Assembly (NCBI GenBank): GCA_947245585.1 | Contig: CAMXPV010000016.1 | Coordinates: 1-64,000, forward strand | Direction: 5' to 3' | DNA length: 64,000 nt | Source: an uncultured Lachnospiraceae bacterium | GTDB taxonomy: Bacteria; Bacillota; Clostridia; Lachnospirales; Lachnospiraceae | Shown: in pieces, positions 1-64,000 of the stretch | Numbering within the stretch: position 1 is the first letter of the stretch | How the letters are laid out: every line of letters starts with the position of its first letter | Made by a program: the position numbers and the translations under genes | Notes under the pieces: model-generated | Told to the model about the DNA's origin: nothing | Databases searched by the model: none | Seen by the model: only the letters and a program-made list of their open reading frames with translations

Positions 1-243
1 ACTATGCGGCTTTAGCCGCTGCTAATTGAATTATCATGAATAATTCAGGTTTATTATTATATTATCCTTACTCATTTTCACCTTATACCTTAGAAAAGCA
101 AATTGTCTTTGTAGTAAATCATTTTTTGTTTAAAAAAGACTCATTTGGGTATCTTATCGATACACCATAAGGCATCAATGTATCTGCACTTTATGATTTT
201 ATTATACCCCCAACTCCTTTACTTCACAGCCACATCACTTTAT
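1..243. other. AT-rich segment with no recognisable gene
   Basis: This AT-rich left edge precedes the 3' end of the macrodomain gene. A short GC palindrome near bases 6-19 could be a small hairpin. I see no start codon with a ribosome binding site leading to a credible protein, and no repeat or RNA gene that I can name. Confidence 0.5.
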
Positions 244-759
244 CTAACTTTCCCTCTTGTTAACCTCTTCCTCATATACCATAAATGTCCTGTCATCGTA
301 CAGCACCCACTCGACCAGATCAACCACATCGGGAAACTGCTCCAAAAACCGGCAGACTGCCCCAACTGCCTCCTTCGCCGCCTTCTCCACTGGATAACCG
401 TAAATCCCTGTTGAAATTGACGGAAAGGCCACGGTGCGGATTCCGTTCTCCATCGCAACCTTTAAAGAATTATAATAGCAGGAGGCAAGTTTTTCCGGCT
501 CACCATAAGAACCTCCACGCCAGACAGGCCCGACCGTATGGATCACATAATCGCACGGTAATTGATAAGCCTTTGTCAACTTTGCTTCTCCCGTCAGACA
601 GCCGTGAAGCATCCGGCACTCTTCCAAAAGCTGCGGCCCTGCGGCCCTGTGGATTGCCCCGTCCACTCCACCGCCTCCAAGCAAGCTCGTATTCGCCGCA
701 TTGACGATTGCCTGCACGTCCGTGATTTTTGTAATGTCGCCTTTTATCGTTTTTAACAT
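244..759 (-). CDS. Macrodomain protein, probable ADP-ribose / O-acetyl-ADP-ribose hydrolase (YmdB-like)
   Basis: A 171-residue single-domain macro protein. The N-terminal I-x-GDIT motif, the [20 protein letters not shown] segment at about residues 18-37 and the [11 protein letters not shown] loop near 113-123 are the ADP-ribose-binding signatures of the MacroD/YmdB class, which removes ADP-ribose from proteins or deacetylates O-acetyl-ADP-ribose. Length fits a stand-alone cytoplasmic enzyme. The ATG at 759 follows a GGAAGGA ribosome binding site at good spacing. It lies 69 bases downstream of the NADAR gene on the same strand, so it may be the last gene of an ADP-ribose-linked cluster that begins with a broken DUF3990 gene. 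Family assignment is firm; the substrate is not visible from sequence. Confidence 0.93.
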
Positions 760-828
760 GTTTTTATCCTTCCATTTTCAACCTATTGTTTTGATATAAG
801 TCTCGTAAAATATCACTGCTCCCTTTTA

Positions 829-1305
829 TCACAGCCTGTCCCGCACCATCATCAGCGCATATCCGAGCAGATTTTGTCCCTTCCATTTTGCCCGTTCAAG
901 CCTGTCCGGGTCATTCATTGACAATCCAATACCCCAGATGCAGTCTTTCACAGCGCACTCCGCTAATACAGCATTTCCCGTAGCTTTAAGCCATTCCTGC
1001 AATTTTTCATTCTGTGAAAACTTTGCAAGTAATCCCTCATAAACAACAAGCTGTCGCACGCCGTTCCAATGGTTCTCATCATATCCTGATACACGCCGTC
1101 CCAACTCCTTAACGCGGGCAACATCTTCCGTTTCAAGAATTTGGGACGCTATGTCGTTGTCATGAAAGCAAATCGCTTTGCGGTACATCATAAACTGCTC
1201 CATAGATGAAAAAACTATCCCATCTATCGTGAAACAGGAAGGATACCAATTACTCAGATATCCATATTCCTTATCCGGGTTGTGAAAACAAATAATATGA
1301 TTCAT
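829..1305 (-). CDS. NADAR family protein (YbiA-like)
   Basis: A 158-residue protein matching the NADAR/DUF1768 fold: an N-terminal stretch ending YGYLSNWYPSCFTIDG, then SSMEQFMMYRKA at about 34-45, and the C-terminal IWGIGLSMNDP...KWKGQNLLGYALM block. NADAR proteins act on ADP-ribose or N-glycosidic bonds of related molecules; YbiA is linked to riboflavin precursor damage, and some members reverse ADP-ribosylation of guanine bases in DNA. The start ATG overlaps the stop of the preceding gene in an ATGA, so the two are translationally coupled. The macrodomain gene follows. Which NADAR activity applies here is inference from the context. Confidence 0.9.
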   Translation of the reverse strand: MNHIICFHNPDKEYGYLSNWYPSCFTIDGIVFSSMEQFMMYRKAICFHDNDIASQILETEDVARVKELGRRVSGYDENHWNGVRQLVVYEGLLAKFSQNEKLQEWLKATGNAVLAECAVKDCIWGIGLSMNDPDRLERAKWKGQNLLGYALMMVRDRL

Positions 1306-1718
1306 GTAATCCCCACCTTTCTTACGGCAAGATCCAATTCCAAATCATGCAGCCCAACGTACGCTTTTTTCAAATATGCAAGCGGTACTTTTTCAATAAC
1401 CTCACGACTCGGAATGCTGTACTGCCATTGATAGTAAGCATAAAATTCTCCAATCCAATCGGGCATAAACCCACCAAGCGCTGACCCTTTTTTCAGTTCA
1501 TATCGATCTGTATGCCGAAAATACTCCCACAAGGTCTGTGCATCCATCGTACAGACAAACGCCTGCGCCTCATCCACATATTTTCTTGTGCTGCTCTTCA
1601 TGTAGGAACAAATAAAGTCCTCTGTATCCATATCGGGATAAGTAATTGCGACATAATCAAACAGTTTCCCCTGATTTTCGATTATCTCGTCCAAGTATGC
1701 TTTGGAATAAGCTCCCAT
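1302..1718 (-). CDS. Conserved protein of unknown function, coupled to NADAR
   Basis: About 138 residues, soluble, acidic and aromatic-rich, with no signal peptide or membrane segment and no motif I can assign. The ATG at 1718 (reading MGAYSKAYLDEIIENQGK) follows a GAGGTGAG ribosome binding site; a TTG at 1739 overlapping the upstream stop is a possible but poorer start. It ends in an ATGA overlap with the NADAR gene and directly follows the broken DUF3990 gene. Its place between an ADP-ribosyltransferase-like remnant and two ADP-ribose-handling proteins suggests a partner, antitoxin or adaptor role; that is inference only. Confidence 0.75.
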   Translation of the reverse strand: MGAYSKAYLDEIIENQGKLFDYVAITYPDMDTEDFICSYMKSSTRKYVDEAQAFVCTMDAQTLWEYFRHTDRYELKKGSALGGFMPDWIGEFYAYYQWQYSIPSREVIEKVPLAYLKKAYVGLHDLELDLAVRKVGIT

Positions 1719-1735
1719 ACCACTCACCTCGCCTT

Positions 1736-2307
1736 TCAAAATAATGTGCTGAATACTTTGGTTACACGGTTTCGGTCTGAATCAATCAGCTTTCGCATAT
1801 TTTCACGTGCCCAAATATCCCGTTTGTTATACTTCTCATTAAACTCCGTAAATGCAACGGACTGCAGCTCCTCAGAATGCTCAGATAGTTTTTGGTACGC
1901 CCGCTCTGTTTTGATGCAATACTGAATGCCTAATCCACCGAGCGCCAGTAATTTCTCCAAGATATCTATATCCACTTCATCGCGGACAAAAGACTTGGCG
2001 ATGTAAAAATATGAGGCGTTGGCTCTCCACCCCTTGATCACATCATATTCATTCGTTTATATACCAAATTTTTCAATAAATTATTTTGATAATATACGAT
2101 ACCGCTTAGAATCTGCCGCGTCACGGTGCTTCATCAACTCAGCCAACCATTTGAAGCATTCGGACGGCAGACAGCCCACTCTTTCGCAAATTCCAAACTT
2201 TCCGTAAGATAAAACCCTTTTCCGTAATCGTGCTTTTCCTCACCCAGTCCGAATTTCGGCGTCACCGTTTCCTCCGGGCTGCCGTGATATAAAATAATCT
2301 TTCTCAC
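1736..2307 (-). pseudogene. Broken DUF3990 (ADP-ribosyltransferase-like) gene
   Basis: From a GTG at 2307 with an AGGAGG ribosome binding site the frame reads IILYHGSPEETVTPKFGLGE, then HDYGKGFYLTES, the His and Tyr motifs expected of the DUF3990/ADP-ribosyltransferase clan. It then stops after a Trp. The rest of the protein continues in another frame as WLAELMKHRDAADSKRYRIL, with two in-frame TAA codons near 2084 and 2063, followed by an open C-terminal part of about 100 residues (IKGWRANASYFYIAK to TKVFSTLF). The join looks like a deletion of a few tens of codons at the shared Trp, with a frameshift. The promoter and ribosome binding site are intact, so loss may be recent. Family recognition comes from motif memory, not from a search. 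Confidence 0.8.
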
Positions 2308-2357
2308 GATACGCCTCCTGTCATACCAGCATTCTTGCCCACCGCATTGCTGTATTC

Positions 2358-2386
2358 ATTATACCCTCACCGATATGGTTTCACAA
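2358..2386 (-). promoter_or_regulatory. Promoter of the DUF3990-NADAR-macro cluster
   Basis: On the minus strand a -35 TTGTGA and a -10 TATAAT are separated by 17 bases, about 50 bases before the GTG of the broken DUF3990 gene. Near-consensus for the housekeeping sigma factor. Confidence 0.7.
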
Positions 2387-2394
2387 TCAATATT

Positions 2395-3438
2395 TCAAAA
2401 GGAGCCTTCCATCCCAACAATCGTATGGGAATCCCACGGTTTGCATTTCATATCCAACACGTTTACCAGCCCCGCCTCGTTATAGTCAAAATAAACATAT
2501 ACTTCATCAGTACAATACCATTCCTCGCTCCACCTATTCAACCAATGCATGGCAATCAGACAGTTTCTCCCTTCATAAGTTCCGCTGTGTATCTCCACCA
2601 CTCCCCATGCAGATATATTCCCACACTGTTCCCCCTCCCTGTAATCTTTCAGCGACTTGCCGCCGGACTCCTCATCCCCACCATATCCATGAGAAGTCGT
2701 AAGGACAATCTGCTTATCTATCCCCTCACAGGCGATCACCACCGTATCTTCTTCCTTGCCGCGGCGGCAGGAAATAGGGAACGCATTGTCAAACATATCC
2801 TCTCCATGAATGATCTCCAACGCTTTCCAACCGTCATCCGTCTGCTTTAATACTGCGTACTCCGTAAGCGGTTCGGAATTAACCGCCGGCAGAAAGCTAA
2901 AAAAGATTTCCTCCTTCCCATCCCGATCCAAATCAAAATACTCGGCATCTTCGATATCTATGATATTCAAATGATCTTCATATTCGTAAATTACTTCCCC
3001 GTTAAAATAAAAACTCAAATAAGAAGGGCCAAGATAGTAAGCAGTATTATTGATCTCTATGTATTCTGTTTCCCCATTTCCATCCATATCCTCCAGATCG
3101 TATCGCTTAAACTCAAATGTGGGTTCCTCTTCCGCGCCGCATTGTTCCTCGTCACTCTGCTCATCGCTTTCTCTCTCCACAGCGCCCTGTTCCGTTTTTT
3201 CCTGCTCATCTGTGACAAAAATTCCTTTTTCTTTGATTAAGCCTTCCTCTTCTACTGCAGAAATCACCAAATCAACAAAATTAGCCATATCATCCGCCAA
3301 CATTTCCGTCTGTGGTTCCCCTGACTCACCTTCCAAAAGACAACAGCCCATGACAAAGCAGACCACCGCCACTTCCGCCAGTCTCATTCCCCATCTGCTT
3401 ATATGCCTATATAAAAAATACACCATTCTTTCTAACAT
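2395..3438 (-). CDS. Membrane-anchored exported protein with acidic linker
   Basis: About 347 residues from the ATG at 3438, preceded by an AGAGGTGAC ribosome binding site; an upstream Met in the same frame lacks one. The N-terminus carries a basic stretch and a hydrophobic segment (about 20-34) ending in two Cys, then an acidic Glu/Asp/Gln linker, then a folded domain. That domain contains DLEDMDGNGETEYIEI and YFDLDRDGKEEIFFSF, short Asp-rich loops like VCBS/FG-GAP calcium-binding repeats. An extracytoplasmic role is likely. The bases just upstream hold a fragment of an ABC permease 3' end (3456-3490), showing that the gene once lay beside such a permease. I do not recognise a specific function. 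Confidence 0.75.
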   Translation of the reverse strand: MLERMVYFLYRHISRWGMRLAEVAVVCFVMGCCLLEGESGEPQTEMLADDMANFVDLVISAVEEEGLIKEKGIFVTDEQEKTEQGAVERESDEQSDEEQCGAEEEPTFEFKRYDLEDMDGNGETEYIEINNTAYYLGPSYLSFYFNGEVIYEYEDHLNIIDIEDAEYFDLDRDGKEEIFFSFLPAVNSEPLTEYAVLKQTDDGWKALEIIHGEDMFDNAFPISCRRGKEEDTVVIACEGIDKQIVLTTSHGYGGDEESGGKSLKDYREGEQCGNISAWGVVEIHSGTYEGRNCLIAMHWLNRWSEEWYCTDEVYVYFDYNEAGLVNVLDMKCKPWDSHTIVGMEGSF

Positions 3439-3455
3439 GTTGTCACCTCTGTTCT

Positions 3456-3490
3456 GATTATACCACCTCCCTCCTGCACTGAATATAGGG
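3456..3490. repeat. 35-bp direct repeat, copy A (permease-tail fragment)
   Basis: Matches 7069-7103 with one clear mismatch over about 35 bases. Read on the minus strand it encodes YIQCRREVV plus a stop, the exact C-terminus of the permease that ends at 7071. Here it is only a remnant in front of the exported-protein gene. Confidence 0.85.
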
Positions 3491-3494
3491 CAAG

Positions 3495-3893
3495 TCAAAT
3501 TGACCTGCCCAACAGAACTTCGATATCTTTATCTGGCCAGTACCCCCATGATTCCACAATTTTTCCGTCCGTCACTTTAAAGTTCTCAAGCGCCTCGAAT
3601 GTAATACTTCTTCCCGTCGCAGCAATTCCCATACATTCTCCGATATGAAAAGCCTGATATCGTATTCTTGTGGCAACCAATCCATTCTCTGAAAAGATAT
3701 CTTCAATGCCAATCCGCAAATCCCCAAACATTTTAGAAACAGCAATTAAAATATTCACGGCATCCCGATTGCTCCTTGCTCCCGCCGGGCTATGGTCAAT
3801 ATAATTTTCAGACAGGCATTTCAGAACGAAATCATAGTTTTTATTTTGATATCCCTCTATAAAAAACCGGGTTACTAACTCTTTGTCACTCAT
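3495..3893 (-). CDS. SnoaL/NTF2-like protein (ester cyclase family)
   Basis: A 132-residue alpha+beta barrel protein. MSDKELVTRFFIEGYQNKNYD, ENYIDHSP near 29-36, VATRIRYQAFHIGECMGI in the middle and the closing DGKIVESWGYWPD follow the SnoaL-like polyketide cyclase pattern. Members bind small hydrophobic molecules and many are not cyclases, so a catalytic role should not be assumed. It starts with an ATG after an AGGAGGACAAAAAG site and lies 31 bases downstream of the lipoprotein gene on the same strand, so the two are probably co-transcribed from the promoter near 4806-4833. Confidence 0.85.
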   Translation of the reverse strand: MSDKELVTRFFIEGYQNKNYDFVLKCLSENYIDHSPAGARSNRDAVNILIAVSKMFGDLRIGIEDIFSENGLVATRIRYQAFHIGECMGIAATGRSITFEALENFKVTDGKIVESWGYWPDKDIEVLLGRSI

Positions 3894-3924
3894 CTTTTTG
3901 TCCTCCTGTCTATTAACTGCAAAG

Positions 3925-4758
3925 TCATTTTACAAACTCTGTAGTTTTTGAACAAATAATAAATCCATTTTCATTATTTTCCGGTGAAATACGAAATGTT
4001 ACCGTACCGACATTACTTTCTCCCATAAAATCAATTGTATATTTTACAATCGTATTGGATGTATTTTCTTTATCTGCCACGCATGCTGAAAATGTATATT
4101 GATAATCCGGCAGACCAGAAACGCCAATATAGTAATTACCGTCTTTATAGAAAAAAGAGGTCTGAACTTTCTCCATATCCTCAAAAGACGGTTTATAATC
4201 CGGCAGTTCTATACCAAAAACCAGTTTTACACGCTCCTGTGCCTCCTGAACGCTCACTTTTACAACCGTTTCCTCAAATCCCAAGTCTTCACGGTATACT
4301 TGTTCTGTCACTGCATTTTCCGATGTCCCGCCAGTATAGGAATTGAACAGGAAATCATGCCAAAAATTATCATCCATTGTCTGCCCGGAGTTGAAATCAT
4401 TTAGTTCGTTACAAATCTGCGCTAAAAACGCTTTTCCTTTATCAGTAAGTGTGACAGATGTTTCTGCCTTTGGTTGTGATACAGGTTCGCTTTGTTCAGG
4501 AGCCTTTGCTTCTGATTTAGCGGTATCCACCGTGTCATTTGTAGCCGGAATTGCCGTTTCCGTATTATTTGATGTATTATCTGTACCTGCATCCTCCGGC
4601 TGCTCTGTTCCCTGATTTCCGGACGGCTCTTCTTCATAAATGGCTGTACCTGCGCTATCCTGTCCTGCCAAACCATTTGCACAGCCCGATAACGATACTG
4701 CCATTATCAAACCGGCTAAGAAAAAAGCCTCTTTTGTTCCAATTACTCTCTTTAACAC
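3925..4758 (-). CDS. Secreted lipoprotein of unknown function
   Basis: About 277 residues from a GTG at 4758, which follows a GTGAGGAGAGGAAA ribosome binding site; an in-frame TTG at 4794 has no such site. A type II signal peptide ends in the lipobox SLSGC, followed by a Thr/Ser/Glu/Asn-rich linker of about 85 residues and a C-terminal globular domain of about 170 residues with no motif I know. It should be anchored on the outer face of the membrane. The gene is divergent from a LytTR response regulator gene, with a large dyad between the two promoters, so it is a plausible target of that system. Confidence 0.75.
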   Translation of the reverse strand: MLKRVIGTKEAFFLAGLIMAVSLSGCANGLAGQDSAGTAIYEEEPSGNQGTEQPEDAGTDNTSNNTETAIPATNDTVDTAKSEAKAPEQSEPVSQPKAETSVTLTDKGKAFLAQICNELNDFNSGQTMDDNFWHDFLFNSYTGGTSENAVTEQVYREDLGFEETVVKVSVQEAQERVKLVFGIELPDYKPSFEDMEKVQTSFFYKDGNYYIGVSGLPDYQYTFSACVADKENTSNTIVKYTIDFMGESNVGTVTFRISPENNENGFIICSKTTEFVK

Positions 4759-4805
4759 TTTCCTCTCCTCACTTTCATATTTTCTATGGTGCAAAGCCAG
4801 ATTTT

Positions 4806-4833
4806 ATTATCCCTTTATCTGCCATAATTGCAA
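4806..4833 (-). promoter_or_regulatory. Promoter of the lipoprotein gene
   Basis: Minus strand: -35 TTGCAA at 4828-4833 and -10 GATAAT at 4806-4811, spacer 16 bases. It points to the lipoprotein and SnoaL-like genes. Confidence 0.6.
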
Positions 4834-4850
4834 CAGGTTTTTCATGAGAC

Positions 4851-4905
4851 GACATTTTGAGGCTTATTTTGGAAACACGCATCCCAAAATAGGCCCAAAA
4901 ATGTC
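4851..4905. promoter_or_regulatory. 55-bp dyad between divergent promoters
   Basis: The arms GACATTTTGAGGCTTATTTT (left) and AAAATAGGCCCAAAAATGTC (right) are near-perfect inverted repeats around a centre of about 15 bases. The dyad lies 17 bases from the -35 of the lipoprotein promoter and 16 from the -35 of the response regulator promoter, almost the midpoint. Within each arm the element rich in ATTTTG occurs twice, as LytTR-type half sites often do. An operator for the adjacent LytTR regulator is the simplest reading. Confidence 0.65.
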
Positions 4906-4921
4906 TTTTCATTCAGATTCT

Positions 4922-4951
4922 TTGTGTTACCGTATCTTTTTGATGTATACT
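4922..4951 (+). promoter_or_regulatory. Promoter of the LytTR response regulator gene
   Basis: -35 TTGTGT at 4922-4927 and -10 TATACT at 4946-4951, spacer 18. The imperfect -35 just downstream of the dyad fits an activator-dependent promoter. Confidence 0.6.
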
Positions 4952-4978
4952 ATAAGAAATAGGCGTGAGGTGAATAAG

Positions 4979-5686
4979 ATGCGGATCGCAATCTGTGATG
5001 ATGACATTCTGGTAAGTGAACAAATTGAATGCCTGATCAAAACTTTTTTTGAAACCAAAAGAATAAAATGCCCTGAAATTATCATCTTTTCAAGCGGAGA
5101 ATCTCTGTTAGCTGATAAGGAGGCTAATGATATCCTTTTTCTTGATATTGAAATGCCCGGCATCAATGGTATCTATGTCGGAAAAGAACTTAAAAAGGCA
5201 AATGACAGGATCATTATCTTTATTGTTACCTCTTATCCCGAATATTTGGACGAAGCAATGCGTTTCCATGTATTCCGCTATCTTTCAAAACCTTTGGAGA
5301 AACAGCGTTTCTTCCGTAACATGAATGACGCTGTAGATCTGTATAACGCCATAACGGTCAAAGTTCCTGTTGAAACCAAACAAGGCATTCATACGCTTCT
5401 CGCTTCCTCCATTATCATGATCGAGGCACAGGGAAGAAGTGTAACCGTGCATACTACCCTGCATGACTTTGAATCTGTCCATACGATACAGTATTGGTTG
5501 GATTTGCTTCCAAAAAACTGTTTTTTCCAGACACATCGCAGCTTTATTGTAAATTTTGAACATATATCAGATTTTGACCATTCCCTTGTGCATTTGGCAG
5601 ATAATCAGTTTCAAGCATATCTGACAAAAAGAAAATACAGCGCCTTTAAAGGCGCCTATCTCCTCTATTTGGAAAGCACAAGATAA
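4979..5686 (+). CDS. LytTR-family response regulator (AgrA/VirR type)
   Basis: 235 residues from the ATG at 4979, which follows a GAGGTG ribosome binding site. The receiver domain (about 1-120) has the acidic pair in AICDDD, the phospho-acceptor Asp56 in ILFLDIEMPG, and the conserved Thr and Lys in VTSYPEY and RYLSKP. The C-terminal LytTR domain (about 135-232) has the FFQTHRSFIVNFEHI signature. It should bind direct-repeat DNA sites when phosphorylated by the kinase encoded next, 37 bases downstream. The dyad in front of its promoter is the likely binding site, giving control of itself and of the divergent lipoprotein gene. Confidence 0.93.
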   Translation: MRIAICDDDILVSEQIECLIKTFFETKRIKCPEIIIFSSGESLLADKEANDILFLDIEMPGINGIYVGKELKKANDRIIIFIVTSYPEYLDEAMRFHVFRYLSKPLEKQRFFRNMNDAVDLYNAITVKVPVETKQGIHTLLASSIIMIEAQGRSVTVHTTLHDFESVHTIQYWLDLLPKNCFFQTHRSFIVNFEHISDFDHSLVHLADNQFQAYLTKRKYSAFKGAYLLYLESTR

Positions 5687-5723
5687 AATTGGTTCATTCG
5701 CCCAAAAAACAAGGAGTCATGAT

Positions 5724-7049
5724 ATGGGAAAAATCGTTTGCAGTTTTTTTAGTTTTCTTACAGAAGCCATTATCCTCTGGCAGTATACTTCCGGTTTTTT
5801 TGCAGCCAGGCATACCGCAAAAAGAAAATTTGTCATCCTGTGCGGGCTTTACCTCATCCTGTTTACAGTCTCGCTTTTTGAATCAAAGTTAGTGAATATC
5901 ACTTTATACTTTTTCTTTAATTTTGTTTTTCTTCTCACCCAATACTGTCTGAACATTTATTCGGCATTTTTTCATTCTTCCATACTGACATCTGTGATGA
6001 TACTCTGTGAGGTAATGGTATATTATATGATCCGGTATTTTTCACCACATTTTTTTGAAAGAGATGAAAATTTTCATTTTCTTGTCATATTCGCCATATT
6101 TTCCAAGTTAATGTTTTTTACGATTATTTATATCCTGTTACATTTTCTGAAAGGGTTGCGGGAGCGTGACGAACAACAGGATAAATCAGCTTTTTTACTG
6201 GCATTGATTCCCATAACTTCTGTCTTTGTTATGATTACTTTCACAAAAATCAGCGATTCCTGTGACCTTTCTTCTGTTTTGAACTGGATGCTGACGGTAA
6301 GCGCTGTCTTTCTGTTGGCTATCAACCTGCTTATATTTGGAATCGAACAATATAACAGAAAAAAAAGTTTGGATTTTACCGAGATGCAATTATTGCTTCA
6401 ACGCGAATCAGATTCCGCCCAGTATTATGAAATGCTGCTTTCCCAACATGAAAATCAGAGTATCCTGATACACGATATAAAAAAACACCTTCAGTCCATA
6501 AATACGCTCAATGACAAAATGGAACATGATAAAATCAGGGAGTATATTCAAGGACTGATGGATTCTTCCAATTTGAAGGAAGTTTCCAGATTATGTGACC
6601 ATGAAACGCTGAATGCAATCCTTGCAAGGTACGGGCGGGGGTGTCTCGACAAACATATTGCTTTCCATGCCGATATAAGAAGCGGAATCATCGATTTTAT
6701 TGCAGATGCAGATATCACTTCATTGTTCTGTAACTTGTTGGACAATGCAATGGAAGCTGCTGAACACAGTCCCGATTCTTTTATCGAAATCAGCGTCTGC
6801 AAGCGGGAAAAAACGCCTTTTATCATAATCACCATGATAAATTCTAGCAGAAAAAACCCCTTTGTTGAGCCAGGCATCAAACTGGCTACCACCAAATCCG
6901 ACAAACATAAACATGGTTTCGGCATAAAGAGCATCCAGAAAATAGTTGCCAAATATCACGGCAATATGCAGATGTATTACAATCAGGAATCTCTTACTTT
7001 CCATACCGTCATCACACTAAAACAATACTTGTCGCGCGACAGCAAATAA
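5724..7049 (+). CDS. GHKL sensor histidine kinase (AgrC-like)
   Basis: 441 residues. About six hydrophobic segments fill residues 5-205, followed by a coiled linker and a cytoplasmic kinase. His250 in ILIHDIKKHLQSI is the phospho-acceptor; NLLDNAMEAA at 337-346 is the N box and KHGFGIKSIQKIVAKYHGNM near 396-415 the G box. The polytopic input region is typical of kinases that sense peptides or membrane-active compounds. The ATG follows AAGGAG. It partners the LytTR regulator just upstream. Its 3' end lies 20 bases before the second copy of the 35-bp repeat, the apparent right edge of an inserted block. Confidence 0.92.
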   Translation: MGKIVCSFFSFLTEAIILWQYTSGFFAARHTAKRKFVILCGLYLILFTVSLFESKLVNITLYFFFNFVFLLTQYCLNIYSAFFHSSILTSVMILCEVMVYYMIRYFSPHFFERDENFHFLVIFAIFSKLMFFTIIYILLHFLKGLRERDEQQDKSAFLLALIPITSVFVMITFTKISDSCDLSSVLNWMLTVSAVFLLAINLLIFGIEQYNRKKSLDFTEMQLLLQRESDSAQYYEMLLSQHENQSILIHDIKKHLQSINTLNDKMEHDKIREYIQGLMDSSNLKEVSRLCDHETLNAILARYGRGCLDKHIAFHADIRSGIIDFIADADITSLFCNLLDNAMEAAEHSPDSFIEISVCKREKTPFIIITMINSSRKNPFVEPGIKLATTKSDKHKHGFGIKSIQKIVAKYHGNMQMYYNQESLTFHTVITLKQYLSRDSK

Positions 7050-7068
7050 ACAAGGACATAACTGCACC

Positions 7069-7103
7069 GATTATACCACCTCTCTCCTGCACTGAATATA
7101 GGT
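7069..7103. repeat. 35-bp direct repeat, copy B (intact permease 3' end)
   Basis: Partner of 3456-3490. Here the bases are the true last codons and stop of the Bce-like permease gene. The two copies bracket about 3.6 kb holding the SnoaL, lipoprotein, response regulator and kinase genes. Confidence 0.85.
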
Positions 7104-9128
7104 CAAACCAAAATACAACAAATACACCCCGAGAAACCCGCCGCACGAAGCGGCAAAATACATTCCTCCCGCCGTGCGGATTCCCGTATGCGCCACAAAT
7201 TGTAATCCCACGTAAACCACAAGCGCCGCGCTGACGACAGCCGCGAGAAACACCGGACATAAATAGTAAAGAGCCATCTGCTTTGCCAACAGCTTTTCTA
7301 TCTGCCTCTTTCCCACGCCCAACTGATACAAAATCCGATACCGAAACTTATATTTATGGGAATCACTGATTTGCTGAACGGATAAAACGGTAAACGATAC
7401 GCATAAAAACACCAGTCCGATATAAAAAAGCGGAAATGACAGCGTACTCATCAAAAATTTAAGTTCCCAAACTTCCCGGCTCTTTACCTGTATCGAAGCC
7501 GGCATTAGGAAAAGCTCTTCGCTTCCGATTTTGATAAAATCGGCCAGTTCATCATAGCCTCTCGTCTTTCCCGCCAGTCCATACAAACGCTCCGATAAGC
7601 CTTCGGGTACGTCTCCTTTTGCCATGACCGCCATAAGGGAAAAATATTTTTTCATTCCCGCAAGTTTCCAATCCGGTACAATGAGCAGATAGTCGGTTCC
7701 GTTGTGTCCGTTCTGCGCAAACCCCTCCGTCCGTATCCCCGCAAAGGTAAGCCCCGTATGCAAACTGTTTTCCGGCCTGTCACCTTTATTTCTGATTTCC
7801 TGATACACCCGGTTTGGCATATGGATCAGATATTGATCACCGCGCAGGACAACCTTCTCTAGCCCCAACATTTCGCGCAGGCTGTTGTAATCGGTGATTC
7901 CCATGTATACATCGTAATCGTAGTAAGCTATATCCCTCTTTCCCTCCGTCATAATCGGATCGCTGTCCCTGTCGGAAAACAGGCTTAGATTCCGATACAG
8001 ATAATCCCCCATCTCGCTTGTTCGGTTTTGGTAAACCGTATATTTCAGAAGAGTTTGTACATCCGTTGTTTCCTCTATCAATTTTTCCTCCTCGGAAAAG
8101 TTCTCTTCCGCATCGTCGCTGATCATAATAACGTCAAAAGGATATTCCGTCTCTAACTGCTTATTCTGATAATCGCTTAACATGAACGCAAACGAGCTGC
8201 CCGTCAGTGCAAACAAAAATAATAAGCTTAATGTGCCGAGAACAAAACAGGTATTGCGAATTTTAAAAGAAAATTGTCTCATCAAAAACAAGTTTACCCG
8301 TCTATAGATCAACCGCCCTCTGCCTTTGATATACGCTGCTCCAAAAGCAGAAAGCCCCAACCAGAAAGCATAAAAAGTAAACGCCATCGCGATCATTTCA
8401 ACTGCCGCCGTTCCCTTCGATATTCTGCCCGTAAAGATCAGAAAATACAGAAACAGGACATTGCCGACAGCTAGAATAAATAACCGTCTCCACAACTGAT
8501 TTCTCGTTTCCTCCACCCTTTCGTTTTGTCTGTCCATCTGTAAAAGGCCAATGATTTCCATGCGGGTAAAAATTTTACTATTTCTAAGTAGTGCCATCCC
8601 AAAGCAAACGACAAATAAAAACGCCGTAAGCAAAACTGCGGACAGATTGGATTTCACATTTTGTCCTACTGGCTTGTAACTCTTCCCAATGCTTTTATAA
8701 AAAAGAAAAAACAACGCCCTGCGCAGGCCGCCGCCCAAAAAGATACCCGTTCCTAAAGCGGCCGCGCCAAGAAAAAGATTTTCTTTCACGCACAGTCCCG
8801 CCATCTGTTTTTTCTGCATTCCCGCCAACAGATAAATGGCAAACTCCCGGCTTCTTTTTTCCAGAATAAAGCGCATCATATAATGGATCAACCACCCCGT
8901 AACGCTAATCACAATCGCTGTGGAAACCGCCATAAAAGTCACCAACATTGTCCCGGCGGTAGACAGTTCCCCGTTATCTCCATAGTGAATCATCTCATGG
9001 ATATCTTTTGAAAAGAGCAGCGAATGAAAGGAAAACATAAGAGCCGTTATGATACATAACGTCAGAAAATAGTTTAAATAATCTTTCCATAACCTCCCCG
9101 CATTTCGCAGGGCAAGCCTATTCAACAT
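7071..9128 (-). CDS. Bce-type ABC transporter permease (FtsX domains)
   Basis: 685 residues with the BceB layout of ten membrane segments: the first near 17-37, a FtsX-type group at about 55-250, a pair near 285-310, a large extracytoplasmic domain at about 315-535, and three closing segments. Relatives pump out or detoxify antimicrobial peptides such as bacitracin and lantibiotics, and pass flux information to a partner histidine kinase. The ATG at 9128 overlaps the end of the ATPase gene by 7 bases, so the two are coupled. Its last codons are duplicated at 3456-3490. Confidence 0.9.
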   Translation of the reverse strand: MLNRLALRNAGRLWKDYLNYFLTLCIITALMFSFHSLLFSKDIHEMIHYGDNGELSTAGTMLVTFMAVSTAIVISVTGWLIHYMMRFILEKRSREFAIYLLAGMQKKQMAGLCVKENLFLGAAALGTGIFLGGGLRRALFFLFYKSIGKSYKPVGQNVKSNLSAVLLTAFLFVVCFGMALLRNSKIFTRMEIIGLLQMDRQNERVEETRNQLWRRLFILAVGNVLFLYFLIFTGRISKGTAAVEMIAMAFTFYAFWLGLSAFGAAYIKGRGRLIYRRVNLFLMRQFSFKIRNTCFVLGTLSLLFLFALTGSSFAFMLSDYQNKQLETEYPFDVIMISDDAEENFSEEEKLIEETTDVQTLLKYTVYQNRTSEMGDYLYRNLSLFSDRDSDPIMTEGKRDIAYYDYDVYMGITDYNSLREMLGLEKVVLRGDQYLIHMPNRVYQEIRNKGDRPENSLHTGLTFAGIRTEGFAQNGHNGTDYLLIVPDWKLAGMKKYFSLMAVMAKGDVPEGLSERLYGLAGKTRGYDELADFIKIGSEELFLMPASIQVKSREVWELKFLMSTLSFPLFYIGLVFLCVSFTVLSVQQISDSHKYKFRYRILYQLGVGKRQIEKLLAKQMALYYLCPVFLAAVVSAALVVYVGLQFVAHTGIRTAGGMYFAASCGGFLGVYLLYFGLTYIQCRREVV

Positions 9129-9910
9129 ACACAGCCCTCCCTTTCCATAGTGTGCTCATCCCCAATTTGGGACTGCATGTCAAGAATACGGTTCAGGTAT
9201 TCCCTTTTGTCCCTGTTTTCCCGCTTCAATTCGGCACATATTTTTCCGTCACTTAAAAATAAAATCCGCCCGCAATAACAGGCCGAAAATACGTCATGCG
9301 TCACCATTAAAATCGTCGCGCCCAGTTCCTCGTTCATCACCTGTAATGTGTGAAGCAGCATGGCGGATGATTTGGAATCCAACGCGCCCGTCGGCTCGTC
9401 TGCGAGAATCAGCTTCGGATTGTTGACAAGCGCCCGCGCGCAGGCAACCCGCTGTTTTTGTCCGCCGGACACTTCATACGGAAATTTTTCCATGATATCG
9501 CCAATCTGCAAACGTTCCGATATTTCCTTAATCCTGTCGTCTATTTCTTTTCTCTCCCTATTGTTAAGCGCCATGGGAAGCATGATATTTTCTTCCATCG
9601 TAAGCGTGTCCAGTAAATTATAATCCTGAAAGACGAAACCAAGGTTTTTCCTCCGAAAATCGGACAACTCCGCCTCCTGCATACCAGATATGGAAACTCC
9701 ATCATAAAAAACCTCTCCGTCTGACATGGTGTCTATGGCGGACAGGATATTCAATATCGTTGTTTTGCCGGAACCGGAAGCTCCCATAATGCCGATAAAC
9801 TCACCCTGTTCCGCATAAAAACTGACATGATCTACGGCGCATACTTTCACTTTCCCCGTATCATAATTTTTTACAAGATTTTTCACTTCGATATAATGCC
9901 GTTCTCCCAT
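9122..9910 (-). CDS. ABC transporter ATP-binding protein (BceA-like)
   Basis: 262 residues, one nucleotide-binding domain: Walker A GASGSGKTT near 43-51, Q-loop FVFQDYN, signature VSGGQKQR near 147-154, Walker B LILADEPTGALDS, and the switch His in VTHD. The A-loop motif YDTGKVKVCAVDHVSF is typical of the MacB/BceA class. It forms the transporter with the coupled permease downstream and lies 36 bases after the XRE-type regulator gene, so the three genes probably form one unit transcribed from the promoter near 10791-10818. Confidence 0.95.
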   Translation of the reverse strand: MGERHYIEVKNLVKNYDTGKVKVCAVDHVSFYAEQGEFIGIMGASGSGKTTILNILSAIDTMSDGEVFYDGVSISGMQEAELSDFRRKNLGFVFQDYNLLDTLTMEENIMLPMALNNRERKEIDDRIKEISERLQIGDIMEKFPYEVSGGQKQRVACARALVNNPKLILADEPTGALDSKSSAMLLHTLQVMNEELGATILMVTHDVFSACYCGRILFLSDGKICAELKRENRDKREYLNRILDMQSQIGDEHTMEREGCVC

Positions 9911-9946
9911 AGGATGCCGCCTTTCCTTTCTTTTTGCGCAAAATTT

Positions 9947-10768
9947 TTAAAGAGTTCTTTCGTGTTGGTTTCGGAGCAGCACGGCGTAAGACCAGTACAC
10001 CCCCGCGCAAAAAATCATCACAAAAACACAGACACCCACAAGAATCATGTAAAACACAGTCTCCCATAGCATTTCCGACTCGCTCAAAAGATACATCGTC
10101 TCCCATGTTGTACTGAGATCATAGTCGAAATATAGTTCGCTGACACCCACAGCCGCCAGACATACAATAATTCCCGAAAGCAGCCATTTTTTCATCTTGG
10201 AAAATTCGTCCTGGAGTTCTCTTCTCACATCGTCCGAAAAGAGCAGCTCCTTGTTCCTGAGATTTCTGTAAGGATTCTGCTTTAAGATAATATAAAAAAC
10301 AATGGACAACAGCGCGATCGCGGACAGGGTAGTAAGAAACGGTTCTACTATTAGTTCATAAATTCCCGGCTCCGCGGGAGAATAGTAAGCCCCGTTACAG
10401 CCTAAAATAAGCCCGGCGGCCGCTGCGATCAACAAAAATTTCTTTTTATAATAGAGCAGGAACCCATTGGCCGTTTCCCGGCTAACATAATATTCGTTTC
10501 GCTCTTTTCCTGCCTCGCCGCATAGGCCTTCCCTGTCTTTTCCCACACCGACATCCCTCGCATCCATCTTTCGCTCTTCCATCAGCAGATCATCCAAGCT
10601 CACCGAAAAGAGTTTTGCGATCAGGATAATTTTTTCCGTTTCGGGATAACCATTATCGTTTTCCCATTTGCTGACTGCCTGTCTGCTGGTATGCAGCTTT
10701 TCCGCCAACACCTCCTGTGAATATCCGTGTGTTTTTCTTAATTGATACAATTTTTCTCCGAATGTCAT
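9947..10768 (-). CDS. XRE-family DNA-binding protein with membrane domain
   Basis: 273 residues from the ATG at 10768, preceded by AGGAGGG; upstream in-frame Met codons lack a site. An N-terminal helix-turn-helix (MTFGEKLYQLRKTHGYSQEV to about residue 60, with SRQAVSKWENDNGYP) is followed by a linker and about four hydrophobic segments in the last 150 residues. This is a membrane-tethered regulator typical of clostridial ABC transporter loci. Repeated CGTTGCA elements upstream (10828-10889) are good candidates for its own operator. It heads the run that continues with the ATPase and permease genes, and probably controls it. Confidence 0.88.
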   Translation of the reverse strand: MTFGEKLYQLRKTHGYSQEVLAEKLHTSRQAVSKWENDNGYPETEKIILIAKLFSVSLDDLLMEERKMDARDVGVGKDREGLCGEAGKERNEYYVSRETANGFLLYYKKKFLLIAAAAGLILGCNGAYYSPAEPGIYELIVEPFLTTLSAIALLSIVFYIILKQNPYRNLRNKELLFSDDVRRELQDEFSKMKKWLLSGIIVCLAAVGVSELYFDYDLSTTWETMYLLSESEMLWETVFYMILVGVCVFVMIFCAGVYWSYAVLLRNQHERTL

Positions 10769-10790
10769 AGCTTTCCCTCCTCGCTTTTGT

Positions 10791-10818
10791 ATCATAGCAA
10801 AAAAGCAAAAAATGTCTA
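10791..10818 (-). promoter_or_regulatory. Promoter of the XRE-ABC operon
   Basis: Minus strand: -35 TAGACA (10813-10818), 16-base T-rich spacer, -10 TATGAT (10791-10796), about 20 bases before the XRE start codon. Confidence 0.65.
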
Positions 10819-10827
10819 CCCTTTTCC

Positions 10828-10889
10828 CGTTGCAATTCCGCAACTTTACGTTGCAGCATCCAATCTTACAAAAGTGTAAGCTGCAACGT
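10828..10889. promoter_or_regulatory. Three CGTTGCA elements and nested inverted repeat
   Basis: CGTTGCA occurs at 10828 and 10849, and inverted at 10882. The last two form a 10-bp inverted repeat (ACGTTGCAGC and its complement), inside which CTTACA-AAAG-TGTAAG (10865-10880) is a second dyad. It lies between the divergent XRE gene and the small membrane protein gene, just upstream of the XRE -35. It looks like a multi-site operator. Confidence 0.6.
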
Positions 10890-10989
10890 ACAAACTGTAA
10901 GCCAAATCAATGGAAGCAGGCTCCTCAACCTGATATCCTGATTGCAGAAAAAAAATACCTCACGGTACTACAAGAAAAGGAGATTTGTC

Positions 10990-11157
10990 ATGAAAAAAGT
11001 AATGATTGCGGTTGCTGCTACGGTAGGAATTATTATCATACGGATGATACTGTCATTCACAGTAAACGAGCAGGTCGCGGAAGTGTTTACCAATGCAGTC
11101 AGCAGTTTCTTATTCTTCTATCTTATCCTGTCAATCAGCAAACAGCGCAGGGAATAA
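10990..11157 (+). CDS. Small membrane protein, 55 residues
   Basis: The ATG at 10990 follows AAAAGGAGA. The product has two hydrophobic stretches, about residues 4-22 (MIAVAATVGIIIIRMILSF) and 34-48 (AVSSFLFFYLILSIS), joined by a short polar loop, and ends in a basic tail. No family is recognised. It is divergent from the XRE regulator and shares the operator-like region with it. A hairpin begins inside its last codons. Confidence 0.65.
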   Translation: MKKVMIAVAATVGIIIIRMILSFTVNEQVAEVFTNAVSSFLFFYLILSISKQRRE

Positions 11158-11173
11158 CTTTCCCCTGCGCTGT
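11142..11173. terminator. Hairpin between convergent genes
   Basis: A perfect 11-bp stem (ACAGCGCAGGG with CCCTGCGCTGT) with a loop of about 10 bases overlaps the stop of the small membrane protein gene and faces the YxeA gene. There is no clear T-run on either side, so termination is likely but not certain. Confidence 0.5.
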
Positions 11174-11202
11174 GTCTTCATTCCTCTATTGCATACAAAA
11201 AA

Positions 11203-11586
11203 CTAACCATCTATGCCCAAAGTGTCATATCTCTCCTGCACCTTCACCGGCAATTCCTCGTAACTCACCTCGCTCCACTCCACCACGCCGCGGACGGGAC
11301 TCACCGTCAGCTGCAAAAAAGCGTCCTCCCTTAATTCCCTTGATGCGCCAAAGGTAATGTCTTTTTCTGCCCCCTTTTCGTTATAGGCAGTCAGCGTATA
11401 GGAATAAGGCATACCTCCCTGCATGTCGATCACGCCGTCTCTTGGCTCACCATCTGTCAGCTTACTGTTGTCAATCTGCGTATAATAAAAACTTCCGCTT
11501 CCCGACATAAGTCCTGTGGCCAAAACAATTACCACTGCGACGGCTGCCAAAACTCCCCCAACTCCGATAAACACATTTTTCTTCAT
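11203..11586 (-). CDS. YxeA family (DUF1093) exported protein
   Basis: 127 residues with a signal peptide or anchor (MKKNVFIGVGGVLAAVAVVI to about residue 28). The YYTQIDNSKLTDGEP motif, the YSYTLTAYNEKGAEKDITFGA core and the final YDTLGID are typical of YxeA proteins, small secreted proteins found beside Bce-like transporters, whose function is unknown. It lies 97 bases downstream of a Bce-type permease gene on the same strand, like yxeA in Bacillus. The ATG follows an AGGAGGGTACG site. Confidence 0.88.
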   Translation of the reverse strand: MKKNVFIGVGGVLAAVAVVIVLATGLMSGSGSFYYTQIDNSKLTDGEPRDGVIDMQGGMPYSYTLTAYNEKGAEKDITFGASRELREDAFLQLTVSPVRGVVEWSEVSYEELPVKVQERYDTLGIDG

Positions 11587-11683
11587 AATCGTACCCTCCT
11601 TTGTCTTTCTTTACAGGATACGATATCACGCCTGCCTTACATACGCCTTGTGACAGCCTTGCATTTACCTTACGTTTTTCGTC

Positions 11684-13798
11684 TCACACCAACCCCAACT
11701 GCCCCTTAATCGCTCTCACCGTAGCGCGGTACACCGCATAAATCACCCCGCCGATCACTGCAATGATGCAAAGGCATACACCCATAGCCATCCATTCCGT
11801 CTTTAACATCCTGCCGTCATTAGCGTACAGAATCATGGAAAACAGCAAAAACATTGCCGTCGTGCCAACAAGTGCAGGCACCCGAAAGACATTACCGCAC
11901 TGGCTGCGCACTTCTTTATCCAGAAAGGCGGGCGAAGCCCCCAGTTTTTTCAGATCGTCAAAGATGTAGCGGTTGTTCAGCGCAATGCTCTGACAGCGGG
12001 TATAGCACACCACCAACGCCGTGATCATGCACACGATGAAGATAAAGAGGAACATCATGAACATGACCGCCATGCTGCGCAGATAATCATTCTGACTCAA
12101 GATCCGAAAACTCGGCATGTAAACCCAAAAGTTTCTGAACATAAAGGAGTCCGCCATTTCATAACAAATCGTCGTCATATCATCCGTGTCGCCCCAATAT
12201 TCTTTTCCCTTCTCGTTTTCCCTGATTTTCTGTACCCGGTCATAGTAGGAGGGGCGCTCGCAGGATTCATCAAAGGACGACACGAAGAGACGAAAAAAGG
12301 CATTGGCAAAGGGATAGGAGTCCTTTCCGTCCACATTGAACGCCGCAAAATGCCCCCGCCAGTCGTCCGTCAGCCCCTCGGATATCAGGGCATAGTCCGC
12401 ATTGTCAAGCACACAGCAGGGAATCTCCTCCGCGAGATGGTCATAGTGCAAGAATCCTGCAAACTCTGTGGCAAGCACCTTCCTTGTCGTCATATTGGTG
12501 ATTTCCTTCGCGGAGTCATTGACATAAAGGGAAGTTTCCTCTTGATCGGTCACGCACCGGTAAGTGCCCGGCTCCACGTCCACTTCCTGCCCGGTGATCA
12601 TCCGATAAGCGTCTTCGGAAAGTACCATTGCCTCCTGCAGCATAGGAACATATTCGACATGAAAACGCAGACCGTCTTCTTCCTCAATCCTAGTCGTACC
12701 GCCCATTCCCAAAGTGACATAATCGCACCCGTTCCAGTCTTTTAAGGAAAGATCATATTCTCTGCCAAGGGCTTCGATCTTTGTCCTGTCAGGCACATTC
12801 TGATCCGCCTGATATTTATAGAAATAATCATAGGGCAGGGACGCATAGTGCAATACCGCCGCAATACCGTTAGTCGGCAGATAAAAAACAGCAAAACATC
12901 CGCCTGCAATTAACAGCGTGACCACCAACAGGTTGTTAACCGTCTGTTTTCCCTGAAATTTCGTCATGCTGCGAGAAATGATATTCTTGTATGGATTCTT
13001 GCGATGACTTTTCCAGCCGTGTACCACCGTGTGCAGCATGATCATGTAAAGCCCTACAAACACGGGTGCATAGAGCACACTTACCCAAGCCGGCGGGTAC
13101 ATGGAAAACCACGCAAGGCACATCCCGGGCGCGCCGTACCCTAGCACAGCACCTGCAAGCAGTACCAGAAAACCCACAGGACCGCACCATCTGCCAAGCT
13201 CTTTCACCGGCTCGTTGATGTGTTCCTCTCTGATCACCTCCATGATGTTCGTCTTCTTCAAGTACCGCCACGCCGTCAGACAGGCGAAGCCCACCACAAG
13301 CAGCAAAAACAGCAGCGAGATAAACAGGCAGCTAAAATCAAACGTGAGAACCATTTCCGAGCTGTCCACCAGAAGTAAGCGGAAGGCCTGCCAGATCACC
13401 CACACAAAGGGAAAGCCTGCTGCCGTTCCCAAAACGGCGGACACACCGCTTAGCAGAATGACCTCCCGGTACAATCCCGGCGCAAGGCGTTTTCGCGAAG
13501 CGCCCAGAGCCATCAGAATGCCAAGCTGCCCCGACTTATGCCGAAAAAACAATCCCAAAGCGTAGATGGTAAAAACCACACATCCCACCAGCGTCATCAC
13601 AAAGATCATATGCATTTGTTTTCGGCTGTCGCCGCCCTCCGGAAATACCTTCTGCACCGTTGGCGAGAGCATCAGCGCAGAGTACGCCGAAATAATCGTC
13701 AGCGCCATAAAATTACAGAACAAATAGAGCCGCGACTGCTTCCTGTCCGCCTTTCGCAATTTCCGTTCCATTTGCTGCATCGTTATCATCGAACCCAT
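11684..13798 (-). CDS. Bce-type ABC transporter permease, second locus
   Basis: 704 residues with the same ten-segment BceB architecture as the first permease: a segment near 30-50, an FtsX group at about 75-275, a pair around 290-315, a large external domain at about 320-570, and three final segments. The ATG at 13798 follows GGGGGGAG at good spacing and lies 11 bases from the end of the ATPase gene. Its operon neighbours are that ATPase and a YxeA protein, with a divergent LytTR/GHKL two-component system. This fits defence against cell-envelope peptides; the substrate is unknown. Confidence 0.9.
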   Translation of the reverse strand: MGSMITMQQMERKLRKADRKQSRLYLFCNFMALTIISAYSALMLSPTVQKVFPEGGDSRKQMHMIFVMTLVGCVVFTIYALGLFFRHKSGQLGILMALGASRKRLAPGLYREVILLSGVSAVLGTAAGFPFVWVIWQAFRLLLVDSSEMVLTFDFSCLFISLLFLLLVVGFACLTAWRYLKKTNIMEVIREEHINEPVKELGRWCGPVGFLVLLAGAVLGYGAPGMCLAWFSMYPPAWVSVLYAPVFVGLYMIMLHTVVHGWKSHRKNPYKNIISRSMTKFQGKQTVNNLLVVTLLIAGGCFAVFYLPTNGIAAVLHYASLPYDYFYKYQADQNVPDRTKIEALGREYDLSLKDWNGCDYVTLGMGGTTRIEEEDGLRFHVEYVPMLQEAMVLSEDAYRMITGQEVDVEPGTYRCVTDQEETSLYVNDSAKEITNMTTRKVLATEFAGFLHYDHLAEEIPCCVLDNADYALISEGLTDDWRGHFAAFNVDGKDSYPFANAFFRLFVSSFDESCERPSYYDRVQKIRENEKGKEYWGDTDDMTTICYEMADSFMFRNFWVYMPSFRILSQNDYLRSMAVMFMMFLFIFIVCMITALVVCYTRCQSIALNNRYIFDDLKKLGASPAFLDKEVRSQCGNVFRVPALVGTTAMFLLFSMILYANDGRMLKTEWMAMGVCLCIIAVIGGVIYAVYRATVRAIKGQLGLV

Positions 13799-13809
13799 GT
13801 TGCTCCCCC

Positions 13810-14547
13810 CTATTTACTCATTTCCTTGATGGCATCCAACAGCTGATCCTGAAACACACTGCGGTCTTCCCACTTCTCAAGCTGCTTGTAAATCGTTCCA
13901 TCTTTCAGTAAAATCACCCTGTCGCAGAAAGACGCCGCAAAGCTGTCGTGGGTCACCATAAAAATAGTGGCGTTCATCTTCTGCTTGGCATTGATAAATG
14001 TCTCGATCACCGCCCGGCTGGACTTGGAGTCCAGATTTCCGGTCGGCTCGTCGGCCAGAATAATCAACGGATTATTGATCAGGCTCCTCGCCACAGCCGC
14101 CCGCTGTTTTTCACCGCCGGAGATTTCTGCCGGATATTTATCTAAGATGTGCCCGATCCCGAACATCGCCGCGAGCTGATCCGCAAGCTTTTCTGCCTCC
14201 TTCGATACCTCTCCCTGCACAATGCGCGGCACCAGAATATTCTCCCGGATGGTCAGCCCGTCCAACAGCATAAAATCCTGAAAGACAAAGCCGATCTTCG
14301 TATTTCTGACCCTCGCCAGTTCCTCCTCATTCATACCCGCCAGTTCCATACCGCCCAACTTGATATTTCCCCTGTCAAAGGGAATGTAACAGGAAATGCA
14401 GTTTAACAGCGTCGTTTTCCCGGACCCGGACGGCCCCATAACCGCCACAAACTCTCCCTGCGCCACATGAAAATCGATTCCCTTTAGCACTTCGTATTTG
14501 GTTTTACCCGTCTCATAAGATTTATACAGTTCTTTCACATACAGCAT
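13810..14547 (-). CDS. ABC transporter ATP-binding protein, second locus (BceA-like)
   Basis: 245 residues from the ATG at 14547, which has an AAAGGAGGAAG ribosome binding site; the frame is open much further upstream but without a start site and across the regulatory region. Motifs: Walker A GPSGSGKTT near 38-46, Q-loop FVFQDFM, signature ISGGEKQR, Walker B LIILADEPTGNLDS and the switch HD. It pairs with the permease immediately downstream. The gene is divergent from the second LytTR regulator, with repeated elements between them that may control both directions. Confidence 0.94.
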   Translation of the reverse strand: MLYVKELYKSYETGKTKYEVLKGIDFHVAQGEFVAVMGPSGSGKTTLLNCISCYIPFDRGNIKLGGMELAGMNEEELARVRNTKIGFVFQDFMLLDGLTIRENILVPRIVQGEVSKEAEKLADQLAAMFGIGHILDKYPAEISGGEKQRAAVARSLINNPLIILADEPTGNLDSKSSRAVIETFINAKQKMNATIFMVTHDSFAASFCDRVILLKDGTIYKQLEKWEDRSVFQDQLLDAIKEMSK

Positions 14548-14634
14548 AGCCGCTTCCTCCTTTTCTTTGCCTATAACGACCATACCACAAATACGGCGCA
14601 CCGAAAGAACGGCAGACATTTCTGACAGACTGCC

Positions 14635-14698
14635 TGTAAAGTTTGGGAGAAATTTGCGGGAAATGTAAAACTTGGGTAGTCTGGATGTAAAGTTTAGG
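14635..14698. promoter_or_regulatory. Three TGTAAAGTTTGGG-like direct repeats (LytTR-type sites)
   Basis: TGTAAAGTTTGGG at 14635, TGTAAAACTTGGG at 14664 and TGTAAAGTTTAGG at 14686 lie in the same orientation upstream of the response regulator promoter. The 22-base step between the last two fits paired LytTR half sites, which are about two helical turns apart. The last repeat ends about 10 bases before a poor -35. Confidence 0.6.
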
Positions 14699-14708
14699 AA
14701 TACTAAAA

Positions 14709-14738
14709 GGGACTGTAACCTGGAGAATGTGGTATACT
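14709..14738 (+). promoter_or_regulatory. Promoter of the second LytTR regulator
   Basis: A clear -10 TATACT (14733-14738) with a poor -35 (GGGACT at 14709-14714, spacer 18). A weak -35 directly after the direct repeats suggests activation by a bound regulator. Confidence 0.5.
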
Positions 14739-14776
14739 CAACATATCGCCAGGTAATTGTAGAAAGGAGCCGCCAC

Positions 14777-15478
14777 ATGTTACGAATCGCAATCTGTGAC
14801 GATGAGACAGCCGCAAGGGATGCCCTGCGCATCCAATTAGAAAAAATACTGATTGAAGATGCCGAGGAGATCGTCTACGAATTTTCCTCAGGCACAAACG
14901 CCGCCTCATGGCTTGCCAACCATCCGGGCGAAATCGACCTGCTTTTTCTGGACGTGGAAATGAAGGGATTAAGCGGCATGGAGACCGCAGAAAAGATCAG
15001 AACCTTTGACGAACAGATTCTCATCGTCTTTGTGACCGGGTATTCCGAATATGTCTTTGACGGCTACCTTGTGGGCGCAATGGATTATCTGATGAAGCCT
15101 GCCTCGGAAGAAAAGCTGCGGCAGTTGATCGGGCGGGTGCGCGTCAAATCCGAGCAGGAAGAACCCCGCACTTTCACCCTGAAAAACATGGACGGCACAT
15201 GGCGCTTCCGCCTATTTGACATTCTCTATTTCTATTCCGACAGACGGAAGGTCATTCTGGTGACCGCCAGAGGCGAGTATTCTTTTTATGCCAGACTGGA
15301 TGAGATCGAAAAGCAGCTTTCCCCTGATTTTGTGCGGATTCACCAACGCTATCTGATTCATCCGGCCCATGTGGATTTTCTGAACAGCGAATCCGTCACC
15401 ATATGCGGGAGAGATCTTCCCTGCAGCAGAAGATACCGGGAAACCGCCCTTCCCAGAATCGCACGCACCATGATGTGA
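14777..15478 (+). CDS. LytTR-family response regulator, second system
   Basis: 233 residues from the ATG at 14777, with a GAAAGGAGC ribosome binding site. The receiver domain has AICDDE, the phospho-acceptor Asp59 in LLFLDVEMKG, the conserved Thr in FVTGYSEY and the Lys in YLMKP. The LytTR DNA-binding domain covers about 135-230 and contains FVRIHQRYLIHPAHV. It is followed after 13 bases by its GHKL kinase gene and is divergent from a Bce-type transporter, the most likely target together with its own gene. Confidence 0.93.
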   Translation: MLRIAICDDETAARDALRIQLEKILIEDAEEIVYEFSSGTNAASWLANHPGEIDLLFLDVEMKGLSGMETAEKIRTFDEQILIVFVTGYSEYVFDGYLVGAMDYLMKPASEEKLRQLIGRVRVKSEQEEPRTFTLKNMDGTWRFRLFDILYFYSDRRKVILVTARGEYSFYARLDEIEKQLSPDFVRIHQRYLIHPAHVDFLNSESVTICGRDLPCSRRYRETALPRIARTMM

Positions 15479-15491
15479 AGAGGATATTGAT

Positions 15492-16856
15492 ATGATAACT
15501 TTCATTAAAACCCTGCATTTTGCCGCCATCCTGCTTTCCGGATGGCTTGTGATGCACGCCATGTCATACCTGATCAGAATTTCCGAAAAACGGATCCGGC
15601 GTTTCCTGCTGTTTTTCGGCTGTTCCCTGCTCTGCTCCATGGTCATTTTTATCGGGGACCCCTTTAATATCCTGCTAACCATCCCGGTTTTTCTGGGGAT
15701 CATTCTGCTTACATGCAAAGGTTCTATCTGGCAGCGAATTACCATCGGGCTGATGTTTTCCAGTACGATCTCTTCTTTCAATGCCTTGCGGGATAACTAT
15801 ATCCACGATCTTTTGTTTCCGACAGGGACGAACGGATTCAGCGTGATCGTCTTTGGGGGCGATATCGGTAACGAAATATTAATGCAAGCCGAACACGGCT
15901 ACAGCATTTCCAGCCTGTTCACGCTTCCTTTTGCACTCGTCTTGTACCTCTACATCAGAAAATTTGCGCCCGATAAAGATTACAGCCTTTCGGACAGTAT
16001 GTGGCGGTTACTGTTTCTCCTTACCATAACTCCTCTTGGCATTGTGTTGTCTGTCGCCACCCTGTTTCGTCCTTACAACTCTTCCTTTGACATTTTCGTC
16101 CACAGAGAATATGGCATTCTGCTTCTGGTCTCCCTCTTCGCCATCATCAGCCTTCTCTGGTGTGTCACGGTTCTGGCAAAACAGCGGAAACTGGAACAGC
16201 AAAATATGTTCGCGGAGATGAACCACAAATACTACGAAGCCATGGAACAGCAGCACTTTGAGGTGAGGCGGTTAAAGCACGATCTGGCAAACCACATTCA
16301 GGTCCTGTCCGCCCTGCCCGAAGAAAAACGGGCTGCCTACGCCGAAGAACTTTCCGGCAATACGGCTTTCTCACAATCCTTTTCCTACTGCAGCGATTCC
16401 ACGGTCAACGCCGTGCTTACTGTGAAAAAAAGCATAATGGAACGGTGCCATATCCGTCTGAAAGCAGACGTGGATATCTCCGCACCCCTTCCCTATGACA
16501 GGACGGATCTCTGCGCCCTGTACGCCAACGCGCTTGACAATGCCATGGAGGCATGTATGAAACTGGACGAATCACAGAGAGAAATTTCCCTGAAAAGCAA
16601 AACGGGAAAGGGACTGTTCTGTCTGGAAATCAGTAACCCGTACCCCAAAGAGGGAACAAAGCAAGCCGAGCCCCTATCCGGAGAGCGCGCGAAACGCGGC
16701 CTGTTCCCTCCTACTTCCAAGCCGGATAAAAGGAACCACGGTCTTGGCCTGCAAAGTATGCAGGAGATTGTCAAACGATATCATGGAAATATGGAAATCA
16801 AATCGGAGGATGGTATTTTTGATCTGTTTCTCTATCTTCCGCTGTCTTCCCTTTAG
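15492..16856 (+). CDS. GHKL sensor histidine kinase, second system
   Basis: 454 residues: a polytopic input region (about six segments within 5-228), a coiled linker, phospho-acceptor His263 in RRLKHDLANHIQVL, an N box NALDNAMEA near 346, and a G box NHGLGLQSMQEIVKRYHGNM near the C-terminus. A loop of about 30 residues (SNPYPKEGTKQAEPLSGERA and following) lengthens the ATP lid region. It partners the preceding regulator. Its stop overlaps by 4 bases the stop of the convergent CotH-kinase gene, leaving no room for a separate terminator. Confidence 0.92.
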   Translation: MITFIKTLHFAAILLSGWLVMHAMSYLIRISEKRIRRFLLFFGCSLLCSMVIFIGDPFNILLTIPVFLGIILLTCKGSIWQRITIGLMFSSTISSFNALRDNYIHDLLFPTGTNGFSVIVFGGDIGNEILMQAEHGYSISSLFTLPFALVLYLYIRKFAPDKDYSLSDSMWRLLFLLTITPLGIVLSVATLFRPYNSSFDIFVHREYGILLLVSLFAIISLLWCVTVLAKQRKLEQQNMFAEMNHKYYEAMEQQHFEVRRLKHDLANHIQVLSALPEEKRAAYAEELSGNTAFSQSFSYCSDSTVNAVLTVKKSIMERCHIRLKADVDISAPLPYDRTDLCALYANALDNAMEACMKLDESQREISLKSKTGKGLFCLEISNPYPKEGTKQAEPLSGERAKRGLFPPTSKPDKRNHGLGLQSMQEIVKRYHGNMEIKSEDGIFDLFLYLPLSSL

Positions 16857-19180
16857 TCCCTGGCAAATTTGGGACAGACGGTATTCGTCTCCTCGGTCAG
16901 ATTCAGTTTGAGAACCTTGTCACTGCTTAAAAGCTCGCCGTCCTGTGTGTACCATCCAAGGAATTCATAGTCTCCGTAAACCTCGTCAATCGCCACTTCC
17001 ACGGGATAGTCGGCAAAATACAAGCCCTGCCACCATGTTTCAGGCATGTCTATGACGGATGTGTTGACCCGGATGGAGGCTGCCCCCTCCTGGTCGGACA
17101 AAATGACAAGCCATACAGGATCCCCGTCCAGGGAGAATTCTTCCCTCACGTGCCCAAAGACGTAGTCGTCTCTTTCTGTCAAAAAGTTTACCAGTTTATC
17201 ATAGTACGCATCCACATCTACGCCGGCGTGGAACCGCTCCATATGTAATGCGTAGGACTTTTCGATATCTTCCCGCATCTTAGAAACAATCTGCAATATG
17301 CACTCTTCCCGCCACAGGTTGTTGTATAAATCCATATAGGTAAGGACAAACTGCTCCCTGAACTCCTCATGTTCCATCAGCGCCTGCGCCAGTTTATCGT
17401 TCTCCCATGAAGACACGTTCCCCTTATGAAAAGTATCCTCGTTGGCATCATACATGGTGGTTTCCACATCCCAGACACCCCAACGCCATTTTCCGTCTTC
17501 ATTTTTCCCCGGCCCTGCCTCTATGCTGCGGTAGCTTCTGGCATTATAGTTCAGCCAGTCGCTGTCATTCAAATATAACATGGCCGCATAATACTCGATA
17601 AAACTCTGCACGTCAATCATTTGACACAGTTGATCGTACACCGCCGCGTCCGACTTGTCCGGAACCGTCTCCAACCAGTCCACCACATCCGGCGGTGCAG
17701 CGCCCCCGCATATTTCAATATTATCCCTGCTGATCCCGTAATGATTTTCAAAATAATACTCGTCATATACTTCCGACAGCAGATACATCCCCCAATACTC
17801 CCCGTCCAAAAACACATTACAGTAAATATGGGATTGTGTCGCCATGTCTCTGTCGGCGAGCATTCTGGAAACCAAAGTGTCTCTCAGCTTTGTCCCTTCT
17901 CTGTTTGTATAGAGAAAGAATTTATGTACGCTTGTCCCTTCACCGAACAGTCCCTCGACGGTGTCCTCTCCGTCATACATATCACGCACAAAGGCGGAAA
18001 AACTTTTCTGTTCGCATCCTCTGGTGGTGCTGCCATGGATCCGGATGCCGATTTCATGATCGAGAACACAGGCTCCGGTTTCATCAAATATCTCAATGTT
18101 TGCCGGTCGTTCCGATTTTTTCCCTCTGATGCGGTAATTCGCGTCTGCCTGTATCGCATCCTCCAAATCGCCGCCCGCATTGATATAGTCATCAAACCTC
18201 TTCCCCAATACATAGATCCCCTCCTCGTAATCAAATAAGTGGTAGGGATCTGTCACAAGGGAAACCGTATACATTTCCTTGCAGTTTTCCTGCAAGTTTT
18301 CTCCGATCAGATAGGAGTTCGTAACAACCTCGCTTTTTCTGCCCTTTGCATCTATCGCCGCCGCACGTACCACCATAATCTTTTGCATCGGGCCGCCTTC
18401 ACAGGGTGTCTGCAGGGGTGTGAAGTCGGTTCTTACCGAATAAACGTCAGGGTCCCCCGACACATCCCGAATCCGGATCGGTTCCTCATACAGAAGACTA
18501 TCGCTGTCCGGTTCGCTCCCATCTAACGTATAGTAAATCCTGCTGCCGGACGGTGCCCGCAATTCCAATGCAAATTCCTCCGGATAAAAGCCACCTGCCG
18601 CCGAAAATACCGGTTTCTCTATCTCCTCCTGCACAGACCCTGCCAGATGATTGGAAACGCAGTAGGTCTGTTTTGTATTTCTCCAAGCCTCTCCCCCATC
18701 TGCAACCCTGCTCCATGAGGTGTTGCTATCCAGCGCCGGGACGTGAACCACATCTATGATTTCCTGCTCTTCATTGGATAAATACAAGGTTTCCCCCTGC
18801 GCGTCAATCCCAAAATTCAGGCTTGCCTCGCCCTCCTGCGTCTCATCGCATCTACTGTGAATCACATAATAGCTGTCCGGCAATACTTCGACCGTCGGCA
18901 GACTGCATTTCTGTAAGTCTTCCTCATCATCGGAAAGGTAATATTCCCCCAAATTGATGGTTTCGTCAGAGAAATTATATAGCTCTACCCAATCGCTGGG
19001 AGTCTGTGTTTCCGAAAAGGAAACAGGGAAAAAATCGCTGCACACTTCGTTGATGCAAATACCGTCGAATCGGTCTGTTTCCCTTTTCTCCTCCTCTTGT
19101 GTATAAAAGCTGATACCTGCCGTAATAACAGAAAGCAGCAAAATCATACCGCTCAGCGCAATCCGTTTTCCGTTCCTCAT
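16853..19180 (-). CDS. CotH-kinase surface protein with lamin-tail and chitobiase-like domains
   Basis: 775 residues. A signal anchor (about 7-26) is followed by a lamin-tail domain (about 40-150; ICINEVCSDF, DWVELYNFSDETINLGEYYL), a chitobiase C-terminal-like segment (about 190-290; IYYTLDGSEPDSDS), and a CotH kinase domain (about 300-660) with IRIHGSTTRGCEQKSFS, TLVSRML and the active-site stretch RWGVWDVETTMYD. The end (YEFLGWYTQDGELLSS) resembles an InlB-type repeat. CotH kinases phosphorylate spore-coat proteins in Bacillus, but clostridial multidomain versions are often surface proteins outside sporulation. The target is unknown. The gene is single, between a kinase gene and a transporter operon. 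Confidence 0.9.
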   Translation of the reverse strand: MRNGKRIALSGMILLLSVITAGISFYTQEEEKRETDRFDGICINEVCSDFFPVSFSETQTPSDWVELYNFSDETINLGEYYLSDDEEDLQKCSLPTVEVLPDSYYVIHSRCDETQEGEASLNFGIDAQGETLYLSNEEQEIIDVVHVPALDSNTSWSRVADGGEAWRNTKQTYCVSNHLAGSVQEEIEKPVFSAAGGFYPEEFALELRAPSGSRIYYTLDGSEPDSDSLLYEEPIRIRDVSGDPDVYSVRTDFTPLQTPCEGGPMQKIMVVRAAAIDAKGRKSEVVTNSYLIGENLQENCKEMYTVSLVTDPYHLFDYEEGIYVLGKRFDDYINAGGDLEDAIQADANYRIRGKKSERPANIEIFDETGACVLDHEIGIRIHGSTTRGCEQKSFSAFVRDMYDGEDTVEGLFGEGTSVHKFFLYTNREGTKLRDTLVSRMLADRDMATQSHIYCNVFLDGEYWGMYLLSEVYDEYYFENHYGISRDNIEICGGAAPPDVVDWLETVPDKSDAAVYDQLCQMIDVQSFIEYYAAMLYLNDSDWLNYNARSYRSIEAGPGKNEDGKWRWGVWDVETTMYDANEDTFHKGNVSSWENDKLAQALMEHEEFREQFVLTYMDLYNNLWREECILQIVSKMREDIEKSYALHMERFHAGVDVDAYYDKLVNFLTERDDYVFGHVREEFSLDGDPVWLVILSDQEGAASIRVNTSVIDMPETWWQGLYFADYPVEVAIDEVYGDYEFLGWYTQDGELLSSDKVLKLNLTEETNTVCPKFARD

Positions 19181-19228
19181 TTGTCATTCCTCCGCCCCGT
19201 ATATCATAAAATACTTTTCAGACAACCA

Positions 19229-20047
19229 TTATAGATTACTGTGTCTCTTATTGACACTCCTTCTCATATAATTTCCAAGGTTTGTCAGGCAAAAAAGCGT
19301 CGTCACAAGAAATGCGCCCGGAATCAGGATCGTCCACCAGGAACGGGACAACAGCGCATTTTCCGACAAAGAAAGCATGCTCCCCCAGGAAATTACCTCC
19401 ACGGGAAGTCCGATCCCCATAAAACTCAAGGTAGACTCCGCCACGATGGCATTTCTCACATTCATCACCACCATAAACAAAATAGAGGCCACAAAATTGG
19501 GAGCCAGATGACGGCACAGAATATGAAAGAATCCCCCGCCCAGGCACCGGGCCGCCAACACATAGTCCGTATTTTTTAACTGCAGCACCTCTGTCCGCAC
19601 CACCTTGGCCATACCCATCCAACCGGTCAGCCCGATCACCACAGCCAGACTGTAAACGCCCGTACCGCCAAGCACTGCCTGCAAAAAAACAGTGAGCAAA
19701 AGACTGGGGATGCTCAAGATAAGGTCCGTCATTCTCATAATCATATCGTCCGCCCAGGGCGGTGCATAACCGCTGACGCTCCCCACAAAAACCGCCACCG
19801 CAGTAGAGATGAGGGTTGCCAAAAAACCGATGAGAAGCGAGATTCTGCCGCCATACCAGATCATGGAAAAGATATCCCGTCCCATGGCATCCGTTCCAAA
19901 GAGAAACGCCCGGCATGGCGCAGCGCTGCTGTTGGCCAGATCCATATAGGCCGGATCCTTTGTCATCATATACCGGCAGGCCATGCAGCCGGCAATAATC
20001 GCTGTCAGCATCAACAGAGAAAGTTTTGGAAATCTCTTCTTCACCAT
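19229..20047 (-). CDS. Opp/Nik-type ABC permease, second subunit (DppC/NikC-like)
   Basis: 272 residues with one N-terminal segment and five core segments. FGTDAMGRDIFSMIWYGGRI near 50-69 is the hallmark of the C-type subunit, and the EAA loop LAARCLGGGFFHILCRHLAP contacts the ATPase. Its start overlaps the end of the partner permease gene by 7 bases. It is the last gene of the run larE-larB-larC-binding protein-ATPase-permease-permease, so the substrate is more likely nickel than peptide; that is inference from the context. Confidence 0.9.
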   Translation of the reverse strand: MVKKRFPKLSLLMLTAIIAGCMACRYMMTKDPAYMDLANSSAAPCRAFLFGTDAMGRDIFSMIWYGGRISLLIGFLATLISTAVAVFVGSVSGYAPPWADDMIMRMTDLILSIPSLLLTVFLQAVLGGTGVYSLAVVIGLTGWMGMAKVVRTEVLQLKNTDYVLAARCLGGGFFHILCRHLAPNFVASILFMVVMNVRNAIVAESTLSFMGIGLPVEVISWGSMLSLSENALLSRSWWTILIPGAFLVTTLFCLTNLGNYMRRSVNKRHSNL

Positions 20048-21057
20048 CTTTCCGCCTCCTCTTTGAAAGCCCCTGTTTTCAAACGCATCCGCGGATCAAT
20101 CCGCCCGTTTAACAATTTCGCCGCCAGGTTTCCAAGGATCACCATACTCCCTGTCAAAAGACTGACTACCATCAGCAGATTGTAGTCCTGATACCTTGCG
20201 CTCTCATAGGCCAGCGTCCCGATCCCCGGATAGGAAAAGACAGTCTCCGCCACATAAGTGCCGCCCAAAATATGGGGAAAGGCAATGGCCATCATACTCA
20301 AATAAGAGGGCAGGGCATTTCGCAGGCAGTGTCTGTACAACACCTGTTTCCCCGACAGCCCTTTCATCCTGGCCAAAAGCACATAGTCCGCCCGCGTCTC
20401 CTCCAACAGCCTGTTTCGCACAAGATACGCATAATACCACAGATGGCCAAGCACCACCACTGAAAGCGGCAGGATCAAATGACGCCCCCTGTCTGCAAGA
20501 CTGCCCTCGGCTCCCACCGAGTAAGCGCCGGAACCGGGCAGCCACCGCAGCCATACGGAAAATACCAAAATCAAAAGCAGCGACAGCCAAAAATCGGGAA
20601 TGCAGCTCGTGAGTGTGCCGATCCCGCAGACCACCCGGTCCGCCCGCTGATCCTCCCGCCGCGCACAGAAAAGTCCAAGAAAAAGCGCCAGAACAAAAAT
20701 AATGATAAAGCCGAGGCCGCCCAAAAGCAGGGTGTTTCCCAACCGTCCGGCAATCACTTCCTTCACATCCCTTTTGTATTGATAGGAAATCCCGAAATCG
20801 CCGCGTACCGCCCCTTTTATCCAACGCACATACTGTACGGGAATCGATTCCTGCAGGCCAAGTCTCTCTCTTGCCGTCTCCTGTTCCTCCATGCTCATCT
20901 TCTCCACCCGGTCCCCGTAATAGGCGTAAAGCGGGTCCCCCGGCGCTAGCCTGGACAGGGTAAAGACCAGAACGGACAGCAGAAAGATACTCAGCACGAA
21001 TTTAATCAATTCTTCCACAATTGTTAGGTATGGTCTTCCCAAAGATTTCCTCCGCAT
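20041..21057 (-). CDS. Opp/Nik-type ABC permease, first subunit (DppB/NikB-like)
   Basis: 338 residues, six membrane segments. LSRLAPGDPLYAYYGD near 34-49 and the long first external loop with RLGLQESIPVQYVRWI are standard for the B-type subunit; the EAA loop is LARMKGLSGKQVLYRHCLRN and is followed by the GGTYVAETVFSYPGIG motif. The ATG at 21057 lies inside the 3' end of the ATPase gene (56-base overlap) and has a weak AGGATCGGAG site, which implies tight coupling. It partners the C-type subunit that follows. Confidence 0.9.
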   Translation of the reverse strand: MRRKSLGRPYLTIVEELIKFVLSIFLLSVLVFTLSRLAPGDPLYAYYGDRVEKMSMEEQETARERLGLQESIPVQYVRWIKGAVRGDFGISYQYKRDVKEVIAGRLGNTLLLGGLGFIIIFVLALFLGLFCARREDQRADRVVCGIGTLTSCIPDFWLSLLLILVFSVWLRWLPGSGAYSVGAEGSLADRGRHLILPLSVVVLGHLWYYAYLVRNRLLEETRADYVLLARMKGLSGKQVLYRHCLRNALPSYLSMMAIAFPHILGGTYVAETVFSYPGIGTLAYESARYQDYNLLMVVSLLTGSMVILGNLAAKLLNGRIDPRMRLKTGAFKEEAERW

Positions 21058-21769
21058 CTCCGATCCTGTATAGTTCCCCGTCGCGCATCAGGGCCGCCCG
21101 GTCCGCCATCTGCGCCGCCACTTCGGGATTATGGGTGATAAAGATCACCGCCATCCCTAGTTTTTTTCTCAGTTCCAAAAGTAACTCCAAAACCTGTGAC
21201 TGCACGCCCACATCCAGAGAGGTGGTTGGCTCATCCGCAAACAGCACCGCCGGATCTGCCGCAAGCGCAATGGCAATCACACACCGCTGCGCCATGCCGC
21301 CGGAAAGTTGAAACGGATACTGTCCTGCCCTCTCTCCCGGGTGGTCGATTCCCACCAATTCCAGAAGATTAATCACCCTATCCTGCCGTTCCCTGCGGGA
21401 AAGCTCCGGATTTCTAAGACGCACCGCCTCGGCAATCTGCGCACCCACGCTCATACAGGGATTCAGGGCCGTCATGGGATTTTGAAATACCATGGAAAAG
21501 ACCGTGCCGCGCAGTTTCTGCATCTCCTTCTCCGTGTAATGGGTGATCTCCTTTCCCTGCAAAAAAATCTGCCCTGTCTTGATTTTTGCAATATCCGGCA
21601 AAAGTTTGAGAATGCTCTTACACAGTACGCTTTTGCCGCACCCGGTATCGCCCATAATCACCAGAATTTCACCCGCACGCAGAGAAAAACTGACATGTTT
21701 CACGGCCTCAATCTCCCCCGACTCCCGGTAAAAACTAACCGACAAATCTTTGACTGTCAGCACATCCAT
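21002..21769 (-). CDS. Opp/Nik-type ABC ATP-binding protein (NikD/OppD-like)
   Basis: 255 residues from the ATG at 21769 (MDVLTVKDLSV), with a GGGGAG site that overlaps the stop of the binding-protein gene. Walker A is GDTGCGKSV, the signature LSGGMAQR, Walker B VLFADEPTTSLDV, and the switch ITHNPEV. The usual Opp/Dpp C-terminal Cys-rich Fe-S extension seems absent. Only one ATPase gene is present where most Opp/Nik operons have two, so a homodimer or an ATPase encoded elsewhere must serve the transporter. Confidence 0.9.
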   Translation of the reverse strand: MDVLTVKDLSVSFYRESGEIEAVKHVSFSLRAGEILVIMGDTGCGKSVLCKSILKLLPDIAKIKTGQIFLQGKEITHYTEKEMQKLRGTVFSMVFQNPMTALNPCMSVGAQIAEAVRLRNPELSRRERQDRVINLLELVGIDHPGERAGQYPFQLSGGMAQRCVIAIALAADPAVLFADEPTTSLDVGVQSQVLELLLELRKKLGMAVIFITHNPEVAAQMADRAALMRDGELYRIGDAEEIFGKTIPNNCGRID

Positions 21770-21776
21770 CTGTCTT

Positions 21777-23330
21777 TCACTCCCCAATCGTCCAGTCCTC
21801 AATGTTCCAGAAAATCCCCACACCGTGGTGCCCCATCACCGTGTCCGGGGAAATGCCGTGAATCGAAGCGTCCGCCACATAATTGGCATCGATATAGCAA
21901 ATAAAGGCGTAAGCCGGGTCTTTGGCAAGTTCCTCCTGAAACCGGTCGTAGGCCTCCGCCCGCACCCTGGGATCATCGGACTGTCTGGCCATTGTCAGAT
22001 ACCGATCCACCGCCTCATTGGAATAGCCGCTGTAATTCGCCCCCTTGCCCGTGCCAAACACTTTATACGTATGGTCGTCCGCATCAAAGGGGCTTCCCCA
22101 ACCGATCAGATAGGCCATCTGGCTTTCCCAATCAATCCGGGTGGGAATTTCCACCTTGCATTCTATCCCAATCTGGCTGATCTGTTGTGCCGCCGCCTGC
22201 GCCATATCAATGCGCACCTGCTCGCCTGCGCCTACGCTGATCACAAAGGAGAGTTTTTCGCCGTCTCTCTCGTAAATACCGTCCTCCCCCGCAGTGCAGC
22301 CTGCTGCCTCCAGAATTTCCCTCGCCTTTTGCGGGTTGTACCCATACCGCTCCACGTTTTCGTTATTATAAACATTGCGCTGCAATGGTCCGTAGGCGGG
22401 CATTCCCTGCCCCAACAGCACCGCGTCTATGATCGCCTGCCTGTCGATGGCATAGCAGACCGCCGCAATGATATCCCTGTTTTTCTGCCAAAAGGCATGT
22501 TGGAAATTAAAGAGAATCCCCCGGTAATCGGCAGTCTCCATATCGTAACAGACATACCCTTCTCTGTCCGCAAAGGACCGGGCCGCTTTCGGTGTAAGCA
22601 GCGCCAGATCCACTTCCCCGGACTCCATCTGCATGGCTTTGGCGTTGTCGTCCGTGACAATTTTAAAAATCACCCGGTCGATATGGGGCTCTCCCCGAAA
22701 ATAGGCCTCATTCTTAGCCAAAACAATGGACTGCCCCGCATCCCAGCTCTCCAGTTTGTAGGGCCCCGTCCCCACAGGCGCGCGAAAGAAATCCGCCTCC
22801 TGCATGTCCTCTCCCGCAAGCAGATGCTCCGGCAGCACCGCCATGGTCATATAATCCAAAAAAGCCACATTGGGTGCCGCCAGACGAAAGGCCACGGTTG
22901 TATCGTCCACAACCCGAATCTCCTCCACATCTTCATAATTGGGCGCATTTTCAGACCCATTTTCCGGATCCATAATGGCCTCGATCGTAAACTTCACATC
23001 CGCCGCCGTAAAAGGTTCGCCGTCATGCCATCTGACCCCCTCCTCCAGATAAAAGGTATAGGTGCAGGATGTTTCGTCGAACTCCCAGCTTTTTGCCAGT
23101 GCGGGGACAACCTCGTTGTCCCCGTTGTGCGCCGTGAGGCCGTCAAAGAGGAGCAGGTTAATCTCCCCATGCTCATCCATGGCCGGATTGATGCGGGTGT
23201 AATCACCGCTGGCATAAATCAGTGTGACAGGCTCCGCCTGTGTCTGATTTTCCGCCTTCCCTGCGCCGCAAGCCGTCAGCAGCACAGTCAGCGCCGCCAA
23301 CAAGCCGATTCTATTTCTCTTCCGTCTCAT
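21777..23330 (-). CDS. Solute-binding lipoprotein, family 5 (NikA/OppA-like)
   Basis: 517 residues from the ATG at 23330, which overlaps the larC stop as ATGA; a GTG at 23339 is an alternative. The lipoprotein signal peptide ends in LLTACGAG. Family 5 motifs include EFDETSCTYTFYLEEGVRWH, GEPFTAADVKFTIEAIMDPE, GTGPYKLESWD and VIFKIVTDDNAKAMQMESGE. It captures the substrate outside the membrane for the permease pair. Position directly after larC suggests a nickel complex as substrate; peptides cannot be excluded from sequence alone. Confidence 0.88.
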   Translation of the reverse strand: MRRKRNRIGLLAALTVLLTACGAGKAENQTQAEPVTLIYASGDYTRINPAMDEHGEINLLLFDGLTAHNGDNEVVPALAKSWEFDETSCTYTFYLEEGVRWHDGEPFTAADVKFTIEAIMDPENGSENAPNYEDVEEIRVVDDTTVAFRLAAPNVAFLDYMTMAVLPEHLLAGEDMQEADFFRAPVGTGPYKLESWDAGQSIVLAKNEAYFRGEPHIDRVIFKIVTDDNAKAMQMESGEVDLALLTPKAARSFADREGYVCYDMETADYRGILFNFQHAFWQKNRDIIAAVCYAIDRQAIIDAVLLGQGMPAYGPLQRNVYNNENVERYGYNPQKAREILEAAGCTAGEDGIYERDGEKLSFVISVGAGEQVRIDMAQAAAQQISQIGIECKVEIPTRIDWESQMAYLIGWGSPFDADDHTYKVFGTGKGANYSGYSNEAVDRYLTMARQSDDPRVRAEAYDRFQEELAKDPAYAFICYIDANYVADASIHGISPDTVMGHHGVGIFWNIEDWTIGE

Positions 23331-24550
23331 TTCCCACACGCTGTAACCGCTCCCTGCACCTCGTCAATCGACATCCCTCTTTCCGCCGCGATACGCGCCA
23401 GATCTTCATACTCAAATTTTTCCCTCGTCACACCGTATCCTGTGGAAATTTTCTTCCTCACTTCCCCGAAAGGCGTCTGCATGGTCTCCACCGACCGATG
23501 CAGCGTATATCTTCTGGAAAGATTCTCCCTGATGCCGATGGTGGTGGTATGCTTGAAAATCAGCGCCGCCATCTCGTCTTTTTTATCCTCCCTGCACATG
23601 ACATGGATTACAATACCCGGCCTCGATTTCTTCATTCCCACAGGTGTGGTGTATACCTCAAGCGCCCCCGCAGCAAAAAAAACCTCCATGGCGTACCCCA
23701 CCGCCTCCGCAGTCATATCGTCCACGTTGCAGGAAAGCTCCGCCACCGTATCACCCGCATCCTCGGTCTCCCCAAACAGCGCACGCACACAGTTCGCCGC
23801 CGGAAAGTCTTTCTTTCCCATGCCATAGCCGATGACGGAGGCGCGCATCACAGGCATCGCCCCAAAGCGGGTGGCAAAATACTGCAACAGCGCCGCCCCT
23901 GTGGGCGTACAGAGTTCTCCCCGAATTTCTCCCCCGTAAATCGGCACATCTTTTAGGATATAGGCCGTGGCAGGTGCGGGAACCGGCAAAATCCCATGGG
24001 CGCATTTCACCTGTCCGCTTCCCACATGCACAGGAGAGACGATAACCTGATCGGGTGCAAGTCTGTCCATCAGCACGCAGACCGCCGCAATATCCGCCAC
24101 CGCATCCATGGTGCCCACTTCATGAAAATGGATCTCGGTTATTGGCACGCCGTGCACATGGCTTTCCGCCTCCGCGATCAGCCCGAACACCGCCATAACA
24201 TCCTTCTTAATCCGCTCCGAAACCGGAAATTTCTCCACAATCTGCCCGATCTCGTGCATCCCGCTGTGGTGATGATGCCCATGGCCATCCTCGTGGTGAT
24301 GCTCATGCGCATGGTCGTGGCCGTGTTCATGCATCTCCTCGGATTCTTCTTCGCCATGCACCCGCACCGACACATGTGTCCCGCCGATGCCGCATTTGCT
24401 TGCAGCCTCACACACATAAGTGATGCCGGGAATCCCAAGACCATTCAGTTCCCTGACCATTTTTTCCCGCGCCGGCAAAAGCTCCAGAAGCGCTGCGGTC
24501 AGCATATCTCCCGCCGCCCCCATACTGCAATCTAAATATAATGTCTTCAA
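23327..24550 (-). CDS. larC: LarC, nickel insertion enzyme for the nickel-pincer cofactor
   Basis: 407 residues as one continuous frame; in Lactiplantibacillus plantarum the protein is made by ribosomal frameshifting between larC1 and larC2. The N-terminal part has LYLDCSMGAAGDM, then a His/Glu/Asp-rich stretch (about 70-98) suited to nickel binding, then EIHFHEVGTMDAVADI and TPTGAALL. The C-terminal domain (about 260-400) covers the CTP-dependent metallochelatase part (LSCNVDDMTAE, VGMKKSRPG). It inserts nickel into the thiolated pincer to finish the lactate racemase cofactor. Coupled to larB by a 4-base overlap and to the binding-protein gene by ATGA. Confidence 0.96.
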   Translation of the reverse strand: MKTLYLDCSMGAAGDMLTAALLELLPAREKMVRELNGLGIPGITYVCEAASKCGIGGTHVSVRVHGEEESEEMHEHGHDHAHEHHHEDGHGHHHHSGMHEIGQIVEKFPVSERIKKDVMAVFGLIAEAESHVHGVPITEIHFHEVGTMDAVADIAAVCVLMDRLAPDQVIVSPVHVGSGQVKCAHGILPVPAPATAYILKDVPIYGGEIRGELCTPTGAALLQYFATRFGAMPVMRASVIGYGMGKKDFPAANCVRALFGETEDAGDTVAELSCNVDDMTAEAVGYAMEVFFAAGALEVYTTPVGMKKSRPGIVIHVMCREDKKDEMAALIFKHTTTIGIRENLSRRYTLHRSVETMQTPFGEVRKKISTGYGVTREKFEYEDLARIAAERGMSIDEVQGAVTACGK

Positions 24551-25302
24551 CCCTTTTCTCCTCCCATATGATTGATCATTCCCGCCAGATACCCGGCTCC
24601 AAATCCGTTATCAATGTTCACCACAGAGACACCACTGGCGCAGGAATTTAACATGGAGAGCAATGCGGAAACCCCGTTCATGGACGCGCCATAGCCCACG
24701 CTTGTGGGCACCGCAATCACCGGGCAGTCCGCAAGGCCGCCGATCACACTGGCAAGGGCTCCCTCCATGCCCGCAATGGCAATGATCACCGACGCGCTCA
24801 TAATCTCATCCATATGCGCCAACAGCCGGTGCAGACCAGCCACTCCCACATCGTAAAGCCGCACCACCTCGTTGCCGTGCATCTGTGCGGTAAGGGCCGC
24901 CTCCTCCGCCACGGGAATATCCGAAGTCCCCCCGGTGGCAACCACGATTTTTCCCCTGCCGCTTGGCTTTGGCATCCCGCCCACAATGCCGACCCGGGCT
25001 TCCTCATAATAGATCATCTCATGAATCTTTTTTACTTTTTCGGCCTTTTTTGCAGAGAGTCTGGTGATCAGAATCCTCTCCTGCCCGTTCTCCTTCATGC
25101 TGTCGATAATGCCCGCTATCTGCGCCGCCTTTTTTCCCGCGCCGAAAATCACCTCCGGCGCGCCCTGCCTGATGCCCCGGTGAATATCCACCTTGGCGTA
25201 ACCGATATCCTCAAAGGGCTTTTTTTTAATAGCTAACAGCGCCTCATCCACGGAAAGCGCGCCGTCCCTCACCTGCTCCAAGATTTCCCTGTAATCGTTC
25301 AT
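24547..25302 (-). CDS. larB: LarB, nicotinic acid adenine dinucleotide carboxylase/hydrolase
   Basis: 251 residues. The N-terminal helical part (about 1-90) is followed by a PurE-like C-terminal domain with ATGGTSDIPVAEEA near 128-141, VGVAGLHRLL, VIIAIAGMEGALASVIGGLA and PTSVGYGAS. LarB carboxylates the pyridinium ring of NaAD at C5 and releases AMP, the first step of pincer synthesis. Its ends overlap larE and larC by 4 bases each, so the three are made from one message. Confidence 0.96.
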   Translation of the reverse strand: MNDYREILEQVRDGALSVDEALLAIKKKPFEDIGYAKVDIHRGIRQGAPEVIFGAGKKAAQIAGIIDSMKENGQERILITRLSAKKAEKVKKIHEMIYYEEARVGIVGGMPKPSGRGKIVVATGGTSDIPVAEEAALTAQMHGNEVVRLYDVGVAGLHRLLAHMDEIMSASVIIAIAGMEGALASVIGGLADCPVIAVPTSVGYGASMNGVSALLSMLNSCASGVSVVNIDNGFGAGYLAGMINHMGGEKG

Positions 25303-26045
25303 CCTCTCGCCTCCATATCCAGTAAAACCGCCGAATAATATTGTTTCAGTTCCGCCACAATCCGCTCCCGCTTTTCAATGGCCTCCGACAGCTGTTCTGC
25401 CGGAAACTGCAGCCTGGCCGCTTCCCCGAACCGGCGCACCCTAAAATCCGTAAATCCCAGAGAAAATAAATAGTCCTCCGCAGCCTCCGTGGCCGAAAGT
25501 TTTTCTTCTGTAATCCGCTCACCCGGCGGAATCCGCGTGGCCAGACAGGCGTAGGCCGGCTTGTCCCATGTGAAAAGCCCCGCCGCCTTCGACAGCCTGC
25601 GAATCTCCTCCTTGGTCAAACCGCACTCCCGCAAAGGCGACCGCACGGAAAGCTCCTTAAGCGCCCGCATCCCCGGCCGGTCGCTCTCCTCATCGGAAGC
25701 GTTTGTGCCGTCCAGCAAAACCCTGTAGCCGTCCTGTTTCGCCGCTTCGGCAATGGTTGTAAACAACAGTCTCTTGCAATGATAACAGCGATCCGGCGGA
25801 TTGGCCGCCACTGTCTCATCGGCAAGAACGTCCGTCTCCAGAATGCGCAGATCCGCCGCAAGCTGCCCCGCAAGCCGCTTCGCATCCTCCAACTCAAACT
25901 GTGGCTGAAACGCGCTCTTTACATAGTAAGCCCGCACATCGGCTCCCGCCTCTTTTGCCGCATATAACAGATACGCCGAATCCACGCCGCCCGAAAAAGC
26001 CAACGCCGCTTTATGATTTTCCCTGAAAAAATCCGCCAGATCCAT
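25299..26045 (-). CDS. larE: LarE, ATP-dependent sulfur insertase
   Basis: 248 residues with the PP-loop SGGVDS at 18-23. LarE adenylates the carboxylates of the LarB product and adds sulfur. Cys87 and Cys90 (RCYHCKRLLF) and Cys167 (KPAYACLATR) give three well-placed cysteines. Some LarE proteins sacrifice one Cys as sulfur donor, whereas others with three cysteines hold a [4Fe-4S] cluster; this protein may be of the second type, which remains to be shown. First gene of the lar run, behind a strong promoter at 26129-26158. Confidence 0.95.
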   Translation of the reverse strand: MDLADFFRENHKAALAFSGGVDSAYLLYAAKEAGADVRAYYVKSAFQPQFELEDAKRLAGQLAADLRILETDVLADETVAANPPDRCYHCKRLLFTTIAEAAKQDGYRVLLDGTNASDEESDRPGMRALKELSVRSPLRECGLTKEEIRRLSKAAGLFTWDKPAYACLATRIPPGERITEEKLSATEAAEDYLFSLGFTDFRVRRFGEAARLQFPAEQLSEAIEKRERIVAELKQYYSAVLLDMEARG

Positions 26046-26101
26046 TTCCCCTCCACGATTCGTACAAAAAAGGAAGACATATGATCTCTCTGCGAGAAAT
26101 C

Positions 26102-26122
26102 GTATACCTTCCCGTGTATACC
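26102..26122. promoter_or_regulatory. Two GTATACC elements in the lar leader
   Basis: GTATACC occurs at 26102-26108 and 26116-26122. As GTATAC is itself palindromic, the pair is both a direct and an inverted repeat, 14 bases apart, just downstream of the lar -10. The position fits a repressor or metal-sensor operator. Confidence 0.45.
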
Positions 26123-26128
26123 TATCCT

Positions 26129-26158
26129 ATTTTATCCCATATGTACGCGGCATGTCAA
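26129..26158 (-). promoter_or_regulatory. Promoter of the lar-nik operon
   Basis: Minus strand: consensus -35 TTGACA (26153-26158), 18-base spacer, -10 TAAAAT (26129-26134). The transcript would begin about 75 bases before larE. Confidence 0.75.
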
Positions 26159-26174
26159 TCCCCTGCCGCCGGAC

Positions 26175-28046
26175 TTATTCCTCGGCTCTCTCAGCCAAAA
26201 GACGCATCGGTTCCCGCTTCAAGCTTCTGTTCATCTTCACCCATGCGATTCCCACGCCCGCTGCCACGATCAACACCGTACAGTACGCCGCGGGCAATGC
26301 GCTGGCCGCCGCTTCCTCCACTTCAATCTCATTAACTATATTGGTTATTCCCGCGGTGTAGGTCGTCTCATAGTACTTCTCTCCCGCATTGGCCGCAGAG
26401 ATGTCGGCGGAAATTTGATATCCTGCCACAGCGCCCAGAATGCTCCCCAGAAAAACCAACAGGGCAAAGCCCGACAGCATAGACCAACGGCACGCGGCCT
26501 TTCCCATGCCGAGGGAACGCTCGATGGCTGTCCGCTCCGCCTGCTTTGTGATAAACAGGTGGCTGAAAAAGAACAGCAAAAGCGCCGTCAGCGCCACACC
26601 CGCCACAAGCAGGACAAGGGAAATGGCTTTCATATTGTCAATCCCCGCCTTTAACTGGGAATATCCCTTATCATAAAAGGTAAACGTCAGCTTGTCCGTG
26701 CCGTATTCCGCCCAGCTTTTCAGGAAATCATCGATGCCGCCGTTTGGAATTTGAAAAGAGGTGGTGGCATCCGTCATGGGCCCGCAGGCGACCAGATTGG
26801 TTCCGTACCGCGCCTCAATGGATTTCATAGGCACGATCAGTTCATCCGCCCCCGGATCGAAAATGCTGTCCGTACCGCTGAAAGTGACATCATAAATTCC
26901 CACCACCGTATACTCAGAGGTCTCAAAGACTTCAAGGGGACTGCCGTCGGGCGTCACCAACCCGGAATAAAAACCCATATTTCCGTCCAACCAGAATCTT
27001 TGTCCCGCATTCACCAGTCTGTCCGTAAGCAGAAGCTGTACTTTCACCGCATCGCCGAGAGACAGCCCATTGTTCTCCATAAAAGTTTTCGGCGCAAGAC
27101 ACACCTTGCTGCCGGCCGCATACTCCTCCTCACTGATATCCCTTCCTTCCATGAGGAAGCACCTCCCGTTATAGAAAGGCATCAGAAGAGCGGTCCGGTT
27201 CGTGCCCGTAACCGGCTGACAGTTCCGATAGAGCACATTTGTCTTCGCCAGATTCAAAATCCTGCGCCCTGCCTCCGTCTCGTAGAAACCGTCGGTGACT
27301 TCAAAAATCTGCTGCCCGTCCCGAAACACGTCCTCCGATTGGCTGCCGTCCGGCAAAAGAACGTCAGACTCCAACGAAAACGGCAGCATCTCCAGACCGA
27401 TATGCACCTCGTTTTTTGACTGCATCTTCTCCTCGTATACCTTACCGTGTATATAGGTCCCTTGAAAACCCAACATCGCCACATAAGTCTTATCCTTGTA
27501 GAGCATCTCCGGATTGGGATTTCTGTGGTCACAGAAATAATCCACCACGCCCTCAAGACGCGGATCACCGCCGATCACTTTCGTGATTTGAATTGGCATC
27601 GACTGATCCGGCACTGCGTCCTCCATGGGAGAAAATTCCGCTATAAAGATTCCATACAAGATTGCATTCGGAGACACACTCACATTCGTCATCAGGTATT
27701 CCGGTTGGTAAGAGATATAAAACGCCCGCTGCTCCGGCTTTGCCAGATATTCCGCTTCGGGAAAGAGCAGGTCATCCGGCGTATAGTAATCGCTGTACTG
27801 TGCGCTTTTCCGCACGTCATAATCCTTCGTCTCCGCGTTCCAGGTAAGCTTCTGCGCAAAGGAATCCGGTATCTGCCGCACCGTGCCGATGGTCATGAAG
27901 CGGTCTTCGTACTGCGCCATGGTCTGCGTCCCTTTCAGCCAGATACTTGCCCCGAGCGTCATCAGAAGCGCCGCAAACACCATCAGTCCCAGAAAAAGTA
28001 TTGTGCGCACCGGCGTGCGCATCATCTGCTTTAAGCTGTTTCTCAT
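26175..28046 (-). CDS. ABC transporter permease (FtsX/MacB-like), second of a pair
   Basis: 623 residues. One membrane segment near 14-34, a large extracytoplasmic domain of about 420 residues, and three C-terminal segments (about 470-495, 515-540, 575-600) give the four-segment FtsX/MacB topology. It overlaps the ATPase gene by 4 bases and lies in an operon of permease-ATPase-permease. Such type VII ABC systems do mechanical work on the membrane or export peptides and lipids; nothing in the sequence names the cargo. Confidence 0.88.
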   Translation of the reverse strand: MRNSLKQMMRTPVRTILFLGLMVFAALLMTLGASIWLKGTQTMAQYEDRFMTIGTVRQIPDSFAQKLTWNAETKDYDVRKSAQYSDYYTPDDLLFPEAEYLAKPEQRAFYISYQPEYLMTNVSVSPNAILYGIFIAEFSPMEDAVPDQSMPIQITKVIGGDPRLEGVVDYFCDHRNPNPEMLYKDKTYVAMLGFQGTYIHGKVYEEKMQSKNEVHIGLEMLPFSLESDVLLPDGSQSEDVFRDGQQIFEVTDGFYETEAGRRILNLAKTNVLYRNCQPVTGTNRTALLMPFYNGRCFLMEGRDISEEEYAAGSKVCLAPKTFMENNGLSLGDAVKVQLLLTDRLVNAGQRFWLDGNMGFYSGLVTPDGSPLEVFETSEYTVVGIYDVTFSGTDSIFDPGADELIVPMKSIEARYGTNLVACGPMTDATTSFQIPNGGIDDFLKSWAEYGTDKLTFTFYDKGYSQLKAGIDNMKAISLVLLVAGVALTALLLFFFSHLFITKQAERTAIERSLGMGKAACRWSMLSGFALLVFLGSILGAVAGYQISADISAANAGEKYYETTYTAGITNIVNEIEVEEAAASALPAAYCTVLIVAAGVGIAWVKMNRSLKREPMRLLAERAEE

Positions 28047-28720
28047 GCGCGCACCACCTCCAAGCGTCCGTCCAACATCCCGTAGACCACATCCGCCGCC
28101 TCAGCCACCTTTTCGTTGTGGGTGACCACGATCACCGCGTAGTTCTCTTCATGCGCCATCTTGCCGAGCAGCTCCACAATCACTGCCTCGTTCTGGCTGT
28201 CCAGATTTCCCGTGGGCTCGTCCGCCAAAAGGATCTGTCCCCCGGAAGCCATAGCCCTTGCAATGGCCACCCTCTGCTGCTCGCCGCCGCTGATCATATT
28301 CGGCATCTTTCCGTAGAGCGTATCGGGCAGACCCACTTTGGCAAGAAAGTCATGTGCCCGCTCCTTTGCCTCCTTTTTCGGAACATGCTGCAGCCCCATG
28401 GGAAACATCACGTTCTCAAGCACCGTGAGAAGAGGAAACAGATGAAACGCCTGATAGATCACAGAGGCGAGGTTCATCCGGTAAGCGTCCCTGTCGATCT
28501 CCCGGATCTCCTTCCCGTCGATATAAAGGTTTCCCTCCGTCGGCACATCAAGCCCCGCCAAAAGGGAGAGGAAGGTACTCTTTCCGCTGCCGGACTTTCC
28601 CGTGATGGCGTAGACTTTTCCCCGTTCAAAGGAACAGCTTACCCCCGTCAATGCTTTGGTCTTCTGATATTTGGACTGATATACATAGCCGATGTTTTCC
28701 GCTTCTATTATTTTACCCAT
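28043..28720 (-). CDS. ABC transporter ATP-binding protein (LolD/MacB-like)
   Basis: 225 residues from the second Met (MGKIIEAENIGY) at 28720, which has an ATGGAGGTAAAT ribosome binding site; the Met at 28732 lacks one. Walker A GKSGSGKST, signature ISGGEQQR, Walker B ILLADEPTGNLDS and the switch VTHNEKV are all intact. A single nucleotide-binding domain that would dimerise and serve the two flanking FtsX-type permeases. Confidence 0.94.
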   Translation of the reverse strand: MGKIIEAENIGYVYQSKYQKTKALTGVSCSFERGKVYAITGKSGSGKSTFLSLLAGLDVPTEGNLYIDGKEIREIDRDAYRMNLASVIYQAFHLFPLLTVLENVMFPMGLQHVPKKEAKERAHDFLAKVGLPDTLYGKMPNMISGGEQQRVAIARAMASGGQILLADEPTGNLDSQNEAVIVELLGKMAHEENYAVIVVTHNEKVAEAADVVYGMLDGRLEVVRA

Positions 28721-28762
28721 ATTTACCTCCATGTCAGAGCATTACACCCTGTTCTCCCCCTC

Positions 28763-29983
28763 TTACTGCTGCATTGACAGCAGGTACACCACGCTTCCCC
28801 TGCTCATCCGCCCGTAGGCCGCCGCCGCGCCGATCAGATAGGCGGTAAGCAGTACCCCGTTTACGGCAAGTATCCCGGGCAGCGACGATACCACCGGCGC
28901 CACCAACACATCGCCCACAACATTCCCGGCAAGCACCAACAGTATCTGCTCTGTCAGAAACAAAAAGGCCGCCGGAACCTTCTTCACGCCCTGAAGCCGC
29001 ATCAGTGCAAACTCCGCCCGCCTGCTGTTGCCGGCAAGATAGCTCACCACGTAACCGATCAGCAGCACCAGTATACACACCACCGGCAGAAACGACTGCA
29101 GAAGTTCTATGGAATGCCGCAGATGCGTGGCACTGGCGATAAAGTCGGCATCGCGGACCACCAGTGCATACCCGGTGTAGGAGGTATCCGCCTCCGGGAT
29201 GATCTCCTTTAGGCCGATCTCCTGCATCTCCTCCTTAAACCCGTTCAAGTCCATCGGGTCTTTCACATGAAAGGTGACCGTGCCCGCAAAGAACTTTAAT
29301 CCAAACTGCGCAAAGAGATTCCACGCTGCCCGGCCCGGTATGATAATATCGTTTTGGATGGCACTGGTCTTTCCCCCCGCATCCTCCATGGTTCCCGCGA
29401 TGGTCACCTCCACCGTGCCGCCCATAGGGTGTATTTCTATTTTGCCAAACTCACTGGCGGGATCGTAGTAATAGCATTTCAGAGTAATCCTGTCCCCGAT
29501 CTCCCAACCGCGTTTTTTCAGCACATTCTCGTTTACGATACACTCCATCCTGTCCGAGGCGAGCAGCTCATTAAGACTCTGCGCATCCAGACTGAACATG
29601 TCATCGGTCATCTCTGCGAGCGCCTCCACATTGTTCGCACCGGCCACATAGAGATTCAGATATTTGGAATATTCGGCCTCCTTAAAGTCTCCCTCTCCGG
29701 CCATCATAACGGTCATATAGGACAGATCCTTTACCTGACCGGACTGCTCCAGCGCCTCCACAATCTGTTCCGAGATGAACAGCTCGTTTCCCATGGTGCC
29801 GTTTAAGTTGGTCACCTGACAGAAAATCGGTACATTCTCCGAGAGCTCCCTTAACTGCGTCTGATAACTGTCAATACTCCCAAAGTACAGGTTCAAAAGA
29901 AGCACCAACATAACGCTGATCCCCACCGTGACCAGATTGGCGGCCTTTCTCCTCCTCAAGCTACATTTGACATAATCGAACAT
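28763..29983 (-). CDS. ABC transporter permease (FtsX/MacB-like), first of a pair
   Basis: 406 residues from the ATG at 29983 (MFDYVKCSLRRRKAANLVTV), behind a CAGGAAA site. A first membrane segment (about 16-33), an external domain of about 230 residues, and three closing segments (about 285-310, 330-350, 360-380) match the FtsX topology. It has shorter external parts than its partner at 26175, so the transporter is a heterodimer of unequal permeases like LolCE. It opens the three-gene operon. Confidence 0.86.
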   Translation of the reverse strand: MFDYVKCSLRRRKAANLVTVGISVMLVLLLNLYFGSIDSYQTQLRELSENVPIFCQVTNLNGTMGNELFISEQIVEALEQSGQVKDLSYMTVMMAGEGDFKEAEYSKYLNLYVAGANNVEALAEMTDDMFSLDAQSLNELLASDRMECIVNENVLKKRGWEIGDRITLKCYYYDPASEFGKIEIHPMGGTVEVTIAGTMEDAGGKTSAIQNDIIIPGRAAWNLFAQFGLKFFAGTVTFHVKDPMDLNGFKEEMQEIGLKEIIPEADTSYTGYALVVRDADFIASATHLRHSIELLQSFLPVVCILVLLIGYVVSYLAGNSRRAEFALMRLQGVKKVPAAFLFLTEQILLVLAGNVVGDVLVAPVVSSLPGILAVNGVLLTAYLIGAAAAYGRMSRGSVVYLLSMQQ

Positions 29984-30105
29984 TTTTTCCTGCCTTTCCG
30001 ACCTACTCTTTAGGTAAGATAGTCCGTTGCCTATTTTTACAATGAACATTCTAACAGAAATTTCTCTAAATTATCTCTAAAAATCCCACGGCGCATTTGG
30101 CAACT

Positions 30106-30136
30106 AAAAAGCGCGGGAATCTCCTGCAATTCCCGC
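30106..30136 (-). terminator. Terminator after the NlpC/P60 gene
   Basis: On the minus strand the stem GCGGGAAT / ATTCCCGC with an 8-base loop is followed by GCTTTTT, a standard intrinsic terminator 17 bases after the stop codon. Confidence 0.8.
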
Positions 30137-30152
30137 ACCTGCTTCACAACCG

Positions 30153-31379
30153 CTACACAATCCGTCTCACTGTGATAATACTCCGATACGTCGCGGAAGT
30201 GATCTTAATGCCCGTCCGCTCCGTACTGGCATGTACAATTTGTCCGTTTCCTATGTAAATACCCACATGGCCGCCATAGTAAATCACGTCTCCCGGTTGG
30301 GCCTCTGAGTAAGAGACACCCTTACCGACACTGGATTGTGCATAGGAGCTTCTGGGAAGGTTAATGCCGAAATTCTTATAGACCGACATCACAAAGCCGG
30401 AGCAGTCCGCCCCGTTGGTCAGGCTAGTGCCGCCCGCCACATAAGGATTTCCGATGAACTTGCAGGCATAATTGGCGATATCCGCCCCCTTGCCGCTTCC
30501 GCCGGAGACAACAGGTTTCTCCTCCTCATGCCTGTCGGAATCTTCGTCGTCGTCATCGTCCTGACTCGCCATCAGCGCCTCCTGCTCCTTTCTGCGGCGT
30601 TCTTCCTCCTCTTTTCGTTTTCTCTCCTCTTCCTCCCTGCGCTTGCGCTCTTCCTCTTCCAGTTTTTTGATCTGCGCTGTCTCCTGCTTAATTCTTGCCG
30701 TGTAAGTGGCCGCCTCCTGCTTTGCTTTCGCAAGCATTACGCCATAATTTTCATATTCCGATCTCTTCTGGGCCAACATCTCTTCCAGATATTCCTGCCC
30801 CTCCTGCAATTCTATTTTGGAGGTCTCCAGTTCCGACTTGTCCTCCTCCAACTCATCCTGCAGCTCCTCTACGCGGTGTACCGTCTCCTCGTACTCGGCA
30901 AGCAGCTTTCTGTCATAATCATAAAGCTCCTCCACATAGTTCGCCCGGTTCACCATATCGCCCATATTGCCCGAACCGAAAAAGATATGCAGATAGTTAG
31001 AATCACTCTTCTCATACATAAACTGGATACGAATTTTCATGGTTTCGTACTGCTCGTCCTTTTCGGCCACGGCCGCCTCCAGATCCACCTGTGTCTGTGC
31101 AATCTCCTCCTCTTTCTCCTCGATGGCATCCTCGATGAGATCAATGTCCGTAAGCAGGCTCACCAATTCCGCATCCATCTCGTCGATTTCTTCTTCCACG
31201 CCCTCCTGCGCCTCCTGCGCGTCAGTAATCTTCTGTTGGGCGTTCTTTAACTGTGACTGACTCTTTTTGACATCCTCTTTCAAATCGGAAATAGTGGTAG
31301 CCGAGATTGGGTCTACCACTGAAAGACACAATATGAATGCAAATACAAGATATAAACGTCTCTTTAAGCTCTTCATCAT
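30153..31379 (-). CDS. Secreted coiled-coil NlpC/P60 peptidoglycan hydrolase
   Basis: 408 residues from the ATG at 31379; its ribosome binding site is weak, and an upstream GTG at 31415 lies inside a hairpin. A signal peptide (about 3-26) precedes a long coiled coil (about 30-270, heptads rich in Glu/Lys/Gln, ending in a charged EEERKR-type run), an acidic linker (DDDDDE) and a C-terminal NlpC/P60 domain. The catalytic Cys is in GADCSGFVM and the His in GHVGIYIGNG. Like PcsB/CwlO-type proteins it cuts peptidoglycan stem peptides and is probably controlled through its coiled coil, often by FtsEX. It follows asnS and a strongly structured leader. Confidence 0.92.
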   Translation of the reverse strand: MMKSLKRRLYLVFAFILCLSVVDPISATTISDLKEDVKKSQSQLKNAQQKITDAQEAQEGVEEEIDEMDAELVSLLTDIDLIEDAIEEKEEEIAQTQVDLEAAVAEKDEQYETMKIRIQFMYEKSDSNYLHIFFGSGNMGDMVNRANYVEELYDYDRKLLAEYEETVHRVEELQDELEEDKSELETSKIELQEGQEYLEEMLAQKRSEYENYGVMLAKAKQEAATYTARIKQETAQIKKLEEEERKRREEEERKRKEEEERRRKEQEALMASQDDDDDEDSDRHEEEKPVVSGGSGKGADIANYACKFIGNPYVAGGTSLTNGADCSGFVMSVYKNFGINLPRSSYAQSSVGKGVSYSEAQPGDVIYYGGHVGIYIGNGQIVHASTERTGIKITSATYRSIITVRRIV

Positions 31380-31404
31380 CTTCGCATCCGTTCTTACATC
31401 ATGC

Positions 31405-31431
31405 GGAGAATGCACGTTTTTTGCATTCTCC
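31405..31431. repeat. 10-bp hairpin in the NlpC/P60 leader
   Basis: GGAGAATGCA and TGCATTCTCC pair perfectly around a 7-base loop. It lies just upstream of the NlpC/P60 start. Confidence 0.7.
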
Positions 31432-31432
31432 G

Positions 31433-31499
31433 GTGTAAGACTTAGAACTTCTTGGCGTCTCGTCCTATGGCGAGACGTCTTTAGAAGTTCTTCTTACAC
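31433..31499. repeat. 67-bp multi-stem hairpin between asnS and the NlpC/P60 gene
   Basis: Nested perfect arms: GTGTAAGA (31433-31440) with TCTTACAC (31492-31499), AGAACTTCT (31444-31452) with AGAAGTTCT (31483-31491), and CGTCTCG (31456-31462) with CGAGACG (31471-31477), closing on an 8-base loop. It begins 2 bases after the asnS stop. There is no T-run, so it is not a classical terminator; an RNA processing or stability element, or a small mobile repeat, are alternatives. Confidence 0.7.
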
Positions 31500-31501
31500 G
31501 C

Positions 31502-32893
31502 TTACAACTCGCAGTTATTCACTGTCCTGGGGAAAGGAATCACATCACGGATATTGCCCATTCCCGTCAGATACATAACGCAACGCTCAAATCCGAGCCC
31601 AAAACCCGCATGTCTGGCGGAACCGTACTTGCGAAGATCCAGATAAAACTGATAATCCTCCTTATTCAGTCCAATCTCCTCCATCCTGCGCTCCAAAAGC
31701 TCCAGATTATCTTCTCTCTGGCTGCCGCCGATGATCTCCCCGATGCCCGGCACCAGGCAATCCATAGCCGCCACTGTCTTGCCATCCTCATTCAGCTTCA
31801 TATAGAAAGCCTTGATCTCCTTGGGGTAATCTGTCACAAATACAGGACGCTTAAACTCCTGCTCTGTCAAAAATCTTTCATGTTCCGTCTGCAGATCGCA
31901 GCCCCACTCCACCTTGTATTCAAAGCTGTCGTTGTGCTTCTTTAAGATTTCAATGGCATCCGTATATGTCACATGGGCAAAATCGGAGTGTAACACATGG
32001 TTCAGCCGTTCAATCAAGCCCTTATCCACAAACTGATTGAAGAAATTCATCTCCTCCGGCGCGTTCTCAAGCACATAGCGAATCACATGCTTTAACATCG
32101 CCTCCGCCACCATCATATCGTCCGTCAGATCGGCAAAAGCCATCTCCGGCTCAATCATCCAAAACTCCGCCGCATGTCTGGTGGTGTTGGAATTTTCCGC
32201 CCGGAACGTTGGGCCAAAGGTATATACATTCTTAAAAGCAAAGGCATAGGTTTCCACGTTGAGCTGTCCGCTGACGGTCAAATTGGTGGGTTTCCCGAAA
32301 AAGTCCTGACTGTAATCCACCTGTCCGTCCTGCGTCCGCGGCAGATTGTTTAAATCCATGGTGGTTACCTGAAACATCTCTCCCGCACCCTCACAGTCGC
32401 TTCCCGTAATGATGGGCGTGTGCACATAGACAAATCCCCTCTCCTGAAAGAAGGTATGGATCGCATATGCGATCAGGGAACGCACACGAAAGACCGCCTG
32501 GAAGGTATTGGTTCTGGGCCGCAGATGGGAAATGGTCCGCAGATACTCAAAGCTGTGCCGCTTTTTCTGCAACGGATAGTCCGCCGTGGAGACACCCTCC
32601 ACAATGATCTCCTCCGCCTGCATCTCAAACTTCTGCTTTGCCTGGGGCGTCGCCACGATTTTTCCCCTTGCCACAATCGCAGAACCCACATTCAATTTGG
32701 ATATGGCTTCAAAATTATTAAGACCATCCGCATACACAATCTGCAGCGGTTCAAAAAACGTACCGTCATTTACCACGATAAAACCGAAGGTCTTGGAATC
32801 CCTGATACTCCTGATCCAACCGCCCACCGTCACTTCTTTGTCAATATACGCCTCGCTGTCACGATACAAATCCCTGATATCCGTTAAGTCCAT
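31502..32893 (-). CDS. asnS: Asparaginyl-tRNA synthetase
   Basis: 463 residues, normal length. The N-terminal OB-fold (about 15-105; [19 protein letters not shown]) binds the anticodon. The class II core has motif 2 around [20 protein letters not shown] near 228-247 and motif 3 [20 protein letters not shown]. The absence of the Asp-specific changes and the overall match make Asn specificity likely. Charges tRNA-Asn in the cytoplasm. The NlpC/P60 gene follows and a trigger-factor-like gene precedes it by 13 bases, but these are probably fortuitous neighbours. Confidence 0.96.
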
Positions 32894-32906
32894 GTTCTTT
32901 CACCCC

Positions 32907-34001
32907 TCAGTCTATAATTGTTGCCGTTGTCTGTATGTTTCCGTTTTCTATCAAAAACGCCACTACCTTTTTCCGCATCAGATCTTCCTTAAAGGCTTCC
33001 ATATCCACACTTTTTGCGAGCTCTTCCTCGGAGGAATAGTTGTAAACCGTCATCAGTGCGGAAGCCTCCTTTGATATTTCTTCCTCCGTGGGCGCAAGGC
33101 CTTCCCTGTCCGCAATGGCCTGATACATCATATACTGCTTTGCCATCCGCTCCCCGTTCTCCTGAAAGGCTGCCTTGTATCCCGCTTCATCCATTCCCTG
33201 ATACAGCTGCATATACTGGGCAAGAGTCATGCCCACGGAAGCGGCCCTTGCGCTCATGGTATTCTCCACGCTTTTGGTAAAACGCTCCACCATCTCCTCG
33301 GGCAGTTCTTTAAACGTGCTGTTGTCCATAATAGCGGAGGCCAAAGCCGTCTCTACCTGATTGTCGTATGTGCTCTGCGCCGACTGCTCGTAAAGGTCTC
33401 TGACCCACTCTCTGAGCTCCGCAGCGGTCTGGCACGTCCCCACCTGATACCCTTCTGCGGAAAGCTGCTTTACCAACTCGTCCGTCAGTTCCGGCAGTTT
33501 ATTCTCACTGATGCTGTTGACCGTCACTTCAAACACCACGGGCGCTCCCGACAAATCCGGATTGGGTGTATACGGATCCGGGAAAGACAGGTCAAGACTT
33601 ACCTGATCTCCCTCATTTGCGCCAATCAGGCCATCCTCAAAGCCTCCGATAAAGCGACCGGAGCCGATGGTCAGGTCAAAGTCCGTTCCCGTACCTCCGT
33701 CAAAAGCAACGCCGTCCTGATACCCAACAAAATCAATGTTGACAACGTCTCCCTCCTGGACGGGTCTGCCCGTCACCGGCGCTGCTTCCGCCTTCGGTGC
33801 GAGGAAATTTTCTTCAATATAAGTGTCCACCGCATCCGCCGGCACCTCCATCTTCTCCACGGAGGCCTCAATCCCCATATAATCACCCAGCGTCACATAC
33901 TTCTCCGCCTTCACGTCTTTCAAATACTCTTTACTTCCGCAGGCAGTCAGAAACAGCGATGAAACAAGCATCACCGCCAACACATAAATTTTTCTTTTCA
34001 T
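32907..34001 (-). CDS. Trigger-factor-like FKBP lipoprotein (peptidyl-prolyl isomerase)
   Basis: 364 residues from the ATG at 34001, preceded by GAGGAGACA. The signal peptide ends with the lipobox FLTACGSK, so the mature protein is anchored outside the membrane, unlike cytoplasmic trigger factor. An FKBP domain (about 80-165; VNIDFVGYQDGVAFDGGTGT, GRFIGGFEDGLIGANEG) is followed by a helical trigger-factor C-terminal-like part (about 170-350). The likely role is folding of exported proteins. It precedes asnS by 13 bases and may share its message. Confidence 0.9.
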   Translation of the reverse strand: MKRKIYVLAVMLVSSLFLTACGSKEYLKDVKAEKYVTLGDYMGIEASVEKMEVPADAVDTYIEENFLAPKAEAAPVTGRPVQEGDVVNIDFVGYQDGVAFDGGTGTDFDLTIGSGRFIGGFEDGLIGANEGDQVSLDLSFPDPYTPNPDLSGAPVVFEVTVNSISENKLPELTDELVKQLSAEGYQVGTCQTAAELREWVRDLYEQSAQSTYDNQVETALASAIMDNSTFKELPEEMVERFTKSVENTMSARAASVGMTLAQYMQLYQGMDEAGYKAAFQENGERMAKQYMMYQAIADREGLAPTEEEISKEASALMTVYNYSSEEELAKSVDMEAFKEDLMRKKVVAFLIENGNIQTTATIID

Positions 34002-34152
34002 TGTCTCCTCAAAACCTCTTTTCATTCATAAATACAGTTTCTACTATAGCACAAATATCCTGAATTTGTCCATATCCACTAAAAGTCCCGCGATATGCCA
34101 TATGCGAACAGAAAAATGGCGATATTGTCCTATAAATATATTATTTTATACC

Positions 34153-34181
34153 ATGACTTCACTCCCAAAATGCGGTATACT
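34153..34181 (+). promoter_or_regulatory. Promoter of the MFS transporter gene
   Basis: -35 ATGACT (34153-34158), 17-base spacer, -10 TATACT (34176-34181), 25 bases before the start codon. Confidence 0.55.
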
Positions 34182-34205
34182 CCCATTTGTGAGGAGGACA
34201 ATCAA

Positions 34206-35393
34206 ATGAAAAACCAATACAACAAGACTATTACAGCCTGTTTCGTAGGCTATATCGTACAGGCCATCGTCAACAATTTTACGCCGCTGCTGTTTTTATT
34301 CTTTCAGCGCAGTTATCATATTCCCCTTTCCCAGATTACGCTGTTGGTGACTTTCAATTTTGGAATCCAACTGCTGATCGACCTGCTTTCCGTGGGTTTT
34401 GTGGATAAAATAGGTTACCGCGCTTCCATGATCATGGCGCATGTGCTGTCAGCGGCCGGGCTGATTCTGCTTACCATCCTGCCGGAAATCCTGCCCGCTC
34501 CCTTTATCGGGATTTTGATTGCGGTCATGATCTATGCCGTCGGCGGCGGCCTTCTGGAGGTGCTTGTCAGTCCTGTGATGGAGTCGTGCCCTTCCGACAA
34601 TAAGGCGAAAGCCATGAGTATGCTGCATTCCTTTTACTGTTGGGGCCACGCCGGCGTTGTGTTGATTTCCACCCTGTTTTTCTATATGGCAGGCATTGAA
34701 AACTGGAAAATACTGGCTTGGATCTGGGCCCTGATTCCCCTCGGCAATGCCTTTGTATTTTCCCGTGTCCCCATCGCGCCTCTGATGGAGGAAGGGGAAC
34801 GCGGGCTGCAGCTAAAAGAGCTGTTCCGCATCCGAATCTTCTGGGTTTTGCTGATCATGATGATCTGCGCCGGCGCCAGCGAACAGGCGGTCAGCCAGTG
34901 GGCATCCACCTTTGCGGAAAAGGGCCTTGGTATCTCCAAGACGGCAGGTGACCTTGCCGGGCCGATGGCCTTTGCCATCCTGATGGGGACATCCAGACTG
35001 TTCTATGGAAAATACGGCGACCGCATTCATCTGGACCGCTTTATGATTTACAGCAGCTTCCTCTGCATTTTATCCTATCTGGGGATTTCCCTTTTGCCGC
35101 TCCCCCAGCTGAGCCTGATTTGCTGCGCGGTCTGCGGCCTGTCGGTGGGCATTATGTGGCCGGGAACTTTCAGCAAGGCCTCCGCCGCTTTACCAAGAGG
35201 CGGGACAGCCATGTTCGCCCTGTTGGCTCTGGGCGGGGATATCGGCTGCTCGGGCGGGCCCACATTGGTCGGCATGGTGTCCGGCGCACTGGACGATGAC
35301 TTAAAAAAGGGCGTTTTGGCGGGTATCGTTTTCCCGATCCTGCTGTTAATGGGCGTACTCCTATGCCGGAAATCAAAAGGAGACTTGTCATAA
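34206..35393 (+). CDS. Major facilitator superfamily transporter
   Basis: 395 residues from the ATG at 34206, with a strong GAGGAGG site. About twelve membrane segments. The loop between segments 2 and 3, VGFVDKIGYRASMI, is a form of the MFS motif A; a shorter match KYGDRIHLDR lies at the equivalent place in the second half. The sequence resembles the fucose/sugar-type MFS permeases of Firmicutes (AVGGGLLEVLVSPVMESCPS), but the substrate cannot be read from it. Single gene, divergent from the FKBP lipoprotein gene. Confidence 0.9.
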   Translation: MKNQYNKTITACFVGYIVQAIVNNFTPLLFLFFQRSYHIPLSQITLLVTFNFGIQLLIDLLSVGFVDKIGYRASMIMAHVLSAAGLILLTILPEILPAPFIGILIAVMIYAVGGGLLEVLVSPVMESCPSDNKAKAMSMLHSFYCWGHAGVVLISTLFFYMAGIENWKILAWIWALIPLGNAFVFSRVPIAPLMEEGERGLQLKELFRIRIFWVLLIMMICAGASEQAVSQWASTFAEKGLGISKTAGDLAGPMAFAILMGTSRLFYGKYGDRIHLDRFMIYSSFLCILSYLGISLLPLPQLSLICCAVCGLSVGIMWPGTFSKASAALPRGGTAMFALLALGGDIGCSGGPTLVGMVSGALDDDLKKGVLAGIVFPILLLMGVLLCRKSKGDLS

Positions 35394-35465
35394 TAGCTTG
35401 CGCAACCTAAGAATCAATGATAAAATATCCATTACATGCAATATTAGGAAAATGGAGGCTATCGA

Positions 35466-35942
35466 ATGAATACAGTTACGATTGTTTTATTGGTGATCCT
35501 GGCGGTTCTTCTTATCGCCGTGGTCGTATTATATTTCCTTGGGAAAAAGGCCCAGAAAAAGCAAAGCGAACAGCAGGAACAAATCGATGCGATGAAGCAG
35601 ACCATTTCCATGCTCATTATCGATAAAAAGCGGATGAAGCTAAAAGACGCCGGCCTTCCGCAGGTGGTCATAGAACAAACGCCCAAACTTCTGCGCGGTT
35701 CCAAACTTCCCGTTGTGAAAGCAAAGGTCGGTCCTCAGATCATGACCCTCATCTGCGAGGAGAGCATCTTTGATGCCGTTCCCGTCAAGAAGGAAGTAAA
35801 AGCCGTTGTGAGCGGCATTTATATCACAGGCGTAAAAGGCCTGCACGGCAAACCGGTTGTGGTGGAGCAGAAGAAAAAGAGCAAATTTAAACAGTTAGTT
35901 GAAAAGGCACAGGAAAAGGCGGGAGCGAAGCCCATAAAATGA
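35466..35942 (+). CDS. Membrane-anchored conserved protein of unknown function
   Basis: 158 residues. One N-terminal hydrophobic segment (about 4-26; IVLLVILAVLLIAVVVLYFL) is followed by a basic coiled stretch, a compact domain (about 60-130; KLPVVKAKVGPQIMTLICEE, VVSGIYITGVKGLHGKPVV) and a Lys-rich tail. I recognise it only as a type seen in Lachnospiraceae. The ATG follows a TGGAGG site. Its stop abuts the convergent DUF1934 gene with no spacer. Confidence 0.75.
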   Translation: MNTVTIVLLVILAVLLIAVVVLYFLGKKAQKKQSEQQEQIDAMKQTISMLIIDKKRMKLKDAGLPQVVIEQTPKLLRGSKLPVVKAKVGPQIMTLICEESIFDAVPVKKEVKAVVSGIYITGVKGLHGKPVVVEQKKKSKFKQLVEKAQEKAGAKPIK

Positions 35943-36401
35943 TCAAGAAAGAAGCGTAAAACCGCCGTTTTCCATGTCCTTGGGGCGGATGTCAATTTTG
36001 ATATGACAGTCCGAAAGGAACTCATAGTTGATATCGAGGGCATAGTCCACATCCACAGTGATATTGTCCTCTCTCTCATCAATGGCGACGCGCTTCGTAT
36101 CAATACCCACAAGAATCTGTCCGAAAGGTGTGTTATAGTTGGACAGGTTCTTTTTATTTTCCTGAAAAATCATATGTACATTGACCAGTCCGTTGCGGGT
36201 CAGCTCCACCATATGTTCGCTAAACTTAAGACGATTTTTTGTGGGACGGTCAAATCCTTCCGTCATTTCCTCGTAAACCACATAATGTCTGTCATTTTTC
36301 TTATAATAATCCCCTACCGTGACCATTTCGATCTTGTCGGCGTTCTCCTCCCGCTGATCAAACTGCAAGCCCTGTAAGGTCAATAATACTTCCTTTGTCA
36401 T
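35943..36401 (-). CDS. DUF1934 (YwiB-like) beta-barrel protein
   Basis: 152 residues. The pattern (VLLTLQGLQFD, then YVVYEEMTEGFDRPTKNRLKF, then YNTPFGQILVGIDTKRVAID, then VDYALDINYEFLSDCHIKID) is that of DUF1934, a calycin-like barrel widespread in Firmicutes with no proven function. It directly follows murI (14 bases), with which it would be co-transcribed. Confidence 0.9.
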   Translation of the reverse strand: MTKEVLLTLQGLQFDQREENADKIEMVTVGDYYKKNDRHYVVYEEMTEGFDRPTKNRLKFSEHMVELTRNGLVNVHMIFQENKKNLSNYNTPFGQILVGIDTKRVAIDEREDNITVDVDYALDINYEFLSDCHIKIDIRPKDMENGGFTLLS

Positions 36402-36415
36402 AATACTACCTCACG

Positions 36416-37249
36416 TTAAAATTCATCGATCCGTATCACCTTCGCGGACAAAATACCATAGGTCAAAATCGAATTGGCAAACCGTTGGAACTTATCGGCC
36501 GCATCGCTGACATAGAAGCGGTACAGTTCCGTCCCAAGCTCCGGTCTGTGTTCGCTCTCCAACCCTTTATCCGCAAGAAGCGCCTTCAACTCTCTTGCCG
36601 TCTCGTAGGCAGGATTCACCAGCGTCACACTCTCCCCCATGATTTTTCTCACCGTGGAACGGAGCATGGGATAGTGGGTACAGCCCAAAATTAAGGTGTC
36701 GATGCCGCTGTCCACAAGCTCCGTCAGATAGCGGCGCGCAATCTCATCTGTCACGGGGTCCTCCCAAAGGCCTTCCTCCACCAACGGCACAAAAAGCGGA
36801 CACGCCTTCCCTAAAATTTTGACACTGCTGTCATTTTCTTGTATGTAACGGCTGTAGATTCCACTGTTCATCGTAGCTTCCGTGCATATCACGCCAATCT
36901 TTTTATTGACGGTAGCGTCAAGCGCCGCTCTAACCCCCGGTTTTACCACGCCGATCATTGGAATGTCCACTTCTTTTTCCAATTCTTCCAACGCGTAGGC
37001 GCTGACCGTATTGCAGGCAACCACAATGGCCTTCACGTCCTGCGTTTCCAGAAAATGCACGATCTGTCTGGAAAACCTGGTCACCGTCTCCTTAGATTTG
37101 CTCCCGTACGGCACACGGGCCGTATCTCCGAAATAGACGATCCGCTCATTGGGAAGCTGACGCATGATCTCACGCGCAACCGTCAGTCCTCCCACTCCCG
37201 AATCAAAAACCCCAATGGGATTATTATGCCACTCATCCTGTTTATTCAT
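36416..37249 (-). CDS. murI: Glutamate racemase
   Basis: 277 residues. DSGVGGLTVAREIM at 16-29, Cys79 in VVACNTVSA and Cys190 in LGCTHYP are the catalytic and substrate motifs of the cofactor-independent racemase that supplies D-glutamate for peptidoglycan. Length is normal. It lies in a run of ispE, gntR, a small exported protein gene, murI and DUF1934, all on the minus strand with short gaps. Confidence 0.97.
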   Translation of the reverse strand: MNKQDEWHNNPIGVFDSGVGGLTVAREIMRQLPNERIVYFGDTARVPYGSKSKETVTRFSRQIVHFLETQDVKAIVVACNTVSAYALEELEKEVDIPMIGVVKPGVRAALDATVNKKIGVICTEATMNSGIYSRYIQENDSSVKILGKACPLFVPLVEEGLWEDPVTDEIARRYLTELVDSGIDTLILGCTHYPMLRSTVRKIMGESVTLVNPAYETARELKALLADKGLESEHRPELGTELYRFYVSDAADKFQRFANSILTYGILSAKVIRIDEF

Positions 37250-37275
37250 GATCCGTAACCTTCCTCTATTCTTTC

Positions 37276-37575
37276 CTAATCAAGCAGATTTTCCTCACAC
37301 CATTCCAGAAATCTGCTGCTTATCACGACTTCGCCGTCTCCGGCCCGCAAAATACCTGCAGCCATATCCGTTTCGCCGCCCTGTGCCAAAGCGTCCGGTT
37401 CTGCCTGACCCGCGTCCCCGGTCTGCGCTGTTCCAAACTCCTTGCCTTCGTTCTCTTCATCCGCAGTCTGTACCAACCGGCAAGTCTCCTGCGTAAAACA
37501 AAGTTCCGGATATAATACACTCCACCAAGCCGCCGCGCACACACAAGCCGTCAGCATTTTTAACTTTTTCCACAT
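37276..37575 (-). CDS. Small exported protein of unknown function
   Basis: About 99 residues from the ATG at 37575, behind a GGGAGTGG site. A signal peptide-like N-terminus (MWKKLKMLTACVCAAAWWSV) is followed by an acidic, low-complexity middle and a short C-terminal segment VVISSRFLEWCEENLLD. No family is recognised. It is 26 bases upstream of murI and 84 downstream of gntR on the same strand. Confidence 0.55.
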   Translation of the reverse strand: MWKKLKMLTACVCAAAWWSVLYPELCFTQETCRLVQTADEENEGKEFGTAQTGDAGQAEPDALAQGGETDMAAGILRAGDGEVVISSRFLEWCEENLLD

Positions 37576-37659
37576 AGTACCACTCCCATCTGCCGTTTTC
37601 TTCCGACATTGGGAGTATGCCCTCAGGCGGGCTGTCTGATACAATTACTTTGCCCTGTG

Positions 37660-38346
37660 TTACTTTTTTCTTCCAGGATCAATGCGGATCTGCCTGATAA
37701 TGCTCTTCTCCTGATTGTCGATGTGAAGTTTCGCCGCCAAAGCCGCGCCTTCCTTATCGCCATTCATAATACTCTCATATATCATCCTATGCTCGTTGAC
37801 CAGATTTTCATGCCCGCTCTCATCCTTGATATATTCAAAACGATAGCGGTACATCTGCTCGGACAGGTTATTGATTAATTGAATCAACCGTTGGTTTCCC
37901 GTGGCCTGTACAATGATATCGTGGAGTGCCACGTCCGCCTCTGCAATCGTCACCACATCTCCCGTTTTCGTAGCCTCCTCAAATTCATCGCAGGCCCTTC
38001 CCAACGCCGCCTTTCCCTCATTGGTAATCCTGTCACAGGCAAGCTCCGCGCAAAGGGCATCCAGCGCCCTCCTCACCTCCAACACATCCTGCAGGCTCTT
38101 CTCCGTGATCTGCGCCACCTCTGCTCCCCGTCTGGGAATCATGGTTACCAGTCCCTCCAACTCCAACTTGCGTATCGCTTCTCTGATGGGTGTACGGCTT
38201 ACCCCCAGACGGTTTGCCAGATGAATCTCCATCAGCCGCTCTCCGGGCTTAAGCTCACCCGTCAAAATTGCCCGGCGAAGCGTGTTGAACACCACATCCC
38301 GCAGTGGAAGAAATTCATTCATATTTACCGTAAAATCATGATCCAT
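37660..38346 (-). CDS. GntR-family regulator, FadR subfamily
   Basis: 228 residues. The N-terminal winged helix (about 12-75) has VFNTLRRAILTGELKPGERL and GVSRTPIREAIRKLELEGLV; the C-terminal FCD ligand domain (about 85-215) carries Asp and His residues in EADVALHDIIV and ENLVNEHRMIYESI suited to metal and organic-acid binding. ATG behind AGGAGGG. It sits 18 bases after ispE. The effector and targets are unknown; no adjacent catabolic genes explain it. Confidence 0.92.
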   Translation of the reverse strand: MDHDFTVNMNEFLPLRDVVFNTLRRAILTGELKPGERLMEIHLANRLGVSRTPIREAIRKLELEGLVTMIPRRGAEVAQITEKSLQDVLEVRRALDALCAELACDRITNEGKAALGRACDEFEEATKTGDVVTIAEADVALHDIIVQATGNQRLIQLINNLSEQMYRYRFEYIKDESGHENLVNEHRMIYESIMNGDKEGAALAAKLHIDNQEKSIIRQIRIDPGRKK

Positions 38347-38364
38347 AAGAATCCCTCCTGACCC

Positions 38365-39234
38365 TTACGCATTTACGCCGCTGCAAAACCATGTTGCAAA
38401 AACAGCTCCTGCAAGCTTCTCTTTTCTGATCGTCTCCGCCGCCTTCACCACCGTCTCCCGCTCCTTAAAAATCCCAAACACAGTAGGCCCGCTGCCGCTC
38501 ATCAGCGCATTTTCCGCACCCAGTTCGCACATCCTCTTTTTAATCCTGTCAATCACAGGGTAAGCCGGCACTGTGACCGTCTCCAATACGTTTCCCATTC
38601 TGTCCGTAATCCCCTGCAAATCGCCTGCGGCAAGCGCGTCCGCCATACCGTCAATATCCGGGTGAAAGGGCAGACTGTCCACTCGCAGATTTTGATAGAC
38701 AAAGGCTGTAGACACGTCAATGTCCGGCTTCGCCACCGCCAGGTAACATTTCGGCGGCGCAGGAAGCGGCGTCAGCACTTCCCCGATTCCCTCCGACAGC
38801 ATTGTCCCGCCCGAAATGCAGTAGGGAATGTCCGCCCCCAACTTCACCCCGAGTTTCCGCAATTCTTCCACAGAATATCCCATTTCAAAAAGGCGGTTTA
38901 ATCCCCGCATCGTCGCCGCAGCATCCGCGCTCCCGCCCGCCATACCCGCCGCTATGGGAATCCGTTTCGTCAAAGTGATGGCAACGCCCTCCCTGATCTT
39001 CTTTTCTTCCATCAAAAGAGCCGCCGCACGGTAAATCAGATTGTTTTCATCCGTCGGCAGATCGGCCCCGTCTATCCGCAGCCGAATACCCGGTTCACTT
39101 TCCTTCTCAAAAGTCAAGTCATCGCAGATATCCACGGTCTGCATAATCATTTTCAGCTCGTGATAGCCATCCGGCCGCCGTCTCAGCACATCCAACCCAA
39201 TATTAACTTTCGCGTATGCTTTCTGGTAAATCAT
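38365..39234 (-). CDS. ispE: 4-diphosphocytidyl-2-C-methyl-D-erythritol kinase
   Basis: 289 residues from the ATG at 39234 (MIYQKAYAKVNIGLDV), with an AGGA site; the frame extends upstream without one. GHMP kinase signatures: AYAKVNIGLDVLRRRPDGYH near 6-25, the ATP-binding PIAAGMAGGSADAAA, and the C-terminal ALMSGSGPTVFGIF. It phosphorylates the fourth intermediate of the MEP isoprenoid pathway. First gene of the run to gntR and murI. Confidence 0.96.
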   Translation of the reverse strand: MIYQKAYAKVNIGLDVLRRRPDGYHELKMIMQTVDICDDLTFEKESEPGIRLRIDGADLPTDENNLIYRAAALLMEEKKIREGVAITLTKRIPIAAGMAGGSADAAATMRGLNRLFEMGYSVEELRKLGVKLGADIPYCISGGTMLSEGIGEVLTPLPAPPKCYLAVAKPDIDVSTAFVYQNLRVDSLPFHPDIDGMADALAAGDLQGITDRMGNVLETVTVPAYPVIDRIKKRMCELGAENALMSGSGPTVFGIFKERETVVKAAETIRKEKLAGAVFATWFCSGVNA

Positions 39235-39439
39235 CGTATTCCTGGCTCCATTTTCCAACTCTGTGTACTTTGTATACATGATTGTACTTAATTTTATACA
39301 ATTCCTTCTGAAAAGTCAAGGTGCGCTTCTAATCTATTTAGGAAAATGGTACGATATAATAGATAGAAAAAGGAGATTGCCTGCGGGGCAGTCTTTTCGT
39401 AACGGTAAACATACACAAATTTTCCAAGGAGGGATACCC

Positions 39440-40072
39440 ATGAGCGTAAACGGAATTAACGGTGTAAACAGCAATGCTTACGAGACATACCCTGTTACCC
39501 AACAGGATCAGCAGGTAAACAAGACCACTGAGGAGAACAAAGACACTTCTGACAAGAAAGAGGACGGCGTTGTCTACGAGCCCACTAAGCCCGACGCAAA
39601 TATACCGGCAAAGAAGTATGTGCAGAATACAGAGCTTGTAAATAAAATGAAAGCAGATGCAGAAGCACATACGAAACAGTTGGAGAACATTGTTCAGCAG
39701 CTGATGACCAAGCAGGGCCAGACTTTCGGTATTGCAAACGGTGATATGTGGAAATTCCTCGCCAGCGGCAAGTTTGAGGTAGACGAAGCTACCAAACTGC
39801 AGGCACAGGAAGATGTTTCCGAAGATGGCTACTGGGGCGTAAAGCAGACTTCCAACAGAATTCTCGACTTTGCTACCGCATTGACCGGCGGCGACCCTAG
39901 CAAGATTGAGGATATGCGCAAGGCTTTCGAGAAAGGTTACAAGCAGGCTGAGGATACCTGGGGCGGCGAGCTTCCCGAGATCTCCAAGCAGACCTACGAT
40001 GCAGTTATGAAGGGCTTTGACAAGATGGCAGAGGATGCGGCGCAGACAACACAGACCATCACCGAGAATTAA
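39440..40072 (+). CDS. Conserved Lachnospiraceae-type protein of unknown function
   Basis: 210 residues from the ATG at 39440, with an excellent AAGGAGGG site. No signal peptide or membrane segment. The N-terminal 55 residues are polar and probably disordered (MSVNGINGVNSNAYETYPVT); the rest is helical, including QLENIVQQLMTKQGQTFGIA and ILDFATALTGGDPSKIEDMR. Codon choice is biased to few codons, and a strong terminator follows, so high expression is likely. The start resembles some flagellar or secreted structural proteins, but I assign no function. Confidence 0.8.
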   Translation: MSVNGINGVNSNAYETYPVTQQDQQVNKTTEENKDTSDKKEDGVVYEPTKPDANIPAKKYVQNTELVNKMKADAEAHTKQLENIVQQLMTKQGQTFGIANGDMWKFLASGKFEVDEATKLQAQEDVSEDGYWGVKQTSNRILDFATALTGGDPSKIEDMRKAFEKGYKQAEDTWGGELPEISKQTYDAVMKGFDKMAEDAAQTTQTITEN

Positions 40073-40098
40073 ACACAAATCTTTCTGATACAGAATCC

Positions 40099-40131
40099 AA
40101 AGAAACCGGATTTTTCCGGTTTCTTTTTTTT
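40099..40131 (+). terminator. Strong intrinsic terminator
   Basis: AAGAAACCGGA and TCCGGTTTCTT form an 11-bp stem with a T loop, followed by a run of T. It ends the transcript of the preceding gene. Confidence 0.92.
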
Positions 40132-40234
40132 GCAGCCCCATACAGGATTTCTATTGTATAATGCGTCCCCATCCGCTATGATGGCTATATCTGGCAAAAA
40201 AACGACGAGTGCACACAGTGCAGGGAGGTATCTT

Positions 40235-42250
40235 ATGGTTGCATACGAAAAAATCAAAAAAATCCCCTACGGCGGCGATTACAACCCGGAGCAGTGGCCG
40301 GAAGAAACCTGGGAAGAAGACATGCGGATTTTAAAGCTTGCCCATATTGACACGGTTACGCTGAATGTCTTTAGTTGGGCTTCCCTGCAGTCTGACGACG
40401 ATGTCTACCATTTTGAAAAACTGGACAAGATAATAGATCTGGTTACCGCACACGGGATGAAAATATGTCTCGCCACCTCCACCGGCGCGCACCCTGCCTG
40501 GATGGCAAGAAAACACCCTGATATCCTGCGGGTAGAGCATAACGGCATGAAACGCAAATTTGGCGGCCGTCATAACTCCTGCCCCAACAGCCCCACTTAC
40601 CGAAAATATGCCCCCGCACTGGCCGCGAAACTGGCCGAGCGGTACAAAAAGTATGATAATATTGTGGCCTGGCATATCTCCAACGAGTACGGCGGGGAAT
40701 GCTATTGCGAAAACTGTGAAAAAAAATTTCGGGAATGGCTGAAAGAAAAATACAAAACCATCGACGAGGTAAACCGTGTCTGGGACACCGCTTTCTGGGG
40801 CCATACCTTCTACGATTTTGAGGATGTTGTGCTTCCGAACCTCCTGTCCGAGCACATGGATGACACCCGCTCCTGTTTTCAGGGCATCTCACTGGATTAC
40901 AAACGTTTTAACTCGGAGAGCATTTTAAACGCATACCGATTGGAATACGACGCGATCCACGCCATCACCCCCGATATCCCCATCACCACAAACCTGATGG
41001 GCACCTTCTTTGGCCTGGATTACCAGATGTGGGGAAAATACATGGACTTTATTTCCTGGGACAACTATCCCGCAAACGACACGCCCATCTCCAGCACCGC
41101 TCTTCGACACGACCTGATGCGCGGCTTAAAGCAGGGAAAGCCTTTCGCTTTGATGGAGCAGACACCCTCCGTTCAAAACTGGCAGCCCTTCAATATGTTA
41201 AAGCGTCCCGGCGTGATGCGGCTGTGGAGCTATCAGGCAATCGCCCACGGCGCGGACACGGTTCTGTTTTTCCAGATGAAACGCAGCGTCGGCGCCTGCG
41301 AAAAATATCACGGTGCAGTCATCGACCATGCGGGCCATGAAAACACGCGGGTATTCCGTGAAGTTACAGCATTGGGCGCAGAGCTTGAAAAACTGGGTTC
41401 CCAGACGTTGGGGGCAAGAAGCGATGCAAAGGCTGCCATTGTCTTTGACTGGGACAACTGGTGGGCCATCTCCTACTCCTCTGGCCCCTCCATCTATCTG
41501 GATTACTGTAGAGAGGTGGAACAGTATTATAAGGCTCTGTTTGATAGGAATATTCCCGTGGACATGATCGGTGTGGAGGACGACTTGTCCCGATACGATC
41601 TGGTGATCGCCCCCATGCTCTACATGGTGAAGACCGGATATGATGAAAAAATCCGCGCCTATGTGAAAGAGGGCGGCCGCTTCCTGACCACCTGTTTCAG
41701 CGGCTATGTGGATGAGCATGATCTGGTGACCATCGGCGGGTATCCCGGAAAACTGCGGGACATTCTCGGCATTTGGGTGGAGGAAGAGGACGCGCTGCCC
41801 GAAAACCTGCATAACCGCTTCCACTACCATGGAAACACCTATCCCGCAAGCCTCCTCTGTGATCTTCTGCATACAGAAGGGGCCGAGACCCTCGCCTCCT
41901 ATGAGGAGGATTTCTATGCGGGGATGCCTGTGCTCACGAAAAATGCCTTCGGCAAAGGCTTTGGCTACTATGTGGCAACACAGTCAAGCGACGAATTTTA
42001 CAGGGATTATCTTGAAGAAATCTGTGAAGAAGCCGACATTCAACCTATTATGGACACGCCGGACGGCGTAGAGGTAACCAGAAGGATAAACCAAAACGGC
42101 GTTTTTGTATTCCTGCTCAACCACCGGGAAGAACCTTATGTGACCGCTCTTCCCTTTGCAGGAGAGGATCTGCTTGGCGGCAAAATCTACAAAGCGGGCG
42201 ACGCGCTCGTCCTTGAGAAGAAAGATGTGGCTATTATAAAGTTAAAATAA
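40235..42250 (+). CDS. Beta-galactosidase, glycoside hydrolase family 42
   Basis: 671 residues from the ATG at 40235, behind AGGGAGGT. The TIM barrel begins IPYGGDYNPEQWPEETWEED. Glu151 in WHISNEYGG is the acid/base and Glu308 in FALMEQTPS the nucleophile. Cys116, Cys156, Cys158 and Cys161 form the zinc site of many GH42 enzymes. The trimerisation and C-terminal beta domains are present. No signal peptide, so it acts in the cytoplasm on imported galactosides such as galacto-oligosaccharides. Unlike most GH42 genes it has no sugar transporter beside it. A possible -10 TATAAT lies at 40157-40162. Confidence 0.95.
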   Translation: MVAYEKIKKIPYGGDYNPEQWPEETWEEDMRILKLAHIDTVTLNVFSWASLQSDDDVYHFEKLDKIIDLVTAHGMKICLATSTGAHPAWMARKHPDILRVEHNGMKRKFGGRHNSCPNSPTYRKYAPALAAKLAERYKKYDNIVAWHISNEYGGECYCENCEKKFREWLKEKYKTIDEVNRVWDTAFWGHTFYDFEDVVLPNLLSEHMDDTRSCFQGISLDYKRFNSESILNAYRLEYDAIHAITPDIPITTNLMGTFFGLDYQMWGKYMDFISWDNYPANDTPISSTALRHDLMRGLKQGKPFALMEQTPSVQNWQPFNMLKRPGVMRLWSYQAIAHGADTVLFFQMKRSVGACEKYHGAVIDHAGHENTRVFREVTALGAELEKLGSQTLGARSDAKAAIVFDWDNWWAISYSSGPSIYLDYCREVEQYYKALFDRNIPVDMIGVEDDLSRYDLVIAPMLYMVKTGYDEKIRAYVKEGGRFLTTCFSGYVDEHDLVTIGGYPGKLRDILGIWVEEEDALPENLHNRFHYHGNTYPASLLCDLLHTEGAETLASYEEDFYAGMPVLTKNAFGKGFGYYVATQSSDEFYRDYLEEICEEADIQPIMDTPDGVEVTRRINQNGVFVFLLNHREEPYVTALPFAGEDLLGGKIYKAGDALVLEKKDVAIIKLK

Positions 42251-42263
42251 CGTCTCATGATAA

Positions 42264-42288
42264 AAGCGCAGGCCGTTGGTCTGCGCTT
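42264..42288. terminator. Bidirectional hairpin between convergent genes
   Basis: AAGCGCAG pairs with CTGCGCTT around a 9-base loop. It follows the GH42 stop and precedes the stop of the convergent gene; short T-rich runs occur on both sides. Confidence 0.7.
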
Positions 42289-42300
42289 CTTTCATGCTGT

Positions 42301-43905
42301 TTACAAAAGCGTATTCAAAACACCGCGAAGCCCTTGTTCCTCGTACAACTGCTTGTACATCGCCACCTCATCGCGAATCAGCTCGTCGATCACCCTCATG
42401 CCAAGCAGCTCCACCGGCGCTTTGTCATCCGTCATGATACGCTCCCCCGCTTCATAGGGGGACAAATTCTCAGAAACGGTATTCATCATTCCAAGGAGAT
42501 CCGCATCCGTGACAGCCTCCTTGTGTTTATCCAAGTTGGCAAACATCTGCGGATTGTTGGATGCAAAAAGCTCTCTGTTGGTCGTTCCGCGCACATCGAC
42601 TGTATAGACTTCCCCAAACACGCTGCTTATGGTGTCCGCCAGATAGGCGTTGATGCTGTCTTCCCCGCTGCCGCGCATGTTCATGTTGACCACCATCACG
42701 CCATCCTCCGTCAGATGATCCCGCACAAGTGCAAAAAACTCCACAGAAGACATCTGGAAAGGAATCGTGATATCCTGATAAGCGTCCACCATAATCACGT
42801 CGTACTTGCCGTCAATCGCGTTCAAATATGCCCGGCCGTCATAGGTGGTCACCTTCACATCCTCCGGCAGCTCAAAGTATTCCCGTGCCAGATCCGTGAT
42901 CTTCTCGTCAATCTCCACACCCTCCACCGGCATATCCCCATAGTAGGCCCGGCACTGATGTGCATAGGTGCCCGTCCCCATGCCGAGGATCAGGGTGCTG
43001 CATTCTGCCGGCTTCTCCTTCCCGGTCATCAGCGGCGCAGCCATGGCATAGTCGTAATACATCCCCGTCAGCCCTTCGTCCTTGACCAAAATGGACTGCA
43101 CACCGAAAAGCACGTTTGTCGATAATATGACATTTTTGTCAGTTTCTTTCACCTGTAAATAATTATAAATGGACTCTCCCTCGTAGGCAAGATCCCTCTC
43201 CCAAAAGGTAAAGCTGTTCGACGCTCCGAAGACACAGCACAGAAGAAACAACACCGCCGACGCGACACTCTTTTTCAACCCGCTTTTCTTGCTGACAAAA
43301 TAGAGGACCGCAAGCGCCAACAGAATCGCCGCAAAAATCAGAAACGTTACGGAGGTGCCCACCGCAGGAATGGAGACAAAGGTGGGGACAAAGGTGCCGA
43401 TAATGCTGCCGATGGTGTTAAAGGCATTTAAAGTCCCCACCGTGCTTCCACTGTCTTCCAGACTGTCCACCGTGTATTTGGCCAGAGATGGGGTCACCAT
43501 CCCAAGCAGAAACAGCGGGAATACAAAAATCACCATACACGCCGCAAAGGCCGCCCAAATCAGGAAATTCGTATTCACCGCAAAGATCAGAAGGGCGGAT
43601 ATCCCCAAAACAATGTATTTTCCCACCACGGGAATCGCAGCGATCCAGACACCCGCAATCAAAATGCGGGTGTAAAGCTTGTCCGGATTGGGATTTTTGT
43701 CCGCGCTCTTTCCTCCGTAGATATTGCCAAGCGCCATGGCAATCATAATGGTGCCGATGATAATGGTCCACACAATCTGGGAGGAACTGAAATAGGGAGC
43801 GAGCAGTCTGCTCGCCCCCAACTCCACAGCCATCACGGACATACCTGCAAAAAATTCCGTCAGGTATAAGAACAGCTTATTTTTTAAAATAGGTGTTGTT
43901 TGCAT
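42301..43905 (-). CDS. Membrane-embedded spermidine-synthase-like protein
   Basis: 534 residues. The N-terminal half has about seven membrane segments (12-225; FFAGMSVMAVELGASRLLAP). The C-terminal half is a spermidine-synthase-like methyltransferase fold with ILGMGTGTYAHQCRAYYG (nucleotide-binding glycine motif), GVEIDEKITDLA and the Asp in VMVDAYQDI. This fused family is known in many bacteria and may make polyamines or act on another membrane-linked substrate; true spermidine synthesis is not proven. Single gene, ATG at 43905 with an AAGGAG site. Confidence 0.87.
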   Translation of the reverse strand: MQTTPILKNKLFLYLTEFFAGMSVMAVELGASRLLAPYFSSSQIVWTIIIGTIMIAMALGNIYGGKSADKNPNPDKLYTRILIAGVWIAAIPVVGKYIVLGISALLIFAVNTNFLIWAAFAACMVIFVFPLFLLGMVTPSLAKYTVDSLEDSGSTVGTLNAFNTIGSIIGTFVPTFVSIPAVGTSVTFLIFAAILLALAVLYFVSKKSGLKKSVASAVLFLLCCVFGASNSFTFWERDLAYEGESIYNYLQVKETDKNVILSTNVLFGVQSILVKDEGLTGMYYDYAMAAPLMTGKEKPAECSTLILGMGTGTYAHQCRAYYGDMPVEGVEIDEKITDLAREYFELPEDVKVTTYDGRAYLNAIDGKYDVIMVDAYQDITIPFQMSSVEFFALVRDHLTEDGVMVVNMNMRGSGEDSINAYLADTISSVFGEVYTVDVRGTTNRELFASNNPQMFANLDKHKEAVTDADLLGMMNTVSENLSPYEAGERIMTDDKAPVELLGMRVIDELIRDEVAMYKQLYEEQGLRGVLNTLL

Positions 43906-43956
43906 TTTCTTACTCCTTTATCTTTAGTATATCTGATAACGATCTGTTTTACAATC

Positions 43957-45513
43957 TTAAATCCCGCCTTTTACCACCAGTATCTTATCGCCCGCATTGA
44001 TCTCCTCCGTGGGCAGCTCATTGACTTCCTTAAGCTGCGACACGGGCACATAGTAACGCTTTCCGATATCCCACAGCGTATCTCCCGGTCCCGCAATACA
44101 GATCACCATACCCGGAAGGTCGCTCAGTTTATTTAAATCAAGCGGTTCCACCTTGATCTCCGTCACCAGATCCCGGTTCTGTATGGCAAATACGATTACC
44201 TTAAACTGCAAGGCTGCCTTTACGTCCAGTTCGTCGCTGTCAAGCATAGTCACCGTCAACTGTTCAATACTGCTTCTCAGCTTATAGACGCAGGTGGGCA
44301 GAATGTTATCCGCCTCTATCACATATTGAAACGGCAGTTCGTTCACTGTAGAGTAGATGGATTTTACATTCGACGCACACAGATACAGCGTCGTCACCAT
44401 AAGCGTTCCCGTGACGGCGATTCCATTCTCCACAATCGTCTGCTCATCAATCCGGATTTCTCCCTCAGAATGAATGAGCTGATACATAGGCATCTCCGGA
44501 TTCTGAATCCGCACATGGTCCGCAATCTTACACTTTCCGCTTCCGGCCAACAGAAGACTCTTCACCGGCATCTGCGTAGTCAGCGCCTCAATCTCCTTAT
44601 CCACGCCGTAAACGTCGGAAATCACTTCCAGATTTTCCTCCTCATAGAGATGAATATCCAGATCAAGCACAGGCTCCACGCAGAACACCCGCTCTTCCCC
44701 ATCAAAATCCTGGCGCACCTCCACGTTACACTGGCCCAAATGATATTGAATGTCAGGAATCATATTTTCACGACAGCCGTGGCACTCGATAATTCCGGAA
44801 AAAGGCACGGTATTCTCGTACCACTGTGTCTTATCATTATCCCCCTCGCCCTCGTAAAGGAAGAACGCCTTCATTTCTCCCTGAATCGAAATTTTTTCCT
44901 CTAGCGCCTTGAACTCCACATGGTCAAAGCTGATATGGTGCCACACCGTCTGAAAAATATTTGGAAGATTGCCGGTCAGCTCCAACTCTTCCTTCATCCG
45001 GAATATATCCTTTTTGTGAAGCACTAGCTCCACCACCGGATAGACACACTTGCGGTATTCCACCGGTTCGTCACAGTAAAGGTCTACCGCCGTCTCGCAC
45101 TCGAGCTGCTCCTCCCGCTCCAACGTAAAGGAAACCACCGCCTGTACGCTCAGTTTGCGGGAATTAATCAATCCCACAGTCAAATCCTCAATACGGTACT
45201 CCATCAGGATCGTATCGCTGTTGCAGATCCCTTCCATATTTACCTTTTCCTCAAAGGGGATCACCGCCTCCATACTGGCGCACATGACATCCATATCGGT
45301 CAGATACAGGATGGACACGACTAACTTTCCTTTCAGGTTCACCACATTTTCGCCGGGGCGGATCTCCTCCATAATGATCTCGCCCTTACTGCTAAGCAGA
45401 TAGTTTGCGTCCATCTTGTTATCTGAAATATTCACATCCTCTTCCAATACGATCTGGGTGCCGGCTCTGCCGCCGATCCGGTCCATATGTATCTTCTTCT
45501 TCACCAATTCCAC
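43957..45513 (-). CDS. SPOCS (DUF3794) and LysM protein, SpoVID/coat-like
   Basis: 518 residues from a GTG at 45513. Repeated DUF3794/SPOCS modules fill about 20-440 (EEDVNISDNKMDANYLLSSK; GEIRIDEQTIVENGIAVTGT), followed by a C-terminal LysM domain (about 465-515; GDTLWDIGKRYYVPVSQLKE). This arrangement is like SipL of clostridia and the SpoVID/SafA coat morphogenesis proteins, which attach the coat to the spore surface. The ribosome binding site GGGAGGG lies inside the arm of a hairpin that also looks like the terminator of pyrD, so the message must start within or after that hairpin. Confidence 0.85.
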   Translation of the reverse strand: MELVKKKIHMDRIGGRAGTQIVLEEDVNISDNKMDANYLLSSKGEIIMEEIRPGENVVNLKGKLVVSILYLTDMDVMCASMEAVIPFEEKVNMEGICNSDTILMEYRIEDLTVGLINSRKLSVQAVVSFTLEREEQLECETAVDLYCDEPVEYRKCVYPVVELVLHKKDIFRMKEELELTGNLPNIFQTVWHHISFDHVEFKALEEKISIQGEMKAFFLYEGEGDNDKTQWYENTVPFSGIIECHGCRENMIPDIQYHLGQCNVEVRQDFDGEERVFCVEPVLDLDIHLYEEENLEVISDVYGVDKEIEALTTQMPVKSLLLAGSGKCKIADHVRIQNPEMPMYQLIHSEGEIRIDEQTIVENGIAVTGTLMVTTLYLCASNVKSIYSTVNELPFQYVIEADNILPTCVYKLRSSIEQLTVTMLDSDELDVKAALQFKVIVFAIQNRDLVTEIKVEPLDLNKLSDLPGMVICIAGPGDTLWDIGKRYYVPVSQLKEVNELPTEEINAGDKILVVKGGI

Positions 45514-45564
45514 AAAAAAAGCCCTCCCTGCGTATAGTTACTATAAATCTATGCGCAGAGAGGG
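45514..45564 (-). terminator. Terminator after pyrD, overlapping the next gene's ribosome binding site
   Basis: Minus strand: a stem of about 16 bp (CCCTCTCTGCGCATAG with CTATACGCAGGGAGGG) with an 11-base loop, then CTTTTTTT. The GGGAGGG of the second arm is the ribosome binding site of the GTG start at 45513. Confidence 0.8.
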
Positions 45565-45615
45565 TTGGATATGAATCGAGACGGGAAGATTTTCTTTTTG
45601 CCTGTCTTCACAAAT

Positions 45616-46518
45616 TTACTCTACGGCTCCGATCAACTCAGTCACATTCTCAATATCATACTGTCTCATATACGCCTCAATCCCCTCCAAAACCTCCACC
45701 GTCGCGCAGGGATTCACAAAATTCATAGCGCCTACAGCCACAGCACTCGCTCCCGCAAGCAGAAACTCCACCGCATCCTCCCCGCTTGCGATACCGCCCA
45801 TACCGATAATCGGAATCTTCACCGCCTGCGCCGTCTGGTACACCATACGCACAGCCACCGGCTTGATCGCAGGCCCGGACATGCCACCGGTCTTATTGGC
45901 AAGCACAAATTTTTTTCTGTGGATATCAATCTTCATACCCGTGATCGTGTTAATCATGGAAAGCGCATCCGCTCCCGCCGCCTCCGCCGCTCTCGCCATC
46001 TCGGTAATGTCCGTCACATTCGGACTCAGCTTCATAATCACCGGTTGTTTTGCTTTTTTCTTAATCTGCGATGTGATATCATACAGAGAATCCGCTTTTT
46101 GTCCGAAAGCAATCGCCCCCTCCTTCACATTGGGACAGGACACATTGATTTCCAACATAGATACGGGCGCGTCAGAGAGCCGCTCCACCACTTCCAGATA
46201 ATCCTCCACCGTTTTGCCGCACACATTCACTATGACATTTGTGTCATACTTTTGCAGAAACGGGATATCCCTTTCCATAAATACATCAATGCCCGGATTT
46301 TGCAGACCGATGGCGTTTAACATGCCGCCGTACACCTCCGCCACACGGGGCGTAGGATTTCCTTCCCACGGCACATTGGCCACGCCCTTTGTCACCACAG
46401 CTCCCAATCTGTTCAGATCCACAAAATCACCATATTCCATGCCGGAGCCAAAAGTTCCGGATGCCGTCATGACCGGGTTTTTAAAGGTTACTCCTGCAAT
46501 CTTTACTTCTGTATTCAT
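45616..46518 (-). CDS. pyrD: Dihydroorotate dehydrogenase, type 1B catalytic subunit
   Basis: 300 residues. TASGTFGSGMEYGDF near 19-33, the FMN-site stretch INVSCPNVKEG near 123-133 with the catalytic Cys typical of class 1, and the phosphate-binding GMGGIASGEDAVEF near 235-248. It oxidises dihydroorotate to orotate with FMN and passes electrons to PyrK and on to NAD. Overlaps pyrK by 4 bases, and a terminator follows. Confidence 0.96.
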   Translation of the reverse strand: MNTEVKIAGVTFKNPVMTASGTFGSGMEYGDFVDLNRLGAVVTKGVANVPWEGNPTPRVAEVYGGMLNAIGLQNPGIDVFMERDIPFLQKYDTNVIVNVCGKTVEDYLEVVERLSDAPVSMLEINVSCPNVKEGAIAFGQKADSLYDITSQIKKKAKQPVIMKLSPNVTDITEMARAAEAAGADALSMINTITGMKIDIHRKKFVLANKTGGMSGPAIKPVAVRMVYQTAQAVKIPIIGMGGIASGEDAVEFLLAGASAVAVGAMNFVNPCATVEVLEGIEAYMRQYDIENVTELIGAVE

Positions 46519-47291
46519 ATGTCCACCTCCCCTGCCTCAAATACCGGGCCTTCCGTACAGATACGCGCGTTGTGCACATGAGAATGCGCGTCCTCCTGGG
46601 TCGTCCTGCACACACAGCCAAGACATGCGCCTACCCCGCAGGCCATCCGCTCCTCAAGAGAAATATAAGCCTCGATTCCGTTCTCCGCTGCGTATTTCTT
46701 AATGGCGCGGAGCATGGGCATGGGGCCACAGGCCATAATCAGATCCGCATGAAGGGCATAGGCCTTGATGATATCCATCACGTTGCCCTTTGTCCCTACG
46801 CTGCCGTCCTCCGTCGCCACATAGACATCGCCGTACTTTGCCAGATCTTCTTCCAGAAAGAGGTCTTTGTTTCGATAACCAAGCAAAATCTGCTTTTTCT
46901 CATCCATCGCTTTGGCAAGCTCTAACATGGGCGGAATACCGATCCCGCCGCCCATCAGAAAGACCCGTTTCCCCTTGGCCTTGTCGACAGGGAAACCGTT
47001 TCCCAACACGCCGAGGAGCCCCAGTTGATCGCCTGCCTTGCAGGCTGAAAACTCCGCCGTTCCTTTTCCTGCCACGCGGTACACCAACCGCAGGCGGTTC
47101 TTTGCTTTATCCGCCTCACAAATACTGATGGGCCGGGGTAACAGTGTGCTCTCGCCGCGAGGATATACCCCCACAAACTGCCCCGGATGGGCGTTCTTTG
47201 CCAGTTTCGTCTCCAACCAGAGATCATAAATCTGCTCTCCGATTTGTTTTTGAGAGATTACCGTTGCCGTTACTTTTTTCTTTCGGGTCAT
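46515..47291 (-). CDS. pyrK: Dihydroorotate dehydrogenase electron transfer subunit
   Basis: 258 residues. An FAD domain (about 8-100; LWLETKLAKNAHPGQFVGVY, LLPRPISICEAD), an NAD-binding domain (GGGIGIPPMLELAKAM) and a C-terminal [2Fe-2S] site with four Cys in ACGVGACLGCVC and HNARICTEGPVF. It shuttles electrons from PyrD to NAD. Coupled to pyrD by a 4-base overlap; pyrC lies elsewhere in the window (53.9 kb). Confidence 0.96.
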   Translation of the reverse strand: MTRKKKVTATVISQKQIGEQIYDLWLETKLAKNAHPGQFVGVYPRGESTLLPRPISICEADKAKNRLRLVYRVAGKGTAEFSACKAGDQLGLLGVLGNGFPVDKAKGKRVFLMGGGIGIPPMLELAKAMDEKKQILLGYRNKDLFLEEDLAKYGDVYVATEDGSVGTKGNVMDIIKAYALHADLIMACGPMPMLRAIKKYAAENGIEAYISLEERMACGVGACLGCVCRTTQEDAHSHVHNARICTEGPVFEAGEVDI

Positions 47292-47379
47292 GTAAGATTC
47301 CTTTCTGATTTGCTTTTTATAGCATTATATCACGCTTGTCTTTCCATTGCCAGAAGCCTCTTTACATATCTTCTGTGTT

Positions 47380-48603
47380 CTACTCATGCCGCAGTGCTTC
47401 AATCGGGCTTAAGCGTGCTGCCTTTCTCGCAGGATAGATACCAAAGAAAATACCGACGCCCACAGAAAATGCTGCGGCAAGAATCACCGTAGATATACTG
47501 ATCTTTGCTACATAACCTGACGCGCCACAAACCACGATACCTCCTAGCACACCCAACACAATTCCGATCAGGCCACCAAGCAAGGTAATCATGCCCGCCT
47601 CCGCCAGAAACTGTATGAGAATCGACCTCGTTCTGGCTCCCATAGACTTTCTAATGCCAATCTCCCGCGTCCGCTCCGTCACAGACACTAGCATAATGTT
47701 CATTACGCCAATACCGCCCACCAACAGGGAAATTGCCGCCACAAAAGCGATAAACTTCGTCTGCTCACCAATAATCTGCTCATACTCCGCCGTGTAATCC
47801 GCAAACCTCTCCACCAGAATCTTATTTTCTCCCTGCACGTTATAACGATTTTCCATCAGTCGGATCGTATCAGCCGCCACCTGCGATACATACTTGGAAT
47901 TCTCCGCAATCACATAGAGATAATCAGATTCCTCACTGCCATAACCAAACCCGGATGCCATGGATTTTAACGGCATTTCTATCTGTAGAGAACCACTGCC
48001 ATTCGAATTGGAAATGAGTCCTGCCGGCGTGTCCTGCCTGATACCCACAATCCGGATATCCTGACTCACATCCCGGAGGCTCAGTTCAAAGGTTAATCCC
48101 ACTACATCTGTGGTGCCAAACAGCATTCTTGCACTGCTCTCATTGATCACGCATACCATACTGGCTGAGTCGCACTCATTTTGCGAAAAGTATCTGCCCC
48201 GAATAATCGACTCGTTTCCGATTGCATATTGCAGTGCTGTACCGCCTCCCTCAAGATTCGCCGAAAATTCACCTTTGCGCGCTTTGCCCGTGGCGCCCCA
48301 AAAGCTGTACTGTGTTGTAACACCTTTCACATGCGCCACCTTTTCTTTCACCAGTTTAAAATCATTCTCCGTAAATCTAACATCGTTGCCCTCCACCCCG
48401 CTGTTGGTATAAATGGTAATTTTCCCGCCATACATATTTTCCAACTCATCGTTAACAGCGTTTCGTACCCCGTTGCCGATGGAAATGATCATAATAACGG
48501 AAGAAATTCCGATGATGATACCCAACATAGTAAGGAGGGATCGCCCTTTGTTGCTCCTGATATTCATTAGGGCAATTTTGATATATTCCCATATTTGTGC
48601 CAC
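47380..48603 (-). CDS. MacB-like ABC permease without a neighbouring ATPase
   Basis: 407 residues with the complete MacB/FtsX layout: first segment (about 25-45; GRSLLTMLGIIIGISSVIMI), an external MacB core domain (about 50-270), and three C-terminal segments with ISLLVGGIGVMNIMLVSVTE and TREIGIRKSMGARTRSIL. It normally works with an ATPase encoded beside it, which is absent here. Instead it follows the anti-sigma gene after a 27-base gap in a sigma/anti-sigma/permease run, which suggests control by that ECF sigma factor and use of an ATPase made elsewhere. Confidence 0.88.
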   Translation of the reverse strand: MAQIWEYIKIALMNIRSNKGRSLLTMLGIIIGISSVIMIISIGNGVRNAVNDELENMYGGKITIYTNSGVEGNDVRFTENDFKLVKEKVAHVKGVTTQYSFWGATGKARKGEFSANLEGGGTALQYAIGNESIIRGRYFSQNECDSASMVCVINESSARMLFGTTDVVGLTFELSLRDVSQDIRIVGIRQDTPAGLISNSNGSGSLQIEMPLKSMASGFGYGSEESDYLYVIAENSKYVSQVAADTIRLMENRYNVQGENKILVERFADYTAEYEQIIGEQTKFIAFVAAISLLVGGIGVMNIMLVSVTERTREIGIRKSMGARTRSILIQFLAEAGMITLLGGLIGIVLGVLGGIVVCGASGYVAKISISTVILAAAFSVGVGIFFGIYPARKAARLSPIEALRHE

Positions 48604-48630
48604 AATTTTCTTCCCTTTTTTCTTTAAAAA

Positions 48631-49245
48631 TTATTCTTGATTAGATATTTGCATTGTGCCGTTCTCCAACTCAACAACCACTTCCATATATGGGTTTTCA
48701 TCATTCAAAGCTCTTCCCCAACTCATGTAACTGGTCTTTTTCGTAAAACTCTTATGATATCGCACATTAAATAAAACAATCCTCTGTCCACATACTTCCT
48801 TTTGATCATTTAAAATATCCTCTGTTTTTGCCTCAAAATAGAGCGATTTTCCCGCTTCGGTTTCTAAGATAATATAGCTATATTCGCCATCCTTTTTTGT
48901 TGACAGTGAAATATTGTCCTTCGTAACAGGATAAGAAATACCCGTATAAAGCAATACTGCACAAAGCAGGACAACAAATACAAGACATACGGCAGCCACC
49001 GCTTTCAAAAATATTTTGGCTATTTTCTTTTTGACCGCCGTTATTACCTCCGCATCGTGTTTCCTTTGCGGTGTTTCTGCCACTTCAATTTGCCTGCCCG
49101 ATTTCAAACGCTCAAATGCTACAGCACAATCGGAACAAATTTCAAGGTGTTCCCTTACAAATACCGTTGTGTCTTCACTCACCATATTTTCAAGGTACAG
49201 TGGCAGCACATCCTGAACAATACTACACTCTTTTTTCATCATCAT
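48631..49245 (-). CDS. Zinc-finger anti-sigma factor, membrane protein
   Basis: 204 residues or 202 from the third Met at 49239, which has the best spacing to GGAGGAG. The N-terminal zf-HC2 domain has Cys near 7 and the HLEICSDC motif (His-x3-Cys-x2-Cys) near 33-41. One membrane segment (about 80-102; VAAVCLVFVVLLCAVLLY) precedes an external domain of about 95 residues. It should hold the ECF sigma factor encoded upstream inactive until a signal arrives; the genes overlap by 23 bases. Confidence 0.9.
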   Translation of the reverse strand: MMMKKECSIVQDVLPLYLENMVSEDTTVFVREHLEICSDCAVAFERLKSGRQIEVAETPQRKHDAEVITAVKKKIAKIFLKAVAAVCLVFVVLLCAVLLYTGISYPVTKDNISLSTKKDGEYSYIILETEAGKSLYFEAKTEDILNDQKEVCGQRIVLFNVRYHKSFTKKTSYMSWGRALNDENPYMEVVVELENGTMQISNQE

Positions 49246-49729
49246 TCTCCTCCAGTCTATCCTGTATCATCTTTCTTGCCCGATGATAGGTAACACAAGC
49301 CCAATTATCTGTCTTGTTATATAGCGCTCCTATTTCTTTAAAAGATAATTCTCCAAACACACGCCACATAAAAACTTCTTTATAAGGATCAGGTATTGTG
49401 TGCAGAGTTTTTCGTATTTGCAGCGCTTCGTCCTGTATCCCGATTTGTTCTTCAACGAAAGCCTTCGGGTCTGTTATGTTTTGCAATTCTATCTCTTCAA
49501 TACTTGTTGTTTTATGTCTTTTTTTCAAATAGGAATAGTATGTGTTTTTCGCAATCTGGCAGATCCATACACGCATATCGCAATCGCCGCGAAAATCTCC
49601 AATGGATTTCATTACCTTAAAAAATGTTTCGCTAGTGATTTCCTCTGCTATATTCTCATCGCCTGAAAGTTTCCAGATATAGCAGTATACCGCTTTGAAA
49701 TAAGCGCTGTATATCCGTTCAAACTCCAT
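49223..49729 (-). CDS. ECF-type RNA polymerase sigma factor
   Basis: 168 residues. Region 2 (about 8-70) includes YCYIWKLSGDENIAEEITSE and CDMRVWICQIAKNTYYSYLK; region 4 (about 105-160) includes IPDPYKEVFMWRVFGELSFK and the helix-turn-helix LYNKTDNWACVTYHRARKMI. The ATG at 49729 follows an AAGGAGGTGG site. With the anti-sigma factor and the MacB-like permease it forms a likely signal-response operon. Confidence 0.93.
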   Translation of the reverse strand: MEFERIYSAYFKAVYCYIWKLSGDENIAEEITSETFFKVMKSIGDFRGDCDMRVWICQIAKNTYYSYLKKRHKTTSIEEIELQNITDPKAFVEEQIGIQDEALQIRKTLHTIPDPYKEVFMWRVFGELSFKEIGALYNKTDNWACVTYHRARKMIQDRLEENDDEKRV

Positions 49730-49878
49730 TTCGCCGCCACCTCCTTACAACAATAAGACCTCGCAAATGAAAAAATCTTACAAAGATTATTAAAATTTTT
49801 CGTAAAATATAAAGACAGTCGTTCCTCTGTTAAGATTCTCGACTGCCCTCATTCTTTCTCCTGTTTCCTTATATCATT

Positions 49879-49986
49879 TTACGCCCACACCTCTTCGTGA
49901 GAAAATTTCAAAAGAATCCGGCAGACTGTATCAATTTCTTTTTCGTCTACTATCTCAACCAAACCACGCAGCGTATCTCTGCTCAT
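49879..49986 (-). CDS. 35-residue remnant or short antitoxin-like protein
   Basis: Reads MSRDTLRGLVEIVDEKEIDT to VWA from the ATG at 49986 with an AGGAG site. It looks like the N-terminal half of small clostridial antitoxins that pair with RelE-type toxins (pattern I-D-x-IDE-x-DIETLYRVLxKF), but it stops right after LLKFSHEE. It follows the 3' end of a truncated RelE-like gene by 21 bases. Too short to be secure; a decayed antitoxin is the best guess. Confidence 0.45.
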   Translation of the reverse strand: MSRDTLRGLVEIVDEKEIDTVCRILLKFSHEEVWA

Positions 49987-50007
49987 AAAACCATCTCCTA
50001 CAATCCT

Positions 50008-50160
50008 TTATATGCTTCGCCTCTTGGCAGTACGGGCAACAATGATAATTGTATTCCGCTCCATCTGATAAATAATCCGATACTCACCGATCCGGAGTCG
50101 ATATAAATTTGAGTAACCCTGTAGCTTTTTAATATCTCCAAAAGGTATTTTACAATTACG
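50008..50160 (-). pseudogene. RelE/ParE-type toxin, C-terminal fragment
   Basis: The stretch PFGDIKKLQGYSNLYRLRIG followed by EYRIIYQMERNTIIIVARTA is the C-terminal two-thirds of a RelE/ParE mRNA interferase or gyrase toxin fold. The N-terminal strand and helix expected before it are missing; upstream codons in this frame overlap the 3' end of the LRR gene and match nothing. The fragment is probably what remained after a deletion fused the LRR gene end to it. Confidence 0.65.
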
Positions 50161-51091
50161 AATGCACCATTCTTCGTACCGATTCGTCAAGTGTCTCCAA
50201 CTGAATCGGAACATTGTAAATCTGAATATCTTTCAACTTTGTAAGGCTGCTTACATCCGGAAGCGTTTTGATGTGCTTTAAATCTTGCAGCATTATAGTT
50301 TCAAGATTTATAAGGGAACTGATAAAATCCAGATTATCCAGTTTCATAATCCTCCAAAGTTCCAACTTTCGCAAACTGACCAGTTCCCCTAATGTAGTAA
50401 GATTAGTGCTGCCGCACCACCCTAGCGCAAACGATTCCAAATCCAGTTCCTTTAGAAAAGAAAAATCTTCGACTTTAATCCCGCTCAACGATAAAGATTT
50501 TAAGCTGCCGATCTGACTGATACTTTCCAAGTGTCTCTTTGCCTTTTTGCCCAGAGAAAGCGTATGCAGTTTCTGAAATCTCAAAAGCCAGTCGCAGTCA
50601 AATTGTATGGTTTTTCCCATCGTGTCCGCATAGAGTATCAATTCTTCCATGTCAGGTGCAAGGTCTTTGATAAACCGGTAATCGAGTCGGTCAAACAACG
50701 TCAAATGCAATCCCTTTAAGCTCGGGAACTCACACAAGTATTCCAAGTTGACAGCTTCCCTATTTTTTGCCAAATGTCCGTCAAGCCTGATTTTTGACAA
50801 ATGTGGCATCTGGCTGAGCACAGACAAATCAAACGTCTCGTTTCCACATGAGCCAATTCCGAAAATGCGAAAATACAGATCCGGCCGTCTTTCCAAAATC
50901 CGATCAATTTCACAGTAAGCTCTTTCGGGAAGACTCTCGTCAATCTGTATCCACCTAATCCGATTATTTTCTGCAATCTCGTCAATCAAATCCGACGTAA
51001 TTTCTTCATATCCGACATACTTTAAAACACCGTTTTGTGATGTCTTTTTTGCGATGTGGACATGGCTTGTAAAATCAATCCATGCACCCAT
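50156..51091 (-). CDS. Leucine-rich repeat protein
   Basis: 311 residues from the ATG at 51091 (MGAWIDFTSHVHI), behind AGGAGG; a frame extension upstream lacks a site. An N-terminal domain of about 95 residues is followed by about eight irregular LRR units of 21-24 residues (for example LSKIRLDGHLAKNREAVNLE, LHTLSLGKKAKRHLESISQI, LRKLELWRIMKLDNLDFI). The protein is soluble and intracellular. Such small LRR proteins often act as adaptors or immunity-type proteins. The C-terminus may be altered, since it runs into the RelE fragment. Confidence 0.82.
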   Translation of the reverse strand: MGAWIDFTSHVHIAKKTSQNGVLKYVGYEEITSDLIDEIAENNRIRWIQIDESLPERAYCEIDRILERRPDLYFRIFGIGSCGNETFDLSVLSQMPHLSKIRLDGHLAKNREAVNLEYLCEFPSLKGLHLTLFDRLDYRFIKDLAPDMEELILYADTMGKTIQFDCDWLLRFQKLHTLSLGKKAKRHLESISQIGSLKSLSLSGIKVEDFSFLKELDLESFALGWCGSTNLTTLGELVSLRKLELWRIMKLDNLDFISSLINLETIMLQDLKHIKTLPDVSSLTKLKDIQIYNVPIQLETLDESVRRMVHS

Positions 51092-51092
51092 A

Positions 51093-51671
51093 TCAATCCT
51101 CCTGCAGCTTCGAAAACGCAATCACCGGCTCCGGACGATCCGTATGCGCCCCGATCATTTTTTCCATCCAAACCATATCGTACCATCTTCCGAATTTATA
51201 GCCGCATTTGTGAAACTCCCCGACCATGGCATAACCCAGATGTTCGTGAAATCGGACACTGTCTTTGGTCAGATACTCGTCCTCTGATTCAGGGTACGCG
51301 ATACAGGCGTTTAAATTGAGGATATGCTGCGCGCGGGAGATATCTTCCAGTGCAGCATAAAGCCTTCCGCCGATCCCGCCGCCTCTCTTGTCCTCTCTCA
51401 CATAAATGGAGACTTCGACCGCCCAATCATAAGCCGCCCTTTCCTTGAATGCACTCGTGTAAGCATAACCGAAAAGCTCTCCGTCCGCTTCGGCCACAAG
51501 GTAAGGGTAGCGGTTCAATGTGTTCTCAATTCTCTTTTTGAACGCTTCCAATGTCGGGACTTCATATTCAAACGTAATCGCCGTTTTTTCGACGTAAGGC
51601 GCGTAAATTGCCAGAAGTTCTCTGGCATCGTCAAGGGTGGCTGTTCTGATTTTTATTTCCTCGGCAGACAT
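51093..51671 (-). CDS. GNAT N-acetyltransferase, phosphinothricin-acetyltransferase type
   Basis: 192 residues from the ATG at 51671 (MSAEEIKIRTATLDDARELL), behind AAGGAGTG. The motifs ITFEYEVPTLEAFKKRIENT, YAYTSAFKERAAYDWAVEVS and the acetyl-CoA loop EDKRGGGIGGRLY, with the closing YKFGRWYDMVWMEK, match the Pat/Bar/YwnH group that acetylates phosphinothricin-like compounds or methionine sulfoximine. It is single and ends one base before the LRR start codon. Confidence 0.93.
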   Translation of the reverse strand: MSAEEIKIRTATLDDARELLAIYAPYVEKTAITFEYEVPTLEAFKKRIENTLNRYPYLVAEADGELFGYAYTSAFKERAAYDWAVEVSIYVREDKRGGGIGGRLYAALEDISRAQHILNLNACIAYPESEDEYLTKDSVRFHEHLGYAMVGEFHKCGYKFGRWYDMVWMEKMIGAHTDRPEPVIAFSKLQED

Positions 51672-51741
51672 TTTCACACTCCTTTGCGAAGGATTTTTGC
51701 AACATTTCGCACTTTTCCTTCCTTCGCACTCATCCTTTCCT

Positions 51742-52650
51742 CTATTGGTTCGTGGACTCCTCATCCCAACAGGCAATCTGCCGTTTCGCATCTTCATACT
51801 CTTCCACAGATATTTCGAGACCCTCGCAGGCTTCCCGCAAAGTGACATGATATTTTTTTATATTTAATTCTACACTTCTTATCATCGTTCTAAGACGTCC
51901 TTGCTCCATTCCTTGTGCGATTCCTTGTGCGATTCCTCGCTCTAACCCAATCTCAAGAATACTCATCCTCTCTACCTCCCATTCTTCCGATTGCTTTACC
52001 TCTCTCACTATCTTATCCAAATCCAAAATGCGGTGATCTTTTTCCGTAACATCCTCATTCTCTAATGTGGTATACTTCATATATTGCAACAGGCTAACCA
52101 ACTCTGAGCGGCCATTCTTGCTAGTCATATTTAAAAAAATCTTACTGGTTCCATCTTCCAATGTCAGCTCCGGAACTTCTTCACAACGCTCCGTAAATGT
52201 ATACATCGCTAAGTTTTTCCCGAATATATCCTCCTGCGTAATAAAAATAATCGCTGTCGACGGCAAATTCCTATACCGGGTTTTCTTCCCTGACTTTAAA
52301 ATCGGCGTATCCAACATACTTTGATAAAACCGGGAACGTTTACGGATATCATCTTTTTCCGTGTCATTCTGCATCTCCATATCAAACTGCCTGTCATATT
52401 CATCCAAAGCCCATGCATCCAGACGAATCGCCCGTTTCCCCGATTTATTCAAAATCACCTGCTCTACTTTAACTTCCTTGAGCTTTAAATTTGGTTCATC
52501 CAAGATAATACTGAGCACATCTTCATATGCCGCTTTCACCTTCATAACCGACAAAAACAAAGCAAAATCACTCAGATTAATCTGTTCATTTGTGTCATGA
52601 TTCATCCTGTTTCCTCTCTTTCCCATAGTTGGCAGAGAGGTTTCCATCAT
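51742..52650 (-). CDS. Rpn/PD-(D/E)XK nuclease family transposase-like protein
   Basis: 302 residues from the ATG at 52650, behind GGGAGGAG. The PD-(D/E)XK core is visible: Asp in KRAIRLDAWALDEYDRQFD and the E-x-Q pair in FDMEMQ, then RKRSRFYQSMLD. The C-terminal third carries a helical region with GIAQGIAQGMEQG, coded by a 12-bp tandem repeat near 51905-51940. Members are recombination-promoting nucleases found in many copies per genome. No terminal repeats are seen here, so it stands alone. Confidence 0.9.
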   Translation of the reverse strand: MMETSLPTMGKRGNRMNHDTNEQINLSDFALFLSVMKVKAAYEDVLSIILDEPNLKLKEVKVEQVILNKSGKRAIRLDAWALDEYDRQFDMEMQNDTEKDDIRKRSRFYQSMLDTPILKSGKKTRYRNLPSTAIIFITQEDIFGKNLAMYTFTERCEEVPELTLEDGTSKIFLNMTSKNGRSELVSLLQYMKYTTLENEDVTEKDHRILDLDKIVREVKQSEEWEVERMSILEIGLERGIAQGIAQGMEQGRLRTMIRSVELNIKKYHVTLREACEGLEISVEEYEDAKRQIACWDEESTNQ

Positions 52651-52861
52651 TTACTTCTCCTCCCTGCGGTTATTTAGTTGTAAGCAAGGAGTTTTACGGA
52701 GAAAGCTCCGCATAAAGACGGAATTTAGATAAAATCCGTTAAGATACTTTCAGAATCTTAGATTTTCTTTGCTTAAAGCAATTTTAGCACATTCTTTTTT
52801 TCATTACAAGATAACCTTTCCGTCGTTTAACTTTATTTAAATTTTCTTTTTCAAAAAGCCC

Positions 52862-52897
52862 TTGACATTAGTTCTATATAGTACTATTCTATATAAT
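52862..52897 (+). promoter_or_regulatory. Promoter and operator-like repeats of marR
   Basis: -35 TTGACA (52862-52867). At 17 bases lies TATTCT (52885-52890) as a weak -10; TATAAT at 52892-52897 is too far. TTCTATATA occurs twice (52872, 52887), with the palindrome ATAGTACTAT (52878-52887) between. A MarR-type site that overlaps the promoter fits autorepression. Confidence 0.5.
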
Positions 52898-52917
52898 ATA
52901 ATTTAGGAGAGCACACT

Positions 52918-53373
52918 ATGGCACAAAAAACAGACGGCGGGATTCTGATTACCCGCATCAAACAGCTTCAGGGCCGAATATTTGAAAAACTGTTGGCCAC
53001 ACACGACATCAGCGAATTTAACGGCGCACAGGGAAGAATCCTATTTGTCCTGTGGGAAAAAGACAGTATTCCGATCAGCGAGCTTGCCAGAAAGACAGGG
53101 CTTGCCAAAACTACCCTGACTAGTATGTTGGACCGCATGGAACAGCGGGAACTGATTGAGCGCGTCTACTCTCCCACCGACCGCAGAACCGTGAAAATAC
53201 AACTGACAGAAAAGGCGTTGGGACTGCGGGAACACTACGAACAGGTCTCCGACGAAATGAATCAGATTTTTTACAAGGGGTTTCGCGATGAAGAAATATT
53301 CGCTCTGGAAACAGGCCTTAGGAAGGTGCTTGCAAATCTTACAGAAAAGGAGGATCACACAAATGGAACTTAG
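52918..53373 (+). CDS. MarR-family transcriptional regulator
   Basis: 151 residues. The winged helix (about 40-105) contains ISELARKTGLAKTTLTSMLD and the wing IERVYSPTDRRTVKIQLTEK, flanked by dimerisation helices. ATG behind TTAGGAGAG. It overlaps the split-barrel gene downstream by 11 bases and likely represses the pair from the palindromic site in its promoter. Confidence 0.94.
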   Translation: MAQKTDGGILITRIKQLQGRIFEKLLATHDISEFNGAQGRILFVLWEKDSIPISELARKTGLAKTTLTSMLDRMEQRELIERVYSPTDRRTVKIQLTEKALGLREHYEQVSDEMNQIFYKGFRDEEIFALETGLRKVLANLTEKEDHTNGT

Positions 53374-53797
53374 CATGATCAAATCAGGTATCCGCGCGCT
53401 TCGCGAAAACGCACAGGTAGCCTATGTCGCCTCGGTGAATGAGGAGGGATTTCCCCAGATCAAGGGAATGCTCTCACTGGAGCATGAAAGCATGAAAACC
53501 CACTATTTTTCCACCAACACCAGTTCCAAAAGGGTGGCGCAGTTTCTGAAAAACCCGAAAGCTTCCGTGTACTATGTGGACGATACCAGAGATCAATATA
53601 AAGGCGCCTTGTTTACAGGCACCATGAAAGTCTGCACCGACCGCGAAACCAAAGCTTTTCTCTGGCGGGACGGCTTTGAAATGTATTATCCGAAGGGTGT
53701 GGACGACGAGGATTACTGCGTGTATCAATTTACTGCCGAGACCGTCAATTACTATTACGGACTGAGCAACGTGACTCTTTCGGTGGATGAGCTGTAG
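53363..53797 (+). CDS. FMN-binding split-barrel protein (pyridoxamine 5'-phosphate oxidase family)
   Basis: 144 residues from the ATG at 53363, behind AAGGAGG. VAYVASVNEEGFPQIKGMLS near 19-38 and YFSTNTSSKRVAQFLKNPKA near 48-67 follow the PNPOx-like split barrel of general stress protein 26 and flavin reductase-like proteins. The ligand may be FMN or F420. The gene is coupled to marR and closed by an intrinsic terminator that starts at the stop codon. Confidence 0.9.
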   Translation: MELSMIKSGIRALRENAQVAYVASVNEEGFPQIKGMLSLEHESMKTHYFSTNTSSKRVAQFLKNPKASVYYVDDTRDQYKGALFTGTMKVCTDRETKAFLWRDGFEMYYPKGVDDEDYCVYQFTAETVNYYYGLSNVTLSVDEL

Positions 53798-53823
53798 GGC
53801 GGGATTTCCGCCCTTTTCTTTTC
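53797..53823 (+). terminator. Intrinsic terminator after the split-barrel gene
   Basis: GGGCGG and CCGCCC pair around a GATTT loop, followed by TTTTCTTTT. It begins at the last base of the stop codon. Confidence 0.85.
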
Positions 53824-53859
53824 TCAGGCAAACGTTATCCGCCCACCTCCAACCGCCTC

Positions 53860-55149
53860 TCAACCGCGGTACACAACCTTCCCGCCGCAGATCGTATAGC
53901 TGACCACTCCCGGCAGGCTCTCCCCCACAAAAGGCGAGTTCACCGCTTTGGACGCGAAATCCCTCACCTCCCATTCCTTCTTCGGGTCAAATACCACCAG
54001 ATCAGCCGGGCCGCCCTCTTTCAGATACCCTGCGTCAAGGTGATACAATTTGGCAGGCGCAAGACTCATCTTCCCGATCAGCTCCATCATGGATAGATAC
54101 CCCTTATCCACTAACTCCCGAATCCCCAAAGATAACGCCGTCTCCAGGCCGATGATACCGCTCGGCGCTTCCGTCAGCGGTTTGGCCTTCTCCTGCGCGC
54201 TGTGAGGCGCGTGGTCCGTGGCGATCATGTCAATCGTGCCGTCCCGCAGCCCCTCTATGATTGCCAGACGGTCTTCTTCTTCTCTGAGGGGCGGATTCAT
54301 CTTGGCAAGCGTACCATGTGCGATCACGGCCTCCTCTGTCAGGGTAAAATGATGGGGCGTCGCCTCCGCATAGATATGGCCACTCTTCTTTTTCGCCTGC
54401 CGCACCAACTCCACGGCCTCCTTCGTGCTGATATGTTGGATGGACAAATCGCCCTCCTCCTCCATGGCAATCCTTAGATCCCGTTCCACCATGGAGATTT
54501 CCGCCTCTCTGGGAGAGCCGCCTATGCCGTAGTGGGCCGCCGCCTTTCCCGCATTGACACCGTTATTGGTTATGAGCGACGGATTCTCCTCATGGAGGCT
54601 AATAGGTTTCCCGCATTTCGCCACCCGCCGCAGGGCCTCTCTGAGAAGCGTTTCATCCATCAGCGGAATGCCGTCGTCCGTAAATCCCGCCGCTCCCAGA
54701 CCGCTCAGCGCCTCCATATCGGTCAGCTCCTTGCCTTGAAGCCCCTTCGTCACGTTGGCACAGGAGTAAACATGAATCCCTGTCTCTTCACCTTTTTTCA
54801 GCACATAGGCAAGGGTCTCCGCGTTGTCCACGGCAGGCTTCGTATTGGCCATCAGCACAACCGAGGTAAAGCCGCCCCGCGCCGCTGCGGTCGCCCCGCT
54901 GTGAATATCCTCTTTATAGGTAAACCCCGGGTCACGGAAATGCACATGCACATCAACCAGACCCGGTGCAACGCATTGACCATTTAGGTCAATTTTCTCT
55001 GTCATGCCACCTTCACACTGCTGCCCCATCGGCGTGCCCTGCGGCACAATGCGGACAATCTTCCCACTCTCCGCATCAATTAAAATATCCCGATATCCTT
55101 CTGTACCCGATGCCGGGTCAATCATATATCCGTTTTTTAATAAAATCAT
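53860..55149 (-). CDS. pyrC: Dihydroorotase
   Basis: 429 residues from the ATG at 55149 (MILLKNGYMIDPASGTEGYR), behind a GAGGAAAA site. Class I dihydroorotase motifs: His68 and His70 in DVHVHFRDPG, the mid-barrel SLHEENPSL and the metal site around IQHIS, and the catalytic Asp in ATDHAPHS. It cyclises carbamoyl-aspartate to dihydroorotate. pyrK and pyrD are 6.6 kb away. A strong promoter with two 10-12 bp palindromes precedes it, so a repressor control separate from the rest of the pathway is likely. Confidence 0.96.
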   Translation of the reverse strand: MILLKNGYMIDPASGTEGYRDILIDAESGKIVRIVPQGTPMGQQCEGGMTEKIDLNGQCVAPGLVDVHVHFRDPGFTYKEDIHSGATAAARGGFTSVVLMANTKPAVDNAETLAYVLKKGEETGIHVYSCANVTKGLQGKELTDMEALSGLGAAGFTDDGIPLMDETLLREALRRVAKCGKPISLHEENPSLITNNGVNAGKAAAHYGIGGSPREAEISMVERDLRIAMEEEGDLSIQHISTKEAVELVRQAKKKSGHIYAEATPHHFTLTEEAVIAHGTLAKMNPPLREEEDRLAIIEGLRDGTIDMIATDHAPHSAQEKAKPLTEAPSGIIGLETALSLGIRELVDKGYLSMMELIGKMSLAPAKLYHLDAGYLKEGGPADLVVFDPKKEWEVRDFASKAVNSPFVGESLPGVVSYTICGGKVVYRG

Positions 55150-55165
55150 AATTTTCCTCAAAAAC

Positions 55166-55175
55166 GCCGTACGGC
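55166..55175. promoter_or_regulatory. Palindrome GCCGTACGGC in the pyrC leader
   Basis: A perfect 10-bp dyad between the pyrC promoter and its ribosome binding site, related to the site at 55204-55215. With its flanks it can also pair with the upstream copy to form a 16-bp hairpin in the leader. Confidence 0.55.
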
Positions 55176-55192
55176 TTATTTTTGTGTTTCTC

Positions 55193-55222
55193 ATTATAAA
55201 ATAAGCCGATCGGCTAAGTCAA
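55193..55222 (-). promoter_or_regulatory. Promoter of pyrC with internal palindrome
   Basis: Minus strand: -35 TTGACT (55217-55222), 18-base spacer, consensus -10 TATAAT (55193-55198). The spacer holds the perfect 12-bp palindrome AGCCGATCGGCT (55204-55215), an ideal place for a repressor. Confidence 0.8.
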
Positions 55223-55239
55223 CCCATTTCCGCATCTTA

Positions 55240-55671
55240 CTACTCAAACACCACTGGCTTCTGTGAAAACTCCGTCTTCACCACCACATAAGGGAAACTT
55301 GCCACCGGCTTGCTCTTTTCCTCCGGAGAGGGGCCGATCAGGTTTGTGTCTATGTAGACGGCATTGGCCGTCTCATACAAATCGTTGACCGCAATGCTGT
55401 AGCCGCCCGTCTGCTGCGTTCCATATCCCACGCAGATATATAGAAAACCCTGGTCCTCAAAAGTCAGCTTAAACGCATTCTCCTTGCGCTCTTCAATTTT
55501 TGAGAGCAGCTCCTCCGGTATATTGTCTTCCGCTATCACCGTGTATTCCAGATCCTTAATCTTTTCCATAGGGTCCTTCTTTTGCCCGCAGGAATACACC
55601 GCAAAACACAGCAGGCAGACCAGTCCTATGCTTACTATTCTTCTCTGATACTCGCTTAACTCGCCCATCAT
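55240..55671 (-). CDS. PrcB-like lipoprotein of unknown function
   Basis: 143 residues. The lipobox is weak: hydrophobic IGLVCLLCFAVYSCGQ near 13-28. The mature part has GTQQTGGYSIAVNDLYETAN and FPYVVVKTEFSQKPVVFE, as in PrcB C-terminal domains of Treponema-type protease complexes and many clostridial lipoproteins. The prolease partner is not encoded nearby, so no function is assigned. ATG behind GGAGGAAATG, sharing it with a second Met. Confidence 0.72.
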   Translation of the reverse strand: MMGELSEYQRRIVSIGLVCLLCFAVYSCGQKKDPMEKIKDLEYTVIAEDNIPEELLSKIEERKENAFKLTFEDQGFLYICVGYGTQQTGGYSIAVNDLYETANAVYIDTNLIGPSPEEKSKPVASFPYVVVKTEFSQKPVVFE

Positions 55672-55716
55672 TTCCTCCGCATTTCCTCTTACTATCTAAT
55701 TTATTATGCGAAGGCA

Positions 55717-55746
55717 TTGTCTATTCCTATAGAATAATGCTATACT
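55717..55746 (+). promoter_or_regulatory. Promoter of the acyltransferase gene
   Basis: -35 TTGTCT (55717-55722), 18-base spacer, -10 TATACT (55741-55746), 35 bases before the start codon. Confidence 0.6.
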
Positions 55747-55781
55747 TAATACAAAAATTAAAACATAGAAAGGTTTTCACC

Positions 55782-56516
55782 ATGATACGTCTGATCTTAG
55801 TCGCCACCTTTGTAGTCCTGTTTCTGATTTTCAGTATTCCTCTTTTGATCGTGGAATATTTTCTTGGAAAATGTAACCAGTCCGCCAAGGACAAAAGTTC
55901 TCTTGCCATTGTCAACTGGGCCTTTCGCTGCGTTCTTTTTCTGTCCGGCGTGTCCGTCACGGTGGTCGGCGAAGAGAATGTGCCAAAAGACAAGGCCGTC
56001 CTCTACATCGGCAACCACAGAAGCTATTTCGATATTATCATGACCTATGTGCGCGTTCCCAGGCCCACCGGCTATATTGCAAAAATCGGTATGCTGAAGG
56101 TTCCGCTCCTGTCTAACTGGATGAAAAACCTGCACTGTCTCTTTCTTGACAGAAAAGATATCAAACAGGGGATGAAAACCATTCTCACAGCGGTGGAAAA
56201 AGTAAAATCCGGCATCTCCATCTGTATCTTCCCGGAGGGAAGCCGCAGTACCAAGCCGGATGAATTTCTCCCCTTCCACGGCGGCAGTTTTAAGATCGCC
56301 GAAAAATCAGGGTGCCCCATTATTCCCATAAGTATCAATAATGCGGATCAAGTCTGGGAAGCGCATCTGCCAAGAATCAAAAAGACCCACGTCGTCATCG
56401 AGTACGGCAGGCCCATCTACATAAAAGACCTCGACAAAGACCAGAAACGCCACGTTGACGATATGGTGCTGTCTGTCATTAAGGAAATGTACTTCAAAAA
56501 CAAGGAACTCGTGTAG
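55782..56516 (+). CDS. plsC: 1-acyl-sn-glycerol-3-phosphate acyltransferase
   Basis: 244 residues from the ATG at 55782 (MIRLILVATFVVLFLIF), behind AGAAAGG; the frame upstream has no start site. One N-terminal membrane segment anchors the enzyme. Acyltransferase motifs: NHRSYFD (the HX4D pair), GYIAKIGMLKVP, FPEGSRS and the substrate motif PIIPISI. It adds the second acyl chain to make phosphatidic acid. Single gene, closed by a hairpin shared with the convergent GH9-like gene. Confidence 0.93.
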   Translation: MIRLILVATFVVLFLIFSIPLLIVEYFLGKCNQSAKDKSSLAIVNWAFRCVLFLSGVSVTVVGEENVPKDKAVLYIGNHRSYFDIIMTYVRVPRPTGYIAKIGMLKVPLLSNWMKNLHCLFLDRKDIKQGMKTILTAVEKVKSGISICIFPEGSRSTKPDEFLPFHGGSFKIAEKSGCPIIPISINNADQVWEAHLPRIKKTHVVIEYGRPIYIKDLDKDQKRHVDDMVLSVIKEMYFKNKELV

Positions 56517-56535
56517 TTTTAAACAGTATTCATGC

Positions 56536-56563
56536 AGAGAATGCCGCTTTTCAGGCATTCTCT
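56536..56563. terminator. Bidirectional hairpin between convergent genes
   Basis: AGAGAATGCC and GGCATTCTCT pair perfectly around an 8-base loop, reaching the stop codon of the GH9-like gene. A short C/T-rich run follows on the plus strand. Confidence 0.75.
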
Positions 56564-58158
56564 CACTCTTCCCCCACCACCAACTCGTCATCCATAATAG
56601 CGGCAAGCAAAAGCAAAAGCTCCGCGTTCAAATCCACCTGATTCATCACGCCCAGGCTCACGTCGATATCGCGGTAATTTCGCTCCCCCTCCCCATCCAG
56701 ATAGGAGATGGACAGGAGATTCCGTCCCAACATGTAGTGAATATGATTTTCAAGCACAGTCGCATACTCATGGTTTGTGATAATATGATCCACCACCGCC
56801 AATCTCGTCATGTTCCTCAAAAGGCCGGCGCTGCTGCCCTGTTTTTCATCCGCCTTCACCAGAAGTTTGGAGTCCTTGGAACCATAGGAAATCTCCTCTC
56901 CTTTCCGCATCAGATTCTGTATCACAGATCTGCACAGGGCGATATCCACCGACTGCTTTGTGGAAAGATAGGTCACGCATCCCCAGAAGGCAAAGTCATT
57001 TTCCAGATCCGGATCCGTGTTCTGTGCCAGATAGGATTTGATCACACTGTGATACTGATACCCTCCCGTAGCGCGGTAAAGTTCCGCAGCCGCATAAAAA
57101 TACTGTTCCTGTGAAATATCAGCCAGATAGTTTTCCGCATATCGGTACGCTCTGTCCGAAGCCTGCAGACATTGTGTCGCAAACTCCCGGTCATAACTCT
57201 GGTATAGATAGCTGAATTTCGCCATGGTTGCTGCGAAATGAATCGTGGCATCCATGGTAATCCCATCAATATAAAGAATATAGCCTGCATTTTTATTGTC
57301 AACTGAGCTGACGGAGGCATACACAGCCCCGCTCTTGGCATCCTGCATTTTCAAGAGCCAGTCAATCTCATATTTCACCTCGTCGAGCACATCAGGAATC
57401 CCGTTGCCGCTCTCCGGTATATTCATATCGTCTCCCATGGCATCCGGGTAAAGCTCATAGGTAAGAAGCAGATTGTTGATCGCCTGACAACCCTTCGCCA
57501 CATCACGGCTTCCGATCTCATCCACATGCCATCCTCCCGACACGTCAAGTTTGATCATCGCCTCATCCTTCATCTGTGCTTCCCTGGAATGACAGGCATT
57601 GTGCGCTGCCTCACCTGCAAGCTCCGAGGAGAGCGTCAGGCCGCATCGGTTAAAATAATACTGCTTGAATACTTTACCGAAAAGATTTTCAAAAGGTTCC
57701 TGCGCAATCTGAAACGCATAGGAACGTCCAATCGACGGTGCCTGTATGTAGTAAGTCCCCTCCGTGTTAAAGTCTGTAAAATCCGCATAGCTGATATAGG
57801 CATTCACAGAGGCATCGAATCCTTTGCTTTCCACCTTACCGGTGTAGACTTCCCGTCCGGTCTGTTCCTCCAAAATCGAGAATGTCTCCGGCGGCGTCTC
57901 CCCGTTTATCATGGCGATCTTATTGCTGTCCACAGCATATCCCAACTGATCCACCATAATACTCGGCAGGCTCTCCGGCACCTCATAATCGAACTCCGGC
58001 GAGAGCCCCAGACTGGTAAAATCGTCGTTCTCCTCCCTGCTTGTCCGCGCGTTCCTCCGGAGATCGCGCAGATCACCGCAGCCTGTTATTGCCGTCAATA
58101 ACAGTGTAAGGAGGAGAAGTATGCAGATTTTTTGTTGTAATAACTTATTCTTTCGCAT
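56563..58158 (-). CDS. GH9-like (CelD N-terminal Ig) lipoprotein with degenerate catalytic site
   Basis: 531 residues. Signal peptide with lipobox TAITGC (Cys27); a CelD/cellulase N-terminal Ig domain (about 65-150; IMVDQLGYAVDSNKIAMING); then an alpha/alpha barrel of GH9 type (about 160-520; CHSREAQ, DVSGGWH at 205-211, IPDVLDEVKYEIDWLLKMQD). In active GH9 enzymes DVSGGWH is followed by D-A-G-D, whose Asp residues are the base; here it reads VDEIGSRD. The C-terminal acid motif NE is also not found near YRDIDVSLGVMNQ. So the protein binds or cuts unusual glycans or is not an enzyme. A single gene behind an extended -10 promoter. Confidence 0.85.
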   Translation of the reverse strand: MRKNKLLQQKICILLLLTLLLTAITGCGDLRDLRRNARTSREENDDFTSLGLSPEFDYEVPESLPSIMVDQLGYAVDSNKIAMINGETPPETFSILEEQTGREVYTGKVESKGFDASVNAYISYADFTDFNTEGTYYIQAPSIGRSYAFQIAQEPFENLFGKVFKQYYFNRCGLTLSSELAGEAAHNACHSREAQMKDEAMIKLDVSGGWHVDEIGSRDVAKGCQAINNLLLTYELYPDAMGDDMNIPESGNGIPDVLDEVKYEIDWLLKMQDAKSGAVYASVSSVDNKNAGYILYIDGITMDATIHFAATMAKFSYLYQSYDREFATQCLQASDRAYRYAENYLADISQEQYFYAAAELYRATGGYQYHSVIKSYLAQNTDPDLENDFAFWGCVTYLSTKQSVDIALCRSVIQNLMRKGEEISYGSKDSKLLVKADEKQGSSAGLLRNMTRLAVVDHIITNHEYATVLENHIHYMLGRNLLSISYLDGEGERNYRDIDVSLGVMNQVDLNAELLLLLAAIMDDELVVGEE

Positions 58159-58187
58159 TATGATTCCCGTTCGTTTCTTTTGCGCTC

Positions 58188-58216
58188 ATTATATCACATT
58201 CTCTTTCGGCATAACA
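58188..58216 (-). promoter_or_regulatory. Promoter of the GH9-like gene
   Basis: Minus strand: an extended -10 TGATATAAT (TATAAT at 58188-58193) with a poor -35 TGTTAT (58211-58216), spacer 17. Confidence 0.6.
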
Positions 58217-58220
58217 GATA

Positions 58221-59375
58221 TCATTTCTGATTTTTGGAATCATACACAATTTTCCCGTCGATCAAGGTATAGAGGGTCTCGGTAAATATTTCCATGGGGT
58301 TTCCCGTGAATATGGCGATGTCCGCATCCTTTCCCGGCCGCAGGCTCCCTACTCTGTCCGATACGCCGCAGATCTTCGCCGCATTGATGGTGATGGACCT
58401 AAGTCCCTCCTCCGGCGCCATACCCGCCTTTACCGCAAGCCCTGCGCAGATTGGCAAAAACTGGATTTTAGACACGGGATGGTCCGTGGTGATGGCCGTG
58501 AGAATACCGTGCCCGGACAAAAGTCCCGCCGTCTTAAAAGCCATATTCTGCACCTCGATCTTATTGCGGCTAGCCATATCCGGGCCTACGATGGCCGGAA
58601 ACCCTGCCGCTTTCAGTTCCTCCATCACCAGGTGCCCCTCACTGCAATGGTCTATGGTCATGCGCAGATGAAACTCTTTTGCAATCCGCACAGCTGTCAG
58701 TATATCATCAGCCCGGTGCGCATGGGCTTTTAAGGGGATCTCCCTGCGAAGGACAGGGAGCCAGCACTCATAGCGGAAGTCCATCTCTGCGCCGCCGTCC
58801 TTTTCCTGTTTTTTCATGTAAGATACGGCCTTCGTGAGTTCTTCCCTGAGCATGGCGGCAATGGCCATGCGGGTGGATGGGGAAGTGCCCTGCCCGGAAT
58901 AATTTACCTTCGGATTTTCCCCGAAAGCAACCTTCATGGCCGCCGGAGCTTTCACAATCATGCCGTCAATACATCTGCCATGGGTCTTCACAAAGGCAAA
59001 CTGCCCGCCCACCACATTGGCGCTTCCGGGGCCGATCATGGCGGAGGTAATGCCTGCCTGCAGCGCGTCATTGAAGGCGGCATCCATGGGATTGATGGCA
59101 TCGATGGCGCGAAGATACGGCGTTACCGGGTCCACGTTCTCGTTACAGTCATCCCCCTCCATTCCTTTTTTCTCCTCTGTGATTCCCATATGACAGTGTG
59201 CCTCAATGATTCCTGGCATCACCAGACTGCCCTGCGCGTCCAGGACTTCCCCCTCTGTTTTCGGGCAGTCTCTCATATCTCCCACAGCCGCGATCTTCCC
59301 GTCCGCAATCTCAAGATATCCGTCCGGGAAGTCGCATTCTTCCATTGTCCTGATATTCCCGTGTATGATAAACAT
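58221..59375 (-). CDS. Metal-dependent amidohydrolase (imidazolonepropionase-like group)
   Basis: 384 residues. Metal ligands are visible: HCHMG near 59-63, Lys or His region KAHAHRADD near 216-224, IDHCSEGH near 241-248, and Asp in TTDHPV near 293-298. The C-terminal composite domain includes KDADIAIFTGNP and LIDGKIVYDSK. This subgroup of amidohydrolases has broad or unknown substrates. It follows the SpoIIQ-like gene by 10 bases and may be co-transcribed with it, yet it is unlikely to be a spore gene. Confidence 0.88.
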   Translation of the reverse strand: MFIIHGNIRTMEECDFPDGYLEIADGKIAAVGDMRDCPKTEGEVLDAQGSLVMPGIIEAHCHMGITEEKKGMEGDDCNENVDPVTPYLRAIDAINPMDAAFNDALQAGITSAMIGPGSANVVGGQFAFVKTHGRCIDGMIVKAPAAMKVAFGENPKVNYSGQGTSPSTRMAIAAMLREELTKAVSYMKKQEKDGGAEMDFRYECWLPVLRREIPLKAHAHRADDILTAVRIAKEFHLRMTIDHCSEGHLVMEELKAAGFPAIVGPDMASRNKIEVQNMAFKTAGLLSGHGILTAITTDHPVSKIQFLPICAGLAVKAGMAPEEGLRSITINAAKICGVSDRVGSLRPGKDADIAIFTGNPMEIFTETLYTLIDGKIVYDSKNQK

Positions 59376-59385
59376 AAGGTTTCCT

Positions 59386-60375
59386 CTAATTTAACTTGCT
59401 CATGGGGTTTACCGGCTCCCCGTCCTTTGTCAGCTTAAAATACACATTCGTGCCCTCAAGGCTATAATATTTTGTGGGTGCGGCCACCGTTCCTATCCCG
59501 TCTCCCACATGCACATAACTTCCCTCCGATACGGTTATATTTTCAAGCTGTCCATAAGTCAGCTCATAACCGTTTCCGAGTTCCATCACTACCGTATTAC
59601 CTGTACCGGGTTCGTAACTGACAGAAGTCACACGGCCGTCCGCCGCCGCCGAAATCGCTTCTCCCTGCGTGGCGGAAATCACGATGGCCGGATTATACTT
59701 ATACTGATCCAGTGTCGGAAAATAAATGGTCTGATCCATGCTGTAGTTGATCAGCACATCACCTACAATGGGCCAAACCAACCCGTCCTCCTCGCTAAAG
59801 TCAAGTTCAGGCTGTACCGTGGTCGCAATTCCTTCCGCCTGCACTTCGCCGCTCATGACGGTGTCAACCGTCTCATCAAACATGCCTGCCTCCTCTTCCT
59901 CCTCAGCCTGATCTGTGACAGGTGCCTTCTTTTTATCTGCGGCCTTCTTTACGGGGTCATCCTTCTTATCCGCAATCTCTTTCTCTTCCTCTTCCTTTTT
60001 GTCGTTCTCACCAGTCTGCGTCTGTCCGGTCTTGTCCTTGTCATCCTTCGCCACTATCCCGACCGTGGCCCCCGTATCTCCCGTGTTCTCCACATGGAGG
60101 GAATTGGCCTCCTGAAAACTCGGATCATAATCCAAATCGTCCGTCCCGACGCCTGCAAACAGCGTGTCAAGCTCCTCGCCTTCCACCATATTTTCCGCAA
60201 GCTCCTCACTGGTTTGCTCCAAAGCCTCAAAGTCCACTACATAGTCTTCCTTTTCAGCCCGGTTGTTGTTTCTTACATAAACGCCGGTCACCGTCAGCGC
60301 CGCCAGAACGAACACTGAGGACGCCAACATGATAATTCTCTCTTTTCTGATACTGCTTCTATTTCTTCTCGACAT
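59386..60375 (-). CDS. spoIIQ: SpoIIQ-like LytM (M23) protein
   Basis: 329 residues. One N-terminal membrane segment (about 14-33), a long acidic, Lys-rich linker (about 100-165) and a C-terminal LytM domain (about 195-325; ISAAADGRVTSVSYEPGTGN, YGQLENITVSEGSYVHVGDG). The zinc ligands of active M23 peptidases are missing: H-x3-D is replaced near YNPAIVISATQ, and the final H-x-H by NVYFKL. In spore-formers SpoIIQ spans the space between forespore and mother cell with SpoIIIAH; Bacillus SpoIIQ is also degenerate. spoIID lies just upstream, as in related genomes, which supports the name. Confidence 0.87.
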   Translation of the reverse strand: MSRRNRSSIRKERIIMLASSVFVLAALTVTGVYVRNNNRAEKEDYVVDFEALEQTSEELAENMVEGEELDTLFAGVGTDDLDYDPSFQEANSLHVENTGDTGATVGIVAKDDKDKTGQTQTGENDKKEEEEKEIADKKDDPVKKAADKKKAPVTDQAEEEEEAGMFDETVDTVMSGEVQAEGIATTVQPELDFSEEDGLVWPIVGDVLINYSMDQTIYFPTLDQYKYNPAIVISATQGEAISAAADGRVTSVSYEPGTGNTVVMELGNGYELTYGQLENITVSEGSYVHVGDGIGTVAAPTKYYSLEGTNVYFKLTKDGEPVNPMSKLN

Positions 60376-60479
60376 GAAACTCGCCTCCTGTTTTCTTCCG
60401 GTGCTTTGGCCCTCCGTCTGTCAAACGGCAGCCGTCCTTCTCCCGGTTTTCTCTGATAGTTTTACCCATTTTTACCGGC

Positions 60480-61469
60480 TTATTCAAATTTTGCTAATTC
60501 TGCCTGAAAAAAGAAGCTTTCTAAAATTTCCTGAAAAGTCTGCCCGTTTTCTGCCCTGCAATTCGCTGCAAACTGGCTCATGCCGAATCCGTGTCCCACC
60601 CCCGTCACCTGAAAAAATACTCCCGTATCCTCCCTTCTCATCTCAAAGGAAGCAGAGTTAAGGCCGAAAAGATGGCGAAACGTTTCACCGTCCACAGCCT
60701 CCTTATTTCCCTCCGTGTCCTGATACAACACCTGTGTCATATATCCCGATTCATCGTAAAAAAATTCACCCTCCGCCCAGATCGTTTCACGGTCAAAATT
60801 TCCTTTCAAAATGCCCAACAGCCCATCTACGTATGTCTCCCTGTCCACCCGCACCGCGCTGTGATAATCGGGAGACAGTTGATCTTCCTCACAGTCAACC
60901 TTCGTCAAATAAGGGCATTCCTCTTTCCCGCTCTCTATTGCCGCTCTGGTAAAACCGTTGCTCAACTTAAAATAAGAAGCCCGGACAGGGTCGCCCTGAT
61001 AGGTTAAAATCACCCCCTTCGTCGCCTCTACAGCCTGACGGCTTTCCCGCAGCGCCTCCTTCGACTCCTCTTTCGTGTCACTGTAAAACCTGGTAAAACC
61101 ATCCCCCTGCACCGCTATGCTTTTGCCGCCTTCTTCCTGATACAAAGCCGCCAGTTCCGTTCTAAGAAGTACGGCCTGTGCCTTTTTTGCCTCTAAATGA
61201 TACTCCTTCGGCATGGTCGCAGATAACAGGTATGCCAGATATTCCTCCGCCGGCAGTTCCCAAACGCCCCACTCTACAGCGACTTCCACCGAATAGGCAT
61301 CCTGCCCGTAAAGGGCAGCTTTTTCCAATTTTTCCGTCTCCTCCCCCACATGACCCCAAAGGCAGGCACAGACATAAGGCAATAAAAAAACAAACAAAAG
61401 GAAGCTGCCCGCATCCCTCTTGTTTGTTTTTTTTGAGTCGATTCCATTTTTGTTCATGCGACACCCCAC
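60480..61469 (-). CDS. spoIID: SpoIID, engulfment lytic transglycosylase
   Basis: 329 residues (GTG at 61469, with ATG at 61457 as alternative). An N-terminal anchor (about 22-40) and the SpoIID/LytB core: ELPAEEYLAYLLSATMPKEY near 71-90 with the catalytic Glu region, KAQAVLLRTELAAL, YFKLSNGFTRAA and GHGFGMSQFAANCRAENGQT near the end. It trims peptidoglycan during engulfment. Its neighbour downstream is the SpoIIQ-like gene, the same order as in other Clostridia. Confidence 0.95.
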   Translation of the reverse strand: MGCRMNKNGIDSKKTNKRDAGSFLLFVFLLPYVCACLWGHVGEETEKLEKAALYGQDAYSVEVAVEWGVWELPAEEYLAYLLSATMPKEYHLEAKKAQAVLLRTELAALYQEEGGKSIAVQGDGFTRFYSDTKEESKEALRESRQAVEATKGVILTYQGDPVRASYFKLSNGFTRAAIESGKEECPYLTKVDCEEDQLSPDYHSAVRVDRETYVDGLLGILKGNFDRETIWAEGEFFYDESGYMTQVLYQDTEGNKEAVDGETFRHLFGLNSASFEMRREDTGVFFQVTGVGHGFGMSQFAANCRAENGQTFQEILESFFFQAELAKFE

Positions 61470-61508
61470 ATATCCTATTCCTATGTGGATGTCCTGTTAT
61501 TTATGCCC

Positions 61509-62585
61509 TTATCCTTTCTCGTTGTACACTGCCATATCCAGATGCTGAAGCGTAGATACCGCCCCGTTTTCATACAGGAAGATGCCTGTTTTGCGGATCA
61601 TGGCGTTTGTCTCGTTTGTCTTTTCGGAATTTAAGGAAAACTGCGTTCCCACCTGGGACAGGCCGATGGCGCCCACGCCCAGATCGGAAAGATGATACAG
61701 CTTATCCTCTCCATCCTCATCCTTTGTCCATATAAGAAGCTTTTCCCAGATAGGATCAGCCTCGTCAATCCAACCGTTTCCGTCCGAATCGTAACGTGAG
61801 AGATCTTTAAAGCCGTCGCCGCTCTTTGTCCCAAAAAGCTCACTGCCGTCATTGATCTTCCCGTCTCCGTTCAGATCAAGGGCCAAAAAGCCGCTGCCCG
61901 CCTGCAGGCTTGAGATCTCCTCCTCTTTACCGTCGCAATCCAGATCGAAGAAAAACTTCTGATCGGAAACCTGCGCAATATTGGTATCCAGATTGATCAC
62001 AAGCGGATCTTTAAATTTGGTGTTTATGGACGTCACATAATTTTCCTGATAGTACTCTTCAAATCTGCGGCTCATTCCAAACTCAAGATTGAAGGATAGC
62101 TCCCTCCCGTCCGCTGTTTTCACCGTACCCTGCGTGGAAAAAGTCGTGTTCTCCTCCTCCATGTGATAATACTGCGCCCGATACCCCTGCACCGTGTACA
62201 TCGTAGTGCCGCCCGCCGCTGCCGCGATCGGACTGTTCCCCGCACTTCTCTGTCCACGGAAATTGAATAAAAGCTCCATCAGAAAATCTACGCACTGCTG
62301 CTTAATACTTTGCAGCGCTTCCTGCGGATCGTTTCTTTTGGAAGAAAGCTGCCATCCGCCGGACATATTCCGCCAGTGCGCAGCGACATCTTCCAATTTC
62401 GCCTCCTCCTGACTCTTCTCCTCTCCTGTTGTCTTTTCCCCGTTGTCAAGCTGATTCCCAAAGAGAGAATTTAATCCGTTCTTCCCATTTGTAAACGTGC
62501 CGCCTACAAACCGCGCGCTCGCATAGGTTGTTGAACGGGAAACTCTGGAGGACTGCATTCCTATGGTACTGGAATTAATGATCAA
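61509..62585 (-). CDS. EF-hand-like calcium-binding protein of unknown function
   Basis: 358 residues from a TTG at 62585, which has a perfect AGGAGGG site 5 bases away; further upstream the frame has no such site. No signal peptide. The middle is helical (about 90-150), and the C-terminal part has three Asp-rich calcium-type loops: DLDCDGKEEE, DLNGDGKINDGSE and DSDGNGWIDEADP. These match dockerin or EF-hand-like loops in clostridial hypothetical proteins. The gene precedes spoIID on the same strand, 39 bases from its GTG, so sporulation-linked expression is possible. Confidence 0.75.
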   Translation of the reverse strand: MIINSSTIGMQSSRVSRSTTYASARFVGGTFTNGKNGLNSLFGNQLDNGEKTTGEEKSQEEAKLEDVAAHWRNMSGGWQLSSKRNDPQEALQSIKQQCVDFLMELLFNFRGQRSAGNSPIAAAAGGTTMYTVQGYRAQYYHMEEENTTFSTQGTVKTADGRELSFNLEFGMSRRFEEYYQENYVTSINTKFKDPLVINLDTNIAQVSDQKFFFDLDCDGKEEEISSLQAGSGFLALDLNGDGKINDGSELFGTKSGDGFKDLSRYDSDGNGWIDEADPIWEKLLIWTKDEDGEDKLYHLSDLGVGAIGLSQVGTQFSLNSEKTNETNAMIRKTGIFLYENGAVSTLQHLDMAVYNEKG

Positions 62586-62806
62586 TGTTCCCTCCTTTTG
62601 TATAAGACCGCTTTCCACACCCGTCTGTGCACCAGACAGCGCCTTCCCTGACACCCGGCAATAGAAAAGACGGCACTTTTACGGAAATTCCTTTTCCCTA
62701 AAAAATACCGTCCCTGGTCTCAACATCATTCAGATTACAAGGAAAATAAACTCTGGCCATGAGTTTTTTCCCTGCACTCTATATATCGGAACATTTTTCC
62801 TTCTGC

Positions 62807-63805
62807 TTAACCCCCACTTCTCGGGTTGATGTACGCCGTATACATACTGCTGATCTGACTCTCACTCAACACCTGCTTCCAGATATGTATCTCATCATAA
62901 GTGGCGCGGAACAAATCGTCATAACAGCCGATGCCCAGATAGGCCTTCACGCTTTCCGGATTCATATTGAGCACGGAAACCTCATCGGAACCAATCAGCT
63001 CACTGTTTAGATACAGATAGCCCATGGCTCTTCCCTCCTCCAACCCGGAGACGTTTTCAGCATCCACGCAGATTGTTATATAGTTCCACTCGTTCAGTTC
63101 CATGCACTTTTTCTGATCCATGGAGGGCCGAACCTCGCAGGAATTATTGAAGGCCGCGTCAATGGTATTGAAAATCGGCACAACCTCCTCGCCTTCCTCC
63201 GTGGTCTTCTTGTTGAAGGAAAGATAGCTCTGGCTCCCTCCCACATCCATCAGATGGGAACCGATCATCAGAAACGGCGACCAGTCAAACATCTCGTCCG
63301 CACGAAACCAGAAGGAAATGGTGTAGGACTCGTTCAACGCCTCCACCCCCAAAAGCTGTACGCCGTAACTGCCGTCGAGATAGAGGGAGTCCCCCTCAAT
63401 GCCTTCCGTAAACAGCGGATACACATCCTCCGCCATCTCCGGATAAGCGCCTGCGGCCAGCTGTCCTTCCTCATCGGTCCTCGTCACCACCACCGCATCA
63501 TCCAACTTTCCGTTGAAGGAGTAGCTATAGTCCGCCCGCGGCACATTGCTCAAAAGCACGTCACCCACGATCTCCTTTGAAGAATCCACCTCTGGTTTTT
63601 CCGGTTCCAGTCCCGGCAGCGCCACCGAAACCTGCACGGTTCCCGTTTCCGTACTCGCCGGCACGCTCTCCTGCGCGCTGTTATTTTTTTCTGTTCTGTC
63701 CTGCGCCACCACAGCAGTCACCACCGCTGCAATCCCCAGAACAATGCCAATCAAGACAAACGGATTAAAACTGCCCCCTGCCTCTTTCTTCACCCCATTA
63801 TCCAT
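62807..63805 (-). CDS. Membrane-anchored LamG (concanavalin-like) protein
   Basis: 332 residues from the ATG at 63805 (MDNGVKKEAGG), 5 bases after the stop of the upstream gene; the GTG at 63841 lies in that gene. One membrane segment (about 16-35; FVLIGIVLGIAAVVTAVVA), a Thr/Pro/Glu-rich linker, and a LamG-like jelly roll (about 140-325; YTISFWFRADEMFDWSPFLM, WNYITICVDAENVSGL, YDEIHIWKQVLSESQI). It probably binds glycans or other surface ligands outside the cell. No catalytic residues are seen. Confidence 0.83.
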   Translation of the reverse strand: MDNGVKKEAGGSFNPFVLIGIVLGIAAVVTAVVAQDRTEKNNSAQESVPASTETGTVQVSVALPGLEPEKPEVDSSKEIVGDVLLSNVPRADYSYSFNGKLDDAVVVTRTDEEGQLAAGAYPEMAEDVYPLFTEGIEGDSLYLDGSYGVQLLGVEALNESYTISFWFRADEMFDWSPFLMIGSHLMDVGGSQSYLSFNKKTTEEGEEVVPIFNTIDAAFNNSCEVRPSMDQKKCMELNEWNYITICVDAENVSGLEEGRAMGYLYLNSELIGSDEVSVLNMNPESVKAYLGIGCYDDLFRATYDEIHIWKQVLSESQISSMYTAYINPRSGG

Positions 63806-63810
63806 ACTTC

Positions 63811-64000
63811 TCACACTACTCGATTGTAATTGATCAGGCACCCTTTCAAAATAATCTGTCTCTCTTCGTCCGTCAGCTCACCCAATGTCAACGTGAAGGG
63901 CAAAAGCTTTTCCTCCTCCACACACACTCGGTATGCCTCAATCGTCTCCGCTTTCTCCTCCACTGCCTTGCGGATGTCCGGGAAAAATAGATAATCCATA
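63811..64000 (-). CDS. 3' end of an unidentified gene, cut by the window edge
   Basis: The last 62 or so codons are present, ending LTDEERQIILKGCLINYNRVV; the 5' part lies beyond base 64000. No signal peptide or membrane segment is visible in this part. The frame is open to the edge. I do not recognise the family with confidence. The LamG gene follows after 5 bases. Confidence 0.7.
   Translation of the reverse strand, partial: MDYLFFPDIRKAVEEKAETIEAYRVCVEEEKLLPFTLTLGELTDEERQIILKGCLINYNRVV

What the first reader, a model, noticed from the sequence alone, without database searches (positions are those of the whole stretch)
244..2386. ADP-ribose cluster: DUF3990 remnant, unknown protein, NADAR and macrodomain genes in one run
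Seen: a promoter at 2358-2386, then a broken DUF3990 gene with LYHGS and DYGKGFYL motifs, an unrecognised 138-residue gene, a NADAR gene coupled by ATGA, and a macrodomain gene. Known: DUF3990 belongs to the ADP-ribosyltransferase clan; NADAR and macrodomains remove or bind ADP-ribose, and NADAR/macro proteins act as antitoxins to DarT-type DNA ADP-ribosyltransferases. Inference: this may be a toxin-antitoxin or defence module with two separate reversal enzymes, and the unknown protein would be a new component.
Basis: partly seen in the sequence, partly recalled or inferred. Interest (0 to 1): 0.72.

Follow-up and report, generated by a model that had tools for sequence, protein, structure and literature searches.

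The report
Broken ADP-ribosylation toxin operon, antitoxins intact
A gut bacterium carries the remains of a three-gene operon, a broken enzyme that probably tags molecules with ADP-ribose plus its probable inhibitor and eraser, of a kind already listed as a candidate phage defence but not yet tested.

Summary
On the minus strand lie a DUF3990 gene in two pieces (A), a 138-residue gene (B, 1302-1718), a NADAR gene overlapping it by ATGA (C, 829-1305) and a MacroD-type macrodomain gene (244-759). A, B and C match PADLOC's candidate defence system PDC-M42, so the unknown gene is a catalogued component. Among 87 distinct loci, A, B and C are all intact in 56 of 77 assessable on both sides. The macrodomain does not belong: apart from the window it turned up once in loci L001-L111, away from the module, and an 85% identical copy sits in a genome without detected B. 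B is probably the antitoxin: in a wider DUF3990+B family without NADAR, long B proteins carry a helix-turn-helix, and both halves of B resemble DUF3791, a partner of other DUF3990 genes. Intact modules often sit in type I restriction operons: hsdS just upstream in 27 of 58, one doubtful. Best reading: a broken member of an ART toxin / antitoxin / NADAR-eraser module.

The parts
2358..2386 (-). sigma-70-like promoter candidate (TTGTGA-17-TATAAT) upstream of the DUF3990 gene
   Evidence: 10 of 12 matches; number of such sites in the stretch not above chance (5 found, 6.9 expected); none found just upstream of A in relative L032
2134..2307 (-). A, N-terminal piece of a broken DUF3990 (ART-clan) gene, with the conserved H and Y motifs
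   Evidence: PF13151 E 8.4e-15; PDC-M42A positions 1-56 of 215, E 1.3e-26
1736..2041 (-). A, C-terminal piece of the same broken DUF3990 gene, with the conserved Q
   Evidence: PF13151 E 6.8e-9; PDC-M42A positions 115-215 of 215, E 2.6e-53
1302..1718 (-). B, intact 138-residue gene (PDC-M42B), probable antitoxin
   Evidence: PDC-M42B E 5.4e-73; relatives; HTH-carrying relatives; similarity of both halves to DUF3791
829..1305 (-). C, intact NADAR gene (PDC-M42C), start overlaps the stop of B as ATGA; probable ADP-ribose eraser
   Evidence: PF08719 E 1.4e-49; PDC-M42C E 2.3e-85; 8bau E 3.2e-23; the catalytic E, K and E columns align; these three invariant in 16 of 16
244..759 (-). MacroD-type macrodomain gene; a neighbour 69 bp downstream of the NADAR gene, judged not part of the module
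   Evidence: identity; not found beside the module in relatives, found elsewhere without it

Best explanation
This is a broken copy of a mobile three-gene module, PADLOC's candidate PDC-M42. A, the DUF3990 protein, is an ADP-ribosyltransferase-fold toxin that transfers ADP-ribose from NAD+ to a cellular or phage target, most likely a guanine-containing nucleic acid. B is its protein antitoxin: it binds and silences A, and in distant relatives it also carries a DNA-binding domain for autoregulation. C, a NADAR, removes ADP-ribose that A attaches by leakage. In intact loci the module often lies between hsdS and hsdR of a type I restriction operon, so it probably serves phage defence there. In this genome A is broken, no type I specificity gene was found, and B and C remain as an orphan antitoxin and eraser. 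The macrodomain gene is a chance neighbour. Shown here: gene identities, the break, conserved order, the macro exclusion, the HTH-carrying relatives of B and the restriction embedding. Inferred: toxicity, the target, B binding A, the erasing step and phage defence.
For: Identity: (DUF3990 in 50 of 50 intact A; ART-PolyVal in 31 of 50 at E up to 0.01, best 1.1e-5); H8, Y33 and Q154 invariant in 50 of 50; Pfam's ART clan includes DUF3990 (PMC7955679, passage). Toxin role: DUF3990 is found as the variable C-terminal (toxin-position) domain of type VI Rhs effectors, in one case with a predicted immunity gene downstream (PMC4524185, PMC10763514, PMC12165300, one passage each; activity of the domain stated as unknown). 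Unit: 56 of 77 assessable loci have A, B and C intact; M42-branch A has B next to it in 15 of 15 (two of them broken A), B has C or a remnant in 20 of 22. Antitoxin reading of B: long relatives end in HTH_3 (3 of 3 long ones scanned; by eye all 7 long rows of 21); B without intact A occurs in 12 of 78 assessable loci (B short in 2 of these), A without B in 0 of 15 of the M42 branch. Eraser: NADAR catalytic columns aligned to 8bau and invariant in 16 of 16; [quoted passage not shown] Defence context: Methylase_S in 37 and HSDR_N in 19 of 132 flanking ORFs (132 of 196 candidate ORFs given); hsdS upstream in 27 of 58 (one doubtful) and hsdR within 2.5 kb downstream in 24 of 73; background 87 Methylase_S matches in 31 genomes, none in the window's own.
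Against: I found no test of DUF3990 or B activity in the passages seen. By sequence no solved structure resembles B or A (8 hits, E 0.17 or worse). The ART-PolyVal match of the first A protein is below Pfam's cut-off (20.6 against 31.2 bits). NADAR is missing or broken in 14 of 86 assessable loci, so it is not essential. The asymmetric-loss argument rests on small numbers, and most loci were found by searching with B. DUF3791 is fused to DUF3990 in L168-L170, which would be odd for a simple separate antitoxin. The two halves of B do not match each other directly. In 28 of 54 loci assessable on both sides no type I restriction gene lies next to the module, and none was found in the 20 wider-family loci.
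Confidence: 0.6

Rival explanations
1. B is not the antitoxin but a substrate-targeting or sensing subunit of the DUF3990 enzyme, and NADAR alone is the antidote, as in DarT1-NADAR.
For: B is strongly conserved (mean column identity 78% over 60 rows, which were the closest relatives); DUF3791 is fused to DUF3990 in L168-L170; NADARs are tested antitoxins to DarT1 and YarT (passages).
Against: 10 of 77 fully assessable loci have intact A and B with NADAR absent or broken, and the wider DUF3990+B pairs lack NADAR, so something other than NADAR must restrain A. The HTH tail of long B proteins is typical of antitoxins (established knowledge).
Confidence: 0.2
2. A two-eraser module, with the macrodomain acting together with NADAR on the product of DUF3990.
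For: The macro gene lies 69 bp downstream on the same strand and may be co-transcribed in this genome. L168 and L169 show another grouping of DUF3990, NADAR and a macro-like ORF (macro named by eye).
Against: Apart from the window itself, the macro protein found one match in loci L001-L111, on the opposite strand and away from the module (L072). L032, with B 93% identical, has none after NADAR. The 85% identical macro of a same-genus genome sits without A, B or C in 8 kb, and no B was found in that genome, which is 84% complete.
Confidence: 0.05
3. A housekeeping or metabolic NAD+-related operon, with NADAR acting in flavin metabolism (TIGR02464) and no conflict role.
For: NCBIfam TIGR02464 (riboflavin biosynthesis intermediates N-glycosidase) is above cut-off for the NADAR (150 against 73.7 bits).
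Against: Patchy occurrence (strong B in 22 of 299 genomes), spread over records titled Lachnospiraceae, Bifidobacterium, Treponema and Anaerovibrio at 62-70% identity (several are metagenome bins), frequent siting in restriction operons and frequent decay.
Confidence: 0.08

Closest known systems
PDC-M42 (PADLOC-DB 2.0.0 phage defence candidate, genes M42A, M42B, M42C)
   Same: The same three gene families; all window pieces match its models.
   Different: The window copy has a broken A. The system is a database candidate: no paper in the library searched names it. A preprint on embedded defences (bioRxiv 10.1101/2024.01.29.577857) was seen only as a reference-list entry; that it is the source of the PDC names is recall.
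DarT1-NADAR (DarTG1) and YarT-YbiA toxin-antitoxin pairs
   Same: An ART toxin gene beside a NADAR antidote gene (PMC11543638 and PMC11125620, passages).
   Different: The toxin family is DUF3990, not DarT or YarT; there is a third gene B; the window NADAR has glutamate where DarT1-linked NADARs use aspartate D171.
DarTG2 inside a type I restriction operon of EPEC (RRDM island)
   Same: An ADP-ribosylation toxin-antitoxin set placed between hsdS and hsdR (PMC12255303, passages).
   Different: DarT2 with DarG instead of DUF3990, B and NADAR; tested there, untested here; the window copy itself is not in such an operon.
PrrC anticodon nuclease of EcoprrI
   Same: A latent toxin gene embedded in a type I restriction operon (PMC3874165, passage).
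   Different: A tRNA nuclease, held silent within the restriction enzyme complex and not by a neighbouring antitoxin gene.
DUF3990 domains at the end of type VI Rhs effectors
   Same: The same Pfam domain in a toxin position (passages).
   Different: Those are secreted fusion proteins aimed at other bacteria; A is a stand-alone small protein with B and C.
RES-Xre toxin-antitoxin pairs (recalled, no call)
   Same: An ART-fold toxin next to an antitoxin with an Xre-type helix-turn-helix, like the long B relatives.
   Different: RES is another family of the clan, and no NADAR is involved.

Membership tests
PDC-M42 | DUF3990 gene matching M42A | tested here: met
   both pieces match PDLC04641 (E 1.3e-26 and 2.6e-53), but the gene is broken
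PDC-M42 | M42B gene next to it | tested here: met
   PDLC04642 E 5.4e-73, positions 3-136 of 138
PDC-M42 | M42C (NADAR) gene next to M42B | tested here: met
   PDLC04643 E 2.3e-85; ATGA overlap
PDC-M42 | works as anti-phage defence | not testable with these tools
   no experiment found in searches
DarT1-NADAR | toxin of the DarT family | tested here: not met
   the pieces match DUF3990 (and one ART-PolyVal), not DarT; one search likewise for 50 intact relatives
DarT1-NADAR | NADAR catalytic residues (E88, K95 and D171 of the E. coli C7 enzyme) | tested here: inconclusive
   E36 and K43 align and are invariant in 16 of 16; the third position is E116, as in the solved NADAR 8bau, not D
ART (ADP-ribosyltransferase) clan | ART fold and catalytic motifs | tested here: inconclusive
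toxin-antitoxin module (type II build) | closely spaced toxin-like gene and small partner gene, partner with a DNA-binding domain in some members | tested here: met
   close spacing; HTH_3 in long B relatives; the window B itself has no HTH
toxin-antitoxin module (type II build) | toxicity of A and neutralisation by B | not testable with these tools
   needs co-expression
DUF3791 | B belongs to the DUF3791 superfamily | tested here: inconclusive
   hhalign score 24.6 (N half) and 30.2 (C half) against at most 16.6 and 17.3 in 200 column shuffles each and 16.0 and 14.5 in 67 unrelated profile pieces; close relatives of B alone give no match and Pfam gives none for the window B
DarG-type macrodomain antitoxin | macro gene linked to the toxin gene across genomes | tested here: not met

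The most novel reading that the evidence does not exclude
DUF3990 with DUF3791-type partners is a large untested family of ADP-ribosylation toxin-antitoxin systems. B is a fused pair of DUF3791-like domains. The PDC-M42 branch added a NADAR eraser and settled between hsdS and hsdR as a guard of type I restriction: when a phage blocks or damages the restriction enzyme, B lets go of A and the ART stops the infection, a PrrC-like strategy with reversible nucleic-acid ADP-ribosylation as the weapon.
Probability: 0.2. Interest if true: 0.75.

Novelty: new member of a known kind. Interest (0 to 1): 0.5.

Why it matters
It ties an abundant protein family of unknown function (DUF3990; the M42A model finds a match in 148 of 299 genomes of this bacterial family) to a concrete, testable scheme: toxin, antitoxin and eraser, often housed in restriction operons. 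If true, it adds a further ART family to reversible ADP-ribosylation in phage defence and gives DUF3791-like proteins a role. The window copy is a natural loss of the toxin with both protecting genes kept.

Tried and rejected
Macro as a module part: rejected by synteny.

A solved relative of B or A by sequence: none for B at E up to 10; for A 8 hits at E 0.17 to 0.78 with unrelated proteins.

Phage or plasmid carriage: 1 of 72,556 plasmid records (Treponema pTS1, DUF3990 plus B, no NADAR named among the 8 features shown) and 1 of 50,697 phage records, unverified and unannotated. The scan of viral contigs used two short patterns; 6 stretches matched and none was confirmed. A phage home is not supported.

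Promoter as evidence of an operon: not above chance and not found just upstream of A in L032.

B against DUF3791 with the close relatives only (A1): not significant (probability 0.6%). With the diverse alignment alone 31%; the clearer result came after trimming and splitting. The two halves of B against each other: no match (41 of 200 shuffles as good). The NADAR alignment against DUF3791 as a control: no match.

First hsdR profile: its seed began with an hsdS-like stretch, so that count was dropped and redone with another seed. L056 in the hsdS count is doubtful because the profile hit the A reading frame.

One search used rows typed from the listings: 77 A rows (weak ones and the second fragments in G000 and G012 left out), 116 B rows, 51 of the 71 C rows listed; I checked by eye that none of the left-out C rows lies next to a B row. 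Of 67 A rows with E below 1e-20, 8 have no listed B downstream; a more sensitive profile found a weak B in 3 of the 6 of these that were fetched; 101 loci, 14 dropped as duplicates by B, 87 counted.
Full report
What is there. The first 2.4 kb of the window, which starts at base 1 of contig C16 of an unnamed 3.69 Mb genome, holds a run of minus-strand genes. Reading with the genes: a broken DUF3990 gene (A), a 138-residue gene (B, 1302-1718), a NADAR gene (C, 829-1305) whose start overlaps the stop of B as ATGA, and a MacroD-type macrodomain gene (244-759). Pfam and NCBIfam confirm Macro and NADAR, Pfam confirms DUF3990, and neither has a family above cut-off for B. PADLOC's library, however, has a model for each of A, B and C under one candidate system, PDC-M42 (M42A 1.3e-26 and 2.6e-53 for the two pieces, M42B 5.4e-73, M42C 2.3e-85). 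The 'unknown' gene is therefore catalogued. In the library of papers four papers hold DUF3990 (one passage read in each), none PDC-M42, none PF13151, and one DUF3791 (listing only).

The break. The two open pieces of A cover model positions 1-56 and 115-215 of 215. The 92 bases between them stand where the model has 58 codons; part of that stretch is still recognisable but holds stops. A has no intact reading frame in this assembly. The pieces still show pairwise dN/dS of 0.05 to 0.22 against L032 and L033, which suggests a recent break; B has 0.04 to 0.06 and C 0.19 to 0.22. An assembly error cannot be excluded.

The unit. A scan of one genome per species gave 124 stretches that encode a relative of B, of which 80 loci were kept, and a search of 299 same-family genomes gave more. 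In 87 distinct loci (of 101; 14 duplicates dropped) A, B and C are all intact in 56 of the 77 that can be judged on both sides. A is intact in 66 of 78 and C in 72 of 86. In the 299 genomes, all 15 A matches of the M42 branch (two of them broken) have B next to them; 22 strong B matches have A upstream in 17 and C or a remnant of it downstream in 20, of which 2 are short fragments; 19 of 23 strong C matches have B or a piece of it upstream. B relatives at 62-70% identity occur in records titled Lachnospiraceae, Bifidobacterium, Treponema, Anaerovibrio and others (many are metagenome bins), which speaks for transfer.

The macrodomain is not part of it. With the window's own macro protein as query (single-sequence search, E up to 1e-3), the loci L001-L111, some with short flanks, gave three hits: the window's own gene twice (L001, L015) and one on the opposite strand away from the module in L072. 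The nearest relative, L032 (B 93% identical), has an acetyltransferase-like gene and others after NADAR (that name is my reading). In two same-genus genomes the macro gene occurs at 85% and 63% identity without A, B or C in 8 kb around it, and no B was found in them (the two assemblies are 84% and 67% complete).

What B is. B has no solved relative by sequence. Twenty wider-family loci were fetched: B-like genes lie directly after a DUF3990 gene in 17, before one in 1 (L127), and no DUF3990 was found in 2 (L120, L121); none has a NADAR match. The long B-like proteins (about 215 residues) end in a helix-turn-helix: HTH_3 at 3.8e-10 to 2.2e-7 in the 3 long ones scanned, visible by eye in all 7 long rows of the 21-row alignment. 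In L119 the DUF3990 protein itself has an HTH match before the ART part. A toxin gene followed by a small gene that may carry such a domain is the usual build of a toxin-antitoxin pair (established knowledge). DUF3791, a 60-residue domain, sits beside other DUF3990 genes, for example in this genome on contig C10, and is fused to one in L168-L170. Both halves of B match a DUF3791 profile: 24.6 and 30.2, against at most 16.6 and 17.3 in 200 column shuffles each and 16.0 and 14.5 in 67 unrelated profile pieces. Close relatives of B alone give no match, and the halves do not match each other, so I call this likely, not proven.

What A and C do. DUF3990 belongs to Pfam's ART clan (PMC7955679, passage). 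The 50 intact A proteins all match DUF3990 and 31 match ART-PolyVal at E up to 0.01, below Pfam's cut-off in the one table shown; H8, Y33 and Q154 are invariant in 50 of 50. That these form an H-Y-Q active site is inference. Elsewhere DUF3990 is the strain-specific C-terminal domain of type VI Rhs effectors, in one case with a predicted immunity gene behind it; its activity is stated as unknown (PMC4524185, PMC10763514, PMC12165300, passages). That supports a toxin role. NADAR enzymes reverse guanine ADP-ribosylation on DNA and RNA and are antitoxins to DarT1 and to YarT (PMC11543638, PMC11125620, PMC11833690, passages). The window NADAR aligns to the solved NADAR 8bau at 3.2e-23 with the glutamate, lysine and second glutamate of the active site in place, invariant in 16 of 16. 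The second acidic residue is glutamate, not the aspartate of DarT1 partners.

Where intact modules live. Of 132 flanking reading frames (132 of 196 found by a simple gene caller were given), 37 match Methylase_S and 19 HSDR_N. With profiles of my own, hsdS lies directly upstream in 27 of 58 loci with enough sequence (one, L056, doubtful), hsdR within 2.5 kb downstream in 24 of 73, hsdS upstream together with hsdR downstream in 16 of 54, and some hsdS or hsdR next to the module in 26 of 54. The background is 87 Methylase_S matches in 31 whole genomes, none in the window's own genome. None of the 20 wider-family loci shows these genes. [quoted passage not shown] coli island that protects against several phages (PMC12255303, passages), and PrrC is the older example of a latent toxin gene in such an operon (PMC3874165, passage). 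Finding candidates by their embedding in other systems is a known approach, cited there to a preprint that I could not read.

Reading. The best-supported account is a three-part module: an ART toxin (A), a protein antitoxin (B) and an enzymatic eraser (C), often housed in restriction operons and probably used against phages. The window copy has lost A and kept B and C. Shown: identity, break, order, exclusion of the macro gene, HTH-carrying relatives of B, restriction embedding. Inferred: toxicity, target, binding of B to A, erasure by C, phage defence. Against: NADAR is absent or broken in 14 of 86 loci, 28 of 54 lie outside restriction operons as far as seen, the loci were mostly found with B as bait, and the DUF3791 fusion to DUF3990 fits a simple antitoxin poorly. 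It works like the DarT1-NADAR and YarT-YbiA pairs, but is not a member: the toxin family differs and there is a third gene.

Noticed in passing
L168:2665-4211, L169:2642-4188, L170:3600-5146: A DUF3791+DUF3990 fusion gene (237 aa) follows a ligA-like gene and precedes a NADAR gene by about 300 bp, with a macro-like ORF 1.3 to 1.6 kb further in L168 and L169; a second, separate grouping of DUF3990 with NADAR. The three loci look like copies of one element. The ligA and macro names are read by eye.
   Followed up: partly
L171:2836-5426: The same ligA-like and NADAR neighbourhood without a DUF3990 match.
   Followed up: no
L172 (G000 contig C10, about 72531-73174): The window's own genome has an intact DUF3990 gene directly after a DUF3791 gene, a different DUF3990 system; another DUF3990 match lies on contig C3.
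   Followed up: partly
L112-L118: A common two-gene family: DUF3990 followed by a B-like gene of about 215 aa with a C-terminal HTH, without NADAR; its proteins match the PDC-M42A and M42B models more weakly than the window's do.
   Followed up: partly
L174, L175, L176: DUF3990 genes flanked by a DUF3791 gene on one side and a weak DUF3791-like match on the other, perhaps the unfused counterpart of B.
   Followed up: no
window:2395-3438: A 347-residue minus-strand protein with no Pfam family above cut-off and no relative in 20 related genomes.
   Followed up: no
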